The translations under genes and the position numbers were made by a program. This document shows positions 1 to 64,000 of a stretch of DNA of 64,000 nt, piece after piece. The DNA comes from an uncultured Helicobacteraceae bacterium (GTDB lineage: Bacteria > Campylobacterota > Campylobacteria > Campylobacterales > Helicobacteraceae), in NCBI GenBank assembly GCA_944323885.1, contig CALUUD010000002.1, positions 310,001 through 374,000 on the forward strand. Reading direction: 5' to 3'. The notes beneath the pieces are model-generated. The model was not told the origin of the DNA, ran no database searches, and worked only from the letters and a program-made list of their open reading frames with translations. Within the stretch, counting starts at the first letter, position 1, and the number at the start of each line of letters is the position of its first letter.

Positions 1-454
1 TAAGATATAAATTTATATTTGATATTAGATTGTTATAGAAAAATCCTTCTTCTAGTCTATTTCCACCGGTAGAATGGTATTTATGTGTTTGTATGACATC
101 AAATCCAGTAATAAAATTGTTCTTATTATTTTTTATTTTCTTTATTAAAAAAAGTGCTTCATTTAGGCTTTGGTTACTCATACCAAGATATATTAGGTGT
201 TTGTTTAAGTAATGAGATACTAAGTTTGAATCAATTTGTTCGCTTCTTGATGTTCCAAGTAAATAATATGGTGCTTTTTGCAAGATTCTAGGTTTATACA
301 AATAGGTCCATTGAGCATTTAATTGTTCCACAAATTTATTATTTGAATTTCTAATGCCAAAAGGATCTATTATATAATTGAAAGTATAGTTGATTGGAAT
401 AACTAATATGGAAAATATAATAAAATTAAAAACAAACTTTTTTGATTTATCCAT
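1..454 (-). CDS. SGNH/AlgJ-like membrane-anchored protein, partial
   Basis: This reading frame runs off the left edge of the window: about 151 codons are visible, starting at ATG 454-452. It opens with a basic stretch and one hydrophobic segment (about residues 7-25), as in a signal anchor. Near residue 65 is a Gly-Thr-Ser-Arg-Ser motif like block I of SGNH hydrolases, where the Ser is the nucleophile. The gene lies 10 bp downstream of an MBOAT acyltransferase on the same strand. MBOAT and SGNH-like pairs (AlgI/AlgJ, DltB/DltD, PatA/PatB types) are known to O-acylate extracytoplasmic polymers. A role as the periplasmic partner of the MBOAT is inferred from this context. The rest of the catalytic site is outside the window, so the family call is moderate. 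Confidence 0.6.
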   Translation of the reverse strand, partial: MDKSKKFVFNFIIFSILVIPINYTFNYIIDPFGIRNSNNKFVEQLNAQWTYLYKPRILQKAPYYLLGTSRSEQIDSNLVSHYLNKHLIYLGMSNQSLNEALFLIKKIKNNKNNFITGFDVIQTHKYHSTGGNRLEEGFFYNNLISNINLYL

Positions 455-464
455 TTTGATACTC

Positions 465-1928
465 TTAAAAATTAAAATACAAAAATCTTGTTGTTTTATT
501 GATACCAAGCACTATAACACTAACATATATCATAATAAATGATGCTATTAAAAATTTTGCATTTGGCTTAAAATTACTTAATAAATTTATAGAGTTTTTA
601 AAGGTAAATACAATAAAAGAAGATATTGTTATAAATACAATATTGATAGTAATATCTGTATTATTTAATGAATTGTTTATATTTGATATATTAAACATTC
701 CTTTTAATAAAAGTAATGCACCACTAATATTTTCACTCCTAAAAAATATCCATGATATATTTACAAAATTAAAGGTTATAAATATACATAACATTTTATA
801 TACAATACTATTTGGTGTATTTTTAAAGATATTTCTATAGATTCTATGCGTGACTAATGCAAATCCATGCAATATTCCCCATATAATAAATCCAAATCCA
901 GCACCATGCCATATTCCACTTATAAATGCAACAACAAATAGATTTCTAAGTGTTATTATGTTGTTAATCTTATTTCCACCTAAAGGAATGTATAGATATT
1001 GTTTTAAAAATCTACCAAGTGTTATATGCCATCTTCTCCAGAAATCTGCAATATTTGTTGCTTTATATGGAGAGTTAAAGTTTATTGGTAGCTTTATTGA
1101 AAATAAAAGCGCAAGTCCAATTGCCATGTCACAATATCCACTAAAATCAAAATATAATTGAAATGTATATCCAAGACTTGTTGTCCAAGAGTGGATAAAG
1201 GTTAATTCAAATCCACTCTCAACTATGTCAAATCCGCTATTTACCCATTTTGATAAACTATCTGCAATGCAAACTTTCTTAAAAAGTCCTATGCTAAATA
1301 TAAATATTCCTTTTGCAATATTTTTATATATCATTGAGTTATTATTAAGCATTGTATGAAATTGAGGCATCATTTCTTTATGATAAACTATCGGACCTGC
1401 TATAAGTTGTGGAAAAAATGATACAAATAAACAATAATCAATAAAATTAATAGATATTTCATTTTTATCTTTTGCATTATAACAATCAATTAGAAATGAA
1501 ATTTGTTGAAATGTGATAAATGATAGAGCTAATGGTAACAAAATATGTGGAAGAGGTATATCAAAATCTAAATTTGTTAATTTAGCAAATATATTAAAAT
1601 TTTCTAGTAGAAAGTCCACATATTTAAAAGATACTAAAAGCCCTATATTAAATATTAATCCAAGTAGTAGATATATCTTATTATATCTATTATCCATCCC
1701 TATAATGAATTTATTTGTATATATTTCTTTTATTAAAAAATAGTTAATAATGATTGAAGATAATAATATGAGCACATAATCAATTTTAAAATATCCATAA
1801 AATATAAAACTAGCTATAATAAGGATTATTTTTGCACTTTGTTTATAATTAAGGTTTCTAACTATATAGAACAAAAATAAAACACTTGGTAAAAAAATAA
1901 ATATAAAAGTAAAAGAACTAAATAACAC
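465..1928 (-). CDS. MBOAT family O-acyltransferase (AlgI/DltB-like)
   Basis: A polytopic membrane protein of 487 aa, the usual length for AlgI/DltB-type MBOAT enzymes, with around 11 hydrophobic segments. The diagnostic part is in the middle: an Asp-Phe-Trp-Arg-Arg-Trp-His-Ile-Thr-Leu segment (about residues 295-304), then the Tyr-Ile-Pro-Leu-Gly-Gly turn, then Gly-Ile-Trp-His-Gly-Ala (about 340), which holds the conserved catalytic His. The family moves acyl groups across the inner membrane onto surface glycans or teichoic-type polymers. In this group the acceptor would be an exopolysaccharide, LPS or peptidoglycan, and it cannot be told from the sequence. The SGNH-like gene follows 10 bp downstream and is probably co-transcribed. 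The gene is divergent from rplU. Confidence 0.85.
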   Translation of the reverse strand: MLFSSFTFIFIFLPSVLFLFYIVRNLNYKQSAKIILIIASFIFYGYFKIDYVLILLSSIIINYFLIKEIYTNKFIIGMDNRYNKIYLLLGLIFNIGLLVSFKYVDFLLENFNIFAKLTNLDFDIPLPHILLPLALSFITFQQISFLIDCYNAKDKNEISINFIDYCLFVSFFPQLIAGPIVYHKEMMPQFHTMLNNNSMIYKNIAKGIFIFSIGLFKKVCIADSLSKWVNSGFDIVESGFELTFIHSWTTSLGYTFQLYFDFSGYCDMAIGLALLFSIKLPINFNSPYKATNIADFWRRWHITLGRFLKQYLYIPLGGNKINNIITLRNLFVVAFISGIWHGAGFGFIIWGILHGFALVTHRIYRNIFKNTPNSIVYKMLCIFITFNFVNISWIFFRSENISGALLLLKGMFNISNINNSLNNTDITINIVFITISSFIVFTFKNSINLLSNFKPNAKFLIASFIMIYVSVIVLGINKTTRFLYFNF

Positions 1929-2031
1929 GACAATCTCTTTATGTATTCAATTTTTATTTATTGTAGTTAATTTTTATTAAAATAAAAAGCTTTTTAAGAA
2001 TACTTTAATAAAAAAATAAAACTATATACTA

Positions 2032-2037
2032 TATAAT
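2032..2037 (+). promoter_or_regulatory. Candidate -10 box upstream of rplU
   Basis: A perfect TATAAT follows AT-rich sequence, 31 bp before the rplU start. The vegetative promoters of Helicobacter and Campylobacter need a good -10 box but no clear -35 box, which fits here. It would drive rplU-rpmA. Confidence 0.55.
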
Positions 2038-2068
2038 TTCTATTTTTAAATTTATTTAAGGAATGTAG

Positions 2069-2380
2069 ATGCAAGCTATAATAAAGAATGGAGGCAAACA
2101 ATACAAGGTCCAAGTAGGTGATATCATTCTACTTGATAAGATGAATCTTGAGCCGAAGTCAAGCATTGAATTAGATGAAGTTTTAGCTTTGATTGAAAAT
2201 GATAAGATTGAAGTTGGCACTCCTACTATATCAAATGCTAAGGTAAAAATAGAGATTATTAATCATGGAAGAGCAAAAAAGGTTATTACATTTAAAAAGC
2301 GAAGAAGAAAAGATAGTAAAACAAAGCGTGGGTTTAGGCGAGATTTTACTAGAGTTAGAATTTTAGAGATAATAAAATAA
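2069..2380 (+). CDS. rplU: 50S ribosomal protein L21
   Basis: A complete 103 aa protein of standard length for L21, with the N-terminal [10 protein letters not shown] signature and the basic C-terminal segment rich in Lys and Arg (about residues 70-95) that binds 23S rRNA. It is followed 15 bp later by rpmA, the near-universal rplU-rpmA pair. AGGAATGTAG lies before the ATG and serves as the ribosome binding site. Nothing unusual is seen. Confidence 0.98.
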
Positions 2381-2395
2381 AATTAAGGAATATGT

Positions 2396-2653
2396 ATGGC
2401 ACACAAGAAAGGTCAAGGTAGCACTCAAAATAATAGAGATTCAGCAGGACGCAGATTAGGTGTTAAGAAGTTTGGTTCTCAATTTGTTAGAGCTGGTAAT
2501 ATTATTGTAAGACAAAGAGGTACTCAAGTTCATCCCGGCAATAATGTGGGTATGGGGAAAGATCATACTTTATATTCTCTTATTGATGGTATTGTAAAGT
2601 TTGAGAGAAAGGATAAATTTAGAAAGAAGGTATCTGTAACACCTGTATCTTAA
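2396..2653 (+). CDS. rpmA: 50S ribosomal protein L27
   Basis: An 85 aa protein beginning Ala-His-Lys-Lys-Gly-Gln-Gly-Ser-Thr, with the [12 protein letters not shown] block typical of L27, whose N-terminus reaches the peptidyl-transferase centre. There is no N-terminal extension before the Ala-His-Lys motif, so the cleaved leader found in Firmicutes L27 is absent. The gene is second in the rplU-rpmA operon. AAGGAATATGT precedes the start. Confidence 0.98.
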
Positions 2654-2716
2654 AAATAACTTCTAAGTTAATATATACTAGAATCTTTATGATTTTGGTA
2701 TATACTTCGTTATATT

Positions 2717-2740
2717 AATAATGCTTTATTATTATTTTTT
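2717..2740 (+). terminator. Weak candidate terminator after rpmA
   Basis: AATAAT (2717-2722) can pair with ATTATT (2728-2733) across a 5-nt loop and is followed by ATTTTTT. The stem is all A-T and so is thermodynamically weak. Its place in the 176-bp gap between rpmA and obgE, followed by the T run, is the only reason to consider it. Confidence 0.3.
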
Positions 2741-2829
2741 GGTAATCTTTAATTTTTTAGAATATTTTAAAATATAGATAATTTTATTGTTTTGCTTTGA
2801 TAATAAAATAGAGTTTATAAGGTAGAGAT

Positions 2830-3867
2830 ATGTTTATAGATAGCGTTGATATTTTTGTTTCATCAGGTAATGGAGGAGCAGGTGCTGTTAGCTTTAGGCG
2901 TGAGAAATTTGTTATCCAAGGTGGCCCTGATGGTGGTGATGGTGGTGATGGTGGTGATGTTTATTTTGAAGTAGATTCTAATAATGATACGCTATCTAAA
3001 TTTCGTGGAACAAAACATTATAGAGCTAAAAATGGGCGACCAGGTGAAGGAAAGAAAAAAAGTGGCAAAAGAGGGGAGGATGTGGTTATTAAGATTCCAC
3101 TTGGGACACAAATCATTGATTTTGAAAGTGGAGAACTTTTATATGATTTTGTCTCAAATGAAAAGATTTTATTTTTAAAAGGTGGAAAAGGTGGGGCTGG
3201 AAATTTTAGATTTAAAAATTCAATTAATCAAAAGCCAACATATGCACAAAAAGGTATAGCCGGAAAAGAGATGCATATTAGGCTTGAGCTTAAAGTTATT
3301 GCTGATGTTGGTTTGGTCGGTTTTCCAAATGCAGGTAAATCAACCCTTCTATCTGTAATATCAAATGCAAAACCAGAAATTGCAAATTATGAATTTACCA
3401 CGTTGATACCAAATCTAGGTGTTGTAAATGTAGATGAAATGAATTCTTTTGTTATGGCAGATATCCCAGGGATCATAAATGGAGCTAGTATTGGCAAGGG
3501 ACTTGGTATTGAATTCTTAAAGCACATAGAAAGAACTAAAATATTTTTGTTTATGTTAGATTCTTCTAAACCTTTATTAAAACAATTTATTGAATTAACA
3601 AATGAAATTAAAAATTTCGAGTCTAATCTTGCTAATAGATCATTTGGTATTGCAATTACAAAGATAGATAGTGTAGAAGATTTCCTTGAATTTGATCTAT
3701 TGTTTGAGCATTTTGGTTTAAAATTTGATAGTAGTGGTTATATTTGTAATAAATGTATAGAATCCAATAATTTTAGTTCGCCTTGTTTTATACTTCCAAT
3801 TTCATCTGCTGCAAATATAAATATTGATAAATTAAAATTTTTATTATTCAATAATGTTAAATTCTAA
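2830..3867 (+). CDS. obgE: GTPase ObgE/CgtA
   Basis: A 345 aa GTPase that binds the 50S subunit and has roles in ribosome assembly and the stringent response. The N-terminal Obg domain (about 1-158) carries the glycine-rich repeats, including [10 protein letters not shown] near residue 36. The G domain follows with G1 Gly-Phe-Pro-Asn-Ala-Gly-Lys-Ser (about 165), G3 Asp-Ile-Pro-Gly (about 212) and G4 Thr-Lys-Ile-Asp (about 279). There is no long C-terminal extension, which is normal for this phylum. obgE after rplU-rpmA is a common arrangement. The 3' end overlaps the next gene by 14 bp, suggesting translational coupling. Confidence 0.97.
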
Positions 3868-6616
3868 TCAGTGGTTATCAATTCGCGCTTCAGCAGGAAG
3901 TGGTAAGACATTTTCTCTTACTTCTAGATTTATTTACCTTCTTTTTTGTGGAGCAAAAGTTGGTGAAATTTTAGCTTTAACATTTACAATTAAAGCAAGA
4001 GAAGAGATGCAAGAAAGGATATTAAATACACTTTGTGAGCTTTCAAGATTAAATGATGATTTTGATACTAATCCCTATGTAATTTCTTTGTGTGAATTAG
4101 GTTTAAGCATAGACTTTTTAAAATCAAATATCAATCGTATTTATTTAGATTTTTTGCATTCTAAGAATCATATCATGACATTTGATTCATTCTTTAGTAT
4201 GATTCTTAAAAAATTTAGTTTTTATGTTGGCTTATTTAGTGATTATGAAATTAGTGCTAATTGTGATTATTCTAAAGAAGCGTTGATTAAAACTCTAGAA
4301 AGTATGGATAATGAGAGTATAGATAAATTTATATACTTTCTTTATTCATATAATTTAAAAATAAATAATATTTTAGAATTACTTGAATATATAAAAATAG
4401 ATAATTTTATACTTCATGAGGAAATTTATAATATTAAATGGAAACAAGAAATACTCAAAGTTTATAATGAATTGCGTACTTATATACTTGAGTTTATCGC
4501 AGATAAAAAAGGTGTTACAAATATTAATAAGCGCTTAAAAAATGAAATAAATGCAGAATCTAATATAAAAGAAATTTTATCTTTATTCAAAGATGGGATT
4601 GTTTTATCAAAGACAATGACTAATAAGCTTTTGGATTTAAACATAGATGAAACATATTTAAATTCAAAGTTTAATTCTATGAAGTCTATCCTTGCAGAAT
4701 ATTTTAATGCTAGAGAATATGATATTTTGTCTACAATATTAAACCTTTATAAGGATTATAATAGAAATAAATCTATTCTAATTGCTAGGCACAATAAACT
4801 CAATTTTAATGACTTAAATGCATTATGTTTTGATTTGTTAAATTATCATATTGATAGAGATTTTTTTTATTTTAGATTAGATTCTAAAATAAATCATATT
4901 TTGGTTGATGAATTTCAAGATACAAATATAAAGCAATATTTAATTTTAAAACCACTTATTGATGAAATAAAAAGTGGTATTGGAAAAGATGTATTCAATA
5001 TAGGTAATAGAAGTTTATTTTTTGTTGGTGATGAAAAACAATCGATTTATCGTTTTAGAGGTAGTGATAGTAAATTATTTAATTCTATTAGTAAATCATT
5101 AAATATGGAAATTAGCTCTCTTGATAGAAATTATAGAAGTGCAAAAAATATAGTAAATTTTGTTAATGAAGTTTTTTCTAATAAATTTGAAAATTATAAA
5201 CCACAGATTCCAAATAAAAATATTGATGGATATGTAAAAGTAGAAACTAAGGATAATAAAGATGAAATATTAGAATCCATAAAATCTAGAGTTCTTTTTT
5301 TAATGAGCAACAATAGAAAAGATATTATGATATTAACTAGAAAAAATAGCACTGCAATAGAAATTCGAAATTATTTAAATAAACATATAAATGGAATTAA
5401 AATATCTCTACAGCTAAAAGGTAATACAAATGTAGATTTTTTGTGTCTTTTAAATGCATTAAAATATATCTATACACAAAATTTATTTTATTTAAAAAAT
5501 ACTATCAAGTTAAATGGTGATATTTTTTTTAATGAGATTAATTTTGAAGTATCTCCAAATGTCCATCCAAGCAGTATAGTGCTTTATTTAATGGAAAAGC
5601 TACATATTTATAGCAAGGTGGCATTATTTGTTCTTGAAATTTCACTTTTATACGATTCTTTATCTGATTTTATCAATCATTTAGAAACAGTAGATATTGA
5701 TATTAGTGAAGATAAAAAATATGATATTAGAATAAGTAATATTCATAAATCTAAAGGGTTAGAATTTGAAGATGTAATCCTTGTTGAATATGGAAGAAAT
5801 AGCAATGAAGGTGATTTATTTTATTATGATTATGATGGACTTTTACTAGAACAGATTTCTTATATGAAAAATGCTAAAGAAAGATCTATCGTAGATTCTA
5901 ACTTTTGTAAAATAAATGATAAATATATAAAAGAAATAAATTTAGATTCTATTAATTTATTATATGTTGCCTTTACTAGAGCAAAAGAAAGTTTATATAT
6001 TGTAAAATTAGATAAGTTTAGTATTTTTGATTGCTTATCATTGCAAGATTGTGAAATAGGAAAAGATGTGGCAGTAAATGTTTTGCCGCAAAGTATAAAT
6101 AAAATTGAACCAATCATAATAAATCAAGAATCATTTGGTAGGCAAGATGACTTTATTGTTAATTCCGCAGTAATTAATAATAAACTATCTCAAATAAAAG
6201 GTATGGCACTTCATTTGGCTATGGAATATGCATTAAAATATAATGATTACACAGATATTAAAGATGTATTACTAAATCGTTATGGAATGTTATTAGAATT
6301 GTCAGACATAGATACAATATTAAATAACTCAAAAAAAATTTTAAATAATAAAATTTTTAAAGATTTGCTATCTCTGCAGCCAAAAATAGAGTGTGAATTA
6401 TCATATTTAGATCATACAAAAACAATACATAGAATAGATTGCTTATTTATATTTGAAGATTCTGTATATTTATTTGATTACAAAAGTAGCTCATTAAATA
6501 TAGATGAAAAAAAAGAACAACTTAAAGGCTATATGAATTTTGCTAAAGAATATTTTAAAGGAAAGCAGATATTTGGTTATTTGTGTTTTGCAGATGGTGG
6601 AATATCTGCAGTTTAA
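3854..6616 (+). CDS. addA: AddA-type (RecB-like) helicase-nuclease subunit
   Basis: A 920 aa UvrD/RecB superfamily 1 helicase fused to a RecB-type nuclease. Visible motifs in order are Walker A Ala-Ser-Ala-Gly-Ser-Gly-Lys-Thr (about 12-19), Walker B Val-Asp-Glu-Phe-Gln-Asp-Thr (about 353), Gly-Asp-Glu-Lys-Gln-Ser-Ile-Tyr-Arg (about 394), His-Lys-Ser-Lys-Gly-Leu-Glu-Phe (about 632) and Val-Ala-Phe-Thr-Arg-Ala-Lys (about 704). A C-terminal nuclease core has Ile-Asp-Cys-Leu-Phe and Phe-Asp-Tyr-Lys-Ser-Ser (about 875). With AddB it would process double-strand breaks and support recombination. AddB is not in this window. The position before nhaA matches H. pylori HP1553, the experimentally studied AddA. 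The start overlaps obgE and no clear ribosome binding site is visible. Confidence 0.9.
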
Positions 6617-6677
6617 TTTTGCAATTTTAATTTATGATAAAATTCTTTACTTTGAAATTTCACACTGAGGTTTATTG

Positions 6678-8015
6678 ATGTCTTGTAGATGTTTTACTAG
6701 TATTTTTAATTATTTTGTATCATTTTTTCGCAATGAGGCAGCTGGTGGTATATTATTGTTTTTATGTGCTATCCTTGCTATGATTGTTGCTAATTCTCCT
6801 TTATCGCACTACTATTTTGAATTTCGAGAATTGGATTTTGGTGTGACAATTGGAGAGACTTTTATTGGTATGAGCTTGCATCATTGGTTAAATGATGTAT
6901 TTATGTCTATATTCTTTTTAGTTGTTGGATTGGAAATAAAAAGAGAATTTTTATTTGGAGAATTGGTTGGTTTTAAAAAGGCGGCTTTTCCAGTTTTGGC
7001 TGCACTTGGTGGTATGATAATTCCTGGTATTATTTATTTTGGTCTAAATATTGGAACACCATCACAAAATGGTTTTGGAATACCAATGGCTACTGATATA
7101 GCCTTTGCACTTGGTGTTATGATGTTACTTGGCAAGAGAGTTCCTACTGCACTAAAAGTATTTTTAGTAACCCTTGCTGTGGCAGATGATTTAGGAGCTA
7201 TCATTGTAATTGGGATATTTTATACTAGTGACTTTAATTTTGTTTATTTTATTGCTTCTGTCGTTATTTTTGGATTATTAGTCTTATTGAATAAAAAAGA
7301 TGTTAGATCACTAACCCCATATATAATAATTGGGATACTTCTTTGGCTTATGGTTCATAGTACAGGAATACATGCCACTATAGCAGCTGTTGCACTAGCA
7401 TTTACTATACCTGTAAAACCAAAAGATGATGGAAAAAATTTTTTGGGTCAAGTATCTAGCTCTTTTGTTCCTTTATTTTTGGCAAAAGATAAAGAGAGAG
7501 ATTCTATATTATTAGCTCATTCTCAACTTGATGTTTTAAATTCTATTATAAAAGGTTCTAAAAATGTTCAAAATCCACTACTTAGACTTGAACATATACT
7601 GCAACCTTGGAGTAGTTTTTTTATTATGCCTTTATTTGGTTTTGTAAATGCTGGTGTGGCAATAGGTGATAATATTAATTTTGGCGTTGATCATATTATG
7701 CTTGGTATTATTTTAGGACTTGTTATTGGTAAGCCAATAGGAATTCTAGTATTTACATTATTGTGTCATAAATTAAATATAGCACAAAAGCCATCTAGCG
7801 TATCTTGGATTAATATTTTGGGTGCTGGAATGCTTGCTGGTATAGGATTTACTATGTCTATTTTTGTGTCAAATCTTGCATTTAGCGATCCATCAAGTAC
7901 AGATTTATCGAAATTATCAATTCTTATTGCTTCAGGTTTAGCTGGAATCTTGGGATCTTTATTTTTAATCATTGAATATAGAGTTGAAAATAGAAAAAAA
8001 CTAAGCTCAAAATGA
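6678..8015 (+). CDS. nhaA: Na+/H+ antiporter NhaA (copy 1)
   Basis: An inner-membrane exchanger of 445 aa with about 12 membrane segments. The residues needed for transport are present: Thr-Asp-Ile-Ala-Phe-Ala (Asp133 of the E. coli protein) and the Ala-Asp-Asp-Leu-Gly-Ala pair (Asp163/164). A hydrophilic loop of about 65 residues after segment VIII is longer than in E. coli and is typical of Helicobacter NhaA. I chose ATG 6678 over the in-frame TTG three bases upstream because GAGG at 6667-6670 is then 7 nt from the start. Position and neighbours match HP1552. A second nhaA lies at 22741. Confidence 0.95.
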   Translation: MSCRCFTSIFNYFVSFFRNEAAGGILLFLCAILAMIVANSPLSHYYFEFRELDFGVTIGETFIGMSLHHWLNDVFMSIFFLVVGLEIKREFLFGELVGFKKAAFPVLAALGGMIIPGIIYFGLNIGTPSQNGFGIPMATDIAFALGVMMLLGKRVPTALKVFLVTLAVADDLGAIIVIGIFYTSDFNFVYFIASVVIFGLLVLLNKKDVRSLTPYIIIGILLWLMVHSTGIHATIAAVALAFTIPVKPKDDGKNFLGQVSSSFVPLFLAKDKERDSILLAHSQLDVLNSIIKGSKNVQNPLLRLEHILQPWSSFFIMPLFGFVNAGVAIGDNINFGVDHIMLGIILGLVIGKPIGILVFTLLCHKLNIAQKPSSVSWINILGAGMLAGIGFTMSIFVSNLAFSDPSSTDLSKLSILIASGLAGILGSLFLIIEYRVENRKKLSSK

Positions 8016-8051
8016 TAGAATACAAACTTTGTAATTTAATGAGGAGAATAT

Positions 8052-8339
8052 ATGGATAGTAATGTTAGTAATATTATAGGTTCTTTGTTACCTTTAATTG
8101 TTTTATTTGCAATTTTTTATTTTGTTATGATAAGACCACAAATTAAGCAACAAAAAGCTCATAAAGAAATGGTTTCTAATCTTAAAAAAGGTGATAAAAT
8201 CATTAGTAATGGCGGTCTTATTTGTGAAATTGTTAAAGTTGAAGATAAGTTTTTTAGTGTTAAGCTGAATGATGAAACACAAGTAAGATTATCTAAAGAT
8301 TTTATTTTTAATAAATACGAAGAAGAGAATAAAAACTAG
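8052..8339 (+). CDS. yajC: Preprotein translocase subunit YajC
   Basis: A 95 aa protein with one N-terminal membrane segment (about residues 9-28), followed by the conserved Met-Ile-Arg-Pro-Gln motif and a small soluble domain with the Lys-Lys-Gly-Asp and Gly-Gly-Leu elements of the YajC family. It associates with SecDF. AGGAG precedes ATG 8052. secD starts 2 bp after its stop, so it is the first gene of the yajC-secD-secF group. Confidence 0.96.
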   Translation: MDSNVSNIIGSLLPLIVLFAIFYFVMIRPQIKQQKAHKEMVSNLKKGDKIISNGGLICEIVKVEDKFFSVKLNDETQVRLSKDFIFNKYEEENKN

Positions 8340-8341
8340 CT

Positions 8342-9919
8342 ATGAGATTTTTAAATATAAAAACGATTGTTTTTATAGCTATCTTTATATTTGGGATAGC
8401 TTTATCCATTCCTTCTATTTTTGGAATTCAAGGTCCAAAAATTACACTTGGTCTTGATTTGCAAGGTGGATTAAATATTTTGCTTGGTGTTAATACAGAT
8501 GAAGCAGTAAAAAGTAAATACTCTTCCATAGCAACGCAGATAAATCATGATACACAAAATAATGATATTTTTATAGATTCCTTGCGTGCAAGTGATTTTA
8601 ATGTTAGTTTTGAGCTTATTGATATATCTAGAAAAGATGAACTAGATGAAATTTTATCTAACATAAAGGGCTTAGATATAAATTATAGAGATAATAAATA
8701 CAATATCACTTTTACACATGAAGAAATTAAATTCATCAAATCATCATCAATTGAACAAGCAATAGATACAATTAGAAATAGATTAGATATATTTGGTTTA
8801 TCTGAACCAAGTGTATCCAAACAAGGTGAAGATAATATACTAGTTCAATTACCTGGCATAAAAACTGCAGAAGATGAACAGGCGGCTCTTGATTTAATTA
8901 TTCGACCTGCACAATTAAAAATGATGGCAGTAGATGAGGAGCGTAATTCTAGAGTAGATTCTATGAGTATGGAAGAAGCAAAAAAATATGGCGATGTTAT
9001 TCTACCTTTTACTTATGATTCTAATTCAAAATTATTATTAAAAGAAATACCAATTATAGATGGCAGCATGCTAACTGATGCTAGAGTTGCTTTTGATAGT
9101 CAAACAAATCAAAGAGTAATATCATTTAGTTTAAATAGTATTGGTGCTAAAATTTTTGGTGATTTTTCTGGTAACAATATAGGTAAAAGAATGGCTATTG
9201 TGCTAGATAATAAGATATACTCTGCACCAAGTATTAGAGAGAGAATAGGTGGAGGAAGTGGTCAGATTAGCGGATCTTTTTCTGAATTAGAAGCAAAAAA
9301 TATTGCTATAGCACTTAGAAGCGGCTCTCTTACTACCCCATTAGAATTATTAGAAAAAAGAAGTATAGGTCCAAGTCTTGGTGCCGATAGTATTAAATCT
9401 TCGTTAATAGCCCTACTTGGTGCATTCCTTGCTATTATTTTGTTTATGATTTTTTATTATGGATTTGCAGGTGTGATTGCAATTATTGCATTGTTTGTGA
9501 ATATTTTGGCAATTATTGCTTGTATGAGTTTGTTTGGTGCAACACTTACACTTCCAGGTATGGCAGGAATTGTACTTACTGTTGGTATGGCTATTGATGC
9601 TAATATTATTATCAATGAGCGTATTAGAGAAGCTCTAAGAAGTGGTAAAGATATAATTAAATCTATTGAATTTGGTTACGAGAATGCTACTAGAGCAATT
9701 TTTGATGCGAATAATACTACATTGATTATTGCTATTTTGTTGTATGTTTATGGAACTGGTCCAATAAAAGGATTTGCTGTTACTATGGGTATAGGTATAG
9801 TAGTTTCAATTATTACAGCAATTATTGGAACACATGGGATTTATTTATGGCTTGGAAAAAAGATTAATAATACCAAAAGATTAAATTTTTGGTTTGGAAT
9901 TAAAAATGGAGTTAATTAG
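8342..9919 (+). CDS. secD: Protein translocase subunit SecD
   Basis: A 525 aa RND-type membrane protein that uses the proton gradient to help release secreted proteins in the periplasm. It has an N-terminal membrane segment, then Gly-Leu-Asp-Leu-Gln-Gly-Gly (about 38-44), the signature of SecD. A large periplasmic domain (about 45-340) follows, and then five membrane helices containing Gly-Met-Ala-Ile-Asp-Ala-Asn-Ile (about 416), the conserved charged helix. The stop overlaps the secF GTG by one base (TAGTG). Confidence 0.97.
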   Translation: MRFLNIKTIVFIAIFIFGIALSIPSIFGIQGPKITLGLDLQGGLNILLGVNTDEAVKSKYSSIATQINHDTQNNDIFIDSLRASDFNVSFELIDISRKDELDEILSNIKGLDINYRDNKYNITFTHEEIKFIKSSSIEQAIDTIRNRLDIFGLSEPSVSKQGEDNILVQLPGIKTAEDEQAALDLIIRPAQLKMMAVDEERNSRVDSMSMEEAKKYGDVILPFTYDSNSKLLLKEIPIIDGSMLTDARVAFDSQTNQRVISFSLNSIGAKIFGDFSGNNIGKRMAIVLDNKIYSAPSIRERIGGGSGQISGSFSELEAKNIAIALRSGSLTTPLELLEKRSIGPSLGADSIKSSLIALLGAFLAIILFMIFYYGFAGVIAIIALFVNILAIIACMSLFGATLTLPGMAGIVLTVGMAIDANIIINERIREALRSGKDIIKSIEFGYENATRAIFDANNTTLIIAILLYVYGTGPIKGFAVTMGIGIVVSIITAIIGTHGIYLWLGKKINNTKRLNFWFGIKNGVN

Positions 9920-10893
9920 TGGATTTTTTTAAGCATAATAAAGTTTATGATTTCGTTAAATATAGCACTTATGGTTTATTAGTTTCTTCTATATTAGTTA
10001 TTGGTGTAGTTGTTTTATTCTTTACCAAAGGGATTAATTTAGGTGTTGATTTTGCTGGTGGAAGCATAATACAGATTCAATATATAAATAAAGATGCCCC
10101 AATTAGTGAAATTAGGGAAATATTAAACAATAGTAAATATTTTAAAAATTCAAATATCACAGAGTTTGGTGCTAAAAATGAGATAGTTATTAAATTTCCA
10201 TTTGTACAAAGTGATGCAAAAATTAACATCAATGATGAAATAAAAGAAACACTTAAATCAACTGGCGATTTTGAGATAAGAAGAGTTGATATGGTAGGAC
10301 CAAAGGCAGGTAGCGATCTTGCAAAGAAAGGTGTGCTATCTTTGATACTTGCATTAGTTGCTATGATGTTATATGTCTCATTTAGATATGAATGGAGATT
10401 TGCATTAGCTGGAATTATTGCTTTAATTCATGATGTTGTTATATCTGGTGCTGCAATAATGGTATTTGACATAGATCTGAGTCTTGATGTAGTTGCTGCC
10501 TTATTAACTCTTATTGGATATTCAATTAATGATACAATCATTATATTTGATAGAATTAGAGAGCAGATGTTATCAAAGAAATTTGATAACATAGAATTTA
10601 TTATAAATGATGCTGTATCAAAGACATTATCAAGAACATTTCTTACTTCTCTTACTGTGTTTTTTGTAATTTTGATATTATTTATTTTTGGCAGTGAAAT
10701 TTTAAAAGGCTTTACACTTCCTATGCTCGTTGGCTCTATTGTGGGTACTTATAGCTCTATGTTTGTAGCACCAAAATTAGCTATATTATTTGGTTTTAAT
10801 ATTAAAAAATATTATGAAAAAGAAATTAATAAACAAAAAAAGAAACAAGAAAAAGAGAGATTGAGGCAAATGTATGAGAAGGGTAGAATCTAA
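9919..10893 (+). CDS. secF: Protein translocase subunit SecF
   Basis: A 324 aa partner of SecD. It has the Gly-Val-Asp-Phe-Ala-Gly-Gly-Ser motif (about 41-48), six membrane segments, the conserved Tyr-Ser-Ile-Asn-Asp-Thr-Ile-Ile-Phe-Asp-Arg motif (about 207-217), and a very basic Lys/Gln-rich C-terminal tail (about 296-324). It starts at GTG 9919, coupled to the secD stop. The next gene begins 11 bp later after an AAAGGAG site. Confidence 0.97.
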   Translation: MDFFKHNKVYDFVKYSTYGLLVSSILVIGVVVLFFTKGINLGVDFAGGSIIQIQYINKDAPISEIREILNNSKYFKNSNITEFGAKNEIVIKFPFVQSDAKININDEIKETLKSTGDFEIRRVDMVGPKAGSDLAKKGVLSLILALVAMMLYVSFRYEWRFALAGIIALIHDVVISGAAIMVFDIDLSLDVVAALLTLIGYSINDTIIIFDRIREQMLSKKFDNIEFIINDAVSKTLSRTFLTSLTVFFVILILFIFGSEILKGFTLPMLVGSIVGTYSSMFVAPKLAILFGFNIKKYYEKEINKQKKKQEKERLRQMYEKGRI

Positions 10894-10904
10894 AAGGAGT
10901 TTTT

Positions 10905-11246
10905 ATGGATTGGGGTAGAATCTTATTTATTTTTTTTACATTAATGAGTCTAACTTCAACAATTGGATTTTTGTTTGATCCAAATATAGTATTGTTGTTT
11001 TTGTCAGCAGCAATTAATTTTATTTCTACGACTCTTAGAATAGGAACTAGAAAATTGTTATCATCTGAATTATTGGCTAGCTCTATTGTTGCAGATTTTC
11101 ATTTAATACCTGCATTTTTATGGTATCAAATATTAGGTGATTTAGATGTTGCTTATGCTTTAGCGGTTGGTGCACTTGTTGCAAATTTATTCTCTCTTTG
11201 TTTGATTTTAATTGAGAGTGCAAAAAGTAGAGATGCAGATTATTAG
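10905..11246 (+). CDS. Conserved small inner-membrane protein between secF and leuS
   Basis: A 113 aa hydrophobic protein with three to four predicted membrane segments (about residues 5-22, 26-45, 58-75, 80-103). I recognise it only by position: an equivalent small membrane protein sits between secF and leuS in Helicobacter and Campylobacter (HP1548 in H. pylori), and I believe it belongs to the DUF6394 family. AAAGGAG lies 6 bp before ATG 10905. It is in the same transcript as secDF and leuS, so a link to membrane protein biogenesis is possible but unproven. Confidence 0.85.
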
Positions 11247-11257
11247 TGAGGTATATT

Positions 11258-13675
11258 ATGGCATATAATCCCCGTGAAATAGAGAAAAAATGGCAAAAAA
11301 AATGGTTAGATTCTAAAGAATTTGAACCAAAGAATGATTTTAGTCTTCCAAAAAAATATATATTAAGTATGCTGCCATATCCAAGTGGAAATCTTCACAT
11401 GGGACATGTTAGAAATTATTCAATAGGTGATGCTATTGCTAGATATTACAGAAAGGCTGGTTTTAATGTTTTGCATCCAATAGGTTGGGATTCTTTTGGG
11501 TTGCCAGCAGAAAATGCAGCAATCAAGAACAATCTTCATCCTAAAACTTGGACTTATGAAAATATTGAAAATATGCAAGAATCTTTAAAAAGTTTAGGTT
11601 TTTCATTTTCACAAAATAGAGAATTTGCTACTAGTGATCCAATTTATACAAAATGGGAACAGAAGTTTTTTACACAAATGTGGGATAAAGGTCTTGTATA
11701 TCGTAAAAAAGCATATCTTAATTGGTGTCCAAATGATAAAACAATACTTGCAAATGAGCAAGTAATAGATGGTAAATGCTGGCGATGTGATACTCCTGTT
11801 GTACAGAAAGAGATGTATCAATATTATTTAAAGATAACAGATTATGCAGATGAGTTATTAAATGATCTTGATAAACTTCAAGATAAATGGCCAAATCAAG
11901 TGATAGCTATGCAAAAAAATTGGATTGGTAAATCTATAGGTCTTGAATTTAGCCTAAAGCTAGAAAAAAATCTTGGCGATATTAATTCTTTAGAAGTGTT
12001 TACAACAAGGGCTGATACGGTATATGGAATAACATACTGTGCTATTGCTCCAGAACATCCATTAGTAAAATATCTCATTGATAACAATTTAATAGAACAA
12101 TCAAAAATTGATATTATTAAATCTATGCAAAATATGATGTTTAAAGATAGAATGAGTAGGGAAAAAGAAGGTGTGCCTCTTGATTTATATGTTATCCATC
12201 CTTTAACAAATGAGAAATTAGAAATATTTGTAGCAAATTTTGTTTTAATGGATTATGGTAGTGGAGCTATAATGTGTGTTCCTGCACATGATGAAAGAGA
12301 CTTTGAATTTGCAAAGAAATATAACCTACCTATAAAAAAAGTTATTGCTAGTGATAATAATGATAATGCATTCTGTGATGATGGAGTATTAATTAATAGT
12401 GATAATTTTAATGGTTTAGTAGGCAATGAAGCAAGAGAAGCTATTATAGAGTATTTTTCAAAACTTAATATTGGAAAAAAAGTTATAAATTTTAAGCTTA
12501 GGGATTGGGGAATTTCTAGACAAAGATATTGGGGTTGTCCTATCCCTCTTATTCATTGTGAAAATTGTGGAATAGTAAAGGAGATAAATTTACCTGTTTT
12601 ATTACCAGATGATATAAATTTAAATGGTGAAGGTAATCCATTGTTTTTGCATCCTACATGGAAATATACAAAATGTCCAAAATGCAATAAAGATGCCATA
12701 CGCGAATGTGATACTATGGATACTTTTATAGAATCTAGTTGGTATTTTTTAAGATATACAACTCCAAGAGAAATATGGGAAGATTCTGCATTTAGTGAAA
12801 AAGATTTAAAGTATTGGCTAAATGTTGATGAATACATAGGTGGCATCGAACATGCTATATTGCATCTTTTGTATGCCAGGTTTTTTACAAAATTACTTAG
12901 GGATTTTTCATATATTAATATAGATGAACCTTTTGATAGACTGCTAACTCAAGGTATGGTTCTTAAAAATGGTTTTAAGATGAGTAAATCAAAAGGGAAT
13001 GTAGTTGATCCAAAAGAAATCATACAAAACTATGGAGCAGATACAGCAAGATTATTTATTTTATTTGCAGCTCCTCCAATGAAAGAATTAGAGTGGAATG
13101 ATAATGCGCTTGAGGGTGCTTATAGATTTATTAATAAAATTTTTATTAATTCTTCTAAAGTTGTGAAAAAAGATTTCAATAATTTAAGTTTTAACAATTT
13201 AACAAAAGAAGAAAAATATGCAAGAAAAAAAATATATGAAGCATTGATTAAATATGAATCTACATTCTCAAACAATGAATATCCATTTAATACACTTATT
13301 GCATCTTGTATGGAAGCTTTTAATGCTTTGTATGTTCAAGATAATGAAGATATATGGTATGAGGGTTATTATATTTTATTGAATGTATTAGAGCCAATTA
13401 TCCCTCATGCAAGTTTTGAGTTAAGCTCTATATTGTTTGATTGTAAAAATTTTACTACTTTAAATGTAGATTATAATGCACTACAAAGCGATACTGTTAA
13501 TATAGCAATTACAATTAATGGCAAGAAGCGTGCTGAACTAGAAATTGCTAATAATCTATCTAAAGAGCAAACATTGGAGCTTGCAAAAAATAGGGTGCAA
13601 AAATGGTTGAATCAAAAAGAAATTATAAAAGAGATAGTAGTGCCAAATAAGCTTGTAAATTTTGTGATTAAATAA
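11258..13675 (+). CDS. leuS: Leucyl-tRNA synthetase
   Basis: A class I synthetase of 805 aa that charges tRNA-Leu. It has the HIGH-type motif [10 protein letters not shown] (about 37-46), a CP1 editing domain with Thr-Thr-Arg-Ala-Asp-Thr-Val-Tyr-Gly (about 245-253), a zinc-type Cys pair cluster (about 430-470), and the KMSKS motif Lys-Met-Ser-Lys-Ser-Lys-Gly (about 570). I chose ATG 11258 rather than GTG 11246 because GAGG at 11248-11251 is then 6 nt upstream and the N-terminus lines up with known LeuS proteins. The stop overlaps the next ATG by one base. Confidence 0.97.
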
Positions 13676-14175
13676 TGGTTTTAAAAATTATTTCTATATT
13701 ACTCCTATGTATATTTGTTTCATCTTGTGGATATTATCCTGTATCATATTATAGCAAGCAAGCATTAGGAGAAAGTATTTATGTTAGGGCTAATATTTCT
13801 TTATCTGATCCAGAGAATTCTATTATTGCAAAAGATGCACTACTTCAAGCAATAGCTATTAGATTGCATTCTAATTTAAGCAATAAAGATGATGCTGACA
13901 CTTCTGTAGTTATGGATATGAATGATATTTATATGTATTCAATAGCTGATGATGAAGATGGTTTTCCTAGATTCTATCGTATGCAAGTTAGAATTAATTT
14001 CTCTTATATTGATAAAAAAGGGAATTCAATTAATTATAACAATATTGGAATTTATGATTTTTCTGTGGAAGGTCAAGCAACGGTAACTGATGAAAAAAGA
14101 TTTGAAGCAATTAATCAAGCATCGCTTCAAGCTATTGATAAATTTATAGCTCAAATTGCATATAGTTGGAGATAA
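13675..14175 (+). CDS. lptE: LptE-like lipoprotein (LPS assembly)
   Basis: A 166 aa secreted lipoprotein. A hydrophobic signal peptide ends in Val-Ser-Ser-Cys-Gly (Cys at about residue 18), a good lipobox. The mature start Gly-Tyr-Tyr-Pro is typical of LptE, the outer-membrane lipoprotein that plugs LptD and helps insert LPS. Sequence similarity to E. coli LptE is low, as usual for this phylum, so the call rests on the lipobox, the size and the conserved place after leuS (HP1546 position). The start overlaps the leuS stop (TAATG). Confidence 0.8.
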   Translation: MVLKIISILLLCIFVSSCGYYPVSYYSKQALGESIYVRANISLSDPENSIIAKDALLQAIAIRLHSNLSNKDDADTSVVMDMNDIYMYSIADDEDGFPRFYRMQVRINFSYIDKKGNSINYNNIGIYDFSVEGQATVTDEKRFEAINQASLQAIDKFIAQIAYSWR

Positions 14176-14176
14176 A

Positions 14177-14977
14177 TTGACAGAACAAGATAAGTTAAAG
14201 CAAGTTATAAAAAATTCTTTTATTTATATGAAAGATAATAATTTAGACTTCTCACCGGAATCTTATTTAGAAGCTTTTTGCAAGCAAGCAAAATTACTTA
14301 ATTTAGATAGCGATGAATGTGAATGGTTTAATAGATGGAGCAATAAATTTGAATCCCATATTAAAAAGGAATTATGCAATCATCCAATTAAAAATAAGGA
14401 TGATTTTATTAATATACTATCATCAATTATAAACACTAAAACATCTTTGGATGATAATTATTGCATTAAGATTTTAGAAAAAGCATTAAGAATATTAAAA
14501 AGTAAAAATATTATAGATATTAATCCAAAGTTAACATTAGAGGCTATTGACAAGAAATTAACGGATTTTATTAATGGTGATTCTAATGATTTATTTAATT
14601 TTGTTCATTCAAGTAATTTACTTACAAGAAATAATATATTACTGAAAGCTCACTCATTTAATGATGGCTATGTTTTAATATGTGATATTTGCTGTTTTGA
14701 TAGTATAAGAGATCAGTTTGGATTAGAAGCCTTAGAAAAGTTACTTAATGCATTTTATAGAATTTTACTTAATACCATGGATTCTGATGTAAGCATAGGC
14801 ATATATGGAGAATATTCTATTATTATTTTATTGCCAAATTATGATATTGATATGGCAAGGTTATGTTCAAAAAATATACAAGATGCTATTAATAATAGTA
14901 AGTTTGTTTATGAAAATAGAGATGTTGATATATCAATAAATATAGATTTGCTACATATAAAAGATTTAAAAATATGA
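14177..14977 (+). CDS. Protein with degenerate GGDEF-like domain
   Basis: A 266 aa soluble protein. The N-terminal half (about 1-145) is helical and unassigned. The C-terminal half (about 155-255) follows the GGDEF pattern: a Cys-Asp-Ile-Cys-Cys-Phe-Asp strand where active enzymes have Asp-x-Asp-x-Phe-Lys, then a helix with Gly-Leu-Glu-Ala-Leu-Glu, then Gly-Ile-Tyr-Gly-Glu-Tyr-Ser in place of Arg-Tyr-Gly-Gly-Asp-Glu-Phe. Loss of the signature argues against cyclic di-GMP synthesis. I chose TTG 14177 because GGAG is 5 nt upstream; an in-frame TTG at 14156 would overlap lptE. A similar gene sits between lptE and folC in Campylobacter (Cj1089c, as I recall). Function unknown. Confidence 0.75.
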   Translation: MTEQDKLKQVIKNSFIYMKDNNLDFSPESYLEAFCKQAKLLNLDSDECEWFNRWSNKFESHIKKELCNHPIKNKDDFINILSSIINTKTSLDDNYCIKILEKALRILKSKNIIDINPKLTLEAIDKKLTDFINGDSNDLFNFVHSSNLLTRNNILLKAHSFNDGYVLICDICCFDSIRDQFGLEALEKLLNAFYRILLNTMDSDVSIGIYGEYSIIILLPNYDIDMARLCSKNIQDAINNSKFVYENRDVDISINIDLLHIKDLKI

Positions 14978-16104
14978 ATGAGTTAGAAAAATATTTACAA
15001 CTTAAGGGACAAGAATACAGAAATTTTAATCCAAATAGAATAAAAAATATATATGCAAAATTAAAAACAAAATTAAAAACAAACCCATATACAATTCAAA
15101 TTATTGGGACAAATGGAAAAGGTACAACAGGTAGATTTTTAGCACTCGCATTACTTCAAAGTGGATATAAAGTTCTTCATTTTACAAGTCCTCATATTTT
15201 CAAACTCAATGAACGCTTTTATAAAAATGGTTTTATTATAAGTGATGAAGAACTTTTAAAGGCACATAAATACTTAATGCAATTTGACTTTATCAAAGAG
15301 GCAAGTTATTTTGAATATGTAACATTTTTGGCTTTGCATTTATCTTTTGATGTTGATTATTTGATATTAGAAGCTGGTATTGGTGGTGAGTATGATTCTA
15401 CTAGTGTTGTAAAAAGAGATTTACATTTATTTACTCTTATTGACTATGATCATCAAGAAATATTAGGTGATGATATAATTGATATAGCAACAACAAAACT
15501 AAATGCAATGACAAGCACAGCTATACTTGGACTTCAAAAATATAGCATTGTAAAAGATATTGCAACTAAAATTGCACTATCAAGAAATATTGACTTACAT
15601 ATTTTAGATTCTATATCTAATGATGCAATTAGTTATATAAAAAATCATAATATGGCTAATTTTTTATCAGAAAATTTATCATTATCATTAAAGACATTAA
15701 ATTATTTAGGTGTTGAATTTGATATTAGAAATATGCCAAGACTTGACTTAGTAGGTAGATTCCAACAAATTAGAGATAATGTTATTATTGATGTTGGACA
15801 CAATCAATCTGCCGCAATTGCTATAAAGAAAAATCTAAAAAATAGAAAAGTTAATCTAATTTATAATAGTTATGTTCAAAAAGATATTAAAGGAATCCTA
15901 AATATACTAAAAGATAATATTTTGATGCTAGAGATAATAGAAATAAAAGATAATCCTAGAATAATAGATAAAATGGAGTTAATAAAGATTTTAGATGAAC
16001 TACAAATCCCATATAGTAATTTTTTAGGTATTGATAATACCAAATATTATCTTGTTTTTGGTTCATTTAGTGTAGTTGAGAGATTTATGAAAGATTTTGT
16101 ATGA
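14974..16104 (+). CDS. folC: Bifunctional folylpolyglutamate/dihydrofolate synthase
   Basis: A 376 aa Mur-ligase family enzyme that adds glutamate to (dihydro)folate. The P-loop Gly-Thr-Asn-Gly-Lys-Gly-Thr-Thr is at about residues 46-53. Thr-Ser-Pro-His and Arg-Phe (about 72-84) form the folate site, and the Asp-Val-Gly-His-Asn motif (about 275) belongs to the C-terminal domain. It is somewhat shorter than the E. coli protein (422 aa), as in other Campylobacterota. ATG 14974 overlaps the previous stop (ATGA), and its own stop overlaps the csd2 start in the same way. Confidence 0.93.
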   Translation: MNELEKYLQLKGQEYRNFNPNRIKNIYAKLKTKLKTNPYTIQIIGTNGKGTTGRFLALALLQSGYKVLHFTSPHIFKLNERFYKNGFIISDEELLKAHKYLMQFDFIKEASYFEYVTFLALHLSFDVDYLILEAGIGGEYDSTSVVKRDLHLFTLIDYDHQEILGDDIIDIATTKLNAMTSTAILGLQKYSIVKDIATKIALSRNIDLHILDSISNDAISYIKNHNMANFLSENLSLSLKTLNYLGVEFDIRNMPRLDLVGRFQQIRDNVIIDVGHNQSAAIAIKKNLKNRKVNLIYNSYVQKDIKGILNILKDNILMLEIIEIKDNPRIIDKMELIKILDELQIPYSNFLGIDNTKYYLVFGSFSVVERFMKDFV

Positions 16105-17000
16105 AAAATGGAAATATAAGAGATAAATTTATTATATCCATCGTTGATAATAGTGGAATTAGGCAGTTTAGTATTCATAGACTTGTAAAAAAAGTTATTT
16201 TTTATTTTGTTATTTTCTTTATAATTTCTACAATAGTGATATTTTTTACTATTAAGTTTTTAGCAGATGAATTAAAAGAGATGAAAACAGAAAAAAACCT
16301 TATTGTAGATAAATATATTTATATATATGATAAAAATGAGAATATAAAACAACAAGTTGAAATTAGCCAATATAAACTTGATGAGATTAATAGAAGAATG
16401 TTTGAATTAGAAGATATTATTAGTATGAAAGATTCTATTATACATAATAATAACATAGAAGAATATGACATTTCATCTCTTAGTCAATCTAAAAAAAATA
16501 TAATTTTGCAGCTATTGCCAAATTCACTACCATTTTTTAGTGATAATTTTTCATTATCACCATTAAAGTCTGGTTTACTATTTAATACCGCAGAAGGAAT
16601 ACCTATATATGCTACTGCTGATGGTATTGTAGATTTAACAAGAGATAATTATACGGAGGGTATTGGAAAGTTTGTGAAAATTGTTCATTCATTTGGTTTT
16701 ACATCTATATATGGCTATTTATCAAAAGTAAATGTTAAACGAGGTGATATTGCAAGAAAAGGTCAGTTAATAGGATATGCTGGTATTTCTAATGGTAAAA
16801 ATCTTTATTATGATATTAAATTTTTAGGTAGTGAAGTTGATGTAGAAAAGTTTATATATTGGAATATTAATAATTTTGCAATTGTTATAAATCAAGATAG
16901 TATAGTAAATTGGAATAGTTTATTATGGACTTTGGATGATATTATAAAAATTAATGATCATAAGATATTCTCTGAGCAATTTACATTGCTGGATAGATAA
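16101..17000 (+). CDS. csd2: Csd2-like LytM-fold protein lacking zinc ligands
   Basis: A 299 aa protein with a short cytoplasmic N-terminus, one membrane segment (about residues 31-52), a coiled-coil stretch (about 55-115) and a C-terminal LytM/M23-type domain (about 145-260). Where active M23 enzymes have His-x-Gly-x-Asp, this one reads Gly-Leu-Leu-Phe-Asn-Thr-Ala. Where they have His-x-His, it reads Asn-Leu-Tyr-Tyr. It therefore cannot bind the catalytic zinc. In H. pylori, Csd2 likewise lacks the ligands and pairs with Csd1 to relax peptidoglycan crosslinks for helical shape. It lies directly before csd1 (stop and start adjacent), as in H. pylori. Confidence 0.88.
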   Translation: MKNGNIRDKFIISIVDNSGIRQFSIHRLVKKVIFYFVIFFIISTIVIFFTIKFLADELKEMKTEKNLIVDKYIYIYDKNENIKQQVEISQYKLDEINRRMFELEDIISMKDSIIHNNNIEEYDISSLSQSKKNIILQLLPNSLPFFSDNFSLSPLKSGLLFNTAEGIPIYATADGIVDLTRDNYTEGIGKFVKIVHSFGFTSIYGYLSKVNVKRGDIARKGQLIGYAGISNGKNLYYDIKFLGSEVDVEKFIYWNINNFAIVINQDSIVNWNSLLWTLDDIIKINDHKIFSEQFTLLDR

Positions 17001-17945
17001 ATGAATAGTGATAATAGATTGATACTTATGATTTCAAGTCCATATGGAGCCAAGTACTATAATATAAGTTTATTTTTAAAACATATTATTGTTTATTTTT
17101 CTACTTTTATTGGATCTATTATTTTTTTTATTTTTGTTGTTTTGCATACTTTGGCATCCGAGATTGATGATATTGAAAATAAATATAAATATATTCAAGA
17201 TTCTTATCAAACATTATTGGATAAAAATGTTAGTTTATTAAAGGAAATATCTGCAAAACAAGAAGAAGCTTTAGTTGTTGCAGATAAAATCGAAGATTTG
17301 GAGGGAGTTATTGGAGTTAGTGATGAAAATTCTAATTATGGGTTGCAAAGTAGAGTAGAAGCTGCTAGTATTACAGGATTGCAAAAGATATTTATTATGA
17401 AATTTGTTCCAAATGGTTTTCCATTAGAGAGCTATAAAAGAGTATCATCAGGATATGGTTATAGAATCCATCCATTAAATCACTCAAGAGAGTTTCATAC
17501 AGGGATTGATTTTGCTTCAAGTTTGAATACGCCTGTATATGCTACAGCAGATGGTGTAGTAGATTTTGCAAAAGATGGATGGAATGGAGGATATGGTACA
17601 TTAGTAAAAATTGATCACTCTTTTGGTTTTAAAACATATTTTGCACATCTTAAATCTTTTGTTGTTAAAAGAGGTGATTTTGTAAAAAAAGGTCAATTAA
17701 TTGCATATGTCGGCAACACAGGAGTTAGCACGGGTGCTCATTTACACTATGAAGTAAGATTTTTAGGACAACATATCAATCCTAGTAATTTTATAGATTG
17801 GAATATGAGTAATTTTGATAAAATTTTTGATAAGGAGAAAAATGTAGCATGGCAATCTTTACTAATGACAATAAACAATTTGATGCAACAAATACCAACG
17901 GAGCAACGATTATCGCAGCTAGAACAAGATTCAAGGGAGAATTAA
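17001..17945 (+). CDS. csd1: Csd1-type M23 peptidoglycan endopeptidase
   Basis: A 314 aa membrane-anchored DD-endopeptidase homologue. It has one membrane segment (about 26-49), a coiled coil (about 52-105) and an M23 domain with intact zinc and catalytic residues: Phe-His-Thr-Gly-Ile-Asp (His166, Asp170) and Gly-Ala-His-Leu-His-Tyr (His247, His249). In H. pylori, Csd1 cuts Ala-mDAP crosslinks and is needed for helical shape. The last 31 codons plus the stop overlap the start of the bactofilin gene ccmA by 97 bp in another frame. The order csd2-csd1-ccmA is that of H. pylori HP1544-HP1542. Confidence 0.93.
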   Translation: MNSDNRLILMISSPYGAKYYNISLFLKHIIVYFSTFIGSIIFFIFVVLHTLASEIDDIENKYKYIQDSYQTLLDKNVSLLKEISAKQEEALVVADKIEDLEGVIGVSDENSNYGLQSRVEAASITGLQKIFIMKFVPNGFPLESYKRVSSGYGYRIHPLNHSREFHTGIDFASSLNTPVYATADGVVDFAKDGWNGGYGTLVKIDHSFGFKTYFAHLKSFVVKRGDFVKKGQLIAYVGNTGVSTGAHLHYEVRFLGQHINPSNFIDWNMSNFDKIFDKEKNVAWQSLLMTINNLMQQIPTEQRLSQLEQDSREN

Positions 17946-18259
17946 ATATTGAATGTCATATTCATATCGATGGAGAATTTGAAGGAAATATTAATTCAAA
18001 AAATACTATCTTGATAGGTAAAACAGGTATTGTAAAAGGTGATATAGTAGCTCAAAGGGTTATTGTAAGCGGTGGTTTTACAGGTAGTATTGATTCTGAG
18101 TGTATAGAGATTATGCCAAATGGAAAAATTGAAGGCACTATTACTTGTAATGAGCTATATATAGAAAAAAAAGGTATATTTATAGGTGAGAGTAAAGTTA
18201 AAAAAATGCAGGATGTAAATAAAATAGATAAACAGATTAATATAGAAGATAAAGAATAA
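17849..18259 (+). CDS. ccmA: Bactofilin CcmA (cell-shape scaffold)
   Basis: A 136 aa polymer-forming cytoskeletal protein. The central right-handed beta-helix (about 22-118) shows the repeating Gly/Ile/Val pattern of bactofilins, for example Ile-Asp-Gly-Glu-Phe-Glu-Gly-Asn-Ile (about 40). The ends are charged and disordered. AAGGAG at 17832-17837 lies 11 nt before ATG 17849 inside csd1. In H. pylori CcmA directs Csd1 activity and shape. The overlap with csd1 would couple the production of scaffold and enzyme. Confidence 0.93.
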   Translation: MAIFTNDNKQFDATNTNGATIIAARTRFKGELNIECHIHIDGEFEGNINSKNTILIGKTGIVKGDIVAQRVIVSGGFTGSIDSECIEIMPNGKIEGTITCNELYIEKKGIFIGESKVKKMQDVNKIDKQINIEDKE

Positions 18260-18271
18260 AAAAGGCATTAT

Positions 18272-21259
18272 TTGCTTAACTCAAATTTTTATAGAATTGT
18301 AAGTGGTAATTTTAATTACAGGGTATTTGTATTTAAAGATTCTTTAGAGACATTAGAAGCATTAGAGATATGTAAATATAAAAAAATGCAAAACAAATCA
18401 TTTCCTAATGCTTATGTTCTTAGTGATTTTAGAGCTAAGAGAGGAGATGATTTAAGAAGCTATTCTTTTGAGCTTGGTGAGTTACTCTTATCGTTATCTA
18501 AATTTTATAATGATAAGAATTCTATACTTTTAGCTCCATTGCATTCAATATTGTATCCACTTCCTGCAAAAGATAAACTTCAACCTTTGGTTTTAAAATT
18601 ATTTGAAAATTATAATTTTTTAGATTTGCAAGAAAAGCTTATAAATTATGGTTTTGAAAAACTTGATTTAGTTCATGCACCAAAAGAAATTGCAATACAT
18701 GGAGATATAATTGATATATTTCCACATAATTATGAAAATCCAATTAGAATTTCATTTTTTGATAATGAAATTGAAAGTATTAGATATTTTGATTCTGTAT
18801 CTCAAATGTGTTTTGGGGATGAGATAGAGGAAATTAGTATCTTTCCTGCATTATTTAGTTTAGATTCTAATCAATATAATAACATTGATAATATTAGCAA
18901 AAGTAGTGATTATGATGCTTTTACAAAAGATATCATTAGTCTTGGATTTTGGTTTATTGATGATCCCTTGATTATAAAAAATTATAAGTGTCTTATGATG
19001 CCAAGTGCAAAATCTGAATTAGACTCGCTAAAAGAGATTGAATTTTTATCAGATCTTGATTTTAAAAGTTTTGATAATCTTGATATTTGTGATATTGATG
19101 AAAATTATAGTGATATATCTTTAGAAATCAATGCTATTCCAAAATTATTTTCTCTCCATAATGGTAAGAAAAAAATTTTATTTGGATTAAATGAGCTTCT
19201 AATAGATTCATTAAAGCTAGATAGTGATGTTACTATAATAAAAGAACCAATATCTATTAATATAATTACAAATAATGAAATTATTCTCTCATTAAATAGA
19301 ATTTCCAAAAAAAAGAAAAAGATTCATAAAACAATTCATTTAAATGAATTAAATAAGGGTGATTATGTTGTCCATAGTGATTATGGTATAGGTATTTTTA
19401 ATGGAATTAAACAAACCACTATTTTAGGAATCACTAGTGATTTTATAGAAGTGTTGTATTTGAATAATGATAAATTATTGCTTCCTACACATAATTTAAA
19501 CCTGATTACTAAATATATAGCTAATACTTCTAGTGTTCCTATGCTAGATAGACTTGGTAAAGGATCATTTGCAAAGGTAAAGGAAAAAATAAGGCCAAAA
19601 TTATTAGAAATTGCAAAAGAAATAGTGGATTTGGCAGCTAAAAGGGAATTAATAAAGGGAAAAATAATAGATACAAATAAAGTGGAGTTAGATATTTTTA
19701 AAAATGATAGTAATTTTGAATTAACAAGTGATCAAGAAAGAAGTATAAGTGAAATTTTTTCTGATTTATCAAGTGGTAGAGTAATGGATAGGTTACTTAT
19801 TGGTGATGTTGGTTTTGGTAAAACAGAAGTTGCTATGAATGCTATATTTGCATGTGTTATAAATGGATATCAGTGTGCACTTATAGTGCCAACTACATTG
19901 CTTGCAAATCAACACTTCAATACATTTATTGATAGATTTAAAAAATTTAATATCAAAGTTGCAAAGCTTGATCGTTTTAGCAAAGATAAGAATAATGTTT
20001 TAAAAGGGTTGCAAAGTGGAGAGATTGATATCATTATTGGCACTCATGGATTATTAAATGTTAATTTTAAAAATCTTGGTCTTGTTGTACTTGATGAGGA
20101 ACATAAATTTGGTGTGAAACAAAAGGAGCAATTAAAAAATATGACACAAGATGTACATATTTTATCTATGTCTGCTACCCCTATACCAAGGACGCTTAAT
20201 TTGGCATTATCAAAGATAAAAACACAAAGTGAATTAAATACTCCCCCAATAAGTAGGATACCACCAAAGACATTTGTAAAAAATTATAATGATTTATTAT
20301 TACAAGATGCTATAAAACGAGAATTAAAGCGTAGTGGTCAGATATTTTATATTCATAATAATATTGCAAGTATAGAAGATAGAAAAAATGAGATTTTAAA
20401 AATTATTCCAAAGTTAAAAATTGCAATCTTGCACTCACAGATTCCACAAAATACAAGTGAAGATATTATGATTAAATTTGCAAATGGACAGTATGATATG
20501 CTTCTATCAACATCGATTGTAGAATCTGGAATTCATCTACCAAATGCAAATACAATTATTGTTGATAGTGCAGATTGTTTTGGTATGGCAGATTTGCATC
20601 AATTACGAGGCAGGATAGGGCGTGGTAATAAAGAAGGATATTGTTATTTTTTTGTTGATAATAAAGATACTATAACAAATGAGGCAAAAAAGAGACTCTT
20701 GTCATTAGAATCTAATTCTTTTTTAGGTGCTGGCGGAATATTATCTTATGCAGATTTAGAGCTTAGAGGCGGAGGAAATATTCTTGGTGAAGCACAAAGC
20801 GGGCATATAAAAAATATAGGTTATAGTTTATATTTGCAAATGTTAGAAGAGAGTATTAATTTATTAAGTGGTAAAGAATTGCATAATAAACAAAGTGTTG
20901 ATATTAAATTAAGTGTAAGTGCATTTTTAAATCCAAGCATTATTCCATCAGACATGATTAGACTTGATTTATATCGTAGGCTTGCTAATGTTGCTTCAAG
21001 AAATGAGATATATGATATTGAAAAAGAAATAAATGATAGATTCGGAAAGCTAGATAATTTTAGTATTAGATTTTTGCAATTAATGCTTATTAAATTTATG
21101 GCAAATGAATTGAATATAAAAACTATAATGAATTATAATCAGCACATAACTATTATCTATAACGATACAAATAAAATAAAATTTGATGCGAATGAATTAG
21201 ATGATAGCAGTATTTTAGAATCTACATTAGAGTATTTAAGGAATAAGCTTGAGTGCTAA
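18272..21259 (+). CDS. mfd: Transcription-repair coupling factor Mfd
   Basis: A 995 aa translocase that removes stalled RNA polymerase and recruits UvrA. An N-terminal UvrB-like region is followed by the CarD-like RNAP-interacting domain (about 345-420, starting Leu-Asn-Lys-Gly-Asp-Tyr-Val-Val-His). The helicase core has Gly-Asp-Val-Gly-Phe-Gly-Lys-Thr (about 511), Asp-Glu-Glu-His (about 609) and Ser-Ala-Thr-Pro-Ile-Pro-Arg-Thr (about 635), and the C-terminal TRCF domain follows. Length matches the H. pylori protein (about 1000 aa) and is shorter than E. coli (1148). Start is TTG 18272, 12 bp after ccmA. Confidence 0.96.
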   Translation: MLNSNFYRIVSGNFNYRVFVFKDSLETLEALEICKYKKMQNKSFPNAYVLSDFRAKRGDDLRSYSFELGELLLSLSKFYNDKNSILLAPLHSILYPLPAKDKLQPLVLKLFENYNFLDLQEKLINYGFEKLDLVHAPKEIAIHGDIIDIFPHNYENPIRISFFDNEIESIRYFDSVSQMCFGDEIEEISIFPALFSLDSNQYNNIDNISKSSDYDAFTKDIISLGFWFIDDPLIIKNYKCLMMPSAKSELDSLKEIEFLSDLDFKSFDNLDICDIDENYSDISLEINAIPKLFSLHNGKKKILFGLNELLIDSLKLDSDVTIIKEPISINIITNNEIILSLNRISKKKKKIHKTIHLNELNKGDYVVHSDYGIGIFNGIKQTTILGITSDFIEVLYLNNDKLLLPTHNLNLITKYIANTSSVPMLDRLGKGSFAKVKEKIRPKLLEIAKEIVDLAAKRELIKGKIIDTNKVELDIFKNDSNFELTSDQERSISEIFSDLSSGRVMDRLLIGDVGFGKTEVAMNAIFACVINGYQCALIVPTTLLANQHFNTFIDRFKKFNIKVAKLDRFSKDKNNVLKGLQSGEIDIIIGTHGLLNVNFKNLGLVVLDEEHKFGVKQKEQLKNMTQDVHILSMSATPIPRTLNLALSKIKTQSELNTPPISRIPPKTFVKNYNDLLLQDAIKRELKRSGQIFYIHNNIASIEDRKNEILKIIPKLKIAILHSQIPQNTSEDIMIKFANGQYDMLLSTSIVESGIHLPNANTIIVDSADCFGMADLHQLRGRIGRGNKEGYCYFFVDNKDTITNEAKKRLLSLESNSFLGAGGILSYADLELRGGGNILGEAQSGHIKNIGYSLYLQMLEESINLLSGKELHNKQSVDIKLSVSAFLNPSIIPSDMIRLDLYRRLANVASRNEIYDIEKEINDRFGKLDNFSIRFLQLMLIKFMANELNIKTIMNYNQHITIIYNDTNKIKFDANELDDSSILESTLEYLRNKLEC

Positions 21260-22088
21260 GTTGTGTATAGGGATTATAGGTGATATTGTAGGTAGTGTAG
21301 GTAGAGAGATTGTTGCAAGTAATTTATTATATTTTAGGGAAAAGTATAATATAGATTTTGTTATTGCAAATAGTGAAAATGCAAGTGGCGGGTTTGGGTT
21401 AAGTAAAAAAAATGCAAATGAATTATTTTCAATTGGTATTGATGTTATCACAGGTGGTAATCATTCATTTGATAAACCAGAGATAATAGAATTTATGGAT
21501 AGTATGCCAATTTTAAGACCTATTAATTTTCCTCCAAATACACCGGGAAATGGAATCTATTGCGTAGATGTAAATGGTCAAGAAATAGCAATAATTAATG
21601 CTATGGGGCATTATGGAATAAACATTAATCTTGATAATGTATATCATAAATTAAATGAAGCTATTGCGTCTCTAAAGCAAAAAAAAGTTAATAATATTAT
21701 TGTTGATTTTCATGCAGAGGCCAGTAGTGAAAAAAGAATAGCATTTTGTCAACTAAGAGGGCAAATAAGTGCATTATTTGGAACTCATACTCATGTTGGT
21801 AGCGATGATTTGCATATTCAAAATGGCAGTTTTTATGTTAGTGATATTGGACTTTGTGGAGCATATGATGGAGTAATTGGAATGGACTATAAGATTCCAT
21901 TACAAAAAGCAATGCAAGGTTATGGTAAAGGCAGATATGAAGTTTTGGAAAATGGTAATAATATTTTTCAAATGATTATATTGGAATTAACTAATGGAAA
22001 ATGTGAATCTGCTTTTAAAATAAAAAAGATAAATAATAAAGAATTAGAAAATATACAAGCATTTAATTTAGAATCTAATAGATTCTAA
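21249..22088 (+). CDS. ymdB: YmdB-family metallophosphodiesterase
   Basis: A 279 aa protein of the TIGR00282/YmdB calcineurin-like family. The metal-binding motifs are all visible: Gly-Asp-Ile-Val-Gly (about 9-13), Asn-Ser-Glu-Asn-Ala (about 40-44), Gly-Gly-Asn-His (about 67-70), Asp-Phe-His-Ala-Glu (about 151-155) and Gly-Thr-His-Thr-His (about 178-182). The Bacillus homologue hydrolyses 2',3'-cyclic nucleotides. Start is taken as TTG 21249, overlapping the mfd stop by 11 bp. The stop lies inside a perfect inverted repeat that separates it from the convergent fldA. Confidence 0.92.
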   Translation: MSAKLCIGIIGDIVGSVGREIVASNLLYFREKYNIDFVIANSENASGGFGLSKKNANELFSIGIDVITGGNHSFDKPEIIEFMDSMPILRPINFPPNTPGNGIYCVDVNGQEIAIINAMGHYGININLDNVYHKLNEAIASLKQKKVNNIIVDFHAEASSEKRIAFCQLRGQISALFGTHTHVGSDDLHIQNGSFYVSDIGLCGAYDGVIGMDYKIPLQKAMQGYGKGRYEVLENGNNIFQMIILELTNGKCESAFKIKKINNKELENIQAFNLESNRF

Positions 22089-22094
22089 ATTAAA
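22062..22094. terminator. Perfect 16-bp inverted repeat, likely bidirectional terminator
   Basis: TTTAATTTAGAATCTA (22062-22077) and its exact reverse complement (22079-22094) flank a single base. The repeat covers the ymdB stop codon and ends 2 bp before the fldA stop, so it sits exactly between convergent genes. T runs exist on both strands as part of the arms. The arms contain AGAATCT and AGATTCT, the over-represented 7-mer of this window. Confidence 0.7.
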
Positions 22095-22095
22095 C

Positions 22096-22590
22096 TCATT
22101 TAAAGCTGCCCTTAATGTTATCAATCCAAGCATTTAATCTTTCACTTGTAAGATCACTTTGGTTGTCTTCATCAAGTGCTAAACCTAAAAATTCATCACC
22201 TTCTATAGATTTTGATGATTGGAAATCATAATTATCATTTTTTGTTCTACCAATAATTGTAGCTTTCTTTGCTATATTTGCTAATATCCCAATAGAATCA
22301 CAAAATGTATCACCATAAGAATCTTGGTCTCCAAGCCCAATAATGGCTACAGTCTTACCATTAAAATCATCTTCACTTAAATTTGTAGCAAAATCTTCCC
22401 AGTCAGTTTGCAGATCTCCATCTCCATAAGTTGAAGCAGCTAATATTAAGTTTGTATATTTTGCTAAATCTTCTTTTTTTGCCTTAGCAACATCGATTAA
22501 ATCACAATTTCCAAGCTTTGATGCTGCAGCTTCTGCTATTTCTTGAGTTCTTCCTGTTGTGCTTCCATAAAATATACCTACTTTTTCCAT
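22096..22590 (-). CDS. fldA: Flavodoxin
   Basis: A 164 aa long-chain flavodoxin. The FMN phosphate loop Gly-Ser-Thr-Thr-Gly-Arg-Thr is at about residues 9-15, the Ser-Thr-Tyr-Gly-Asp-Gly loop at about 54-59, and Gly-Asp-Gln-Asp-Ser-Tyr-Gly-Asp at about 88-95. In H. pylori the homologue is the essential electron acceptor of pyruvate:flavodoxin oxidoreductase. It is monocistronic here and has a good AAGGATG ribosome site. It is convergent with ymdB and divergent from nhaA copy 2. Confidence 0.97.
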   Translation of the reverse strand: MEKVGIFYGSTTGRTQEIAEAAASKLGNCDLIDVAKAKKEDLAKYTNLILAASTYGDGDLQTDWEDFATNLSEDDFNGKTVAIIGLGDQDSYGDTFCDSIGILANIAKKATIIGRTKNDNYDFQSSKSIEGDEFLGLALDEDNQSDLTSERLNAWIDNIKGSFK

Positions 22591-22740
22591 AATTTCATCC
22601 TTAAATATTTGTTTTATTTTTCTCTATCTAAAATAGATCATGTAACACTAAATAAAAAATGCTAAAACTGCAATAAATTAACATAATAAAAACATAAATA
22701 TATTATAAATTCTCTCATAAAAGACATATTAGGAAACATA

Positions 22741-24174
22741 ATGAGTAATAATTATGAAAATTTGAGCACGACAAAATATGTAAAAAATAAATTACAACAT
22801 ACTCTAAGTGCATTTATTAGCCATGAATCATTTGGTGGAGTTTTGTTATTTGTATGTGTTGTTTTAGCTATGGTAATTGCAAATTCAAAATATAGTAATT
22901 TATATTTTGAATTTTTACATGTTGAATTTGGTGTATTTATTGATCAATACTTTGTTGGTTTTAATATTTTGCATTTTGTTAATGATGTTTTAATGTCATT
23001 ATTTTTTCTTATGATTGGTTTAGAAATGAAAAGGGAGATTTTGTATGGGGAATTAGCTGGTTTTAAAAAAATATCATTTTCTATACTTGGGGCTTTTGGT
23101 GGAATCTTGATACCTATTTTGATATATATTTATTTTAATAAAGGAACAGAATCGATAAATGGTTTTGGAGTTGCAATGAGTACAGATACAGCTTTTGCTC
23201 TAGGTATCTTATTATTCTTTGGAAAAAGAATTCCACAAATATTAAAGATTTTTCTTGTTACTCTAGCTGTATTTGATGATTTAGGTGCAATATTAATTAT
23301 TGCAATTTTGTATACACATGAAATTAGTATATTTTGGATATATGCATCTATAGTTATTATCTGCATATTAATATATATTAACTACAAGGATACAAAATAT
23401 ATATCAAGCTATATATTTCTTGGAATACTCCTTTGGATAGCAGTGTATAATAGTGGTGTTCATGCTACTATAGCTGGTGTGATTCTTGCATTTTGTATAC
23501 CTGGTCGATCTAACATAAGAAAAAAATACTTTCTTAATGTCGTAAATATAATAAAGGAATACAAAATTGCAACGATACCCGAATCTAAAAATATGTTGCA
23601 TATTGATGAGGATAAACAAATAAATATTTTTGTTGCTATTTATAGGGGTATTTTTAGATTATTTGTGCCTGATGAAAATAAGAAAGTAAATATGGAAGAA
23701 ACAAGTAAGCAAGTTTATATGCTTGATATGATAGCTAAGTATTCTAGATATGCACAGAATCCTCTTGTAAAAATGGAAATGTTCTTGCATCCAATTTGTG
23801 CTTATTTTATTGTTCCTGTTTTTGCATTTTTGAATGCAGGAGTAAAAATAGATTCTAATTTAGACTTTAGTATTGATGGTATTGCTCTTGGCACAATTAT
23901 TGGACTTGTTGTTGGAAAACCACTTGGTGTTTTGATATTTACATTCTTAGGAGAAAAGTTAAATATTTCAATTAGACCCACAGGTCTTACATATAAGCAT
24001 ATATTTGCAGTTGGAATTATTGCAGGAATAGGTTTTACAATGTCTATGTTTGTTGCAAATCTAGCATACGATAATCAATCTCAAGTTATATTAGCAAAAC
24101 TATCAATTTTAATCGCATCACTAATTGCAGTTATCCTTGGTGTGGTAACATTACTTTATGCTACGAAGCAATAA
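22741..24174 (+). CDS. nhaA: Na+/H+ antiporter NhaA (copy 2)
   Basis: A 477 aa paralogue of the NhaA at 6678. Ser-Thr-Asp-Thr-Ala-Phe-Ala and Phe-Asp-Asp-Leu-Gly-Ala keep the essential Asp residues. It differs from copy 1 in a longer N-terminus and a charged cytoplasmic loop of about 90 residues (about 256-345), some 25 residues longer than in copy 1. TTAGGAAACATA precedes the ATG. It stands alone between fldA (divergent) and hemC. Two NhaA proteins could differ in pH range or ion preference, but the sequence alone does not tell. Confidence 0.94.
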   Translation: MSNNYENLSTTKYVKNKLQHTLSAFISHESFGGVLLFVCVVLAMVIANSKYSNLYFEFLHVEFGVFIDQYFVGFNILHFVNDVLMSLFFLMIGLEMKREILYGELAGFKKISFSILGAFGGILIPILIYIYFNKGTESINGFGVAMSTDTAFALGILLFFGKRIPQILKIFLVTLAVFDDLGAILIIAILYTHEISIFWIYASIVIICILIYINYKDTKYISSYIFLGILLWIAVYNSGVHATIAGVILAFCIPGRSNIRKKYFLNVVNIIKEYKIATIPESKNMLHIDEDKQINIFVAIYRGIFRLFVPDENKKVNMEETSKQVYMLDMIAKYSRYAQNPLVKMEMFLHPICAYFIVPVFAFLNAGVKIDSNLDFSIDGIALGTIIGLVVGKPLGVLIFTFLGEKLNISIRPTGLTYKHIFAVGIIAGIGFTMSMFVANLAYDNQSQVILAKLSILIASLIAVILGVVTLLYATKQ

Positions 24175-24491
24175 TTATTTTTGTGGTTAATATATAAAAA
24201 TTTTTATTAAAGATTTAACATACAATTTATATCTTTTTTAGTCATCTAATTATTAGATATTTATGATAGATAATTTTATTAACCATTAGATTCTTGGTAA
24301 AATTATTTTTAGATTAAAAAATAAACAAGAATAATACTTAATGGTATATGATGACTATATAATTTTAGTTTTAAGGTATCAAAATAAAGTATCACTTAAT
24401 TTTTAAAGATATAAGTGTATTTTAATTTTATATATTTTTGTATAATCACAGAAATCTTAAATCTTGTAAATTTAAAAGTATAGTAGGTTAT
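24175..24491. other. 317-bp intergenic region nhaA2-hemC
   Basis: No gene is visible. It is about 80% A+T and holds a 7-bp inverted repeat, ATCTAAT/ATTAGAT (24244-24258), one AGATTCT copy (about 24290) and two candidate -10 boxes, TATAAT at 24358-24363 and at 24441-24446. CACTTA and TAAGTG lie about 13 bp apart just before the second box and could be an operator. This is a guess from symmetry only. Confidence 0.4.
24439..24446 (+). promoter_or_regulatory. Candidate extended -10 promoter of hemC
   Basis: TGTATAAT ends 45 bp before the hemC ATG. It is a perfect -10 hexamer but with the TG directly adjacent, after T-rich sequence of the kind seen upstream of Campylobacterota promoters. It would drive the hemC-bpt-psd-nadA-nadC-thiL run. 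Confidence 0.5.
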
Positions 24492-25415
24492 ATGGATAAA
24501 ATTATAATAGGCACTAGAGGTAGTGTTTTAGCACTATGGCAGGCTAATTTTATAAAAAATGAGTTAAAAATTAGATTTAATTTGGATAGTGAATTAAAAG
24601 TTGTTAAAACAACAGGTGACAGGATTTTGGATGCTCCTCTTTCAAAAATTGGTGGTAAAGGTTTATTTACAAAAGAACTAGAAGAAATGTTGCTTAATAA
24701 CTCTATAACACTTGCTGTCCATTCATTAAAAGATGTTCCAGTTGTCTTACATGATGATTTGATGCTGGCAGCAATAACAAAAAGAGAAGATGTTAGAGAT
24801 TGTTTTATTAGCAATGAGTTTAGTGATATTTCAGAACTTCCACCTTATGCAAAAGTTGGGACAACTTCGCTTAGAAGGTCTATGCAGCTAAAACATATAA
24901 GAAATGATTTAGATACAATAAGCCTAAGAGGAAATGTGCAAACAAGATTACAAAGGCTTAAAAACAATGATTTTGATGCTATTATATTAGCTAAAGCTGG
25001 TTTAAATAGGTTAAATTTAGATTCTAAAGATGTAAATTTTATAAAACCACTTGATACTTCATTTATTATTCCTGCAATGGGTCAAGGTGCTTTGGGTATC
25101 GAATGTAAAAGGGATTGTAAAATTTTAAATTATCTGCAAGAATTGAATGATGAAATAAGTAGTATTGAATGTGGATTTGAGAGAGAATTTATAAGACTAC
25201 TTGATGGTGGATGTCAAGTTCCAATTGGAGTTTATGCTAAATATGAAGATTCTATAGTTGCTATGGAAGCTATAATTGGATTGCCAAATGGAAATGAGAT
25301 TATTAGAGATAAAATAAGTGGAAGTAAAGATTCTGCATTATCAAGTGAGTTGTTTAAAAAAGTAGATGCAAAGGGTGCTAGAGATATTTTAAAAAGAGCA
25401 TTAGATTTTATATGA
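24492..25415 (+). CDS. hemC: Porphobilinogen deaminase (hydroxymethylbilane synthase)
   Basis: A 307 aa enzyme that joins four porphobilinogen units in haem synthesis. It shows [11 protein letters not shown] (about 6-16), His-Ser-Leu-Lys-Asp-Val-Pro (about 77-83), Thr-Ser-Leu-Arg-Arg (about 125) and the dipyrromethane-cofactor Cys in Gly-Gly-Cys-Gln-Val-Pro (about 239). An upstream ATG at 24438 is in frame but lies before any reasonable ribosome site and within the promoter, so ATG 24492 is the start. It is followed 16 bp later by bpt. Confidence 0.96.
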
Positions 25416-25431
25416 CTTCTTAGGTAAAAAT

Positions 25432-26190
25432 TTGGATAAATTTTGTTATAAAAATGCTGTGTTTTATTATTCATTTGGCGATTGCGCATATATTTGTGGC
25501 AATAATACAACCTTTAATTATGCACTTATAGAATCTTGTAGTGAAGATTTTTATAATGCTTTATTAGAAAGAGGTTGGAGACGATTTGGAGAAGTGTTTT
25601 TTGCTCCATTTTGTGATTATTGTAATAAATGTATTTCTATTAGGCAAATTGTTTATGATTTTCAGTTCTCTAAAAATCATAAACGTATTTTGAGTAAGAA
25701 TAAAATTATTAGTGTAGTATCTGGAATTCCTAGTTATTCTATTGAAAAAATAGAGCTTTATAATAAATACCACGCTATAATGAATATAAAAAAAGGGTGG
25801 GAATATAATCAAATAGATAGAGATAGATATTTGCACATGTTTGTAGATGGTAGAAGTAGTTTTGGTAGAGAGCTTTGTTATTATGTTAATGATAGATTAA
25901 TAGGAGTTGCATTTGTTGATATATTAAAATCTTGTTCATCAATGAGTGCTATATATTTCTTCTATGATCATGATTATGCACATCTTTCACTTGGAACATT
26001 TTCAATTTTAAAACAATTAGAAATTGCTAAAATGCTTAATATAAGATATTTTTATCCAGGATATTGGATAAAAGATCACTATTCATTAGGATATAAAGAA
26101 AGATTTAAGCCATTTGAATATTTAATCAATAGGCCTAATATATATGAGATACCAGTATGGGAGCCATATTTTATAAACACAAGAGGATAA
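25432..26190 (+). CDS. bpt: Aspartate/glutamate leucyltransferase (Bpt) of the N-degron pathway
   Basis: A 252 aa protein of the ATE/Bpt family, which transfers Leu from tRNA to N-terminal Asp or Glu of proteins, marking them for ClpAP-type degradation. Family features seen are Gly-Trp-Arg-Arg-Phe-Gly (about 48-53) and the cysteine group Pro-Phe-Cys-Asp-Tyr-Cys-Asn-Lys-Cys (about 60-68) in the N-terminal ATE domain. The C-terminal GNAT-like half includes Ala-Ile-Tyr-Phe-Phe-Tyr-Asp and Tyr-Pro-Gly-Tyr-Trp-Ile. It starts with TTG 25432. It is co-directional with hemC and psd. Confidence 0.88.
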   Translation: MDKFCYKNAVFYYSFGDCAYICGNNTTFNYALIESCSEDFYNALLERGWRRFGEVFFAPFCDYCNKCISIRQIVYDFQFSKNHKRILSKNKIISVVSGIPSYSIEKIELYNKYHAIMNIKKGWEYNQIDRDRYLHMFVDGRSSFGRELCYYVNDRLIGVAFVDILKSCSSMSAIYFFYDHDYAHLSLGTFSILKQLEIAKMLNIRYFYPGYWIKDHYSLGYKERFKPFEYLINRPNIYEIPVWEPYFINTRG

Positions 26191-26193
26191 TAA

Positions 26194-26982
26194 ATGAAAA
26201 TTACAAAGATGATTTCAATTTGTTTTGGTGTTATTGCTAATATTAAATTCCATCCATTAATACAGAATTTTATCAATAAGCAATATATTAAATTTTTTAA
26301 TATTGATCTAAATGAATTCTACCCAATTCATTCATATAAGAGTTTAAATGAGCTTTTTACTAGAGGTTTAAGACAAAATAGAGAATTTAATAAAGATGAT
26401 AGCATCTTTATTTCTCCAATTGATGGAAAAGTTATGCATACTGGAAATGTAGATAATGGAAGGGCTTTGCAAATAAAAGGATTTAGTTATTCAGTTGATA
26501 GACTTGTAGGTGAGAGTGTGTCATCAAATCTTAGTTATGCTAATTTATATTTAAGTCCAAGTAATTATCATAGATATCATTCTCCTTGTAATATGTATGT
26601 AGAAAGTATTGCACATTTTAAGGGAGCTTTATTGCCAGTGCACTTGAAATCTTTGTATAAAAATAAAAATCTTTTTGTTGTCAATGAAAGAGTTGTGCTA
26701 AAAGCAAGAGATAGTTTTGGTGGAATCTTGTATTTTGTTGCTATTGGTGCATTAAATGTTGGTAGTATTCATTTTTATATTGAACCTAGATTGCAACATA
26801 AATCAAGATTGTATACAAGAAAATTTGAATACAAAGAACCAATTTTTATTAAAAAAGGTGAAGAAATAGGGATGTTTAAAATGGGTTCTACTATTGTTTT
26901 TTTTGCTAGTGATGTTGATGTTTTAAAAAGTGATTGCGATATACGATTTGGAGAAGATTTATTTAAGCGCAAAAATTTTTAG
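26194..26982 (+). CDS. psd: Phosphatidylserine decarboxylase proenzyme
   Basis: A 262 aa proenzyme that makes phosphatidylethanolamine and cuts itself to form a pyruvoyl group. The self-cleavage site is Met-Gly-Ser-Thr (Ser at about residue 232), a common variant of Leu-Gly-Ser-Thr. Other family motifs are Leu-Phe-Thr-Arg (about 52), Ser-Pro-Ile-Asp-Gly-Lys (about 71) and Tyr-His-Arg-Tyr-His-Ser-Pro (about 127). GAGG lies 7 nt before the ATG. It sits 3 bp after bpt and 31 bp before nadA. Confidence 0.95.
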   Translation: MKITKMISICFGVIANIKFHPLIQNFINKQYIKFFNIDLNEFYPIHSYKSLNELFTRGLRQNREFNKDDSIFISPIDGKVMHTGNVDNGRALQIKGFSYSVDRLVGESVSSNLSYANLYLSPSNYHRYHSPCNMYVESIAHFKGALLPVHLKSLYKNKNLFVVNERVVLKARDSFGGILYFVAIGALNVGSIHFYIEPRLQHKSRLYTRKFEYKEPIFIKKGEEIGMFKMGSTIVFFASDVDVLKSDCDIRFGEDLFKRKNF

Positions 26983-27013
26983 GAATTAAATAAAAAAGCA
27001 AAAGGAGTTAGAT

Positions 27014-28021
27014 TTGGATTTAAAAGATAAAATCAAATCTTTAAAGAGTAAGTTAGATGCTTTAATAGTAGCACACTATTATCAAAGAGATGAAGTTATA
27101 GAGTTGGCAGATTTTTGTGGTGATAGTTTAGAGCTTGCAAAAAAAGCTAGTGGCGCGGAAAATAAATTAATAGTTTTTTGTGGTGTAAGCTTTATGGGGC
27201 AAAGTGTAAAAATATTATCACCAAATAAAAATGTAATTATGCCAAGACTTGCTTGTTGTTCTATGGCAAGAATGATAGATTCTTCATATTTTGATACAAG
27301 TATTAAAAAACTTAAATCTTTAGGAATTAAAGAATATAATATATTTCCAATGACTTACATAAACTCTAATGCTGATGTAAAAGCTAAAGTTGGTGCTATG
27401 GGTGGAGTTGTTTGCACAAGTTCCAATGCAAAAAAAATTTTTGATTATGCACTAAATTTGAATAAAAAAATATTTTTTATGCCAGATAGATGCTTAGGCG
27501 TGAATCTAGCTATTGATAGTGGCAGAAGAAGTTCTATACTTGGCGTATCTAGCGATGATGAAGTTAAAAATAGTGATGTTATTTGTTATGATGGATTCTG
27601 TTCTGTTCATCAACTATTTAGTGTTAGTGATATTGAATTTTATAGAGAAAAATATAAAGATATAATTATTGTTGTACATCCAGAATGTGACCCAAGTGTT
27701 GTAAAGGCTGCTGATTTTTCAGGATCTACAAGTCAAATTATTTCTTTTGTTTCAAATTTAGATGAAGATGTAAAGGTTGCTGTTGGAACAGAATTCAATC
27801 TTGTAAATAGATTAACTAAGAGAAATGGAAATAGAGATAATATTTTTGTATTATCATCAAGCAAACCAGAATGTCCAACCATGAATGAAACATCACTTCA
27901 AGATGTTTATGATGTTATGGAGGCATTTGATAATGGAATGCCATATAATGAAATAGAATTAACCTCTAATTGTATAGAAGATGCAAAAAAAGCTTTAAAT
28001 AAAATGCTGGAGCTATCGTGA
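27014..28021 (+). CDS. nadA: Quinolinate synthase NadA
   Basis: A 335 aa Fe-S enzyme that condenses iminoaspartate with dihydroxyacetone phosphate in NAD synthesis. The three cluster cysteines characteristic of NadA can be placed near Ala-Cys-Cys-Ser-Met-Ala, in Asp-Arg-Cys-Leu-Gly, or in the C-terminal Pro-Glu-Cys-Pro-Thr-Met-Asn region. His-Pro-Glu-Cys (about 225) is also typical. Start is TTG 27014 with AAGGAG 6 nt upstream. The nadC GTG overlaps its TGA stop. nadB is not in the window. Confidence 0.95.
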
Positions 28022-28842
28022 GTGAGATAGAGTTTGTTAAAAGTGCTTTAAATGAAGATATAGGAAGAGGTGATTTATTTTCTAAAATATATATTGATAA
28101 ACATGTAAAAGCAAAGGTTTTGGCAAAGGATTGTGGAGTATTTTCAGGAAAAAAATATGCTTCCATACTTTTTCAATATATTGGCATAAGTTTTATCTTT
28201 AATTATGATGATGGAGATAGATTCAATAAGGGTGATGTTTTATTAGAAATTGAAGGTTCTTACTTATTGATATTAAAGATTGAGCGGACATTGTTGAATC
28301 TATTACAACATAGTTGTGGCATAGCTACAAATGTAAAGTCATATATAGATATATTAAGAAGTAATTCTATTGATACAATTATTTTAGATACTAGAAAAAC
28401 TAGACCAAATATGAGGGAATTTGAAAAATACTCAGTTCTAAATGGTGGTGCTACAAATCATAGATTAGGTTTAGATGATTGTTTAATGATAAAAGATACT
28501 AATTTAGCACATATCGATAATCTTTATGAATTTATAAAATTATCTAGAAGAAAGATTCCATGGACTGCAAAAATAGAAGTAGAATGTGGTGATATAAAAT
28601 TAGCAAAAGAAGTGATGAGTTATGGTGTTGATATTATTATGTGTGATAATATGGCACCAAAAGATATTAAAGAGGTAGTTTGCTTTAGGGATATGAATTA
28701 TCCATATATAATGCTTGAAGCAAGCGGTAATATATCAAAATCAAATATTTTAGATTATGCAAAGACAGGTGTTAATGCTATAAGTATTGGCTCTTTGATA
28801 CACCAATCAGTTTGGATTGATTTATCATTAAAAATGGCATAG
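28018..28842 (+). CDS. nadC: Nicotinate-nucleotide pyrophosphorylase (carboxylating)
   Basis: A 274 aa quinolinate phosphoribosyltransferase, the step after NadA. Typical features are Glu-Asp-Ile-Gly-Arg-Gly-Asp (about 14-20), Glu-Arg-Thr-Leu-Leu-Asn (about 89), Asp-Thr-Arg-Lys-Thr (about 124), Gly-Gly-Ala-Thr-Asn-His-Arg (about 143), and the Glu-Val-Glu-Cys and Glu-Ala-Ser-Gly strands of the barrel. It starts at GTG 28018, overlapping the nadA stop by 4 bp, so the two are translationally coupled. Confidence 0.96.
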
Positions 28843-28848
28843 TTGTTT

Positions 28849-29685
28849 ATGGTAGATAGAGAAGCATATTTTATCTCCAAGTTACAAGATTCTGGAGTGA
28901 CTTTAAAATTAGATAATGATGGAGTTTTGCTTAATGATTATGTATATGCCATGGATTTATTTTGTGAAGGTGTGCATTTTTTAAGAAAATATTTTAGCTA
29001 TTATACTATTGCAAAGAAATCAATGTTAGTAAATATATCTGATATATTTGCAATGGGTGTAAAACCTAAGTATGCTATGCTTGGTGTATCCTTTGCAGGT
29101 GATATGACATTAAAAGATATTAATGATTTTCAAAAAGGTATTATTGATATTTGTAGGCAATATAATATTAAAATTATTGGTGGTGATACAATTAGAGATG
29201 ATAGATTAAGTATTGCTATTACAATGTTTGGTAAAGCAGAATCTAAAATTATAAAAAGGACAAATTTTAGAGCAGGGGATATTTTATTTTTTAGTGGCAG
29301 CTTAGGCAAAGTCAAAAAAGATATGAATTTTTTATACAGAGGATATAAAATTAATAAAAATTCAAAGTTTTATACCCCTAAGCTTAATTCAAAGTTTATA
29401 TTTGAAATTCTTCCTTTCGTAAGAGGTGGAATGGATATATCTGATGGATTATATTACGAGCTAAATAGAATCTCTAAGCTAAATAATATAAGATTTAAAT
29501 TTTATAAAAAAATAGATAAGAACATCGCACTAAGTGGTGAAGAGTATGAATTTTTATTTTCTATATCAAGTAAAAATATTAGAAAATTATACTTAATTGC
29601 AAACAAAAATAGAGTAAAAATCACAAGATTGGCAAAAATTTTACCAGGTAGACAGAGATTTTATTGCCTACCACATCATAAATAA
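28849..29685 (+). CDS. thiL: Thiamine-monophosphate kinase
   Basis: A 278 aa PurM/ThiL-type kinase making thiamine diphosphate. It shows the Asp-Leu-Phe-Cys-Glu-Gly-Val-His-Phe block (about 31-39), Asn-Ile-Ser-Asp-Ile-Phe-Ala-Met-Gly (about 60), Ile-Gly-Gly-Asp-Thr (about 110) and Gly-Gly-Met-Asp-Ile-Ser-Asp-Gly-Leu (about 192). ATG 28849 was chosen over TTG 28843, which would sit 1 bp after the nadC stop. It is slightly shorter than E. coli ThiL (325 aa). It is convergent with a small membrane protein gene 3 bp away. Confidence 0.9.
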   Translation: MVDREAYFISKLQDSGVTLKLDNDGVLLNDYVYAMDLFCEGVHFLRKYFSYYTIAKKSMLVNISDIFAMGVKPKYAMLGVSFAGDMTLKDINDFQKGIIDICRQYNIKIIGGDTIRDDRLSIAITMFGKAESKIIKRTNFRAGDILFFSGSLGKVKKDMNFLYRGYKINKNSKFYTPKLNSKFIFEILPFVRGGMDISDGLYYELNRISKLNNIRFKFYKKIDKNIALSGEEYEFLFSISSKNIRKLYLIANKNRVKITRLAKILPGRQRFYCLPHHK

Positions 29686-29688
29686 TTT

Positions 29689-29910
29689 TTATCTAGTTAT
29701 ATCTCGCTTTGCGGCATCATCTTGTAAAATTGTTGCATTCTTATTTGCCAACTTTGATTCCCCGCGAGTTTTATGTTCTACATAATCTTTATTTGCTTCT
29801 TCAATTGGATTTACCCAAAATTGTGCAAGTGGATTTCTTTTTTCTACAAAAGTATAATAACAAGCTACACCTACAACTCCAACTACTACTAATTTTCCTA
29901 AATTACTCAT
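29689..29910 (-). CDS. Small single-pass membrane protein, unknown
   Basis: A 73 aa protein I do not recognise. It has one hydrophobic segment (about residues 5-22, rich in Val and Gly), then a charged domain with Pro-Leu-Ala-Gln-Phe-Trp and a Lys/Glu/Asp-rich tail. TTAGGAAAACA upstream of the ATG gives a plausible ribosome site, and the gene has its own 170-bp upstream region shared with the divergent UbiD gene. Coding looks more likely than the overlapping reading frame on the other strand, which is Leu/Tyr-rich and has no ribosome site. Orientation of the tail (periplasmic or cytoplasmic) is not clear. Confidence 0.65.
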   Translation of the reverse strand: MSNLGKLVVVGVVGVACYYTFVEKRNPLAQFWVNPIEEANKDYVEHKTRGESKLANKNATILQDDAAKRDITR

Positions 29911-30043
29911 ATTGTTTTCCTAAAAGAAATATTTAATTAATTTTAAAATATGCACTCTAATTTTTGTATATATTGAGAATTGTGATTATAATATAAAATA
30001 AATTTTATGATGTATTTTTATTTGCTAATTTTTAAATTATTTC

Positions 30044-30049
30044 TATAAT
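30044..30049 (+). promoter_or_regulatory. Candidate -10 box of the UbiD-type gene
   Basis: A perfect TATAAT lies 32 bp before the ATG of the decarboxylase gene, in AT-rich sequence. A short leader of about 25 nt would follow. Confidence 0.5.
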
Positions 30050-30081
30050 TACATTTCACATTTTATTTTTTAGAGATATTA

Positions 30082-31887
30082 ATGCAAAATATAATAGATT
30101 TATTATTAAAACATAATGAATTAAGAATTATCGATCAAGAGCTTGATATTGAGTTAGAAATACCACATGTCGCTTATATAGAAGTAAAAAAAGAAGATTC
30201 AAAAGCACTATTATTTACAAGACCAGTTTGCAAAAGAAATGGGAAGAAGTTTGATATACCAGTATTGATGAATATTTTTGGTTCATTTAAAAGACTTTCA
30301 TTGCTTGCTCCAGATGTTAATGAGATAGCAAATGAAATAGAGAGTTTCTTAAAGCTTTCGATGCCAAAAAGTTTTATAGAAAAAATTTTTAAATTAAAAC
30401 AATTATCAACCCTTAGATATACAATTCCAAAGATCACAAATAGGGCTTTATGGAAAGAAAATATTTTTCTTTATAGTGATGTAAATTTATTTAATCTACC
30501 AATACTTAAAACTTGGGAAAAAGATGGTGGAGCATTTATTACTATGGGACAAGTTTATACTTGTTCATTAGATGGCAATATTAAAAATTTAGGTATGTAT
30601 CGTTTGCAAGTATATGATAAAAATCATTTAGGTTTACATTGGCAGATACATAAAGATTCTACTCATTTTTTTTATGAATATAAAAATGCTAATAAGAAAA
30701 TGCCAATTGCAATAGGAATAGGAGGAGATCCTTTGTATACTTGGTGTGGTCAAGCGCCATTGCCATATGGAATGTATGAATTAGCATTATATGGATTAAT
30801 AAGAAAGAAAAATCCAAAGGTATGTAAATGTCATACGAATAATTTAATGGTCCCTTATGACTGCGATATTGTTATAGAAGGTTTTGTAGATACAAATATT
30901 TTAAGAGATGAGGGTCCATTTGGTGATCATACTGGTTTTTATACACCCATAGAAAAATATCCTGTTTTAGAAGTAAGCGCTATATCGCACAAAAATAATC
31001 CAATTTATTTATCCACAGTTGTTGGGAAACCTCCATTAGAAGATAAATACATGGGATATATGACAGAGAGGGTTTTTTTACCACTTTTAAAAACTACAAA
31101 TCCTTTTTTAATAGATTATTACATGCCAGAAAATGGTGTTTTTCATAATTTAATACTTGCAAAAATTGATGCAAAATATCCAAATCATGCAAAGCAGATT
31201 ATGCATAGTTTTTGGGGTGTAGGTCAGATGAGTTTTGTTAAACATGCTATATTTTTACCAAAAGATGCGCCAAATCTAGATGATCATTTTAAAATAAGTG
31301 AATTTATACTTAATCATTTAAATATTGATGACTTGGTTATTTCTAGTGGTATTTGTGATGCATTAGATCATTCATCACCAGAATATGCAAGTGGTGGCAA
31401 GCTTGGTATTGATTGTACAATGGAAGTAGAATATGAACATAATATGGATATATTAAATGATGATAAATTACTTCATATAATTAAATCTAAATTTAATGAA
31501 GTTGTTGATTTAAAGCAGTATTTTACTCATACAAAGAATCCAATTACTATAATTTTGATAAATAAAAAAAGTAAAGTATTAGAACATATAGATATCTTTG
31601 ATAAAAAACATTGTAAGATTGTATTTGTATTAGATTCTACTGGCAATGATTTAAATAATTTATATATGTGTTTATGGAGAATAACAAACAATATAGATGC
31701 AAAGCGTGATATATTAATACAAAATGGTATTGTATTAATTGATGCTACAGCTAAAGGCAAATTAGAAAATCACAATAGAAAATGGCCAGATGATGTATCT
31801 TGTACTTATAGTGTAATTGAACATTTATGCAATATTGGTGTTATTGAAAGGGATGAAAAATTGTGGGAAAAATATCAAATTTTTTAG
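30082..31887 (+). CDS. ubiD: UbiD-family decarboxylase, menaquinone (futalosine) pathway type
   Basis: A 601 aa prenylated-FMN-dependent decarboxylase. The catalytic E-R-E arrangement can be read in Val-Ile-Glu-Gly-Phe (about 272) and Leu-Arg-Asp-Glu-Gly-Pro-Phe-Gly-Asp-His-Thr-Gly (about 281-292). The length and divergence fit the longer UbiD subgroup used for menaquinone by the futalosine route, which Helicobacter and Campylobacter use, rather than ubiquinone UbiD (about 490 aa). menG/ubiE further along the same strand supports a menaquinone role. A partner UbiX is not in the window. Confidence 0.85.
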   Translation: MQNIIDLLLKHNELRIIDQELDIELEIPHVAYIEVKKEDSKALLFTRPVCKRNGKKFDIPVLMNIFGSFKRLSLLAPDVNEIANEIESFLKLSMPKSFIEKIFKLKQLSTLRYTIPKITNRALWKENIFLYSDVNLFNLPILKTWEKDGGAFITMGQVYTCSLDGNIKNLGMYRLQVYDKNHLGLHWQIHKDSTHFFYEYKNANKKMPIAIGIGGDPLYTWCGQAPLPYGMYELALYGLIRKKNPKVCKCHTNNLMVPYDCDIVIEGFVDTNILRDEGPFGDHTGFYTPIEKYPVLEVSAISHKNNPIYLSTVVGKPPLEDKYMGYMTERVFLPLLKTTNPFLIDYYMPENGVFHNLILAKIDAKYPNHAKQIMHSFWGVGQMSFVKHAIFLPKDAPNLDDHFKISEFILNHLNIDDLVISSGICDALDHSSPEYASGGKLGIDCTMEVEYEHNMDILNDDKLLHIIKSKFNEVVDLKQYFTHTKNPITIILINKKSKVLEHIDIFDKKHCKIVFVLDSTGNDLNNLYMCLWRITNNIDAKRDILIQNGIVLIDATAKGKLENHNRKWPDDVSCTYSVIEHLCNIGVIERDEKLWEKYQIF

Positions 31888-31915
31888 TAGAATTTAAAAA
31901 ATCAAGGAGTATTGT

Positions 31916-32380
31916 TTGAAATTTTATTTATTTATTTTAATGATAATTTTTAGTGCTTGTAGTAATGATAATAAATCAAGTAATAATACAATAAGTGATG
32001 TATCAAAATTACAAAATGATGCCTTAGATTCTAGCAAAACGATAAAGCCGCAAATTAATTCAAATGTTGTAGATAAAAATATAAATATTGATAATAATTC
32101 AACAATGAATATCACAACAAAATCAACAGATGCAAAGTCACTTTATTTAAAATGTTCAGCTTGTCATGGTATAAAAGGTGACATGGTTGCACCTGGAAGT
32201 GAAGGTAATGTGTTGATAGGAAAATTATCTAAAGATGAAATTATAGAAAGCTTAAAGGGATACAGAAATAGAACTCTTAAAAAAGGAAAATCATCTGCTA
32301 TTATGTATTTACAAAGCGCTAATCTAAGTGATAATGATATAGAAAATCTTGGAGAATATATTTCTAATTTTAGCAAATAA
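31916..32380 (+). CDS. Lipoprotein c-type cytochrome
   Basis: A 154 aa secreted haem protein. The signal peptide ends in Ile-Phe-Ser-Ala-Cys-Ser (Cys at about residue 15), a lipobox. A low-complexity Asn/Ser/Lys linker follows (about 16-68), then a single class I cytochrome c domain with Cys-Ser-Ala-Cys-His (about 79-83) and a distal Met candidate in Ile-Met-Tyr-Leu (about 130). Starts at TTG 31916, with AAGGAG 6 nt upstream. It would be tethered to a membrane facing the periplasm and move electrons in respiration. The stop overlaps the following ATG (TAATG). Confidence 0.85.
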   Translation: MKFYLFILMIIFSACSNDNKSSNNTISDVSKLQNDALDSSKTIKPQINSNVVDKNINIDNNSTMNITTKSTDAKSLYLKCSACHGIKGDMVAPGSEGNVLIGKLSKDEIIESLKGYRNRTLKKGKSSAIMYLQSANLSDNDIENLGEYISNFSK

Positions 32381-32943
32381 TGTTTATAGTAAATAAGGTG
32401 TATCAAGCTAAATACATAAAGGATAATTCTGTTTTTTTATCACATTTAATTCCTATTAAAGATTTTGATAATTATTTATGTAAATTGAGGGATGAACATA
32501 AAAAGGCAGTACATTTTGTAAAGGCAACTAGAATGTTGAATGAGTATTCTCAAATTATAGAATATTCTAGTGATGATGGAGAGCCAAAAGGTAGCTCGGG
32601 TATCCCCGTTCTAAATGTTATGCGTGGTAATAATTTAATTAATAGTGGAATTATTGTGGTTAGATATTTTGGTGGAAAATTACTTGGTGTTGGAGGTCTT
32701 GTTAGAGCATATAGTGCAGCTTCACTAGAAGTTATTAATAAATCTACTTTAATTCCATTTGAAAAAATGCAATCAGTAACTATAGAATCTACATTTAACA
32801 AAATAGATCTGGCTAAATATTTGGCTAGAAAATTAGATATTAATTATTTAAAATTTGATTTTATGCAAAATTTTGTAATAATTCATATAGAAGCTAATGA
32901 ATGTAAGATAGAGAAATTTCTTCATCATTTTGAAGCAAAATAA
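32380..32943 (+). CDS. YigZ/IMPACT family protein
   Basis: A 187 aa protein with the N-terminal IMPACT (UPF0029) domain. Diagnostic segments are Ser-Asp-Asp-Gly-Glu-Pro-Lys-Gly-Ser-Ser-Gly (about 65-75) and Val-Arg-Tyr-Phe-Gly-Gly-Lys-Leu-Leu-Gly-Val-Gly-Gly-Leu (about 94-107). The family may act in translation or ribosome-associated regulation, but its biochemical role is not settled. It is shorter in the C-terminal part than E. coli YigZ (204 aa). Start overlaps the cytochrome stop by one base. Confidence 0.9.
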   Translation: MFIVNKVYQAKYIKDNSVFLSHLIPIKDFDNYLCKLRDEHKKAVHFVKATRMLNEYSQIIEYSSDDGEPKGSSGIPVLNVMRGNNLINSGIIVVRYFGGKLLGVGGLVRAYSAASLEVINKSTLIPFEKMQSVTIESTFNKIDLAKYLARKLDINYLKFDFMQNFVIIHIEANECKIEKFLHHFEAK

Positions 32944-32963
32944 GTTATTTTTAGAGGTGTTTT

Positions 32964-33395
32964 ATGGAATATTATTTATATATTAAAGCATTGCATGTTG
33001 TTGCATTTGTAGCTTGGATGTCAGTTTTGTTTTATTTGCCTAGGTTGTTTGTTTATCATACGGAGAATAAAGATAATCAAGAATTTGTAAAAATTATAAA
33101 AATACAGGAAAATAGACTATACTACTTTATTGGAACTCCTGCTATTTTAATCACTATTTTTACTGGGCTTATTATGATTTTATTAAATATTGGTTTATTT
33201 AAAACAGGTGGATGGTTGCATTTAAAATTATTATTTGCATTTTTATTGATTATTTATCATATTGATTGTGGAAGACATCTCAATAATCTAAAACAAGATA
33301 TTTATAAAAAAAGCGGTAAATTTTATAGATTTTATAATGAATTTCCAACAATAGCTCTTTTTGTGATTGCATTTTCTGCTATTTTGAAATTTTAA
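32964..33395 (+). CDS. hemJ: HemJ-type protoporphyrinogen IX oxidase
   Basis: A 143 aa integral membrane protein with four segments. His in Lys-Ala-Leu-His-Val-Val-Ala (about 11) and Trp-Met-Ser (about 19) are the HemJ signature, and Trp-Leu-His-Leu-Lys (about 91) is also conserved. HemJ carries out the penultimate step of haem synthesis in bacteria without HemG/HemY, as in Helicobacter. GAGG precedes the start. hemC lies 8 kb away on the same strand. Confidence 0.92.
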   Translation: MEYYLYIKALHVVAFVAWMSVLFYLPRLFVYHTENKDNQEFVKIIKIQENRLYYFIGTPAILITIFTGLIMILLNIGLFKTGGWLHLKLLFAFLLIIYHIDCGRHLNNLKQDIYKKSGKFYRFYNEFPTIALFVIAFSAILKF

Positions 33396-33407
33396 TTTGG
33401 AGTAAAA

Positions 33408-34799
33408 ATGAACAAACCTTGGGGTGGTAGATTTAAAGATGATTCATCTAAATTGCTTGAAGAATTTAATGCCTCTATTAGTTTTGATAAGCAGTTGTAT
33501 AAAGAAGATATATTTGGCTCTAAAGTGCATGCAGAAATGCTTTATAATATTGGAATATTAACCTATGAAGAAAAGAATAATATTATAAGTGGGTTAAATA
33601 AAGTATATCAAGAAATTGAGGATGGCGATTTTGTATTTAAGATACAAGATGAAGACATACATATGGCAATTGAAAAGCGTCTTATTCAACTTATTGGAGA
33701 AAGTGCTAAAAAACTACACACAGCAAGAAGTAGAAATGATCAAGTTGCTCTTGACTTTAAAATGTATTGCCTTAATCAAAATAAAGAAATAAGATTATTA
33801 TTATTAAATTTAATTGAAACATTGTTGGATATTTCAAAAAATCATACAAAAACAATTATGCCTGGTATGACACATTTGCAACATGCACAGCCTATAAGTT
33901 TTGCATTTCATATTTTGGCTTATTGTTTTATGTATATGAGAGATGTAGAGCGTTTAATAGATGACTATAATAGGAATAATTACTCACCACTTGGTTCAAG
34001 TGCATTTGCAGGGACTCCTTATGATATTGATAGGAATTTTACATCATCAAAGTTAGGCTTTAATAGCCCTTGCTATAATGCTTGTGACGGTGTTAGTGAT
34101 AGAGATTTTGCACTTGATTTATTATATTCAATTTCTATGATTGCTATGCATACTTCTAGATTTGCAGAAGAATTGGTTTTATGGAGTAGTTATGAGTTTA
34201 AGTTTATTACTATTAGTGATTCATTTTCAACAGGTAGTTCTATTATGCCAAATAAAAAAAATCCTGATGTTGCAGAGTTGCTTAGAGGAAAAACTGGAAG
34301 AATATATGGTAATTTGGTATCGTTACTTACAACATTAAAAGCACTTCCACTTGCTTACAATAAAGATATGCAAGAAGATAAAGAAGCATTATTTGATAGC
34401 TGTTCTAATATTATTCTATCTCTTAAAGTTCTAATAGGTATGCTAAAAGAAGTCACAATTAATAAAGATGAAATGTTTAAAAAAGCACAAATAGGACATA
34501 TTACTGCAACAGATTTAGCTGATTTTTTAGTTCAAAAAGTTGGTATTAGCTTTAGAGAATCTCATCATATTGTTGGTAAGATTGTTGCATATGCAGAATC
34601 TAAAAATTGTGATATAAGTGCCTTGAATATTGATGAGATTATTAAACAAGATAGCAGAATTACAAGAGAAGCAAAAGAAGTTTTAGATTTAAATTACTCT
34701 ATGAATTCTAGAAAATCTTTTGGTGGAACATCAGAAGAGTCTGTAAAATATCAAATAGAATTTTTATCAAAGTGGTTAAATGAAAAACAAGCAAGATAA
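33408..34799 (+). CDS. argH: Argininosuccinate lyase
   Basis: A 463 aa fumarase/aspartase superfamily enzyme, last step of arginine synthesis, of standard length. It starts Asn-Lys-Pro-Trp-Gly-Gly-Arg-Phe and has His-Thr-Ala-Arg-Ser-Arg-Asn-Asp-Gln (about 105-113), Thr-His-Leu-Gln-His-Ala-Gln-Pro (about 155) and the signature loop [11 protein letters not shown] (about 277-287). H. pylori lacks this gene, whereas Campylobacter and many other Helicobacter species have it. The last 20 bp overlap ubiE. Confidence 0.97.
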
Positions 34800-35481
34800 T
34801 ATAATAGATATGTTTGATGATATTGCAAAGAATTATGATCTTGCAAATAGAGTCCTTAGTTTTAATATTGATACAAAGTGGAGAAAAGAAGCTTGCTTAA
34901 AAACACTAAAATTAATCAATAAAGATAATTTAAAGATTATTGATGTTGCTTGTGGTACAGGTGATATGATACTTAATTGGGTTAAATTTAGTAGAAATTC
35001 TAAAATTCTTGGTATTGATCCATCAATAAATATGCTTAATATAGCAAAAAAAAAGCTCCCTGATGAAATAAAGTTGATTCAAGGTGAAGCAAAGAGTATT
35101 GCTATTGATGATAATATGGTGGATATATTATCTATTGCATATGGAATTAGAAATGTTGTTGAATTAGATAGTGCACTAAATGAGTTTCATAGAGTTTTAA
35201 AACATAATGGAATTTTAGTTATATTAGAATTTACAAAAAAAAATAATGAAAATATTGTAGATAAAATTGCATCATTTTATACAAAACATGTATTACCTGT
35301 AATTGGTGGTTTGATATCTAAAAACTACAAAGCATATAAATATCTTCCAGATTCCATTAATGATTTTTTAACTTTAGAAGAGTTGGAGTATAAATTAAAA
35401 AAAATAGGGTTTTTAGTAAAGATAAAAAAGCGTTATATAGCCAACTTGTGTAGTTTAATTATTGCTCAAAAAACTAATTAA
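34780..35481 (+). CDS. ubiE: Demethylmenaquinone C-methyltransferase (UbiE/MenG)
   Basis: A 233 aa SAM-dependent methyltransferase for the last step of menaquinone synthesis. [11 protein letters not shown] (about 10-20), Trp-Arg-Lys-Glu (about 36), motif I Asp-Val-Ala-Cys-Gly-Thr-Gly-Asp (about 54-61) and Tyr-Gly-Ile-Arg-Asn-Val (about 120) are characteristic. The start lies inside argH and the ribosome site is weak, so coupling is likely. Two runs of nine A (35046-35054, 35235-35243) occur in the gene, both encoding Lys codons. Confidence 0.93.
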
Positions 35482-35496
35482 TTTTTAAGGTTTAAG

Positions 35497-37044
35497 ATGA
35501 ATTTAGAAAATGCTATAAATTATTCAGATTCTATTATTAGTTTAGTTGTACCTCTTTTTGTTATTATCATGGTTTTTGTTACACGAAGAGTGGCATTATC
35601 ATTGCTTCTTGGTATTACACTAGGTGGTGTATTATCATTTTATCATGAACCACTAAATATAGCACTTTATGTATACAAAAATATTTCATCGGTATTTTAT
35701 TCATTCAATGATAGTGGTGATTTTAGTATTAGCTATAGCAGTGTTTATGTTTTTGGATTTTTAATTTTACTTGGTATTTTGACACAAATTATCCTTTATT
35801 CTGGTGCTATTAATTCATTTGTTAATTGGGCACATAAGAGAGTATCTAGCCCAAAAGGTTCAGAATTTATTGCATTTATTGCAGGTATTGTAATTTTTGT
35901 TGATGATTATTTTAATGCTTTAACAGTAGGTCAAATTAGTAAGTCTTTAAATGATGCAAATAAATCTAGCAGAGAAAGATTAGCATATATCATAGATTCT
36001 ACATCAGCACCAATTTGCATACTTATGCCAATTAGTAGTTGGGGTGCATATATTATTGGTGTCATGGATAAAGAAGTTCCAAAAAATTTAGGAGATGGAT
36101 TACTTTTATTAACAAATAGTATCTGGAGTAATTATTATGCTTGGTTTGCACTTTTAGCAGTGTTTTTGACTATTTTTTGGCAAGTAAATCTTCCACCTAT
36201 GCAAAAAAATATAAATGTTGATGTTAAAGATTTATTAGATAGAGAACATTTTGATGAAAAATCAAGTTCTATCTGGTTACTTATTATACCTATATTTACA
36301 TTAATGCTTTCAATATCTTCAATATTATTTTGGACTGGATATAAAGCCAGTAATGAACCAACATTAATAAATATTTTAGCAAACACAAATACAGCATTTT
36401 CATTATTTTATGGCGGTTTAATTACTATTATTATTAGCATATTAGTGAGTATAAAGCATCTTAAATTATCATATATATATATTATTGTTAAGCGAGGATT
36501 TTTAAGTATGCTTCCTGCTATTATTATCTTAATACTCGCTTGGTCTATTGGTCCTGTAATTAGAGATGATATGCAAACTGGTATATATTTAGCAAATGTC
36601 AGCAAGGAATTTATGACTAATGATCTGCTTTCATTGATTCCTGCTATATTATTTCTCATTTCTGCATTTATCGCATTTGCAACAGGAACAAGTTGGGGAA
36701 CTTTTGCTATTATGATACCAATTGGTGTTGGCATCATTAGTGCCTCAAATGGAGATGTGGTGCTTGGAATTTCTGCAATTCTTGCTGGTGCTGTATTTGG
36801 TGATCATAGTTCTCCTATATCAGATACAACAATTTTGTCTGCTACTGGTGCGGGATGCTCAGTTCAAAGTCATTTTATTACTCAGTTACCATATGTAATT
36901 AGTGTAGCAGTTGTTTCATTTATTAGTTTTATTATAGCTGGGATGTTAGATAATTTATTGTTTGGATACATCTTTGGTATATGTGGAATAGTTATCTTAT
37001 TTTATTTATATAAACAATATTTAAGTAAGCCAATTAATATATAA
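35497..37044 (+). CDS. NhaC-family Na+/H+ antiporter
   Basis: A 515 aa membrane protein with about 12 segments. It matches the NhaC (PF03553) type: Phe-Val-Asp-Asp-Tyr-Phe-Asn-Ala-Leu-Thr-Val-Gly (about 131-142), Ala-Thr-Gly-Thr-Ser-Trp-Gly-Thr-Phe (about 395-403) and Gly-Asp-His-Ser-Ser-Pro-Ile-Ser-Asp-Thr-Thr (about 434-444). The likely job is exchange of Na+ for H+ or of organic ions at the inner membrane. It is the third antiporter-type gene in this window. TAAGG precedes the ATG, 15 bp after ubiE. Confidence 0.88.
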   Translation: MNLENAINYSDSIISLVVPLFVIIMVFVTRRVALSLLLGITLGGVLSFYHEPLNIALYVYKNISSVFYSFNDSGDFSISYSSVYVFGFLILLGILTQIILYSGAINSFVNWAHKRVSSPKGSEFIAFIAGIVIFVDDYFNALTVGQISKSLNDANKSSRERLAYIIDSTSAPICILMPISSWGAYIIGVMDKEVPKNLGDGLLLLTNSIWSNYYAWFALLAVFLTIFWQVNLPPMQKNINVDVKDLLDREHFDEKSSSIWLLIIPIFTLMLSISSILFWTGYKASNEPTLINILANTNTAFSLFYGGLITIIISILVSIKHLKLSYIYIIVKRGFLSMLPAIIILILAWSIGPVIRDDMQTGIYLANVSKEFMTNDLLSLIPAILFLISAFIAFATGTSWGTFAIMIPIGVGIISASNGDVVLGISAILAGAVFGDHSSPISDTTILSATGAGCSVQSHFITQLPYVISVAVVSFISFIIAGMLDNLLFGYIFGICGIVILFYLYKQYLSKPINI

Positions 37045-37365
37045 AATTTTTATTAGTCAAAAAGGTTCTTTAGTATATTTTTTGTTTATATAAAAATTTT
37101 AAAGTATTACATTAATATAAAGATGCGGCAATCTTAATCAAAATCATTCATTCCACTTAACAAATACTTGCATTTTATATTTAATATTTAAACTATTTAT
37201 TATTGTGATTGCAATGAAGTAGTATTTATTATTTATATATCTCTAAGATTTTATGTTAAGCTAGGTTGTTATGTAGCAACCCAGTCCCATTTTGTATAAC
37301 TTTAAAGTATGGCTCTAAATATTTATTTATATAAATAATAAATAAATTATATTTTATTAATAACT
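37045..37365. other. 321-bp intergenic region between convergent genes
   Basis: No gene is visible between the NhaC-type gene and the outer-membrane protein gene, which converge here. The region is strongly AT-rich except for a GC-richer patch at about 37258-37290, which holds a small hairpin (listed separately). A similar hairpin occurs at 63338. No strong T-tailed terminator is seen. Confidence 0.4.
37264..37281. repeat. Small intergenic hairpin, copy 1
   Basis: GGTTGT and GCAACC pair around TATGTA, a 6-bp stem with one G-T pair. It stands out as the most GC-rich patch of its intergenic region. The context TAGGTTGTTATG-TAGC is close to TAGGTTGCTATGCCGTAGC at about 63336. The two look like decayed copies of one element with arms GGTTGCTA and TAGCAACC. 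Confidence 0.4.
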
Positions 37366-38478
37366 CTAAAAACTAAAACCTCCACCAATTTTTATACCAA
37401 ATTCGGTAGGTATCTTTTTTCCATTATTATTTATTGTATTTATATTAGAAAATAATGATATATCTATTAATTTAAACCCAAATCCACCATACAATAGTAC
37501 ACCTTCAGCTCCATTTGCAATATTTTTTGCTACACCAAGTTTAATATCCATAAATGTAAGATCTACAGCACTACCAAGTGATATATATTGAACTTTCTTT
37601 TTATCCATTCCATTATCTAAACCTCTAAATTCTATATTTTCTTTTAGATCTAAATCAAGTGATAATGTGGTTAATGGAATTATACCAGTAGATATACCAA
37701 ATCTATATTGGGGATCTAACTGAAATTTTTCATTACCCATAGTATTTATATTTGGTGTATTTAAATTTTTACCTACTACTCCAATTACAAGTGCATTAAA
37801 TGGTAAAGAATAAGACAATCCTACATCAACACCAAAAGCATTTGTATTTACTCCATTTTTAGCATCAAATACTTTGTCAAATGCATCTTGAATAAAATTA
37901 TTGCCACTAAAAGACTGGTTTATTAAACTATGTTTTGCATTTATATATTTTGCATTGATACCAATATTAAAACTACCAAATGAGCTAAAAATATTTAATG
38001 AGTAGCTTAATGGTATTTCTGCTAAATCTAAGCTATTCATAATAATTCTAGTATTTATACTATTTCCATTTACATCTCCATTAGCAATGAAGTTTATAGT
38101 TCCTATTTTTGTATAAAATAACCCAATACCAATAGCTGAAGAAAATATTCCACCAAGTGGAATTGGGACTTGTATAGCCAAACCATTCTCTGATGTTACA
38201 TTTAGACTATTATCATTTAAAAAGTTTTTCACAGTATTTATATCAGGATTTGATAGTTCACTTATATTGTATTCTTTATATCTAGCACCAAATGAATATC
38301 CAACCTTCAATCCAGCATCAACTCCTAGTAATGCGGGATTGTAATATGCACTAAATGGATTTGAGCTTAGCGCTACACCACTACCACCCATACCAAAAGC
38401 TTTGTTGCCCATATATCCAAATTCTAGTGCATTAACACTAGCTCCTAAAAACATACAACTTAGTAAAATCTTTTTCAC
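37366..38478 (-). CDS. Outer membrane beta-barrel protein (TraF_2/FadL-like)
   Basis: A 370 aa protein with an N-terminal signal peptide (about residues 1-17, ending Asn-Ala) and a long run of alternating beta strands closing with Phe-Gly-Ile-Lys-Ile-Gly-Gly-Gly-Phe-Ser-Phe. The start of the mature part, Gly-Met-Gly-Gly-Ser-Gly-Val-Ala-Leu followed by Tyr-Tyr-Asn-Pro-Ala-Leu-Leu, is typical of FadL/UPF0164/TraF_2-type barrels, often annotated conjugal transfer protein TraF. No conjugation genes are near, so that name should not be taken literally. It is last in the run selA-selB-X-moeA-usp-this gene. Confidence 0.7.
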   Translation of the reverse strand: MKKILLSCMFLGASVNALEFGYMGNKAFGMGGSGVALSSNPFSAYYNPALLGVDAGLKVGYSFGARYKEYNISELSNPDINTVKNFLNDNSLNVTSENGLAIQVPIPLGGIFSSAIGIGLFYTKIGTINFIANGDVNGNSINTRIIMNSLDLAEIPLSYSLNIFSSFGSFNIGINAKYINAKHSLINQSFSGNNFIQDAFDKVFDAKNGVNTNAFGVDVGLSYSLPFNALVIGVVGKNLNTPNINTMGNEKFQLDPQYRFGISTGIIPLTTLSLDLDLKENIEFRGLDNGMDKKKVQYISLGSAVDLTFMDIKLGVAKNIANGAEGVLLYGGFGFKLIDISLFSNINTINNNGKKIPTEFGIKIGGGFSF

Positions 38479-38508
38479 AGATCCTCCTTTGTATTATTAA
38501 AATAAAAT

Positions 38509-38922
38509 TTACTTTGCAATCAACACTGGAATTGGAGAAGCATTAATAAATAAATTTTGATGAGAATCAAATATTCTATGTAAAATTGATTGTTCACTTT
38601 CACCAATAACTAATAAATCATAATCAATTGCATATTTCATTAAAATATCTGTCGCATTACCTTCTTTAATCATCTTTTTTACTTTTATTTGATGTTGTAA
38701 AAACTCATATTCAAATTCCTTAAATAGATCGTCAGATTTTATATTCTCTTTAATATTGGTATTGTAATCATAAATAGCACCTTCTGCATATACCATAACT
38801 TCTGAAATAATATATAATAGTGTAATTTCAAGTTCACTTACACCTTTAAATAAATTAATAACACAATTCATAGCTTTTCTGCACTCTTTAGTATCACTAA
38901 CACCAAATAGAATCTTCTTCAT
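38509..38922 (-). CDS. Universal stress protein family
   Basis: A 137 aa single-domain UspA-type protein. The N-terminal Ile-Leu-Phe-Gly-Val-Ser-Asp strand and the C-terminal half with Asp-Leu-Leu-Val-Ile-Gly-Glu-Ser-Glu-Gln-Ser and Pro-Ile-Pro-Val-Leu-Ile-Ala match the family. The ATP-binding Gly-x2-Gly-x9-Gly-Ser motif is not intact (Gly-Glu-Ser-Glu instead), so nucleotide binding is uncertain. It sits 2 bp after the moeA stop and is presumably co-transcribed. Confidence 0.82.
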   Translation of the reverse strand: MKKILFGVSDTKECRKAMNCVINLFKGVSELEITLLYIISEVMVYAEGAIYDYNTNIKENIKSDDLFKEFEYEFLQHQIKVKKMIKEGNATDILMKYAIDYDLLVIGESEQSILHRIFDSHQNLFINASPIPVLIAK

Positions 38923-38924
38923 TG

Positions 38925-40166
38925 CTATATTTCCTCAAGATAGTTAAGCATATTATTGATATTATCAAAACAATATTGAGTATATAAAATAATTTTTATT
39001 TTTGAATCCTTTTTCACCATATCTTTATTATTAATTATTGCAAATGAATTACTTTTTAGCAATGGTGCAATCTGTGCACCCTGATATTTTCCATTATTAT
39101 ATGCTAGAAATTCCCCATTTTCATATTTACCTAATATAATATGAGATGTATTATTTGTGACTTTAAAATCACTTTTATTTATTGCTGTAATTGGTTTTAA
39201 ATATAAATTATTACCTCTATTAAATTTTTGTATTAATATAGGTAAATGCAACATACTTTGAATGAAAGCAGCTATTGGATTTCCAGGCAAAGAAAGTACA
39301 AGTTTGTTATTTTTTGTAGATAGTATTACGGGTCGACCAGGCTTTATATTTATAGAATCTAATAAAATATTAACCCCAATATCGTTTAACACTTCATGCA
39401 TATAGTCTTTTTCACCTACACTTACTCCACCACTTGTTATTATTATGTCATATTTACTTATTGATTCTTGAATCTTGTTTTTTATTATTTCCTTATTATC
39501 ACTTAATATGCCCCCATATTTTATCTTACAATTTAATGTGGTAAAGATAGATCTTATAAGATACGAATTAATATCATAAATTTGATTTTCATTTAACTTT
39601 TTATTTATGTCTGTTATTTCATTTCCAGTGCTAAAAATAATTATTTTTACTTTCTTTTTTACTTTTATCTTATTTATCCCTTGTGATGCAAGCAATGCTA
39701 TATGCTGTGCTTTAAGTTTTGTCCCATTGTATATAATTGTTTCATCACTTTTATAATCTTCTCCTTTAAACTTTATACATTGGTTTATATTTGGAGAAAC
39801 TTCAAGTATTAGTTTATTATTTACTACTTTTGTATGTTCTTTTGGTATAACTGCTTGTGTATTAGCAGGAATTCTTGCTCCAGTTGTAACTTGTATTGCT
39901 TCATTATTATTTATATTTGTATTTTTCTTATCACCTGCAAACACTGCATCTTTTATGATGTATTCATTAAAGCCAAGCTTTATTGCATATCCATCCATTG
40001 CAGAATTATTGTATCTTGGAATATTATATTTTGATTTTATATCTTTACTTGAGATTCTATTTAAAGCATTTTTTAATTTTACTTTTTTATTTTTTTTAGG
40101 TTTTATTTTCAATGTCTCTAAAAGATTAAAAAAATCATCCAAATTTGCCATTTTAAGCGTATTCAT
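38925..40166 (-). CDS. moeA: Molybdopterin molybdenumtransferase
   Basis: A 413 aa MoeA, which inserts molybdate into adenylated molybdopterin. Features are Arg-Tyr-Asn-Asn-Ser-Ala-Met-Asp-Gly-Tyr-Ala (about 45-55), Thr-Gly-Ala-Arg-Ile-Pro (about 91), Ser-Thr-Gly-Asn-Glu-Ile (about 175), Thr-Ser-Gly-Gly-Val-Ser-Val-Gly-Glu-Lys-Asp (about 245-255) and Leu-Pro-Gly-Asn-Pro (about 294). It lies in the same operon as selA and selB. Formate dehydrogenase needs both Mo/W-molybdopterin and selenocysteine, so the grouping makes sense. Confidence 0.95.
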   Translation of the reverse strand: MNTLKMANLDDFFNLLETLKIKPKKNKKVKLKNALNRISSKDIKSKYNIPRYNNSAMDGYAIKLGFNEYIIKDAVFAGDKKNTNINNNEAIQVTTGARIPANTQAVIPKEHTKVVNNKLILEVSPNINQCIKFKGEDYKSDETIIYNGTKLKAQHIALLASQGINKIKVKKKVKIIIFSTGNEITDINKKLNENQIYDINSYLIRSIFTTLNCKIKYGGILSDNKEIIKNKIQESISKYDIIITSGGVSVGEKDYMHEVLNDIGVNILLDSINIKPGRPVILSTKNNKLVLSLPGNPIAAFIQSMLHLPILIQKFNRGNNLYLKPITAINKSDFKVTNNTSHIILGKYENGEFLAYNNGKYQGAQIAPLLKSNSFAIINNKDMVKKDSKIKIILYTQYCFDNINNMLNYLEEI

Positions 40167-40178
40167 TAAAACTCTCCT

Positions 40179-41150
40179 TTAGAAGTCCATCAATCTTATC
40201 ATTTTATAGCTTTCTGCAATTTTTGATACAACAATATCTATATCATCAATTTTATCAAAAGTGATAGCACATAATTCTCTAGACTTTACTTCTCCAAAAC
40301 CAAGTGACATTAATGTAAAAGATGGTTTAATAAATCCAAGATAGCATTCTTGTGAACTTTGTATATAAATATCATCTAAATATAGATTCTGTATCAAGTT
40401 CCTTGTGTTTATATGTTTTAAACGCAAAGGAAGTGTATTGTTGGCATATTTTTTTGCAAATAAGTCAACATCATCCCCAAGTTCTTCTTTTAGCTTTTTG
40501 TATATTATTGCATTTGTAGAATCTGTTGCCACTTTGTACTCTAATGCTGTGTAGAATGCTTCACTTATTCCTTTTTTATATAGGTTTGAAGTGTATTGCT
40601 TATCACTTATTATTAATCCTATTCCATTAATAAGACCAAATGTAACACCATTTATAAAATATATATGAGATTTTGGTAATTCCATATTCAATCTAAGTGA
40701 ATAACTAATATCAAGTGCTAATGTTGCATTATTAATTTCATTAATAATATTAATACTAAAAATATCTTCATTGATTACTGGTAATATTATTAATGTGTCA
40801 GAATTTGAACTTTTATCAATTTTATCAATATCTAAATCTTGCAAAGGAATAATATATGATTTTATAACATCCTTTAATAAAAAAATAGCTTGCCTGATTT
40901 CATAATGTAATGATGCTGTATAATATATCTCTTTAAAATTTAAAAAGAATTCTATAAATCCAGAGCTAGAAAAATTAAAAGGTAGAGCATATTTTTTTTG
41001 AAATTTTTGTCTTAGTTTCTCTCTAAAATATTCATCTTTGGATTCTTTTATAGCAATAGAATTAAAATTAAAATTAGGAATTATATGCTTTATTGCTTCT
41101 TTATTTATACTTGGATTTTGTAAAAAATCAAGGTGAATTTCTTTTTTCAT
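40179..41150 (-). CDS. Degenerate class V aminotransferase-like protein in the sel operon
   Basis: A 323 aa protein with the outline of a fold-type I class V aminotransferase (NifS/SerC group). There is a Ser-Ser-Ser-Gly-Phe substrate-loop equivalent (about 61-65), then Leu-Ala-Leu-Asp-Ile-Ser-Tyr-Ser (about 148) as in the Asp that holds the PLP ring. The strand and glycine turn that should carry the PLP lysine read Phe-Ile-Asn-Gly-Val-Thr-Phe-Gly (about 168-175), with no Lys. The C-terminal Phe-Asp-Lys-Ile-Asp-Asp-Ile-Asp resembles the family ending. It lies 4 bp after selB and 12 bp before moeA. Possible roles are selenium or sulfur handling, or a scaffold. The family call is moderate and function unknown. 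Confidence 0.6.
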   Translation of the reverse strand: MKKEIHLDFLQNPSINKEAIKHIIPNFNFNSIAIKESKDEYFREKLRQKFQKKYALPFNFSSSGFIEFFLNFKEIYYTASLHYEIRQAIFLLKDVIKSYIIPLQDLDIDKIDKSSNSDTLIILPVINEDIFSINIINEINNATLALDISYSLRLNMELPKSHIYFINGVTFGLINGIGLIISDKQYTSNLYKKGISEAFYTALEYKVATDSTNAIIYKKLKEELGDDVDLFAKKYANNTLPLRLKHINTRNLIQNLYLDDIYIQSSQECYLGFIKPSFTLMSLGFGEVKSRELCAITFDKIDDIDIVVSKIAESYKMIRLMDF

Positions 41151-41154
41151 TTTT

Positions 41155-42978
41155 CTACCTTAACATTCGTTTATTATCTTCTTTTATTATATCACCATAA
41201 TTGTCTAGATAATCTAAATAAGCAATCATATATTTTCTACTTATATCATAATATTTTTTAAATATATTAACATCAACATATCCTTCATTTTTTATTATCT
41301 CTCTTAGAGAATGCATTATTTTATTTAACTCTGTTGTTAGTATAAAAAGATTGTGACTTAATCGTATTACCTTTTTTGTTTTTGTAAGATTTTTAAATAC
41401 ATCATCACCAAGTTTATTATCTATACCCAAAATATCATATATATTATATGGTGCAAGTGGTGTAATACCACCATTTTGTAATTCTTTTATTATTTTATCT
41501 TTTGTGTATACAAAAATATCATCAATATTGCATTTAGAGCTAGTATATAAGTTTGGTGCAGATTTTTTAATTAAACTACTAGATTCTAATTCTTTTAAAA
41601 CTTCTTTATTAAATAAAATTGAACTCCATTTCATTTGGTTTTTAATACTATTTGCACTAAAAATCGCATTTTTATTTTTTTGTATTAAATTTAATATTGC
41701 ATCTTTTATTATTTTTTTAGCTTCTAGGTTATATATGACAAATTCCTCTTTATCTATAAATATATTATTAATTTTTGCTGCAATTTCTATGCTTTCATTT
41801 GATGTTAGGTTAAATCTTTGTAACGATTGAATAAGACCAAAGCCGCATTTATGAACATTTGTTAATACTCTAAATACATTAATAAAATCATTATTATATA
41901 AGTATTTTAAATATTGTATTTTTTGTATTTTTTTCATCGGATCTGTTATTGGATTTAGTATCATTCCACCACCTACTGTTTTAGCATTATCTCTTAAAAC
42001 AAATCTTTCCTTAAAGATACTAAATATTATCTCATCTAACTTTATTGTTGCAAATATTTTATTATCTACTTCTTCTAATATATTTATTGTTGCATTAAGT
42101 TTTTTAGAACCAATGAAAAAAACAACATTTTGGTTATTTGTAATTTTTGTTATAGGAAATATAACACAATCAATTTTATCAAATCCTCTTAAAATGCCTT
42201 TTTTGCTTATAAGCATACCTTTCTTTATGTATTGGTTAGGTATGTTGATATTTAATGCAATTCTTTGAGCTATAGTAGCAGTATTAATTTCATTATCATG
42301 ATTTTGTATATTTTTTATTATTGCTTCTTTGTTTATGTCATATATAAAAATTTTTTCATTTTTTGTTATTTGGCCACTTAAAATTGTCCCTGTTACAACA
42401 CTTCCAAATCCTTTTTTACTAAATACTCTATCAATATAATACCTAAAAAAATTTCCACTATTTTTTTTGTTAGATTCTAATTTACTTAGTATTAACTTTG
42501 CATTATCAATTAAGTTTTGATTGTATATTGAAAATTCACTTATCTTTATTAAATCTAGCTCTAATTTTTTAAGTAGATTTTGTATATCATTCTTTACTTC
42601 AATTATTCTATTTTTATCCACTAAATCAGTTTTGTTAATAAATACTAATACCTTATTTATACCTAATAATTTTGCAATATTTAGGTGTTCTATACTTTGC
42701 TCCATAATACCATCATTAGCTGCAATAATAAGGCATAATATATCTATACCAAATGCACCAGAAATCATATTTTTTACCAGCTTTTCATGTCCTGGTACAT
42801 CAATAAAAGATATATTATTGTTACCTAAAATAATGTTTGAAAAACTAATATCAATAGTCATTCCTCTTTCTTTTTCATCGCTTCTTAAATCACCATCATA
42901 ATTATTTATAGCTTTAATAAATGAGGTTTTGCCATGATCTATATGACCTGCAAGGCCTATAATTATATTATTCATCAT
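41155..42978 (-). CDS. selB: Selenocysteine-specific elongation factor SelB
   Basis: A 607 aa translation GTPase that delivers Sec-tRNA to UGA codons marked by a SECIS hairpin. The G domain has Gly-His-Ile-Asp-His-Gly-Lys-Thr (about 11-18), Asp-Val-Pro-Gly-His-Glu (about 59) and Asn-Lys-Thr-Asp-Leu (about 113). Domains II/III follow, with Val-Val-Thr-Gly-Thr (about 194), and the C-terminal third is made of winged-helix repeats that bind the SECIS element. Length is close to E. coli SelB (614). It overlaps selA by 11 bp. Either of two adjacent ATGs may be the start. Confidence 0.95.
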   Translation of the reverse strand: MMNNIIIGLAGHIDHGKTSFIKAINNYDGDLRSDEKERGMTIDISFSNIILGNNNISFIDVPGHEKLVKNMISGAFGIDILCLIIAANDGIMEQSIEHLNIAKLLGINKVLVFINKTDLVDKNRIIEVKNDIQNLLKKLELDLIKISEFSIYNQNLIDNAKLILSKLESNKKNSGNFFRYYIDRVFSKKGFGSVVTGTILSGQITKNEKIFIYDINKEAIIKNIQNHDNEINTATIAQRIALNINIPNQYIKKGMLISKKGILRGFDKIDCVIFPITKITNNQNVVFFIGSKKLNATINILEEVDNKIFATIKLDEIIFSIFKERFVLRDNAKTVGGGMILNPITDPMKKIQKIQYLKYLYNNDFINVFRVLTNVHKCGFGLIQSLQRFNLTSNESIEIAAKINNIFIDKEEFVIYNLEAKKIIKDAILNLIQKNKNAIFSANSIKNQMKWSSILFNKEVLKELESSSLIKKSAPNLYTSSKCNIDDIFVYTKDKIIKELQNGGITPLAPYNIYDILGIDNKLGDDVFKNLTKTKKVIRLSHNLFILTTELNKIMHSLREIIKNEGYVDVNIFKKYYDISRKYMIAYLDYLDNYGDIIKEDNKRMLR

Positions 42979-44314
42979 TATTTCTTTTATTGTTTATATT
43001 ACTTAATGTATTTATTAATATTTCTACTTCATCATCTTGAATAGTTCTTACATCTAATGTCACTTTATTATTGTAGATTCTAGAAATAATTAGATTTTCT
43101 CTTAATATTTTTTCTAACTTTGATGCCTTAATATCTTTCATTTGTAATGATATGCCAAATGATTTAAATGTTTTATTTGGCAGACTTCCACCACCAGCTA
43201 GACTATCTACCTCTATAACTTGTGGATTTAAAAATATATCAATTCTATCACATATTGATACTGCCTTTTGATATAGAATACAAGTATCCTTATTTAGCAT
43301 ATCTATTGTTGGTATTTCAGATAAATTGTTTGTTATATATCGATGCAATGTAGCTTGAAGCATTAATATAGATATTTTATCAACCCTTAATGCTCTAAGG
43401 AGGTGATTTTGTTTTAATTGGTTAATTAAATCTTTTTTTCCAAGTATTATTCCAGCCTGTATTGATCCAAATAGTTTATCACCACTAAAGCTAATTAATG
43501 ATGGTGGATTTTTACATATATCAAGCAAAGAAGGTTCATTGCAATCTATACCATTTATATAGCCACTTCCTAAATCATAATAATCAATTAAATTATTTTC
43601 ATGACACAAATTAGTAATATCTTGAATATCGACTTCACTGCTAAATCCTAGAATCTCAAAATTTGATTTATGTACTTTCATTATAATTTTTGATTTTTCA
43701 TTAATTGCATTTTTATAATCACTTAAATGAGTTTTATTTGTTGTGCCCACTTCTATGAGTTTTGCTCCCGCACTTTTCATAACTTCGGGGATTCTAAAAT
43801 TACCACCAATTTCTACCAACTCACCGCGTGATATGATTACTTCATGATCTTTTGCAAATGTATTTAATATAAGCAATACTGCCGCAGCATTATTATTTAC
43901 AATCAATGCGTCTTCTACATCAAAAATAGCTTGTAACATTTTTGTTAGATGATTATATCTATCACCTCTACTGCCATTTTCTATGTCGTATTCTAAATTG
44001 TTATAATGACTTAAAAGTGGAATAACTTCATTTAATAAGTTTTTATGAAAGATACTTCTTCCTAGATTTGTTTGCAAAACTACCCCAGTAGCATTGATTA
44101 TTGGCTTTAGAGTATTTGATGTTATACTTTTATATTCATTTAATATTTCACTTTCTAAGTTTTCTATATTGTATTTATCTCCATTGATTATTTTATTTTT
44201 AACTTTATTTATTTTATTTTTTATTACATTTTTTAGTATATTTTTATTTGTGTTGTCAAATATTTTATTTTTTAAAATCTTTTCTATTTGTGGAATTTTT
44301 CTTAAGTCTTGCAT
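42968..44314 (-). CDS. selA: L-seryl-tRNA(Sec) selenium transferase
   Basis: A 448 aa PLP enzyme that converts Ser-tRNA(Sec) to Sec-tRNA(Sec). The PLP lysine lies in Phe-Ser-Gly-Asp-Lys-Leu-Phe-Gly (about 277-284), matching the E. coli Ser-Gly-Asp-Lys-Leu-Leu-Gly motif. Asn-Ala-Thr-Gly-Val-Val-Leu-Gln-Thr-Asn-Leu-Gly-Arg (about 75-87) is also characteristic. It is the first gene of the minus-strand operon, with AAGG upstream of the ATG. tRNA-Sec is divergent, about 75 bp upstream. Confidence 0.96.
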   Translation of the reverse strand: MQDLRKIPQIEKILKNKIFDNTNKNILKNVIKNKINKVKNKIINGDKYNIENLESEILNEYKSITSNTLKPIINATGVVLQTNLGRSIFHKNLLNEVIPLLSHYNNLEYDIENGSRGDRYNHLTKMLQAIFDVEDALIVNNNAAAVLLILNTFAKDHEVIISRGELVEIGGNFRIPEVMKSAGAKLIEVGTTNKTHLSDYKNAINEKSKIIMKVHKSNFEILGFSSEVDIQDITNLCHENNLIDYYDLGSGYINGIDCNEPSLLDICKNPPSLISFSGDKLFGSIQAGIILGKKDLINQLKQNHLLRALRVDKISILMLQATLHRYITNNLSEIPTIDMLNKDTCILYQKAVSICDRIDIFLNPQVIEVDSLAGGGSLPNKTFKSFGISLQMKDIKASKLEKILRENLIISRIYNNKVTLDVRTIQDDEVEILINTLSNINNKRNNDE

Positions 44315-44386
44315 TTACTAATACCTTGAATTTTTTTTAGATTGTATCATATAAAATAAAATGCTAGAATCTATTTGTTAATTTTT

Positions 44387-44485
44387 TGGAAGGCTTGCAA
44401 TTCTGGTGAATGCCACAGACTTCAAATCTGATGTGTGGCTAAGTGTTTAGTCGCTGGGGAGTTCGATTCTCTCGCCTTCTCACCA
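44387..44485 (+). tRNA. selC: tRNA-Sec (anticodon TCA)
   Basis: A long, about 99-nt tRNA with anticodon loop CTTCAAA, giving anticodon TCA for UGA. GGTGA in the D arm matches the E. coli tRNA-Sec D loop. A long variable arm has stem GGCTAA/TTAGTC. The T arm is GGGAG-TTCGATT-CTCTC, and CCA is encoded. With an 8-bp acceptor plus A73-CCA, the 3' strand is GCCTTCTC and the 5' strand TGGAAGGC, leaving the outermost T-C unpaired and a G-T next. A 5' end at 44388 is an alternative. It lies divergent from selA, and the neighbours confirm identity. Confidence 0.93.
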
Positions 44486-44608
44486 AGTTTTTGATAAATA
44501 TATACACAATTTTAAATATCGTCTTATTTTTCTAATTTAATTTTTGTTACAAACAATAATTTTTAGTATCATTGATTTAATATCTTTGTAATAATAAGGA
44601 TTCATGCA

Positions 44609-45376
44609 ATGGATTGGAATGCAAAACAATATTTAAAATTTGAAAATGAAAGAAATGTTCCAATATTTGATTTAATACATAGAATAAAAACATACTATTC
44701 AATCAATGAAGTTAGTATAAAAGATATATTAGATCTTGGTTGTGGTCCAGGAAATAGTACCAAAATTCTATCTATGTATTTTAAAAATTCTAATATAATA
44801 GGCATTGATAATTCTTATGATATGCTAAATAGTGCAAATCATCTAAATATTCCTGCCAAGTTTCAATATTGTGATATTCAAAAAGGATTGTTAGATTCTA
44901 CTTTTGATTTGATTTTTGCTAATGCCTCATTGCAATGGATAGAAAATCAAGAAAAACTATTTTTAAATATATTTAGTAGTTTAAATTCAGATGGTATTTT
45001 TGCTGCACAAATGCCAATTAATGAAATATCAATTTTTCATAAAATACTTAAAGAATTAGCCATAACCTACAACCTAAATAGTAGAATCTTTTATTCATTA
45101 TCCTACAAACAATATTACGACTTACTTAGTAAATATTCAAAGGATTTTATTATTTGGGATAGCACTTATTATCATTCACTAGATAGTTTAGATTCTATTA
45201 TTGAATGGTATAGAGATTCAGGGCTTAGGACTTATCTAGCACAATTAGATAAATCTTTACATATAGAATTCATACAAACACTAAAAGATAAGATCTATCC
45301 ATATTTTGATAAACAAAATGATGGGAAACTATTACTTCCAATGCATAGATTATTTTTTGTTGGAAAGAAAGTTTGA
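44609..45376 (+). CDS. tam: Trans-aconitate 2-methyltransferase-like SAM methyltransferase
   Basis: A 255 aa class I methyltransferase. The opening Asp-Trp-Asn-Ala-Lys-Gln-Tyr-Leu-Lys-Phe-Glu-Asn-Glu-Arg (about 2-15) is the hallmark of Tam. Motif I is Asp-Leu-Gly-Cys-Gly-Pro-Gly-Asn (about 43-50), followed by Ile-Gly-Ile-Asp (about 65) and Ala-Asn-Ala-Ser-Leu-Gln-Trp (about 110). Tam methylates trans-aconitate, an inhibitory by-product of the citric acid cycle. BioC is a related alternative, but the N-terminus favours Tam. It stands alone after tRNA-Sec with AAGGATT before the ATG. Confidence 0.85.
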   Translation: MDWNAKQYLKFENERNVPIFDLIHRIKTYYSINEVSIKDILDLGCGPGNSTKILSMYFKNSNIIGIDNSYDMLNSANHLNIPAKFQYCDIQKGLLDSTFDLIFANASLQWIENQEKLFLNIFSSLNSDGIFAAQMPINEISIFHKILKELAITYNLNSRIFYSLSYKQYYDLLSKYSKDFIIWDSTYYHSLDSLDSIIEWYRDSGLRTYLAQLDKSLHIEFIQTLKDKIYPYFDKQNDGKLLLPMHRLFFVGKKV

Positions 45377-45492
45377 ATTTATAATACTCAAAATACAAAA
45401 TCAATGATTTTGCTAAACTAATGTTAATAAATATAAAAATTTATTAATTTAGCTAGAATCTAAAAATAAATATTCATTAAAGCAAGGAATTT

Positions 45493-47064
45493 ATGAATAA
45501 GATAGAGATAAAAAATATTGCAATAATTAAAATTTGTATTATTGTAGTATCTATGTTTTACTTTATTAATGCTTCAGGTTTTAGACTACCAGAGCAAAGT
45601 CTAAATGGGACAGCTCTTAATTCTGCTTATATTGCAGGGGCATATGGTGCTGATGCTACATATTATAATCCTGCAAATATGAGCTTGGGTATGGAAAGTG
45701 ATAATTATTCATTTGCATTAGATGGCACTATGATCTTTATTCCAGGATTTAGCTTTGATACTGTAAATAGAAATTATGGTGTAAATGTTACAGCAAGTGG
45801 TATTGCTGGTGCATTTGCTAATGGACATTTTTGTGAAGAAAATGGTTCTTCAATAAAAGTAAGTAATACTGCCCAACCTAGAGTTGTATGTGGTAGTCAA
45901 AATGTAAGTGGTAGTGCAAAGACAACGATACAACCTGTGCCAAAATTTTTCTTTAAATCTCGTTCTTATAAATTACCATCTGATATAAAAATAAATTATG
46001 GTATATCTTTTACTACCCCATCTGGTCTTTCTATGGATTGGGATGGAGAAGGTGGTAGATTTTTAGATGATGTTGGTATTGCCATGCTTGAATTCAATCC
46101 TGTTGTAAGTGTTTCTTGGAATGATTTCATATCATTTGGTGGAGGTTTTAGAGCTATTTATACATCTGGTAGTTTTAATAATACTCTTTATGTGCCATAC
46201 AAAACTACTATAGATACCGAAATATCTTTATCACCATGGTTACCAAGTATTCCTGTTTCAATAACATCAGAAGGAACTACAAGAGTAGAGCAAACATCAA
46301 GTGCTTCTGATTGGGGTTTTGGTTATAATCTAGCATTAACTATTAAGCCATTTGTATTTATAGATAATGATTTTTTAAAAAATACTACTTTTGCTGTAAC
46401 ATATAGAAATAAAGTTAGCTGGGAGATGACTGGTAGGTTATCTGCAAAATCTTATATATATCAAGGTTCCGGTACTGGTCCTACCGGAACTCTAGTAGAG
46501 GGTTACATTGGCATGGATGCGGATTTGACACTTTTTGCTGATTTGCCTACGATATTAAATATTGGAATTGCTCAAGATTTTGATAATTTTAGATTAGAAT
46601 TTGTATATGAAAGAACTTTTTATAGCAGTGCTAGGATATTTGAATTTGGATATGCAAATCAAGTTTTTGATAAATCTAATCTAACTGGTTCAAGTACTGC
46701 AATTGGACAAATTGATCCAGAATCTATGCTAGGAGCAGCAGATTATTCTGCTGTTGCTTATGGAAATGGCTGGAAAGATGCAGATGCATTTCGTTTAGGA
46801 TTGACTTATTTTGGTGAAAACTATAAATTCATGGGTAGTTTGGCATATGATAGAACACCTGCTCCACAAGGTAAATTTGGAATACCTGATGCAGATGCAT
46901 ATATGATAGGATTTGGTGCTAGAAGAAATTTTTTTGATCATCAATTAGATGTAGGTGTTGGATATTCACTAGCTCTAAAAGATAATAGAAAGAGTTTTAT
47001 AGTATCCCATGATGGGTTTGGACAACTCCATTTGTTAACAATAGGTGCAAAATATAATTGGTGA
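45493..47064 (+). CDS. FadL/OmpP1-type outer membrane transport protein
   Basis: A 523 aa outer-membrane barrel. A signal peptide (about residues 12-30, ending Ile-Asn-Ala-Ser-Gly) is followed by Phe-Arg-Leu-Pro-Glu-Gln-Ser, the FadL N-terminal hatch motif, and Ala-Asp-Ala-Thr-Tyr-Tyr-Asn-Pro-Ala-Asn-Met (about 55-65), then many beta strands up to a terminal Tyr-Asn-Trp. FadL proteins take up long-chain fatty acids and other hydrophobic compounds by lateral diffusion. The same family exists in H. pylori. AAGGAATTT precedes the ATG. It is a single-gene unit. Confidence 0.9.
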   Translation: MNKIEIKNIAIIKICIIVVSMFYFINASGFRLPEQSLNGTALNSAYIAGAYGADATYYNPANMSLGMESDNYSFALDGTMIFIPGFSFDTVNRNYGVNVTASGIAGAFANGHFCEENGSSIKVSNTAQPRVVCGSQNVSGSAKTTIQPVPKFFFKSRSYKLPSDIKINYGISFTTPSGLSMDWDGEGGRFLDDVGIAMLEFNPVVSVSWNDFISFGGGFRAIYTSGSFNNTLYVPYKTTIDTEISLSPWLPSIPVSITSEGTTRVEQTSSASDWGFGYNLALTIKPFVFIDNDFLKNTTFAVTYRNKVSWEMTGRLSAKSYIYQGSGTGPTGTLVEGYIGMDADLTLFADLPTILNIGIAQDFDNFRLEFVYERTFYSSARIFEFGYANQVFDKSNLTGSSTAIGQIDPESMLGAADYSAVAYGNGWKDADAFRLGLTYFGENYKFMGSLAYDRTPAPQGKFGIPDADAYMIGFGARRNFFDHQLDVGVGYSLALKDNRKSFIVSHDGFGQLHLLTIGAKYNW

Positions 47065-47208
47065 TTTAATTAATATGTTGCATTTTAGTATTATTAATTT
47101 TCATATTTATACAAAATTATTATATTAAGTTATCATTTGATTAGTTCATTTATATTAATATTTTAATCTCTAACATATCTAATATGATTTAAATTTAAAA
47201 GGTATTTT

Positions 47209-49116
47209 ATGAAATATAATATTACAAGAAGAGATTTTTTAAATGGTGTAGCAGTTGGTGTGGTTGCTGGTATGTCTCCATTGCAAATTTTGTATGGAAA
47301 AGATGAAAAAATTACAGAATATACAAAAGACTGCTATCCTCCAAAGCTATTGGGACTTAGAGGAAGTAATGATGCTAGCTTTGAATTTGCTCATATGCTT
47401 AGAGATGGAGAAAGATTTAATCTTAAAGATATAAAACCAAAAGAAGAATATGATTTGGTTGTTGTTGGTGCTGGGATAAGTGGCCTTGCTGCTGCTTGTT
47501 TTTATCAAAATAAATTTGGTAAAGATAAAAAAATATTAATACTTGATAATCATGATGATTTTGGAGGGCATGCAAGGCGTAATGAAATAGATCTTAAAGA
47601 TGGAACTATTTTAAGCTATGGAGGAAGTGAGAGCTTTCAATCACCAAAGGCATTATTTTCAAAAGAAGTAAATGAATTATTGTTTAGTTTAGGAATTGAT
47701 ACAGATGGATTAGCAAAAAGATTTGATAGAAATTTTTATCCTGATTTAGGTTTAAGTCGCGGTGTGTATTTTTCTAAAGAGCAATTTGGTATAGATAAAG
47801 TTGTTAATGGAAATCCAAGAAAAGTTATTTGTGATGATATAGATGAATCTAGATTTAATGCCAAAAGTATTGATGAATTTATTTCAGAATTTCCATTATC
47901 AAATAAAGATAAAGAGGCTTTAATATCACTTTTTAAAGATAAAATAGATTATTTGGATAATATGGATTCTAAACAGAAAGAGTATTATATAGCAAAAACA
48001 AGTTATATGGATTTTTTAAAAGAAAAAGTAAAACTATCTAATGAAGCTATTGCATTTTTTGAAGGTATAACAGATGATTTTTTAGCTCTTGGAATTGATG
48101 CTATATCTTGTCAAGATGCTAGAATATCCCTATTACCTGGATTTGATGGTTTAAATTTAGAAGAGCTAAGCAATGAAGAAAAAGCAGAAATAGAAGAGCC
48201 ATACATTTACCATGGAGCTGATGGAAATGCTACAGTAGCTAGACTTATGGTAAAAAGATTAATACCAAATATTACACCATCAAAGCAAAATATGGATGAT
48301 ATAACGCTTGCTTATTTTGATTATTCTCAACTTGATTTACCTAACAATAAAGTAAAGATTAGATTAAATAGTACGGTAATTAATGTTGAAAATGAAGAAA
48401 ATGGTGCGTTAGTTAGTTATGTTACAAAAAATGGAATTAGTAAAGTTAAATCAAAAAAAGTCGTGATGGCTGGATATAATAGTATGATACCATACATAAT
48501 ACCTGCACTTCCACAAGAACAAAAAGAGGCTTTAAGTAAAAATGTTAAAACTTCTTTGTTGCACACAAAAGTTGTAATAAATAATTGGGAGCCTTTTATA
48601 AAACTTGGTGTGCATGAAGTTTATTCTCCAAAAATGCCATATTCTAGAACAAAACTTGATTATCCTGTAGATATAGGAGGTTATCATCATCCAAGAGATC
48701 CTAAAAAACCAATATGTATACATATGGTATCTTCGCCACAAACTTTAGCTGTGATGCAGGGTATCGATTTGTCTGGCTTAAATGCAAGAGAAAGGGCTAG
48801 AGTAGGGCGTAATGTATTGATTACTATGACTTTTGATGATCATGAAAAGATAATTAGAGAGCAATTACAAGGAATGCTAGGTAGTGCTGGATTTAATCAT
48901 GAAAGGGATATTTTAGCAATAGTTGTAAATAGATGGGGACATTGTTATTCATACACATATAATAGTTTATATGATGATGAAGAAGAAAGTGAGCAAATAA
49001 TAAAACTTGCAAAGAAGCCATTTGGGAATATTGTGATTGCAAATTCAGATTCTGCTTGGAGTGCATATATGCATAGTGCCATAGATGAAGCATATCGTGC
49101 AATAAATGAGTTATAG
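47209..49116 (+). CDS. Tat-exported FAD-dependent oxidoreductase (spermidine dehydrogenase-like)
   Basis: A 635 aa flavoprotein. The N-terminus Thr-Arg-Arg-Asp-Phe-Leu (about 4-9) plus a hydrophobic stretch is a twin-arginine signal, so it is exported folded with its cofactor. The FAD-binding Rossmann motif Val-Gly-Ala-Gly-Ile-Ser-Gly-Leu-Ala (about 86-94), with Asn-His-Asp-Asp-Phe-Gly-Gly-His-Ala-Arg (about 115-124), follows the amine-oxidase pattern. Size, Tat signal and overall look resemble Pseudomonas spermidine dehydrogenase SpdH, but the substrate cannot be read off. It ends in a strong hairpin terminator and is a single gene. Confidence 0.75.
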   Translation: MKYNITRRDFLNGVAVGVVAGMSPLQILYGKDEKITEYTKDCYPPKLLGLRGSNDASFEFAHMLRDGERFNLKDIKPKEEYDLVVVGAGISGLAAACFYQNKFGKDKKILILDNHDDFGGHARRNEIDLKDGTILSYGGSESFQSPKALFSKEVNELLFSLGIDTDGLAKRFDRNFYPDLGLSRGVYFSKEQFGIDKVVNGNPRKVICDDIDESRFNAKSIDEFISEFPLSNKDKEALISLFKDKIDYLDNMDSKQKEYYIAKTSYMDFLKEKVKLSNEAIAFFEGITDDFLALGIDAISCQDARISLLPGFDGLNLEELSNEEKAEIEEPYIYHGADGNATVARLMVKRLIPNITPSKQNMDDITLAYFDYSQLDLPNNKVKIRLNSTVINVENEENGALVSYVTKNGISKVKSKKVVMAGYNSMIPYIIPALPQEQKEALSKNVKTSLLHTKVVINNWEPFIKLGVHEVYSPKMPYSRTKLDYPVDIGGYHHPRDPKKPICIHMVSSPQTLAVMQGIDLSGLNARERARVGRNVLITMTFDDHEKIIREQLQGMLGSAGFNHERDILAIVVNRWGHCYSYTYNSLYDDEEESEQIIKLAKKPFGNIVIANSDSAWSAYMHSAIDEAYRAINEL

Positions 49117-49166
49117 TCTACATCTCTTTGAAATCAATTATTGTGCAACAATTATTGATATAAAAT

Positions 49167-49201
49167 GATTTAGATTCTATGGTTTTTATAGAATCTAAAT
49201 C
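49167..49201 (+). terminator. Rho-independent terminator after the Tat flavoprotein gene
   Basis: GATTTAGATTCTAT (49167-49180) and its exact reverse complement (49188-49201) flank a 7-nt loop GGTTTTT, and TATCTTTTATTTTTTT follows. It is 51 bp after the stop. The two arms carry AGATTCT and AGAATCT, like the hairpin at 22062. Confidence 0.75.
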
Positions 49202-49339
49202 TATCTTTTATTTTTTTGATTTATTGATTTAAAGATATAAATTACCTCATAAATTAGTTATCTATAATATATTTTAGATATTTTATGTTAATATACTTAA
49301 CAAGTAAAAATATTAAGGGCATGTTTAAGGAGATATTTA

Positions 49340-51361
49340 ATGAAACTTAATATAAAAGCTAAAGTAGTCTTAGTTTCTAGTATAGTAGTAATTATAGCTG
49401 TAATATCACTAAGTTTTATTAGTATGACAATGAATAAGTCAAATACAATTGCTAGATTTACAGAAACACAAGCAAATGAGCTTAGAATTATTAATAGGCT
49501 TATTCAAAATACCAATATGGGATCTAAAATCGCATTAGATGGTTTGTTGCATGAAATAAAATCTATGTCAATAAGTGAAATTGACACACCTGATAAATTA
49601 ATATCAAAAGTTGGACCTTTGCTAAAAACACATCAATTATCTACTGGTGCTTTGTTAACATATATTGGTTTACCAGATGGTAGGTTTGCAAAATATACAC
49701 CAGATTCAGATAAATCATATGTTGTTTCAGGTGGTGCTGGATCGTCAATTGATGTGACAACTAGATCATGGTATAAAGGTGCAATTGAAGCTGATGGTTT
49801 ATTTCAATCAACTGTATATGAAGATCAAATTACAGGAATGAGTTGTTTTACATATGCTATACCTGTTAAGATTAATGGAAAGGTTGTAGCTGTTCTTGGT
49901 ATAGATATACTTCTTAGTGATTTGCAAAAGAATTTTGATAAAATTAGCGAAGAAAATGATGCGCATATTTTTGTTCTAGATTCTAGCAATACCCCATATG
50001 CAGCAACAGATAAGAGTATAGTTTTAAAACATGATCAGTTATTTACTCATATTGCAAATCAAGCAAAACAAATAGATAATCTTAAGCCATTTACTTATAA
50101 TGATAAGGCTGGTGAGAAATATGCTCAATGTTTAAGTTATGATGATGCTAATTTTGCAAATTATACACTTTGCAGTGTGGAAGATGTTGCAGGTATAGAA
50201 GAACCAATATTTAAAGCTAGTGTTATTCAGATTCTATTAGGTGTGGTGTTTGCTATTGTTTCTAGCATTATATTATACTTCCTTATAAATTATTTACTTA
50301 AACCTATTGAACTAATACAAAAAGGTTTAGATTCATTTTTTTCTTATCTTAATCATGAAAGCAAGGTTGCACATCCTATACAAATTAAAGCAAATGATGA
50401 ACTTGGTGATATGGCAAAAGCAATTAATATCAATATTAATAAGATTCAAGATTCTTTGAAACAAGATGAAGAAGCTATTATGCAGTCTGCAGAAACTGCA
50501 AAAGCTATAGAATCTGGTGATTTAACTGCAAGAATTGTAAAAAATCCTGCAAATCCAAAACTCATAGAATTGAAAAGTGTTTTAAATAAAATGCTTGATG
50601 TATTGCAAAACAAGGTTGGTAGTGATATGAATGAAATAAATAGAGTATTTAATTTATACAAAGCACTTGATTTTGCAACAGAAGTAAAAGATGCCAAGGG
50701 TGAAGTTGAAGTAACAACAAATATATTAGGTCAAGAAATAAGAAATATGCTTACTACTTCAGAAAAATATGCTAAAGATCTAGTAAAACAAACAGATACA
50801 TTACAAGAAACTATGAAGAAATTATTAGAAGGAAGCTCATCGCAAGCAAGCTCATTGCAACAATCTGCTGCAGCTATAGAAGAAATTGCAAGCTCTATGC
50901 AAAATGTTAGTCACAAAACTGCAGAAGTAACGCAACAAGCAGAGGATATTAAAGGTATCGTAGGTGTTATAAAGGATATAGCAGATCAAACAAATTTGCT
51001 AGCACTAAATGCAGCAATCGAGGCAGCAAGAGCTGGAGAACATGGTAGAGGTTTTGCTGTAGTTGCTGATGAAGTAAGGAAATTAGCTGAAAGAACTGGT
51101 AAGTCTCTAAGTGAAATAGAAGCAAATATTAATATTTTAGTCCAAGGTATTAATGATATGAGTGAAGCTATTAATGAGCAAACCCAAGGTGTAGGACAGA
51201 TTAATCAAGCTGTTTCAAAATTAGAGAGTATTACTCATGATAATGTAGAAGTTGCAAATACTACTAATAATATTACATTAAAAGTAAATGGTATAGCTAG
51301 TGATATTTTGAAAGATGTGAATAAAAAGAAGTTTAAAACAAATGAAGAAGAGGCGATTTAA
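49340..51361 (+). CDS. Methyl-accepting chemotaxis protein with dCache-type sensor
   Basis: A 673 aa chemoreceptor. It has membrane segment 1 (about 8-30), a periplasmic double-Cache domain (about 35-290) with Thr-Thr-Arg-Ser-Trp-Tyr-Lys-Gly-Ala (about 140) and Gly-Ile-Asp-Ile (about 183), segment 2 (about 296-320), a HAMP-like linker, and the cytoplasmic signalling domain. The hairpin tip [18 protein letters not shown] is at about 550-567. The Arg-x-Trp-Tyr and Asp residues fit the known amino-acid-binding dCache pattern, so an amino acid ligand is a reasonable guess. No terminal CheR pentapeptide is seen. TAAGGAG precedes the ATG. Confidence 0.93.
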
Positions 51362-51369
51362 AGTAGGGA

Positions 51370-51398
51370 TACATTTCTAGAGCATACCTAGAAATGTA
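51370..51398. promoter_or_regulatory. Perfect 11-bp inverted repeat upstream of the AraC gene
   Basis: TACATTTCTAG (51370-51380) and its reverse complement (51388-51398) flank 7 nt, 14 bp before the araC-type start. No T run follows, so it does not look like a standard terminator. It could be an operator for the regulator or an mRNA hairpin acting on its translation. Confidence 0.4.
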
Positions 51399-51411
51399 AC
51401 ATATAGTTTAT

Positions 51412-52320
51412 ATGGATTTAATTTTTAGTTTTCCAAAAGATTTACAAAAAATATTTAATAATATTTCCTTCACTAGTGATCACTTTGCATTCTCTGTATA
51501 TACTCAAGAAATAAGTCATATAAAACCTGTACAAGTATATACTAGTATGCATTCATTAATATTAGTGCAAAGTGGAGAAAAATACATTTATACGAAAAAT
51601 GGTAACTATAAAATTTCTGCTGGACAAGGTTTATTTTTAAAATCTGATTCATATAAATTAAGTAATATAGTAACGGGAGATAATCCATATAAGGCTATAT
51701 TGCTTTTTTTTGATAATACACTTTTAATTGAAACAATATCAAAGTCTAATATTTTTCATATGCTAAATGATATAAAAAATCAAGAAAGTGATATTTTTAC
51801 TTTAAATACATCTAAAATTCTTGTAACAATCACTGAAAGTTTTGAAACATATATTCATACTATAAACAATACATCATCATGTGTATATACAATACTTCCA
51901 TTAGTAAAACATAAATTTGAAGAGTTATTTTTATATTTAAGTTTAGAATATAGTGATATTTTTTGTGAATTTGTTAGAAATATTATGAAAGAGCATAATT
52001 TAAATATAGACATGATATCACTTTTAGATGGTAAAGAATATCTAAATGTTTCTGAGATGGCTAAAATTATAAATACGGATCAAGCAAGCTTTAGCCGTAA
52101 ATTTAAATCTATTTTTGGATTAAGTCCTAAAAATTGGATTGATGAAAAAAGATTTGATAGAGCTATAGCATTACTTCAAAGTTCTAATAAAAATATCCAA
52201 GAAATTTGCTTAGAATGTGGATTTAGTTCTCCATCATGGTTTATTGAAAGATTTAAAAAACGATACAATCAAACTCCAAAACAATATCAGAAATCAAAAA
52301 ACTTGTATTTTTTATCATAA
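51412..52320 (+). CDS. AraC-family transcriptional regulator
   Basis: A 302 aa protein. The N-terminal part (about 1-190) is a cupin-like effector domain with a Gly-Gln-Gly-Leu-Phe-Leu element (about 70-75), as in AraC_N-type regulators. The C-terminal part has two helix-turn-helix units: Leu-Asn-Val-Ser-Glu-Met-Ala-Lys (about 210) and Ile-Gln-Glu-Ile-Cys-Leu-Glu-Cys-Gly-Phe-Ser-Ser-Pro-Ser-Trp-Phe (about 262-277), the AraC signature. No Shine-Dalgarno sequence is evident before ATG 51412. It lies 50 bp after the chemoreceptor and 71 bp before the beta-propeller gene. AraC regulators are uncommon in Helicobacter. The target is unknown. Confidence 0.9.
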   Translation: MDLIFSFPKDLQKIFNNISFTSDHFAFSVYTQEISHIKPVQVYTSMHSLILVQSGEKYIYTKNGNYKISAGQGLFLKSDSYKLSNIVTGDNPYKAILLFFDNTLLIETISKSNIFHMLNDIKNQESDIFTLNTSKILVTITESFETYIHTINNTSSCVYTILPLVKHKFEELFLYLSLEYSDIFCEFVRNIMKEHNLNIDMISLLDGKEYLNVSEMAKIINTDQASFSRKFKSIFGLSPKNWIDEKRFDRAIALLQSSNKNIQEICLECGFSSPSWFIERFKKRYNQTPKQYQKSKNLYFLS

Positions 52321-52391
52321 AAATAATACAAAATATTATTTTATCCTGTAATAATGTCTAATGTAATTCATTAATATTTTAAGGAGAAAAA

Positions 52392-53246
52392 ATGCTAAAA
52401 AAGAAACTTAATTTTTTTGTTTTATCTACAATACTATTTTGTAGCCTATCACTACAAGCTAAGGAATTTGATGGTTTTGCTAGTCCAGAAAGTATATATG
52501 GTAATAAACATGGTATTTTTGTTAGTAATGTAGGAAAAGAATTATTACCACTAGAAAAGGATAATGATGGTTTTATTTCAAAATTAGATTCAAATGGAAA
52601 TGTCATAGAAAAAAAATTTATAAGTAATTTAAATGCGCCAAAAGGAATGAATAGCATAGATGATATTCTTTATGTAGCTGACATTGATACTATAAAAGGT
52701 TTTGATCTAAATAATAAAAAAGAAGTATTTAATTTACCAATAAAAAATGCAGTGTTCTTAAATGCTATAGAAGTTTTAGATAACAATACATTATTAGTAA
52801 GCGATACAGGTACTGGAATAATCCATGTAATTGATATAGATAATAATAAATATGATACTTTTGTAAAATTAGATTCTAAATTTGGTGGTCCAAATGGATT
52901 ATTACTTGATAAAAATAATAATCGTTTGATTGTTGTTGGCTATGATCCTGCAGGTAAATCTAAAGGTAGTGTAGTTGCAATTGATTTAAATAATAAAAAA
53001 CAATTAGCAATTACCAAACCACTTGGTGCTCTTGATGGTATAGTGTTTGCAAAAAATGGAGATATGCTTGTTAGTGATTGGGGAGAAGATTTAAAAGGAG
53101 TTATATATAGAATTGATAAAAATGGAAATGTAAAAACTATAAAAATGGATTTTATAAAAGGACCTGCAGATATGTTTTCTGATGGAAAAAATCTTTGGAT
53201 ACCTAAAATGGCTGAATCTAAGATTTTAAAAGTAAATCTTCCATAA
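52392..53246 (+). CDS. Exported beta-propeller protein (SMP-30/NHL-like)
   Basis: A 284 aa protein. A clear signal peptide (about residues 1-23, ending Leu-Gln-Ala) is followed by repeats of about 40-45 residues with Asp and Gly-Asn-Val turns: for example Ser-Lys-Leu-Asp-Ser-Asn-Gly-Asn-Val (about 60), Gly-Gly-Pro-Asn-Gly-Leu-Leu (about 165) and Ile-Asp-Lys-Asn-Gly-Asn-Val (about 240). This is the pattern of a six-bladed SMP-30/gluconolactonase or NHL propeller in the periplasm. No enzymatic role can be claimed. AAGGAG precedes the ATG. It is directly downstream of the AraC regulator, which might control it. Confidence 0.75.
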   Translation: MLKKKLNFFVLSTILFCSLSLQAKEFDGFASPESIYGNKHGIFVSNVGKELLPLEKDNDGFISKLDSNGNVIEKKFISNLNAPKGMNSIDDILYVADIDTIKGFDLNNKKEVFNLPIKNAVFLNAIEVLDNNTLLVSDTGTGIIHVIDIDNNKYDTFVKLDSKFGGPNGLLLDKNNNRLIVVGYDPAGKSKGSVVAIDLNNKKQLAITKPLGALDGIVFAKNGDMLVSDWGEDLKGVIYRIDKNGNVKTIKMDFIKGPADMFSDGKNLWIPKMAESKILKVNLP

Positions 53247-53251
53247 CTACA

Positions 53252-53283
53252 ATTTACATACATTTTATAAAATGTATGTAAAT
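53252..53283. repeat. Perfect 32-bp palindrome
   Basis: ATTTACATACATTTTA (53252-53267) is followed directly by its exact reverse complement (53268-53283), with no spacer. It is 6 bp after the stop of the propeller gene and about 37 bp upstream of the candidate thiF -10 box. There is no clean T tail. It may be a terminator, or an operator near the thiF promoter. Confidence 0.6.
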
Positions 53284-53319
53284 AAATTCTTTTCATACCT
53301 ACTATTTTTTTATTTGTGT

Positions 53320-53325
53320 TATAAT
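53320..53325 (+). promoter_or_regulatory. Candidate -10 box of thiF
   Basis: TATAAT preceded by TTGTGT lies 28 bp before the TTG start of thiF. It is close to the 32-bp palindrome, which would overlap the upstream part of the promoter. Confidence 0.5.
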
Positions 53326-53353
53326 CTAGTCCTGTTAAAAAAAGGAGTTGTAA

Positions 53354-54151
53354 TTGAAAATTAAATTTAATGGTAAAGAAATAGATACACAAATTACTAA
53401 TAGTCAAGATTTTTTCATGCAAAATAGTAATAATAGCAGCGATGTTTGGATTATTAATGGTTTTGCTACAAAAGAAAAATATGAGTTAAAAGAATTTGAT
53501 GAATTATTTTGTATACCAAAAGATACTCTCCCTCCAAAAGATGCTCTTGATGCAATGATGAGAGCAAGACATACACCAAAACTTCATGATAAACTAAAAA
53601 AATGTAGTGTTGCTGTATGTGGATTAGGTGGACTTGGATCACATATTTCAATAATGTTAGCAAGAAGTGGCATAGGTAGATTAAATTTAATAGATTTTGA
53701 TATTGTTGAACCAAGTAATCTCAATCGTCAGTCATATATGGTAGATGATTTAGGTAAGTTTAAAACAGAAGCATTAAAGCAGCAAATATTAAAAATTAAT
53801 CCATTTATTGAGATTTGTACTCATACAACAAAAATAGAAGAATCAAATATTAAAGATTTATTTATTTTAGATGATATTGTTTGTGAGGCATTTGATAGTG
53901 CAGCAGCAAAAGCTATGTTAGCTCAAAACTTTCATAGATATTTTAAAGATAAAGTTCTTATTTGTGGATCTGGTTTAGCTGGATATGGAAATTCTAATAG
54001 TATAAAAACAAGAAAAATTGCTAATAATTTTTATGTTTGTGGTGATTTAACAAGTGCAGCAAAACCTGGAAATGGTCTTATGGCACCAAGGGTTAATATA
54101 TGTGCAGGACATCAAGCAAATCTAGTATTAGAATTGCTTGCAAATAAGTAA
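53354..54151 (+). CDS. thiF: ThiF-type adenylyltransferase with ThiS-like N-terminal domain
   Basis: A 265 aa E1-like enzyme that adenylates the C-terminus of the sulfur carrier ThiS. The N-terminal 65 residues look like a ThiS/ubiquitin-like fold (starting Lys-Ile-Lys-Phe-Asn-Gly-Lys-Glu-Ile) but without the terminal Gly-Gly. The catalytic part has Gly-Leu-Gly-Gly-Leu-Gly-Ser-His (about 91-98), Asp-Phe-Asp-Ile-Val-Glu-Pro-Ser-Asn-Leu-Asn-Arg-Gln (about 114-126) and a catalytic-type Asp in Glu-Ala-Phe-Asp-Ser-Ala. It matches the family 2 ThiF proteins found in Campylobacter. It starts at TTG 53354 with AAGGAG upstream. It stands alone; other thi genes except thiL are elsewhere. Confidence 0.85.
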   Translation: MKIKFNGKEIDTQITNSQDFFMQNSNNSSDVWIINGFATKEKYELKEFDELFCIPKDTLPPKDALDAMMRARHTPKLHDKLKKCSVAVCGLGGLGSHISIMLARSGIGRLNLIDFDIVEPSNLNRQSYMVDDLGKFKTEALKQQILKINPFIEICTHTTKIEESNIKDLFILDDIVCEAFDSAAAKAMLAQNFHRYFKDKVLICGSGLAGYGNSNSIKTRKIANNFYVCGDLTSAAKPGNGLMAPRVNICAGHQANLVLELLANK

Positions 54152-54155
54152 ATAA

Positions 54156-55520
54156 TTAACATACTGTAGAAATTGTCTTTGCTAATCCACCAAGTGATGT
54201 TTCTTTGTATTTAGAATTCATATCTTTGCCTGTTTCATACATAGTTTTAATGATATCATCTAGGTTTACTATAGGGGTTGATTTTCTGCTCATTGCCATT
54301 CTAGCTGCACTTATAGCTTTTATTGCACCAAATGCATTTCTTTCTATGCAAGGTATTTGAACTAATCCAGCAACAGGATCGCATGTTAATCCCAGATGAT
54401 GCTCCATTGCTATCTCTGCTGCATTGCATGCTATATTTGCTTCAGCACCCATGATTGTTGCCAAACTTGCAGCAGCCATTGAACTTGCACTACCTATTTC
54501 TGCTTGACAACCAGCTTCAGCACCACTAATGCTTGCGTTCTTCTTATACAGGTATCCAATAAGCATTGCTGTTAATAAAAAATCAATAACTTTATCATCA
54601 TTAAATCCTACTGTATGATTTTTTACATATAGCATAACAGCTGGAATAACCGCACAAGCACCATTTGTAGGAGCTGTAACAACTCTAGCACCACTTGCAT
54701 TTTCTTCTGCAATAGCAATTGCATACAATGAAATAAAATCAATTATACCCATAGGATCGCTTGTTAATGTTAATCTCTGATTAAGACCAACAGCTCTTCT
54801 ATTTAGATTCAAACTACCGGGCAATTTAATATCTTTTGGATGAATTCCGTTGTAATAAACTTCTTGCATCACTTCCCATATCTCTAGACAATAGTTTCTA
54901 ATTTCATCTCTTGTATGAAATTGTAGTTCATAGTTATATGATAATTGTGCCAGATTCCAATTATTTTTATTACATAATTCAAGACATTCCATAGCTGTAT
55001 TAAATTTTATAGCTAAACCATTATCAATTTGTAAATTTGGATTTTCTTTGTATTTTATAAGCTCATCTTCACTCATAACAAATCCACCACCAATTGAATA
55101 ATATCTCTCAATATTTATTACATCTCCATTAGAATCTAAAGCTTTTATTTCTAACCCATTTTCATGTAATTCAAGAAAGTCTTTAGAAAAAATCAAATCT
55201 ACATTGTAATCAAAATCAATATTTTTTATACCAGCAAGATGGATTTTTTTATATTCTAAAGCCATTGAGATAACTTTTGCTTGTATTTCTGCATTTAATT
55301 CTTTTGCTTTTAAGTTACTTAGTCCCCAAATGATAGCTTTATCGCTTAGATGTCCTCTACCTGTAAGACTAAGAGAACCATAAAGGATAATATTAATTCT
55401 ATTAATATTACTAATATTATCCTTTATTTTTTGACAAAATAAATTACCAGCTAACATTGGTCCAAGAGTGTGCGATGATGATGGACCAACACCTATTTTA
55501 AAGATATTAAAATTACTCAC
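54156..55520 (-). CDS. sdaA: L-serine dehydratase (single-chain, iron-sulfur)
   Basis: A 454 aa enzyme converting L-serine to pyruvate and ammonia. It starts with Phe-Lys-Ile-Gly-Val-Gly-Pro-Ser-Ser-Ser-His-Thr (about 6-17), the substrate-loop hallmark. The cluster cysteines are in Ala-Gly-Cys-Gln-Ala-Glu-Ile-Gly (about 341), Leu-Thr-Cys-Asp-Pro-Val-Ala-Gly (about 382) and Ile-Pro-Cys-Ile-Glu-Arg-Asn (about 393). Serine is a main carbon source in Campylobacter and Helicobacter. It is 10 bp downstream of a serine permease gene. Confidence 0.96.
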   Translation of the reverse strand: MSNFNIFKIGVGPSSSHTLGPMLAGNLFCQKIKDNISNINRINIILYGSLSLTGRGHLSDKAIIWGLSNLKAKELNAEIQAKVISMALEYKKIHLAGIKNIDFDYNVDLIFSKDFLELHENGLEIKALDSNGDVINIERYYSIGGGFVMSEDELIKYKENPNLQIDNGLAIKFNTAMECLELCNKNNWNLAQLSYNYELQFHTRDEIRNYCLEIWEVMQEVYYNGIHPKDIKLPGSLNLNRRAVGLNQRLTLTSDPMGIIDFISLYAIAIAEENASGARVVTAPTNGACAVIPAVMLYVKNHTVGFNDDKVIDFLLTAMLIGYLYKKNASISGAEAGCQAEIGSASSMAAASLATIMGAEANIACNAAEIAMEHHLGLTCDPVAGLVQIPCIERNAFGAIKAISAARMAMSRKSTPIVNLDDIIKTMYETGKDMNSKYKETSLGGLAKTISTVC

Positions 55521-55530
55521 ATAAATATCC

Positions 55531-56823
55531 TTATATTAATTTATATATAACACTTATAATAGTTAAGATTCCAGTAGCTAAAATAAATAAATCAAGTATT
55601 TTATTTTGCCATTTTTTCATTTTTGCAACAGTATACATACCAACCATAGGCATTACAAATAGAATTGCGGCAATAATTGGACCACCCAAGCTTTCAATAA
55701 AATCTAGGACACTAGGATTTATATATGCAACAATAATAAGTGTTACATACATAAATATGGTGGTAAATATATTAATACCTTTTAGATTAGGATTTTTATT
55801 ACCTAGTGATTTCATTGTTTTTCTGATAATACCATTTAAGCCTTCTGCTGCACCAAAGTAATGTCCAAAAAATGAGCTAAGAATAGCTAAAAATGCTACA
55901 AGTGGCGCACCATAACCTATAATTATATACTCTATTGAATTTTGTCCACCCATCTCATTTTGAAACTTATTAGCAAAATATGAAAGGATAGGTATATTTG
56001 CTTCCCTTGCTGCTTTTAAATCATTTGAATCTAGACATAAAATACAAGAAAATACAAAGAACATAACAAATACAAGCAACATAACAGCAGTATTTCTTAA
56101 AATTTGATTTGCCTTATATGGTGCATCATCTCCATATTCTCTCCTTACACTTTTTGAAAATGTAGAAATTGCAGGTGAATGATTAAAAGCAAAAACAAGA
56201 ACAGGTAAAGTAAGCCATACTATAACCAAAAAATCTTTCATATTTGGGACATTTGTTACAGCTTCTACTTTCCAGTATGGTATCAGGTATAGAGAAAATA
56301 GAAATAATACAATGCAAAGAGGATATACTAATGCATTGCAAACCTTTGTAATAAATTCTTCTTTAAAGAGCATTACAAGCATCATAAATGAAACAAGTGC
56401 AAAAACAAGAATAGCACGCGTCATTGGATAAAGTTGTTTTGTATTTTCATCATATAAAGATGTTAAGTTTAATTGATTGATAAAAAAACTACCAAAGGTA
56501 TTTGTAATACCAACACCATAAGCAAGACAAATAGGATAAATAGCAAAAAAATACAATATTGTAATAGCTATGCTAACTCCCATACCCCAATGTTCTTCTG
56601 CAGCATGTGTAATATCTCTTTCACTATCGCTTGATGCACATACAAAGCGCGATAAAGCTCTATGTGAAAGCCAAACCATAGGGAATATTAATATAGTCAT
56701 AACCACAACAGGCCAAAAACCACCAATCCCAGCTTTAATTGGTAGAAATAAAATCCCAGCACCAACTGCAGTTCCAAAAAGAGAAAGCATCCATCTCGTA
56801 TCAAATGGTGTCCAATTCTTCAT
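55531..56823 (-). CDS. sdaC: Serine transporter of the HAAAP family
   Basis: A 430 aa inner-membrane permease with 11 or so segments. The N-terminal Gly-Thr-Ala-Val-Gly-Ala-Gly-Ile-Leu-Phe-Leu-Pro (about 17-28) is the SdaC/TdcC-type signature. Phe-Asn-His-Ser-Pro-Ala-Ile-Ser (about 214) is also conserved. Coupled with sdaA it forms a serine uptake and deamination unit, as in Campylobacter jejuni. AAGGAGA lies before the ATG. Confidence 0.93.
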   Translation of the reverse strand: MKNWTPFDTRWMLSLFGTAVGAGILFLPIKAGIGGFWPVVVMTILIFPMVWLSHRALSRFVCASSDSERDITHAAEEHWGMGVSIAITILYFFAIYPICLAYGVGITNTFGSFFINQLNLTSLYDENTKQLYPMTRAILVFALVSFMMLVMLFKEEFITKVCNALVYPLCIVLFLFSLYLIPYWKVEAVTNVPNMKDFLVIVWLTLPVLVFAFNHSPAISTFSKSVRREYGDDAPYKANQILRNTAVMLLVFVMFFVFSCILCLDSNDLKAAREANIPILSYFANKFQNEMGGQNSIEYIIIGYGAPLVAFLAILSSFFGHYFGAAEGLNGIIRKTMKSLGNKNPNLKGINIFTTIFMYVTLIIVAYINPSVLDFIESLGGPIIAAILFVMPMVGMYTVAKMKKWQNKILDLFILATGILTIISVIYKLI

Positions 56824-56850
56824 ATTATTATATCTCCTTATTTTAAAGAT

Positions 56851-57390
56851 TTATTTTATATGTTTCATAAACTCATTCCTACTTCTAGAATCTTCTTTAA
56901 AGATTCCTCTAACAGCACTAGTTATAAGCTTAGCATTTTTATTTTCAAATCCTTGCATAATCATACATAAATGTGTTGCTTGTGTTACCACCATTACACC
57001 TTTTGGTTTTAATTCATTCATAAATGTATCAGCTATTTGAGTTGTTAAATTCTCCTGAATCTGCAATCTTCTTGAAAAAGCATCAACAACTTCTACTAAC
57101 TTTGATACTCCTATAATTTTATCATTTGGTATATATCCAAATGATATAGTTCCAAAAAATGGTAGTATATGATGCTCACACATTGAATAAAATTCTATAT
57201 CCTTTAATACAATCATTTCACTACATTTATGTTCAAGAAATGTGCTTTGTAGTATCTCCTTTGGATTTTTATTGTATCCACTATATAGCTTCTCCCATGA
57301 CTTAATTACACGATTTGGAGTATTTTTTAATCCCTCTCTATCTGGATTTTCACCTATTTTGTGAAAAAAATTTATAAAAAAATTATGCAT
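56851..57390 (-). CDS. folE: GTP cyclohydrolase I
   Basis: A 179 aa FolE, first enzyme of folate synthesis. Zinc and catalytic residues are visible in Ser-Met-Cys-Glu-His-His (about 68-73) and Thr-His-Leu-Cys-Met (about 138-142), with Gly-Val-Ser-Lys-Leu (about 94). It overlaps htpX by 8 bp. The gene order truD-htpX-folE is the H. pylori HP0926-HP0928 order. folC is elsewhere in this window. Confidence 0.96.
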
Positions 57391-58318
57391 TCCAATTCCC
57401 TAATAGAGATTTTATTCTATTTTCTATACTTGGATGAGTACTAAATGCTTCCTTTGGATTAAAAATATATGCTTCATTTCTTGTTGGATTTATATTAATA
57501 TTTTGATAATCTGTCTTAGCATAACTTTGACTAATTTTTTGTAAGGCTCTTATCATAGGTCTATTATCATTCATTATATATGCTGCTCCACTATCTGCCA
57601 TATATTCTCTACTTCTACTTAGATACATTTGAAGTAATATAGTAACAATTGGTAAAATAAATTGCAGAATAAATAATATAATTTTTGCTGTATTTGCACC
57701 ACTATTTCTGTTATTTGTTGTAAATAAAAATATAGAATAATTTGCAACAAGTAACATAATATTGCTTAATATTCCTACGCTTAGTGTAAGTCTAATATCA
57801 CAATGTCTTATATGGCTTAATTCATGTGCTATTACAGCTTTTAATTCATCTTCTTGTAAGTTTTCAATTAATGTAGTCGTAAGTGCTATGATAGAATTAT
57901 ATTCATTCCATCCACTCGCAAATGCATTCATATATGGTGCTTCCATAATATATAATTCAGGAATAAATGTAGTATTGGAATCTTTTATCAATTCCTCTAG
58001 TAATGAATATACTTTTCTTTCTTTTGCACTTAATACTTTATTTGGATCTATTATTTTATATTGACTTCCAGTAAGCATAATTTTTTTAAAATTATTAATC
58101 ATAAACAATATCACGCATACTGCAATAAAGAGCATTATAAATGTAACAAGCGGAAATTCTTTAAAACTTATTAAATTTATAAGTCCACTAGATAAGCTTT
58201 GTGCATTAATTCTAACAATATCAACAAGTAAGCCAATAAAAATAAAAATTGTAATGTATGTTAATAATACAAGATTTGTTTTGAATTTATTTCTTGCTAT
58301 TATCTCTTCAAAACTCAT
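57383..58318 (-). CDS. htpX: HtpX-type M48 zinc metalloprotease
   Basis: A 311 aa membrane protease. It has two membrane segments near the N-terminus (about 17-38, 57-75), the zinc motif His-Glu-Leu-Ser-His (about 165-169), two more hydrophobic segments, and the third-ligand region Glu-Tyr-Met-Ala-Asp (about 238). HtpX helps remove damaged membrane proteins together with FtsH. It overlaps truD by 11 bp and folE by 8 bp, a tight operon. Confidence 0.94.
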
Positions 58319-59447
58319 CTATTACCTCTTTATTGATTTCTCTATTTGCAATTAAATTAAGGAGTATTGTAGCATAACTGCCTTTTGGTAATGAGAAATT
58401 AAATTCACCATTTGCAATCTCTTCTTTATATGTAAATTCGAGATGATCCAAAAAAATCCATGCAAGTCTTCTAGAGCCTAATTCATTTACTAATAAGTTA
58501 TCTATAAAATTATTTTCAATATCACCTGCTATATCCTTAGCTAAAATACTTTTTATTCCATATAATAATCCAGTTGGCACAATTTGTTTATTATAAAATC
58601 TCATACTATTATCTACGCTATCATCATTGAAGAAATATTTTCCATATGGAAAATGTTGCATAATATCACCATTTAGTAATTTAAAAAAATGTTTTTGAGA
58701 TTTTATTTTTTTTATAACATTAGAGTCTATTTTTAATAGACTGCTAGAATAGCTAATATCAAAATTATTGATTATATGACTTATTTCTATACGCTTCTGT
58801 AGCCAAGTATTAAATAAATAACTTTGATACGCACTAATTAAAAATTTTGATATTTTTTTATCTTTTATTTTTAATTGATTCTGAAGTATTGCTTTTCCAT
58901 CATTGTAATTATTACCATTATTTCCAAATCTTTGAAATCCAAAATAATTTGGCATTCCAGTATTTAATATATGATTTATAACATTTTGTATTTTATTTGC
59001 ATTTATTTTATTTAGTTTTTTTATTCTTATATAAAATTTGTTACCTTTTAAATGTCCAATTTTAATTTTATTGTTATGATAGGTAGAATCTAAAATTTTT
59101 ATATTATCTAATTGTAGAGATTCTATGTTTTTAGTTAATTTTTTATTGATGGATACATATTGAATACTAAGTGCATCTTTATCTTTTAATCCTGCATACC
59201 CTATATCTGACTTTTTAATATTTAATTTTTTACTTAAAATATTTAACAACTCAAATGTACTTATATCTTTTTTTCTAATTTTTAAAATAAGATGTTCACC
59301 TGCTCCACTAAAAGAATATAATGGGATTTCTTCTACTATAAAATTTTTAGAATTTTTTAAAAAATAAAACTCAATTGGCGAATGATTTAAGTGCGATAAT
59401 ATAATATTTCCTTTAGATTGTAATTTCGTGATGTAAAATATTATCAC
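58308..59447 (-). CDS. truD: tRNA pseudouridine(13) synthase
   Basis: A 379 aa TruD. The catalytic Asp is in [10 protein letters not shown] (about 83-92). Asn-Tyr-Phe-Gly-Phe-Gln-Arg-Phe-Gly (about 169-177) is the other family signature. The first 20 residues before the conserved Ser-His-Leu-Asn-His segment are slightly longer than I expect, but no better ATG is present. First gene of the truD-htpX-folE group. Confidence 0.94.
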
Positions 59448-59464
59448 AAATTATTTATCAAATT

Positions 59465-59908
59465 TTATATATAAAACATAAGTTTAGCAATAATTACAAT
59501 AAAAATAGCAAGTGTAAATGCTACTGGATGAATTATATTACCAACTGGATTTTTGCATTTAAATACAAAAGCACAGCTAAGTGAGATAGCTACAAATAAA
59601 AAAATAATGCTTGCTAATCCAGTTTTTATTAATAAAAGTATTTGTAATTTACTATTTAAATATCCAATATCGCCACCAATATATCTAGATAACATCATGC
59701 CACCTGTCAACAGCAACAATAAAACACAAAATGGCATAATTTTTCTAGCTTTTTTCTGAATTGCAGATGAAACCTTTTTATCTATTTCATCACCTAACAT
59801 TTTTTTCACATTTGGATATATAATAACATCAAAAAATAAATAACCAACAAAAATAATTGCACAAAATAAATGAATAACAAGTAAAAATGGGTACATAGTG
59901 TTTAACAT
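59465..59908 (-). CDS. CopD-like four-helix membrane protein
   Basis: A 147 aa inner-membrane protein with four hydrophobic segments (about 5-27, 56-75, 85-110, 122-145). His in Leu-Val-Ile-His-Leu (about 13) and His in Ile-Ile-His-Pro-Val (about 125) resemble the haem or copper ligands of CopD/HemJ-type proteins, though the protein is distinct from the HemJ at 32964. TAGGAAA precedes the ATG. Function is unknown; the sequence supports only membership of a small b-type or CopD-like fold. Confidence 0.65.
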   Translation of the reverse strand: MLNTMYPFLLVIHLFCAIIFVGYLFFDVIIYPNVKKMLGDEIDKKVSSAIQKKARKIMPFCVLLLLLTGGMMLSRYIGGDIGYLNSKLQILLLIKTGLASIIFLFVAISLSCAFVFKCKNPVGNIIHPVAFTLAIFIVIIAKLMFYI

Positions 59909-59998
59909 TTTATTTCCTAAAAATTTTATTTGTAGTGAACTATACTAGAATTACAAATTAATAATTATTATCATAGGATAATATTATGAGGCCAAAAT

Positions 59999-60583
59999 AT
60001 GAGTTTATTTGAATCTTTATATGATGATGAAGTTATCTGTGGTATTGATGAGGCTGGAAGAGGATGTATTGCAGGAAGTTTATTTATTTGTGGCGTAAAA
60101 TGTAGTATAAATGAAATATTAGATATTAAAAATATAAAAGATAGTAAAAAAAATAGCAGAATACAAAGAGATGCTATCTACAATATTGTAAGTAATAGAA
60201 AAATTCAATACTGTGTAGTTAAATTTAGCTCTTATGATATTGATAATTTCGGGATTTCTAAATGTATGAATCTTGGGCTATCAAAAATTATTAACACAAT
60301 AGATTCTAAACGATATTTATTTGATGGAAGTACAAGTTTTGGAATAAATGGCATTGATTGTATAATCAAAGGCGATAACAAGATTCCACAAATATCGCTT
60401 GCAAGCATTATTGCAAAAAGTTATAAAGATAAAGAAAGTGATGATTTGCATATAAAATATCCAAATTATCAATTAAATAAACATAAAGGATATGCTACTA
60501 AAACACATAAAGAATTAATAAAATTGTATGGTTTATCGCCAATTCATAGAAAAAGTTTTAAAATTAACTTAATATCACAATAA
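59999..60583 (+). CDS. rnhB: Ribonuclease HII
   Basis: A 194 aa RNase HII that cuts RNA in RNA-DNA hybrids. The catalytic Asp-Glu pair is in Gly-Ile-Asp-Glu-Ala-Gly-Arg-Gly (about 15-22). Lys-Asp-Ser-Lys-Lys (about 46) and the later acidic residue Phe-Asp-Gly (about 107) complete the site. GAGG precedes ATG 59999. It is 17 bp before the fumarase operon and probably co-transcribed with it. Confidence 0.95.
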   Translation: MSLFESLYDDEVICGIDEAGRGCIAGSLFICGVKCSINEILDIKNIKDSKKNSRIQRDAIYNIVSNRKIQYCVVKFSSYDIDNFGISKCMNLGLSKIINTIDSKRYLFDGSTSFGINGIDCIIKGDNKIPQISLASIIAKSYKDKESDDLHIKYPNYQLNKHKGYATKTHKELIKLYGLSPIHRKSFKINLISQ

Positions 60584-60600
60584 AAAATAAGGAGTAAAAA

Positions 60601-61446
60601 TTGAGAGAAATTCATTACAATGATATAGTATCAAGCGTTGCAAAATTATGTATTGATGCATGTTGTATCCAGACAAATGACATAAAAGAAGCTTTTTACA
60701 AAGCTAAAAATAACGAATCATCTCCTCTTGGAAAAAGCATATTAGAGAAACTTATAGAAAATGGAAAAATAGCAGAAAAAACATTTATTCCTATATGCCA
60801 AGATACAGGTATGGCGGTTATTTTTATAGAATTAGGGCAAGATGTAAGAATTGTTGGTGGATATCTAGAAGATGCAATAAATGAAGGTGTAAAAGAAGGC
60901 TATGTTGGTGGATATCTAAGAAAATCTGTTGTTGAAGAACCTCTATTTGATCGTAAAAATACTACTAACAATACTCCAGCTGTGATACACACTAGAATAG
61001 TAAAAGGCAATAAATTAAATATTAAGATGGCAGCAAAAGGATTTGGGAGTGAAAATAAAAGTATATTAAAAATGCTAGTTCCAGCAGATGGAATAGAAGG
61101 TGTAAAGAGAGTGTTTACAGAAGCTGTAAATTTAGCAGGACCAAATGCTTGTCCACCACTTGTTATTGGTGTTGGCATAGGTGGAACTATGGAAAAAGCT
61201 GCGATGCTAGCAAAAATAGCTGCTGTAAGAGAAGTAGGCTCCCATAATCAAGATGAAAGATATGCAAAACTAGAAGATGAATTATTAGAAATTGCAAATA
61301 ATTCTGGAGTTGGGCCACAAGGTCTTGGTGGAAATACCACTGCATTTGCAGTAAATGTAGAATGGTATCCAACTCATATAGCCGGATTGCCAGTTGCAAT
61401 TAATATAAATTGTCACGCTGCAAGACATGCTCATATAGAGCTTTAA
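60601..61446 (+). CDS. Class I fumarate hydratase, alpha subunit
   Basis: A 281 aa Fe-S hydro-lyase subunit (FumA N-terminal/TtdA type). The cluster cysteines are in Pro-Ile-Cys-Gln-Asp-Thr-Gly (about 61-67), Asn-Ala-Cys-Pro-Pro (about 181) and probably Asn-Cys-His-Ala-Ala-Arg (about 273). It starts with TTG 60601, with AAGGAG 6 nt upstream. With the beta subunit it converts fumarate and malate. L-tartrate dehydratase is the main alternative, but in this phylum fumarase is more likely. H. pylori instead uses class II FumC. Confidence 0.9.
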   Translation: MREIHYNDIVSSVAKLCIDACCIQTNDIKEAFYKAKNNESSPLGKSILEKLIENGKIAEKTFIPICQDTGMAVIFIELGQDVRIVGGYLEDAINEGVKEGYVGGYLRKSVVEEPLFDRKNTTNNTPAVIHTRIVKGNKLNIKMAAKGFGSENKSILKMLVPADGIEGVKRVFTEAVNLAGPNACPPLVIGVGIGGTMEKAAMLAKIAAVREVGSHNQDERYAKLEDELLEIANNSGVGPQGLGGNTTAFAVNVEWYPTHIAGLPVAININCHAARHAHIEL

Positions 61447-61462
61447 AATAAAGGAGTATGTG

Positions 61463-62011
61463 ATGGAAATAAAACTAAAAGCACCATTTACAAAAGAAGA
61501 TATAGTAAATTTAAAAGCAGGAGATAATGTATTGATTACTGGAAATATTATTGCAGCAAGAGATGCTGCACATAAAAAATTATTTGAAGCATTTCAAAAT
61601 AACGAAACAATACCAGTTGAATTAAAAAATCAAACTATATATTATCTTGGACCAAGTCCTGCAAAACCCGGTGATATAATAGGAGCAGCAGGACCAACAA
61701 CAAGTGGAAGAATGGATAAATATACACCTATGATGCTTGAATTAGGCATAAGTGGCATGATTGGCAAAGGATATAGAAATAAAGAAGTAATAGATTCTAT
61801 TATAAAACATAAAGCAGTATATATGGTGGCAATAGGTGGAGCTGGTGCCTTAATATCAAAGAGTATTAAGAAGTATGAAGTTTTGGCATATCCAGAACTT
61901 GGTCCAGAAGCAATTGCTAGATTAGAAGTGGTAGATTTTCCTGCAATTGTTGCTATAGATTCAAAAGGTATTAATTTTTATGAAATTGGACAAAAGGAAT
62001 ATAAAAAGTAA
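61463..62011 (+). CDS. Class I fumarate hydratase, beta subunit
   Basis: A 182 aa partner of the previous gene (FumA C-terminal/TtdB type). Gly-Ala-Ala-Gly-Pro-Thr-Thr-Ser-Gly-Arg-Met (about 72-82) and Gly-Lys-Gly (about 99) are diagnostic. ATG 61463 was chosen over GTG 61460 because AAGGAG at 61451-61456 is then 6 nt away. It is 16 bp downstream of the alpha subunit, so the two should be made together. Confidence 0.92.
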   Translation: MEIKLKAPFTKEDIVNLKAGDNVLITGNIIAARDAAHKKLFEAFQNNETIPVELKNQTIYYLGPSPAKPGDIIGAAGPTTSGRMDKYTPMMLELGISGMIGKGYRNKEVIDSIIKHKAVYMVAIGGAGALISKSIKKYEVLAYPELGPEAIARLEVVDFPAIVAIDSKGINFYEIGQKEYKK

Positions 62012-62085
62012 AAATTATTAAAGAGATCTATATTTTATAATACTCTATTAAATATGAAATACAAACTTATAATCAAGGAATAAAT

Positions 62086-63309
62086 ATGAAGATACCATAC
62101 TTAAAACAATTTCCAGATAATGGAGGATATTTTGGTAAATTTGGTGGAGCATTTGTTCCAGATAAAATATTAAAACAAATGAAAGAAATTAATGAAGCAT
62201 ATGATTTAATTGCACAAAATGCAGATTTTATAGCGGAGCTTAGAAAAATAAGAAGAGATTTTCAAGGTCGTCCAACTCCACTTTATTTTGCCAAAAACTT
62301 AACACAAAAATATAATGGTGCTGGAATCTACCTAAAAAGAGAAGACTTAAATCACACCGGGGCACATAAGTTAAATCATTGTATGGGAGAAGCTTTGCTT
62401 GCAAAATTTATGGGTAAGAAAAAATTAATAGCAGAAACTGGAGCAGGACAACATGGTGTAGCACTAGCAACTGCAGCCGCATATTTTGGAATGGAATGTG
62501 AAATACATATGGGTGAGGTTGATATAGAAAAAGAGTATCCAAATGTTGCAAAAATGAAAATTTTAGGAGCAAAAGTTATACCAGTGTGTTTTGGTGCAAA
62601 AACATTGAAAGAAGCTGTAGATTCTGCGTTTGAAGCATATTTAAAAGATCCTATAAATTCATTATATGCTATTGGAAGTATTGTTGGCCCACATCCTTTT
62701 CCTAAGATTGTTCGTGATTTTCAAACAATAATTGGAATTGAAGCAAAAGAGCAATTTTATAATTTAACAGGTGATCTTCCAGATATTGTTACGGCATGTG
62801 TTGGCGGTGGTAGTAATGCAATTGGTATATTTAGTGCATTTATAGATAATGAATATATTGAATTAGTTAGTGTTGAGCCACTTGGTAAATCAGAATCTGA
62901 TAATATAATATTTGGCAGTCATGCTGCAAGTTTATCATATGGAAGTGAAGGTATAATGCATGGATTTAATTCTATTATGTTAAAAGATGATAATGGTAAT
63001 CCAGCAGAGGTATATAGCATAGCAAGTGGTCTTGATTATCCAAGTGTTGGTCCAGAACAGGCATATTTATTTTCAATTGGTAGGACAAAAACAGAAACTA
63101 TAAATGACAAAGAAGCAATAGATGCATTTTTTGAACTAAGTAGATTAGAAGGCATTATTCCTGCAATAGAATCTTCTCATGCATTAGCATATGCATTAAA
63201 AGTCGCACCTTTATTGAAAGGTAAAAAAATATTAGTAAATCTTAGTGGAAGAGGCGATAAAGATATAGATTTTATTATCAAAAATTATGGATATAGCTAT
63301 GATGTATAA
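62086..63309 (+). CDS. trpB: Divergent stand-alone tryptophan synthase beta-like protein
   Basis: A 407 aa fold-type II PLP enzyme. The PLP lysine is in His-Thr-Gly-Ala-His-Lys (about 91-96), the catalytic Glu is in Ala-Glu-Thr-Gly-Ala-Gly-Gln-His-Gly (about 117-125), and the phosphate loop is Gly-Gly-Gly-Ser-Asn-Ala (about 239-244). The segment equivalent to the canonical Asp-x-x-Arg-Gln-x-x-Asn-Val-x-Arg-Met instead reads [12 protein letters not shown]. There is no trpA or other trp gene beside it. It may be a second TrpB working without TrpA, for example salvaging indole. AAGGAATAAAT precedes the ATG. Confidence 0.85.
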
Positions 63310-63319
63310 ATAAAATTGT

Positions 63320-63330
63320 TATAATATAAT
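63320..63330 (+). promoter_or_regulatory. Two overlapping candidate -10 boxes upstream of ctpA
   Basis: TATAATATAAT holds two TATAAT hexamers sharing one base, 10 bp after the trpB stop. Transcription from here would give a leader of about 145 nt before ctpA that begins with the hairpin at 63339. Confidence 0.45.
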
Positions 63331-63338
63331 CTTTATAG

Positions 63339-63357
63339 GTTGCTATGCCGTAGCTAC
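63339..63357. repeat. Small intergenic hairpin, copy 2
   Basis: GTTGCTA and TAGCTAC pair (one T-T mismatch) around TGCCG. It resembles the hairpin at 37264. It lies in the ctpA leader or between trpB and ctpA. Confidence 0.4.
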
Positions 63358-63482
63358 AAAAGTAATCTAAATATTAATAGTGCAAATAAAATTCTAAAAA
63401 TCTATCTAAAAAGAATAATAAATTAAAGCACAGCTTAGTATTTTTTATATAGAATTCATAAAATTTATTCCTAGGTCAAACA

Positions 63483-64000
63483 ATGAGATATTATAGATTT
63501 ATATTAATTGGTTTTTTATCAGCCTTTATTGCTAGTAGTTTGTTATTTAGCAATTTATTTGGAAATGATGGTCTAAATTCAAATCAGTCAAGATTAGATG
63601 CATATAATAAACTAAGAAATGTAATTTTATCTGTTGAGAATTATTATGTAGATGAAGTAGATATAAATGAAATAGTTAATAAAGCTATAAGTGGTCTTTT
63701 AACAAATTTGGATGCACATTCTGCTTATCTTCCTCCAAAAGATTTTCAAGATTTAAAAGTTCAAACAGATGGGGAGTTCAGTGGCATTGGTATTCAAATT
63801 GCAATGAAAGATGGTGCATTAACTATTATTGCACCAATAGAAGGAACTCCAGGTGATAAAGCTGGATTGAAATCTGGTGATATTATTCTAAAAATAGATG
63901 ACAAAAGTACTATTAATATGACAATTGATGATGCAATGAATCTTATGCGTGGTAAGAAAAAAAGTATTGTAAAACTAACAATTGTAAGAAAGAGTGAAGC
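63483..64000 (+). CDS. S41 C-terminal processing peptidase CtpA, partial
   Basis: The frame is open to the right edge (172 codons). There is a signal anchor (about 7-25), then a helical pre-domain with Leu-Asp-Ala-His-Ser-Ala-Tyr-Leu (about 80), then a PDZ domain: Phe-Ser-Gly-Ile-Gly-Ile-Gln-Ile (about 99-106), Gly-Thr-Pro-Gly-Asp-Lys-Ala-Gly-Leu-Lys-Ser-Gly-Asp (about 122-134). This is the arrangement of CtpA/Prc periplasmic proteases. The Ser-Lys catalytic dyad lies beyond the window. AGG precedes the ATG by 7 nt. Confidence 0.92.
   Translation, partial: MRYYRFILIGFLSAFIASSLLFSNLFGNDGLNSNQSRLDAYNKLRNVILSVENYYVDEVDINEIVNKAISGLLTNLDAHSAYLPPKDFQDLKVQTDGEFSGIGIQIAMKDGALTIIAPIEGTPGDKAGLKSGDIILKIDDKSTINMTIDDAMNLMRGKKKSIVKLTIVRKSE

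Follow-up and report, generated by a model that had tools for sequence, protein, structure and literature searches.

How formate dehydrogenases (FDHs) obtain the sulfur of their Mo cofactor is still a matter of debate. In E. coli, the Mo=S ligand of FDH gets its sulfur from the desulfurase IscS, which acts together with FdhD; IscS docks on FdhD, and FdhD in turn binds bis-MGD, the cofactor to which the sulfur is delivered (PMC6239281, PMC12140954). The desulfurase partner in R. capsulatus is unknown, and the CXXC motif of FdhD is not conserved (PMC6239281). A different use of the same fold is described for A. fulgidus IscS, in which the PLP lysine is replaced by Asp and the active-site Cys is kept; because of this replacement the protein is without desulfurase activity, and its Cys acts as an Fe-S ligand (PMC7585200).

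Here we analyzed a lysine-less IscS/NifS-like protein, hereafter X, that is encoded next to the selenocysteine (Sec) genes of a Campylobacterales genome. Like A. fulgidus IscS (4hvk, 4r5f), which is the best Foldseek match to both of our X models, X has naturally lost the PLP lysine and kept the Cys. Unlike that protein, whose partner is IscU in Fe-S assembly, X is linked to fdhD and selB and not to iscU; the two are ~15% identical, X is ~50 residues shorter, and in the lysine column X proteins mostly have Thr, Ser, or Asn rather than Asp. X shares its fold and Cys loop with E. coli IscS, but the latter is a housekeeping PLP enzyme, whereas X lacks the lysine, appears to be dedicated, and is found alongside a separate NifS.

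H. pylori NifS (5wt2; TIGR03403, nifS_epsilon) is the group I desulfurase of the same bacteria and gives a profile match to the C-terminal part of X; it has a full PLP site, whereas X forms a separate family far below the curated cut-offs. What SelA and SerC have in common with X is the broad PLP fold type I. TusA/YedF-like proteins are cysteine-based sulfur or selenium carriers that lie near fdh genes in the X-negative Campylobacterales genomes examined. Their fold is unrelated to that of X.

Results

Genomic locus of X

The window, by which we mean the whole 64,000-nucleotide stretch of DNA analyzed, belongs to a 1.45 Mb genome of the order Campylobacterales (G000). An earlier note on this DNA had described a 323 aa open reading frame at 40179-41150 between selB and moeA; the coordinates were right, and the frame is on the minus strand. 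The genes of the locus and the codons discussed below are as follows.

38509..38922, minus strand: universal stress protein gene (usp), last gene of the run (Pfam Usp)
38925..40166, minus strand: moeA, one of two copies in the genome, the other lying elsewhere (Pfam MoeA_N and MoCF_biosynth)
40179..41150, minus strand: X, lysine-less IscS/NifS-like protein of 323 aa with an ATG start (open reading frame; IscS fold; PDB profile match; 22 homologues in related genomes)
40344..40346, minus strand: Cys269 codon of X, equivalent to the catalytic persulfide Cys of IscS/NifS (invariant in aligned members; aligns with the NifS catalytic Cys)
40641..40643, minus strand: Thr170 codon of X, at the PLP-lysine position (alignments with Lys-bearing relatives and with the genome's own NifS)
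40905..40907, minus strand: His82 codon of X, in the column of the NifS PLP-stacking His (alignment; 25 of the 29 Helicobacteraceae-type members have this His)
41155..42978, minus strand: selB (TIGR00475, 273 bits, above the cut-off)
42968..44314, minus strand: selA (TIGR00474, 510 bits)
44388..44481, plus strand: selC, the tRNA-Sec gene, which lies head to head with selA and makes the local Sec cluster complete (ARAGORN)

The protein-coding genes run in the order selA-selB-X-moeA-usp, all on the minus strand, with 4 bp between selB and X and 12 bp between X and moeA. Against its nearest relative, X has a dN/dS of ~0.16, and the neighboring genes give 0.18 (selA), 0.17 (selB), and 0.20 (moeA). 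These ratios show purifying selection on X, and a pseudogene was rejected on this basis.

Elsewhere in the genome, on a contig other than that of X, lies an fdh operon in which fdhA is followed by fdhB, fdhC, and fdhD, without X. Its fdhA (G000:C1, locus L142 3465-6281) contains an in-frame TGA (Sec), which divides it into open reading frames of 183 and 747 aa. An in-frame TGA is also found in selD (G000:C2:220098-221006, L053), and SelD is therefore probably itself a selenoprotein. The genome encodes a separate NifS. A second desulfurase, SufS/CsdA-like and 440 aa long, is encoded outside the window (L047 1459-2781, G000:C2).

Fold of X

As a single sequence, X gave no significant match in Pfam or NCBIfam; a weak Pfam match to Peptidase_S49 (E 0.055, under the cut-off) was dismissed as chance. 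None of the curated family cut-offs was passed: window X had no match at all to these families, and the Arcobacteraceae members reached at best E 1e-8 to 1e-15 with the IscS/NifS models, far under the cut-offs. A profile built from 23 X relatives, however, matched E. coli IscS best when compared with the PDB (E=3.5e-9), and a profile of the Arcobacteraceae proteins gave E=1.2e-11, again to IscS.

The AlphaFold model of window X (pLDDT 85, pTM 0.85; second model, pTM 0.89) was predicted to contain a fold type I PLP domain and a small C-terminal domain, and Foldseek returned A. fulgidus IscS (4r5f/4hvk, E ~2e-17) at the top, followed by E. coli IscS and human NFS1, with TM scores to IscS of ~0.77 and ~0.73 for the two models. 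The outline of a class V protein of the desulfurase group, as first proposed, was thus correct, and the profile, AlphaFold, and Foldseek results allow it to be narrowed to group I (IscS/NifS). Comparison with NifS, SerC, and SelA had been suggested: IscS/NifS are nearest, and SelA and SerC, absent from the best 50 Foldseek matches listed and from the PDB sequence-profile matches, were rejected as nearest folds.

Distribution and forms of X

When 299 Campylobacterales genomes were searched with an X profile, 51 proved to be strong carriers, distributed over four genome families. These are f1, the window's own family, taken as Helicobacteraceae from its content; f9, the Arcobacteraceae, identified by named relatives; f16, which includes Sulfuricurvum (Sulfurimonas-type relatives); and f14. 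In the X tree, f1 forms one clade, and the lysine state changes twice. The f14 form is short (225-248 aa): its Cys domain is whole, but little is left of the PLP domain, and the lysine region is gone.

A scan of genome contigs with a single X protein found no relatives, and a search with the Arcobacteraceae X alignment returned 45 loci, nearly all from Campylobacterota. One match carried the label of a Pseudomonadaceae MAG, but is 97% identical to Arcobacter and was probably mis-binned. Two Chlamydiae MAG contigs (L201, L202) matched the Cys-loop part of X weakly and over a short length (E 3e-8 and 1e-7).

Active site of X

Aligned to the NifS of the same genome and to Lys-bearing relatives, window X has Thr170 in the PLP-lysine column, and the nearest other lysine of the segment, K184, is 14 residues off; the absence of a PLP lysine from this segment, as originally noted, is borne out. 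None of the 29 Helicobacteraceae-type members has Lys in this column, which mostly holds Ser, Asn, or Thr, as opposed to K in 22/22 relatives from Arcobacteraceae and f16, where K166 and Cys271 are both invariant. The PLP phosphate-binding Thr column, which is Phe in window X, reads Phe, Leu, or Trp. The PLP-stacking His is kept in 25/29 f1 members and lost in f9 and f16, and an Asp is located near the PLP N1 position. Decay of the PLP site therefore differs by branch, with the Lys gone in f1, the His gone in f9, and the region gone in f14, but the cysteine is kept in every branch. Compared with the active site of a group I desulfurase, X has the catalytic Cys, but it lacks the Schiff-base lysine and does not retain the full set of residues that bind the PLP phosphate and ring.

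We considered whether X might still use PLP, either as an enzyme whose chemistry has changed or by binding the cofactor with no Schiff base, and so have low desulfurase or lyase activity. The retained His82 in most Helicobacteraceae, the Asp near N1, and the lysine of the Arcobacteraceae and f16 members are in line with this idea. The uniform loss of Lys in the Helicobacteraceae-type members and the Phe, Leu, or Trp at the phosphate position argue against it, as do the short f14 form and the A. fulgidus precedent, where the same loss leaves no desulfurase activity (PMC7585200), and we consider such an enzyme highly improbable.

The catalytic-Cys column, a feature that the earlier note had missed, is Cys in all 58 aligned relatives of X (Cys269 in window X). 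The surrounding loop, NGQECLFGFxKPSFVLQxMGY, is the best-conserved stretch of the protein, and residues 270-273 are disordered in the AlphaFold model (pLDDT <50), as for a mobile Cys loop. These features also bear on the idea of a structural or regulatory role for X, as a subunit that would heterodimerize with NifS or cap FdhD and so steer the desulfurase or the cofactor while carrying no sulfur. Lysine-less desulfurase relatives do serve as docking or ligand proteins, since the Cys of A. fulgidus IscS is a ligand to IscU (PMC7585200), and FdhD and IscS are in direct contact in E. coli (PMC6239281). However, an invariant Cys and loop, preserved even in the short f14 form, argue for Cys chemistry, and a purely structural role seems rather improbable to us.

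Gene neighborhoods

We compared the X loci across families, with the identities of FdhD and FdhA at these loci confirmed by Pfam. Nearly all f1 loci read selA-selB-X-(moeA). The order differs chiefly in genus g12, whose X gene is solitary, and in G010, which reads selA-selB-fdhD-modE-X-moeA. Linkage of X to selB is far commoner in Helicobacteraceae than linkage to fdhD. The f9 and f16 loci read fdhA-fdhB-fdhC-fdhD-(ORF)-modE-X-moeA-tupAB-ABC, or have X straight after fdhD, and those of f14 read fdhD-X-moeA. In several loci the fdhD and X frames overlap by 4-14 nt. The same operon in X-negative families is fdhD-modE-moeA, with modE followed directly by moeA. Some Arcobacteraceae have a 145 aa open reading frame that separates fdhD from modE (L045 6454-6891).

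It is hardly credible that X is a functionless relic kept in the operon by chance. Its lysine is gone and its presence is variable, as might be expected of a relic, but the reading frame is intact in all genomes that carry X, its dN/dS is similar to that of its neighbors, and its linkage is conserved in four families.

Co-occurrence with FdhD and the Sec machinery

Among the 299 genomes, X and FdhD occur together in 47, and X occurs without FdhD in four (Fisher p 8e-21, kinship ignored). Two of these four are real exceptions (G026 and G286), and in the other two (G148 and G128) the assembly is broken beside X. SelB accompanies X in 49 genomes and is missing from two X carriers, kinship again being ignored. 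In f16, X is confined to exactly the two genomes that have both FdhD and SelB. X is absent from 55/299 genomes despite the presence of SelB and FdhD, and is therefore not universally needed; the X-negative, FdhD-positive families likewise contradict a rule that every FDH needs X.

The presence of SelB in 49/51 X-positive genomes, together with the 22 examined X loci at which selB is the direct neighbor, is compatible with a selenium carrier. The Cys of X would hold a perselenide and supply SelD with the Se for selenophosphate, much as IscS does in E. coli, and the position in the sel operon of Helicobacteraceae would thereby be explained. SelD is found in nearly all X-positive genomes, including G267, G026, and G286. 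Of these, G026 and G286 (genus g12; L039, L111) have an intact X with SelA, SelB, and SelD and neither FdhD nor a Sec-FDH; X in G026 still looks constrained (dN/dS 0.14 vs G298). However, most f16, f4, f6, and f7 genomes that have SelD and no FDH are X-negative, and a rule that X goes with SelD is broken by many such SelD-only genomes. Genus g6 genomes (G243, G309; L219, L220) encode SelABD and a Sec-FDH, but neither FdhD was detected there nor X. G267 has X, FdhD, and a Cys-type FdhA, without SelA, with no SelB above the cut-off, and with a SelD match that has no in-frame TGA. This genome breaks the otherwise strong rule that X goes with SelB, for which the trees are also less consistent than for FdhD, and the stricter rule that X occurs only with SelA/SelB. 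Independence of X from selAB is thus seen only in part, 49 of the 51 X-positive genomes having SelB. Outside f1, moreover, X sits in the fdh operon.

X follows one FdhD lineage

We then compared the presence of X with phylogenies of its candidate partners. On a quick ML tree of 34 FdhD sequences from 10 genome families, X presence matches one FdhD lineage exactly. A single change of X status is needed, on a branch with 100% support (total length ~1.3 changes per site), as compared with three changes on the FdhA tree and two each on the FdhB and SelB trees. The two FdhD types can be distinguished by eye, one with EKTLxSGC[CG]xGV and the other with GVxxSGCG[RK]. The trees were midpoint-rooted, so gain and loss of X are indistinguishable on them. 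G258 gives the clearest case: its FdhA and FdhB, encoded on one contig, are nested in X-positive Arcobacteraceae, but its FdhD belongs with those of X-negative genomes, and modE and moeA have no X between them. Contamination of this genome (6%) bears on its SelB contig and not on its single fdh contig. The idea that X compensates for a missing second Cys in the CXXC of FdhD was dropped, as X-positive and X-negative FdhDs are both without the second Cys.

SelB predicted X less well than FdhD did, and the selenium reading is weakened. A role centered on SelA, tRNA charging, or selenium, as proposed in the earlier note, is not supported, given G267, the FdhD-less genomes that have SelAB and a Sec-FDH and no X, and the match of X to FdhD type rather than SelB type. 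We regard the selenium carrier as unlikely overall, and retain it among the alternatives on two grounds, the place of X in the sel operon of f1 and the two g12 genomes. An FdhD partnership, another of the original guesses, gained ground from the fdh-operon linkage and from the way X tracks FdhD type.

Discussion

A link between X and FdhD-dependent FDH maturation is quite likely on the above evidence, and the evidence supports the idea of a dead, desulfurase-like protein that belongs specifically to the Sec/Mo formate dehydrogenase pathway. We reasoned that X is probably a sulfur-handing helper in building FDH, and not part of selenocysteine synthesis itself, because it has lost the lysine, has kept the sulfur-carrying Cys, and co-occurs with one FdhD type. 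Our preferred reading, to which we assign a probability of roughly one half, is that X is an IscS/NifS-derived pseudo-desulfurase, a persulfide relay that would load sulfur for a divergent FdhD, as its dedicated partner, during FDH maturation.

In this relay, the housekeeping NifS, which is encoded in the window's genome, would form a persulfide from cysteine, as is established for its family. The sulfur would then move to Cys269 of X. X would dock on FdhD and pass the sulfur to the FdhD-held bis-MGD, giving the Mo=S ligand that FDH requires. We propose loading by NifS and handover at FdhD because X has the IscS docking fold and the Cys, together with a genetic tie to FdhD. In Helicobacteraceae the X gene is beside selA-selB, and the reason may be that Sec enters the same enzyme. 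The odds of the persulfide-relay mechanism itself are, in our estimate, about even. Against it, X and the FdhD type could have been inherited together as cargo, with no physical contact between the two proteins.

That no function had been described for such a protein, as the earlier note held, is true in part: A. fulgidus IscS is a natural lysine-less precedent (PMC7585200), but we found no lysine-less desulfurase tied to FdhD or Sec described in the open-access literature. The keyword-matched passages of a study of Sec evolution in these bacteria do not mention the X gene (PMC4607533). A lysine-less desulfurase is, then, already known, and what seems new is a family tied to FdhD and Sec operons.

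For annotation, X accounts for a nameless gene that many Helicobacteraceae carry in their Sec operons. If one FdhD type is followed by a dedicated partner that works by cysteine alone, the pair would offer a clean system in which docking and handover are separated from cysteine desulfuration. The family is also an uncommon case in which different stages of cofactor-site loss are preserved in related bacterial families. Tentatively, the function of IscS may have been split here, with the FdhD of one Campylobacterota lineage coming to depend on its own IscS-derived, PLP-dead docking half that hands over sulfur; the Lys form, the Lys-less form, and the short f14 form could then represent steps from enzyme to carrier.
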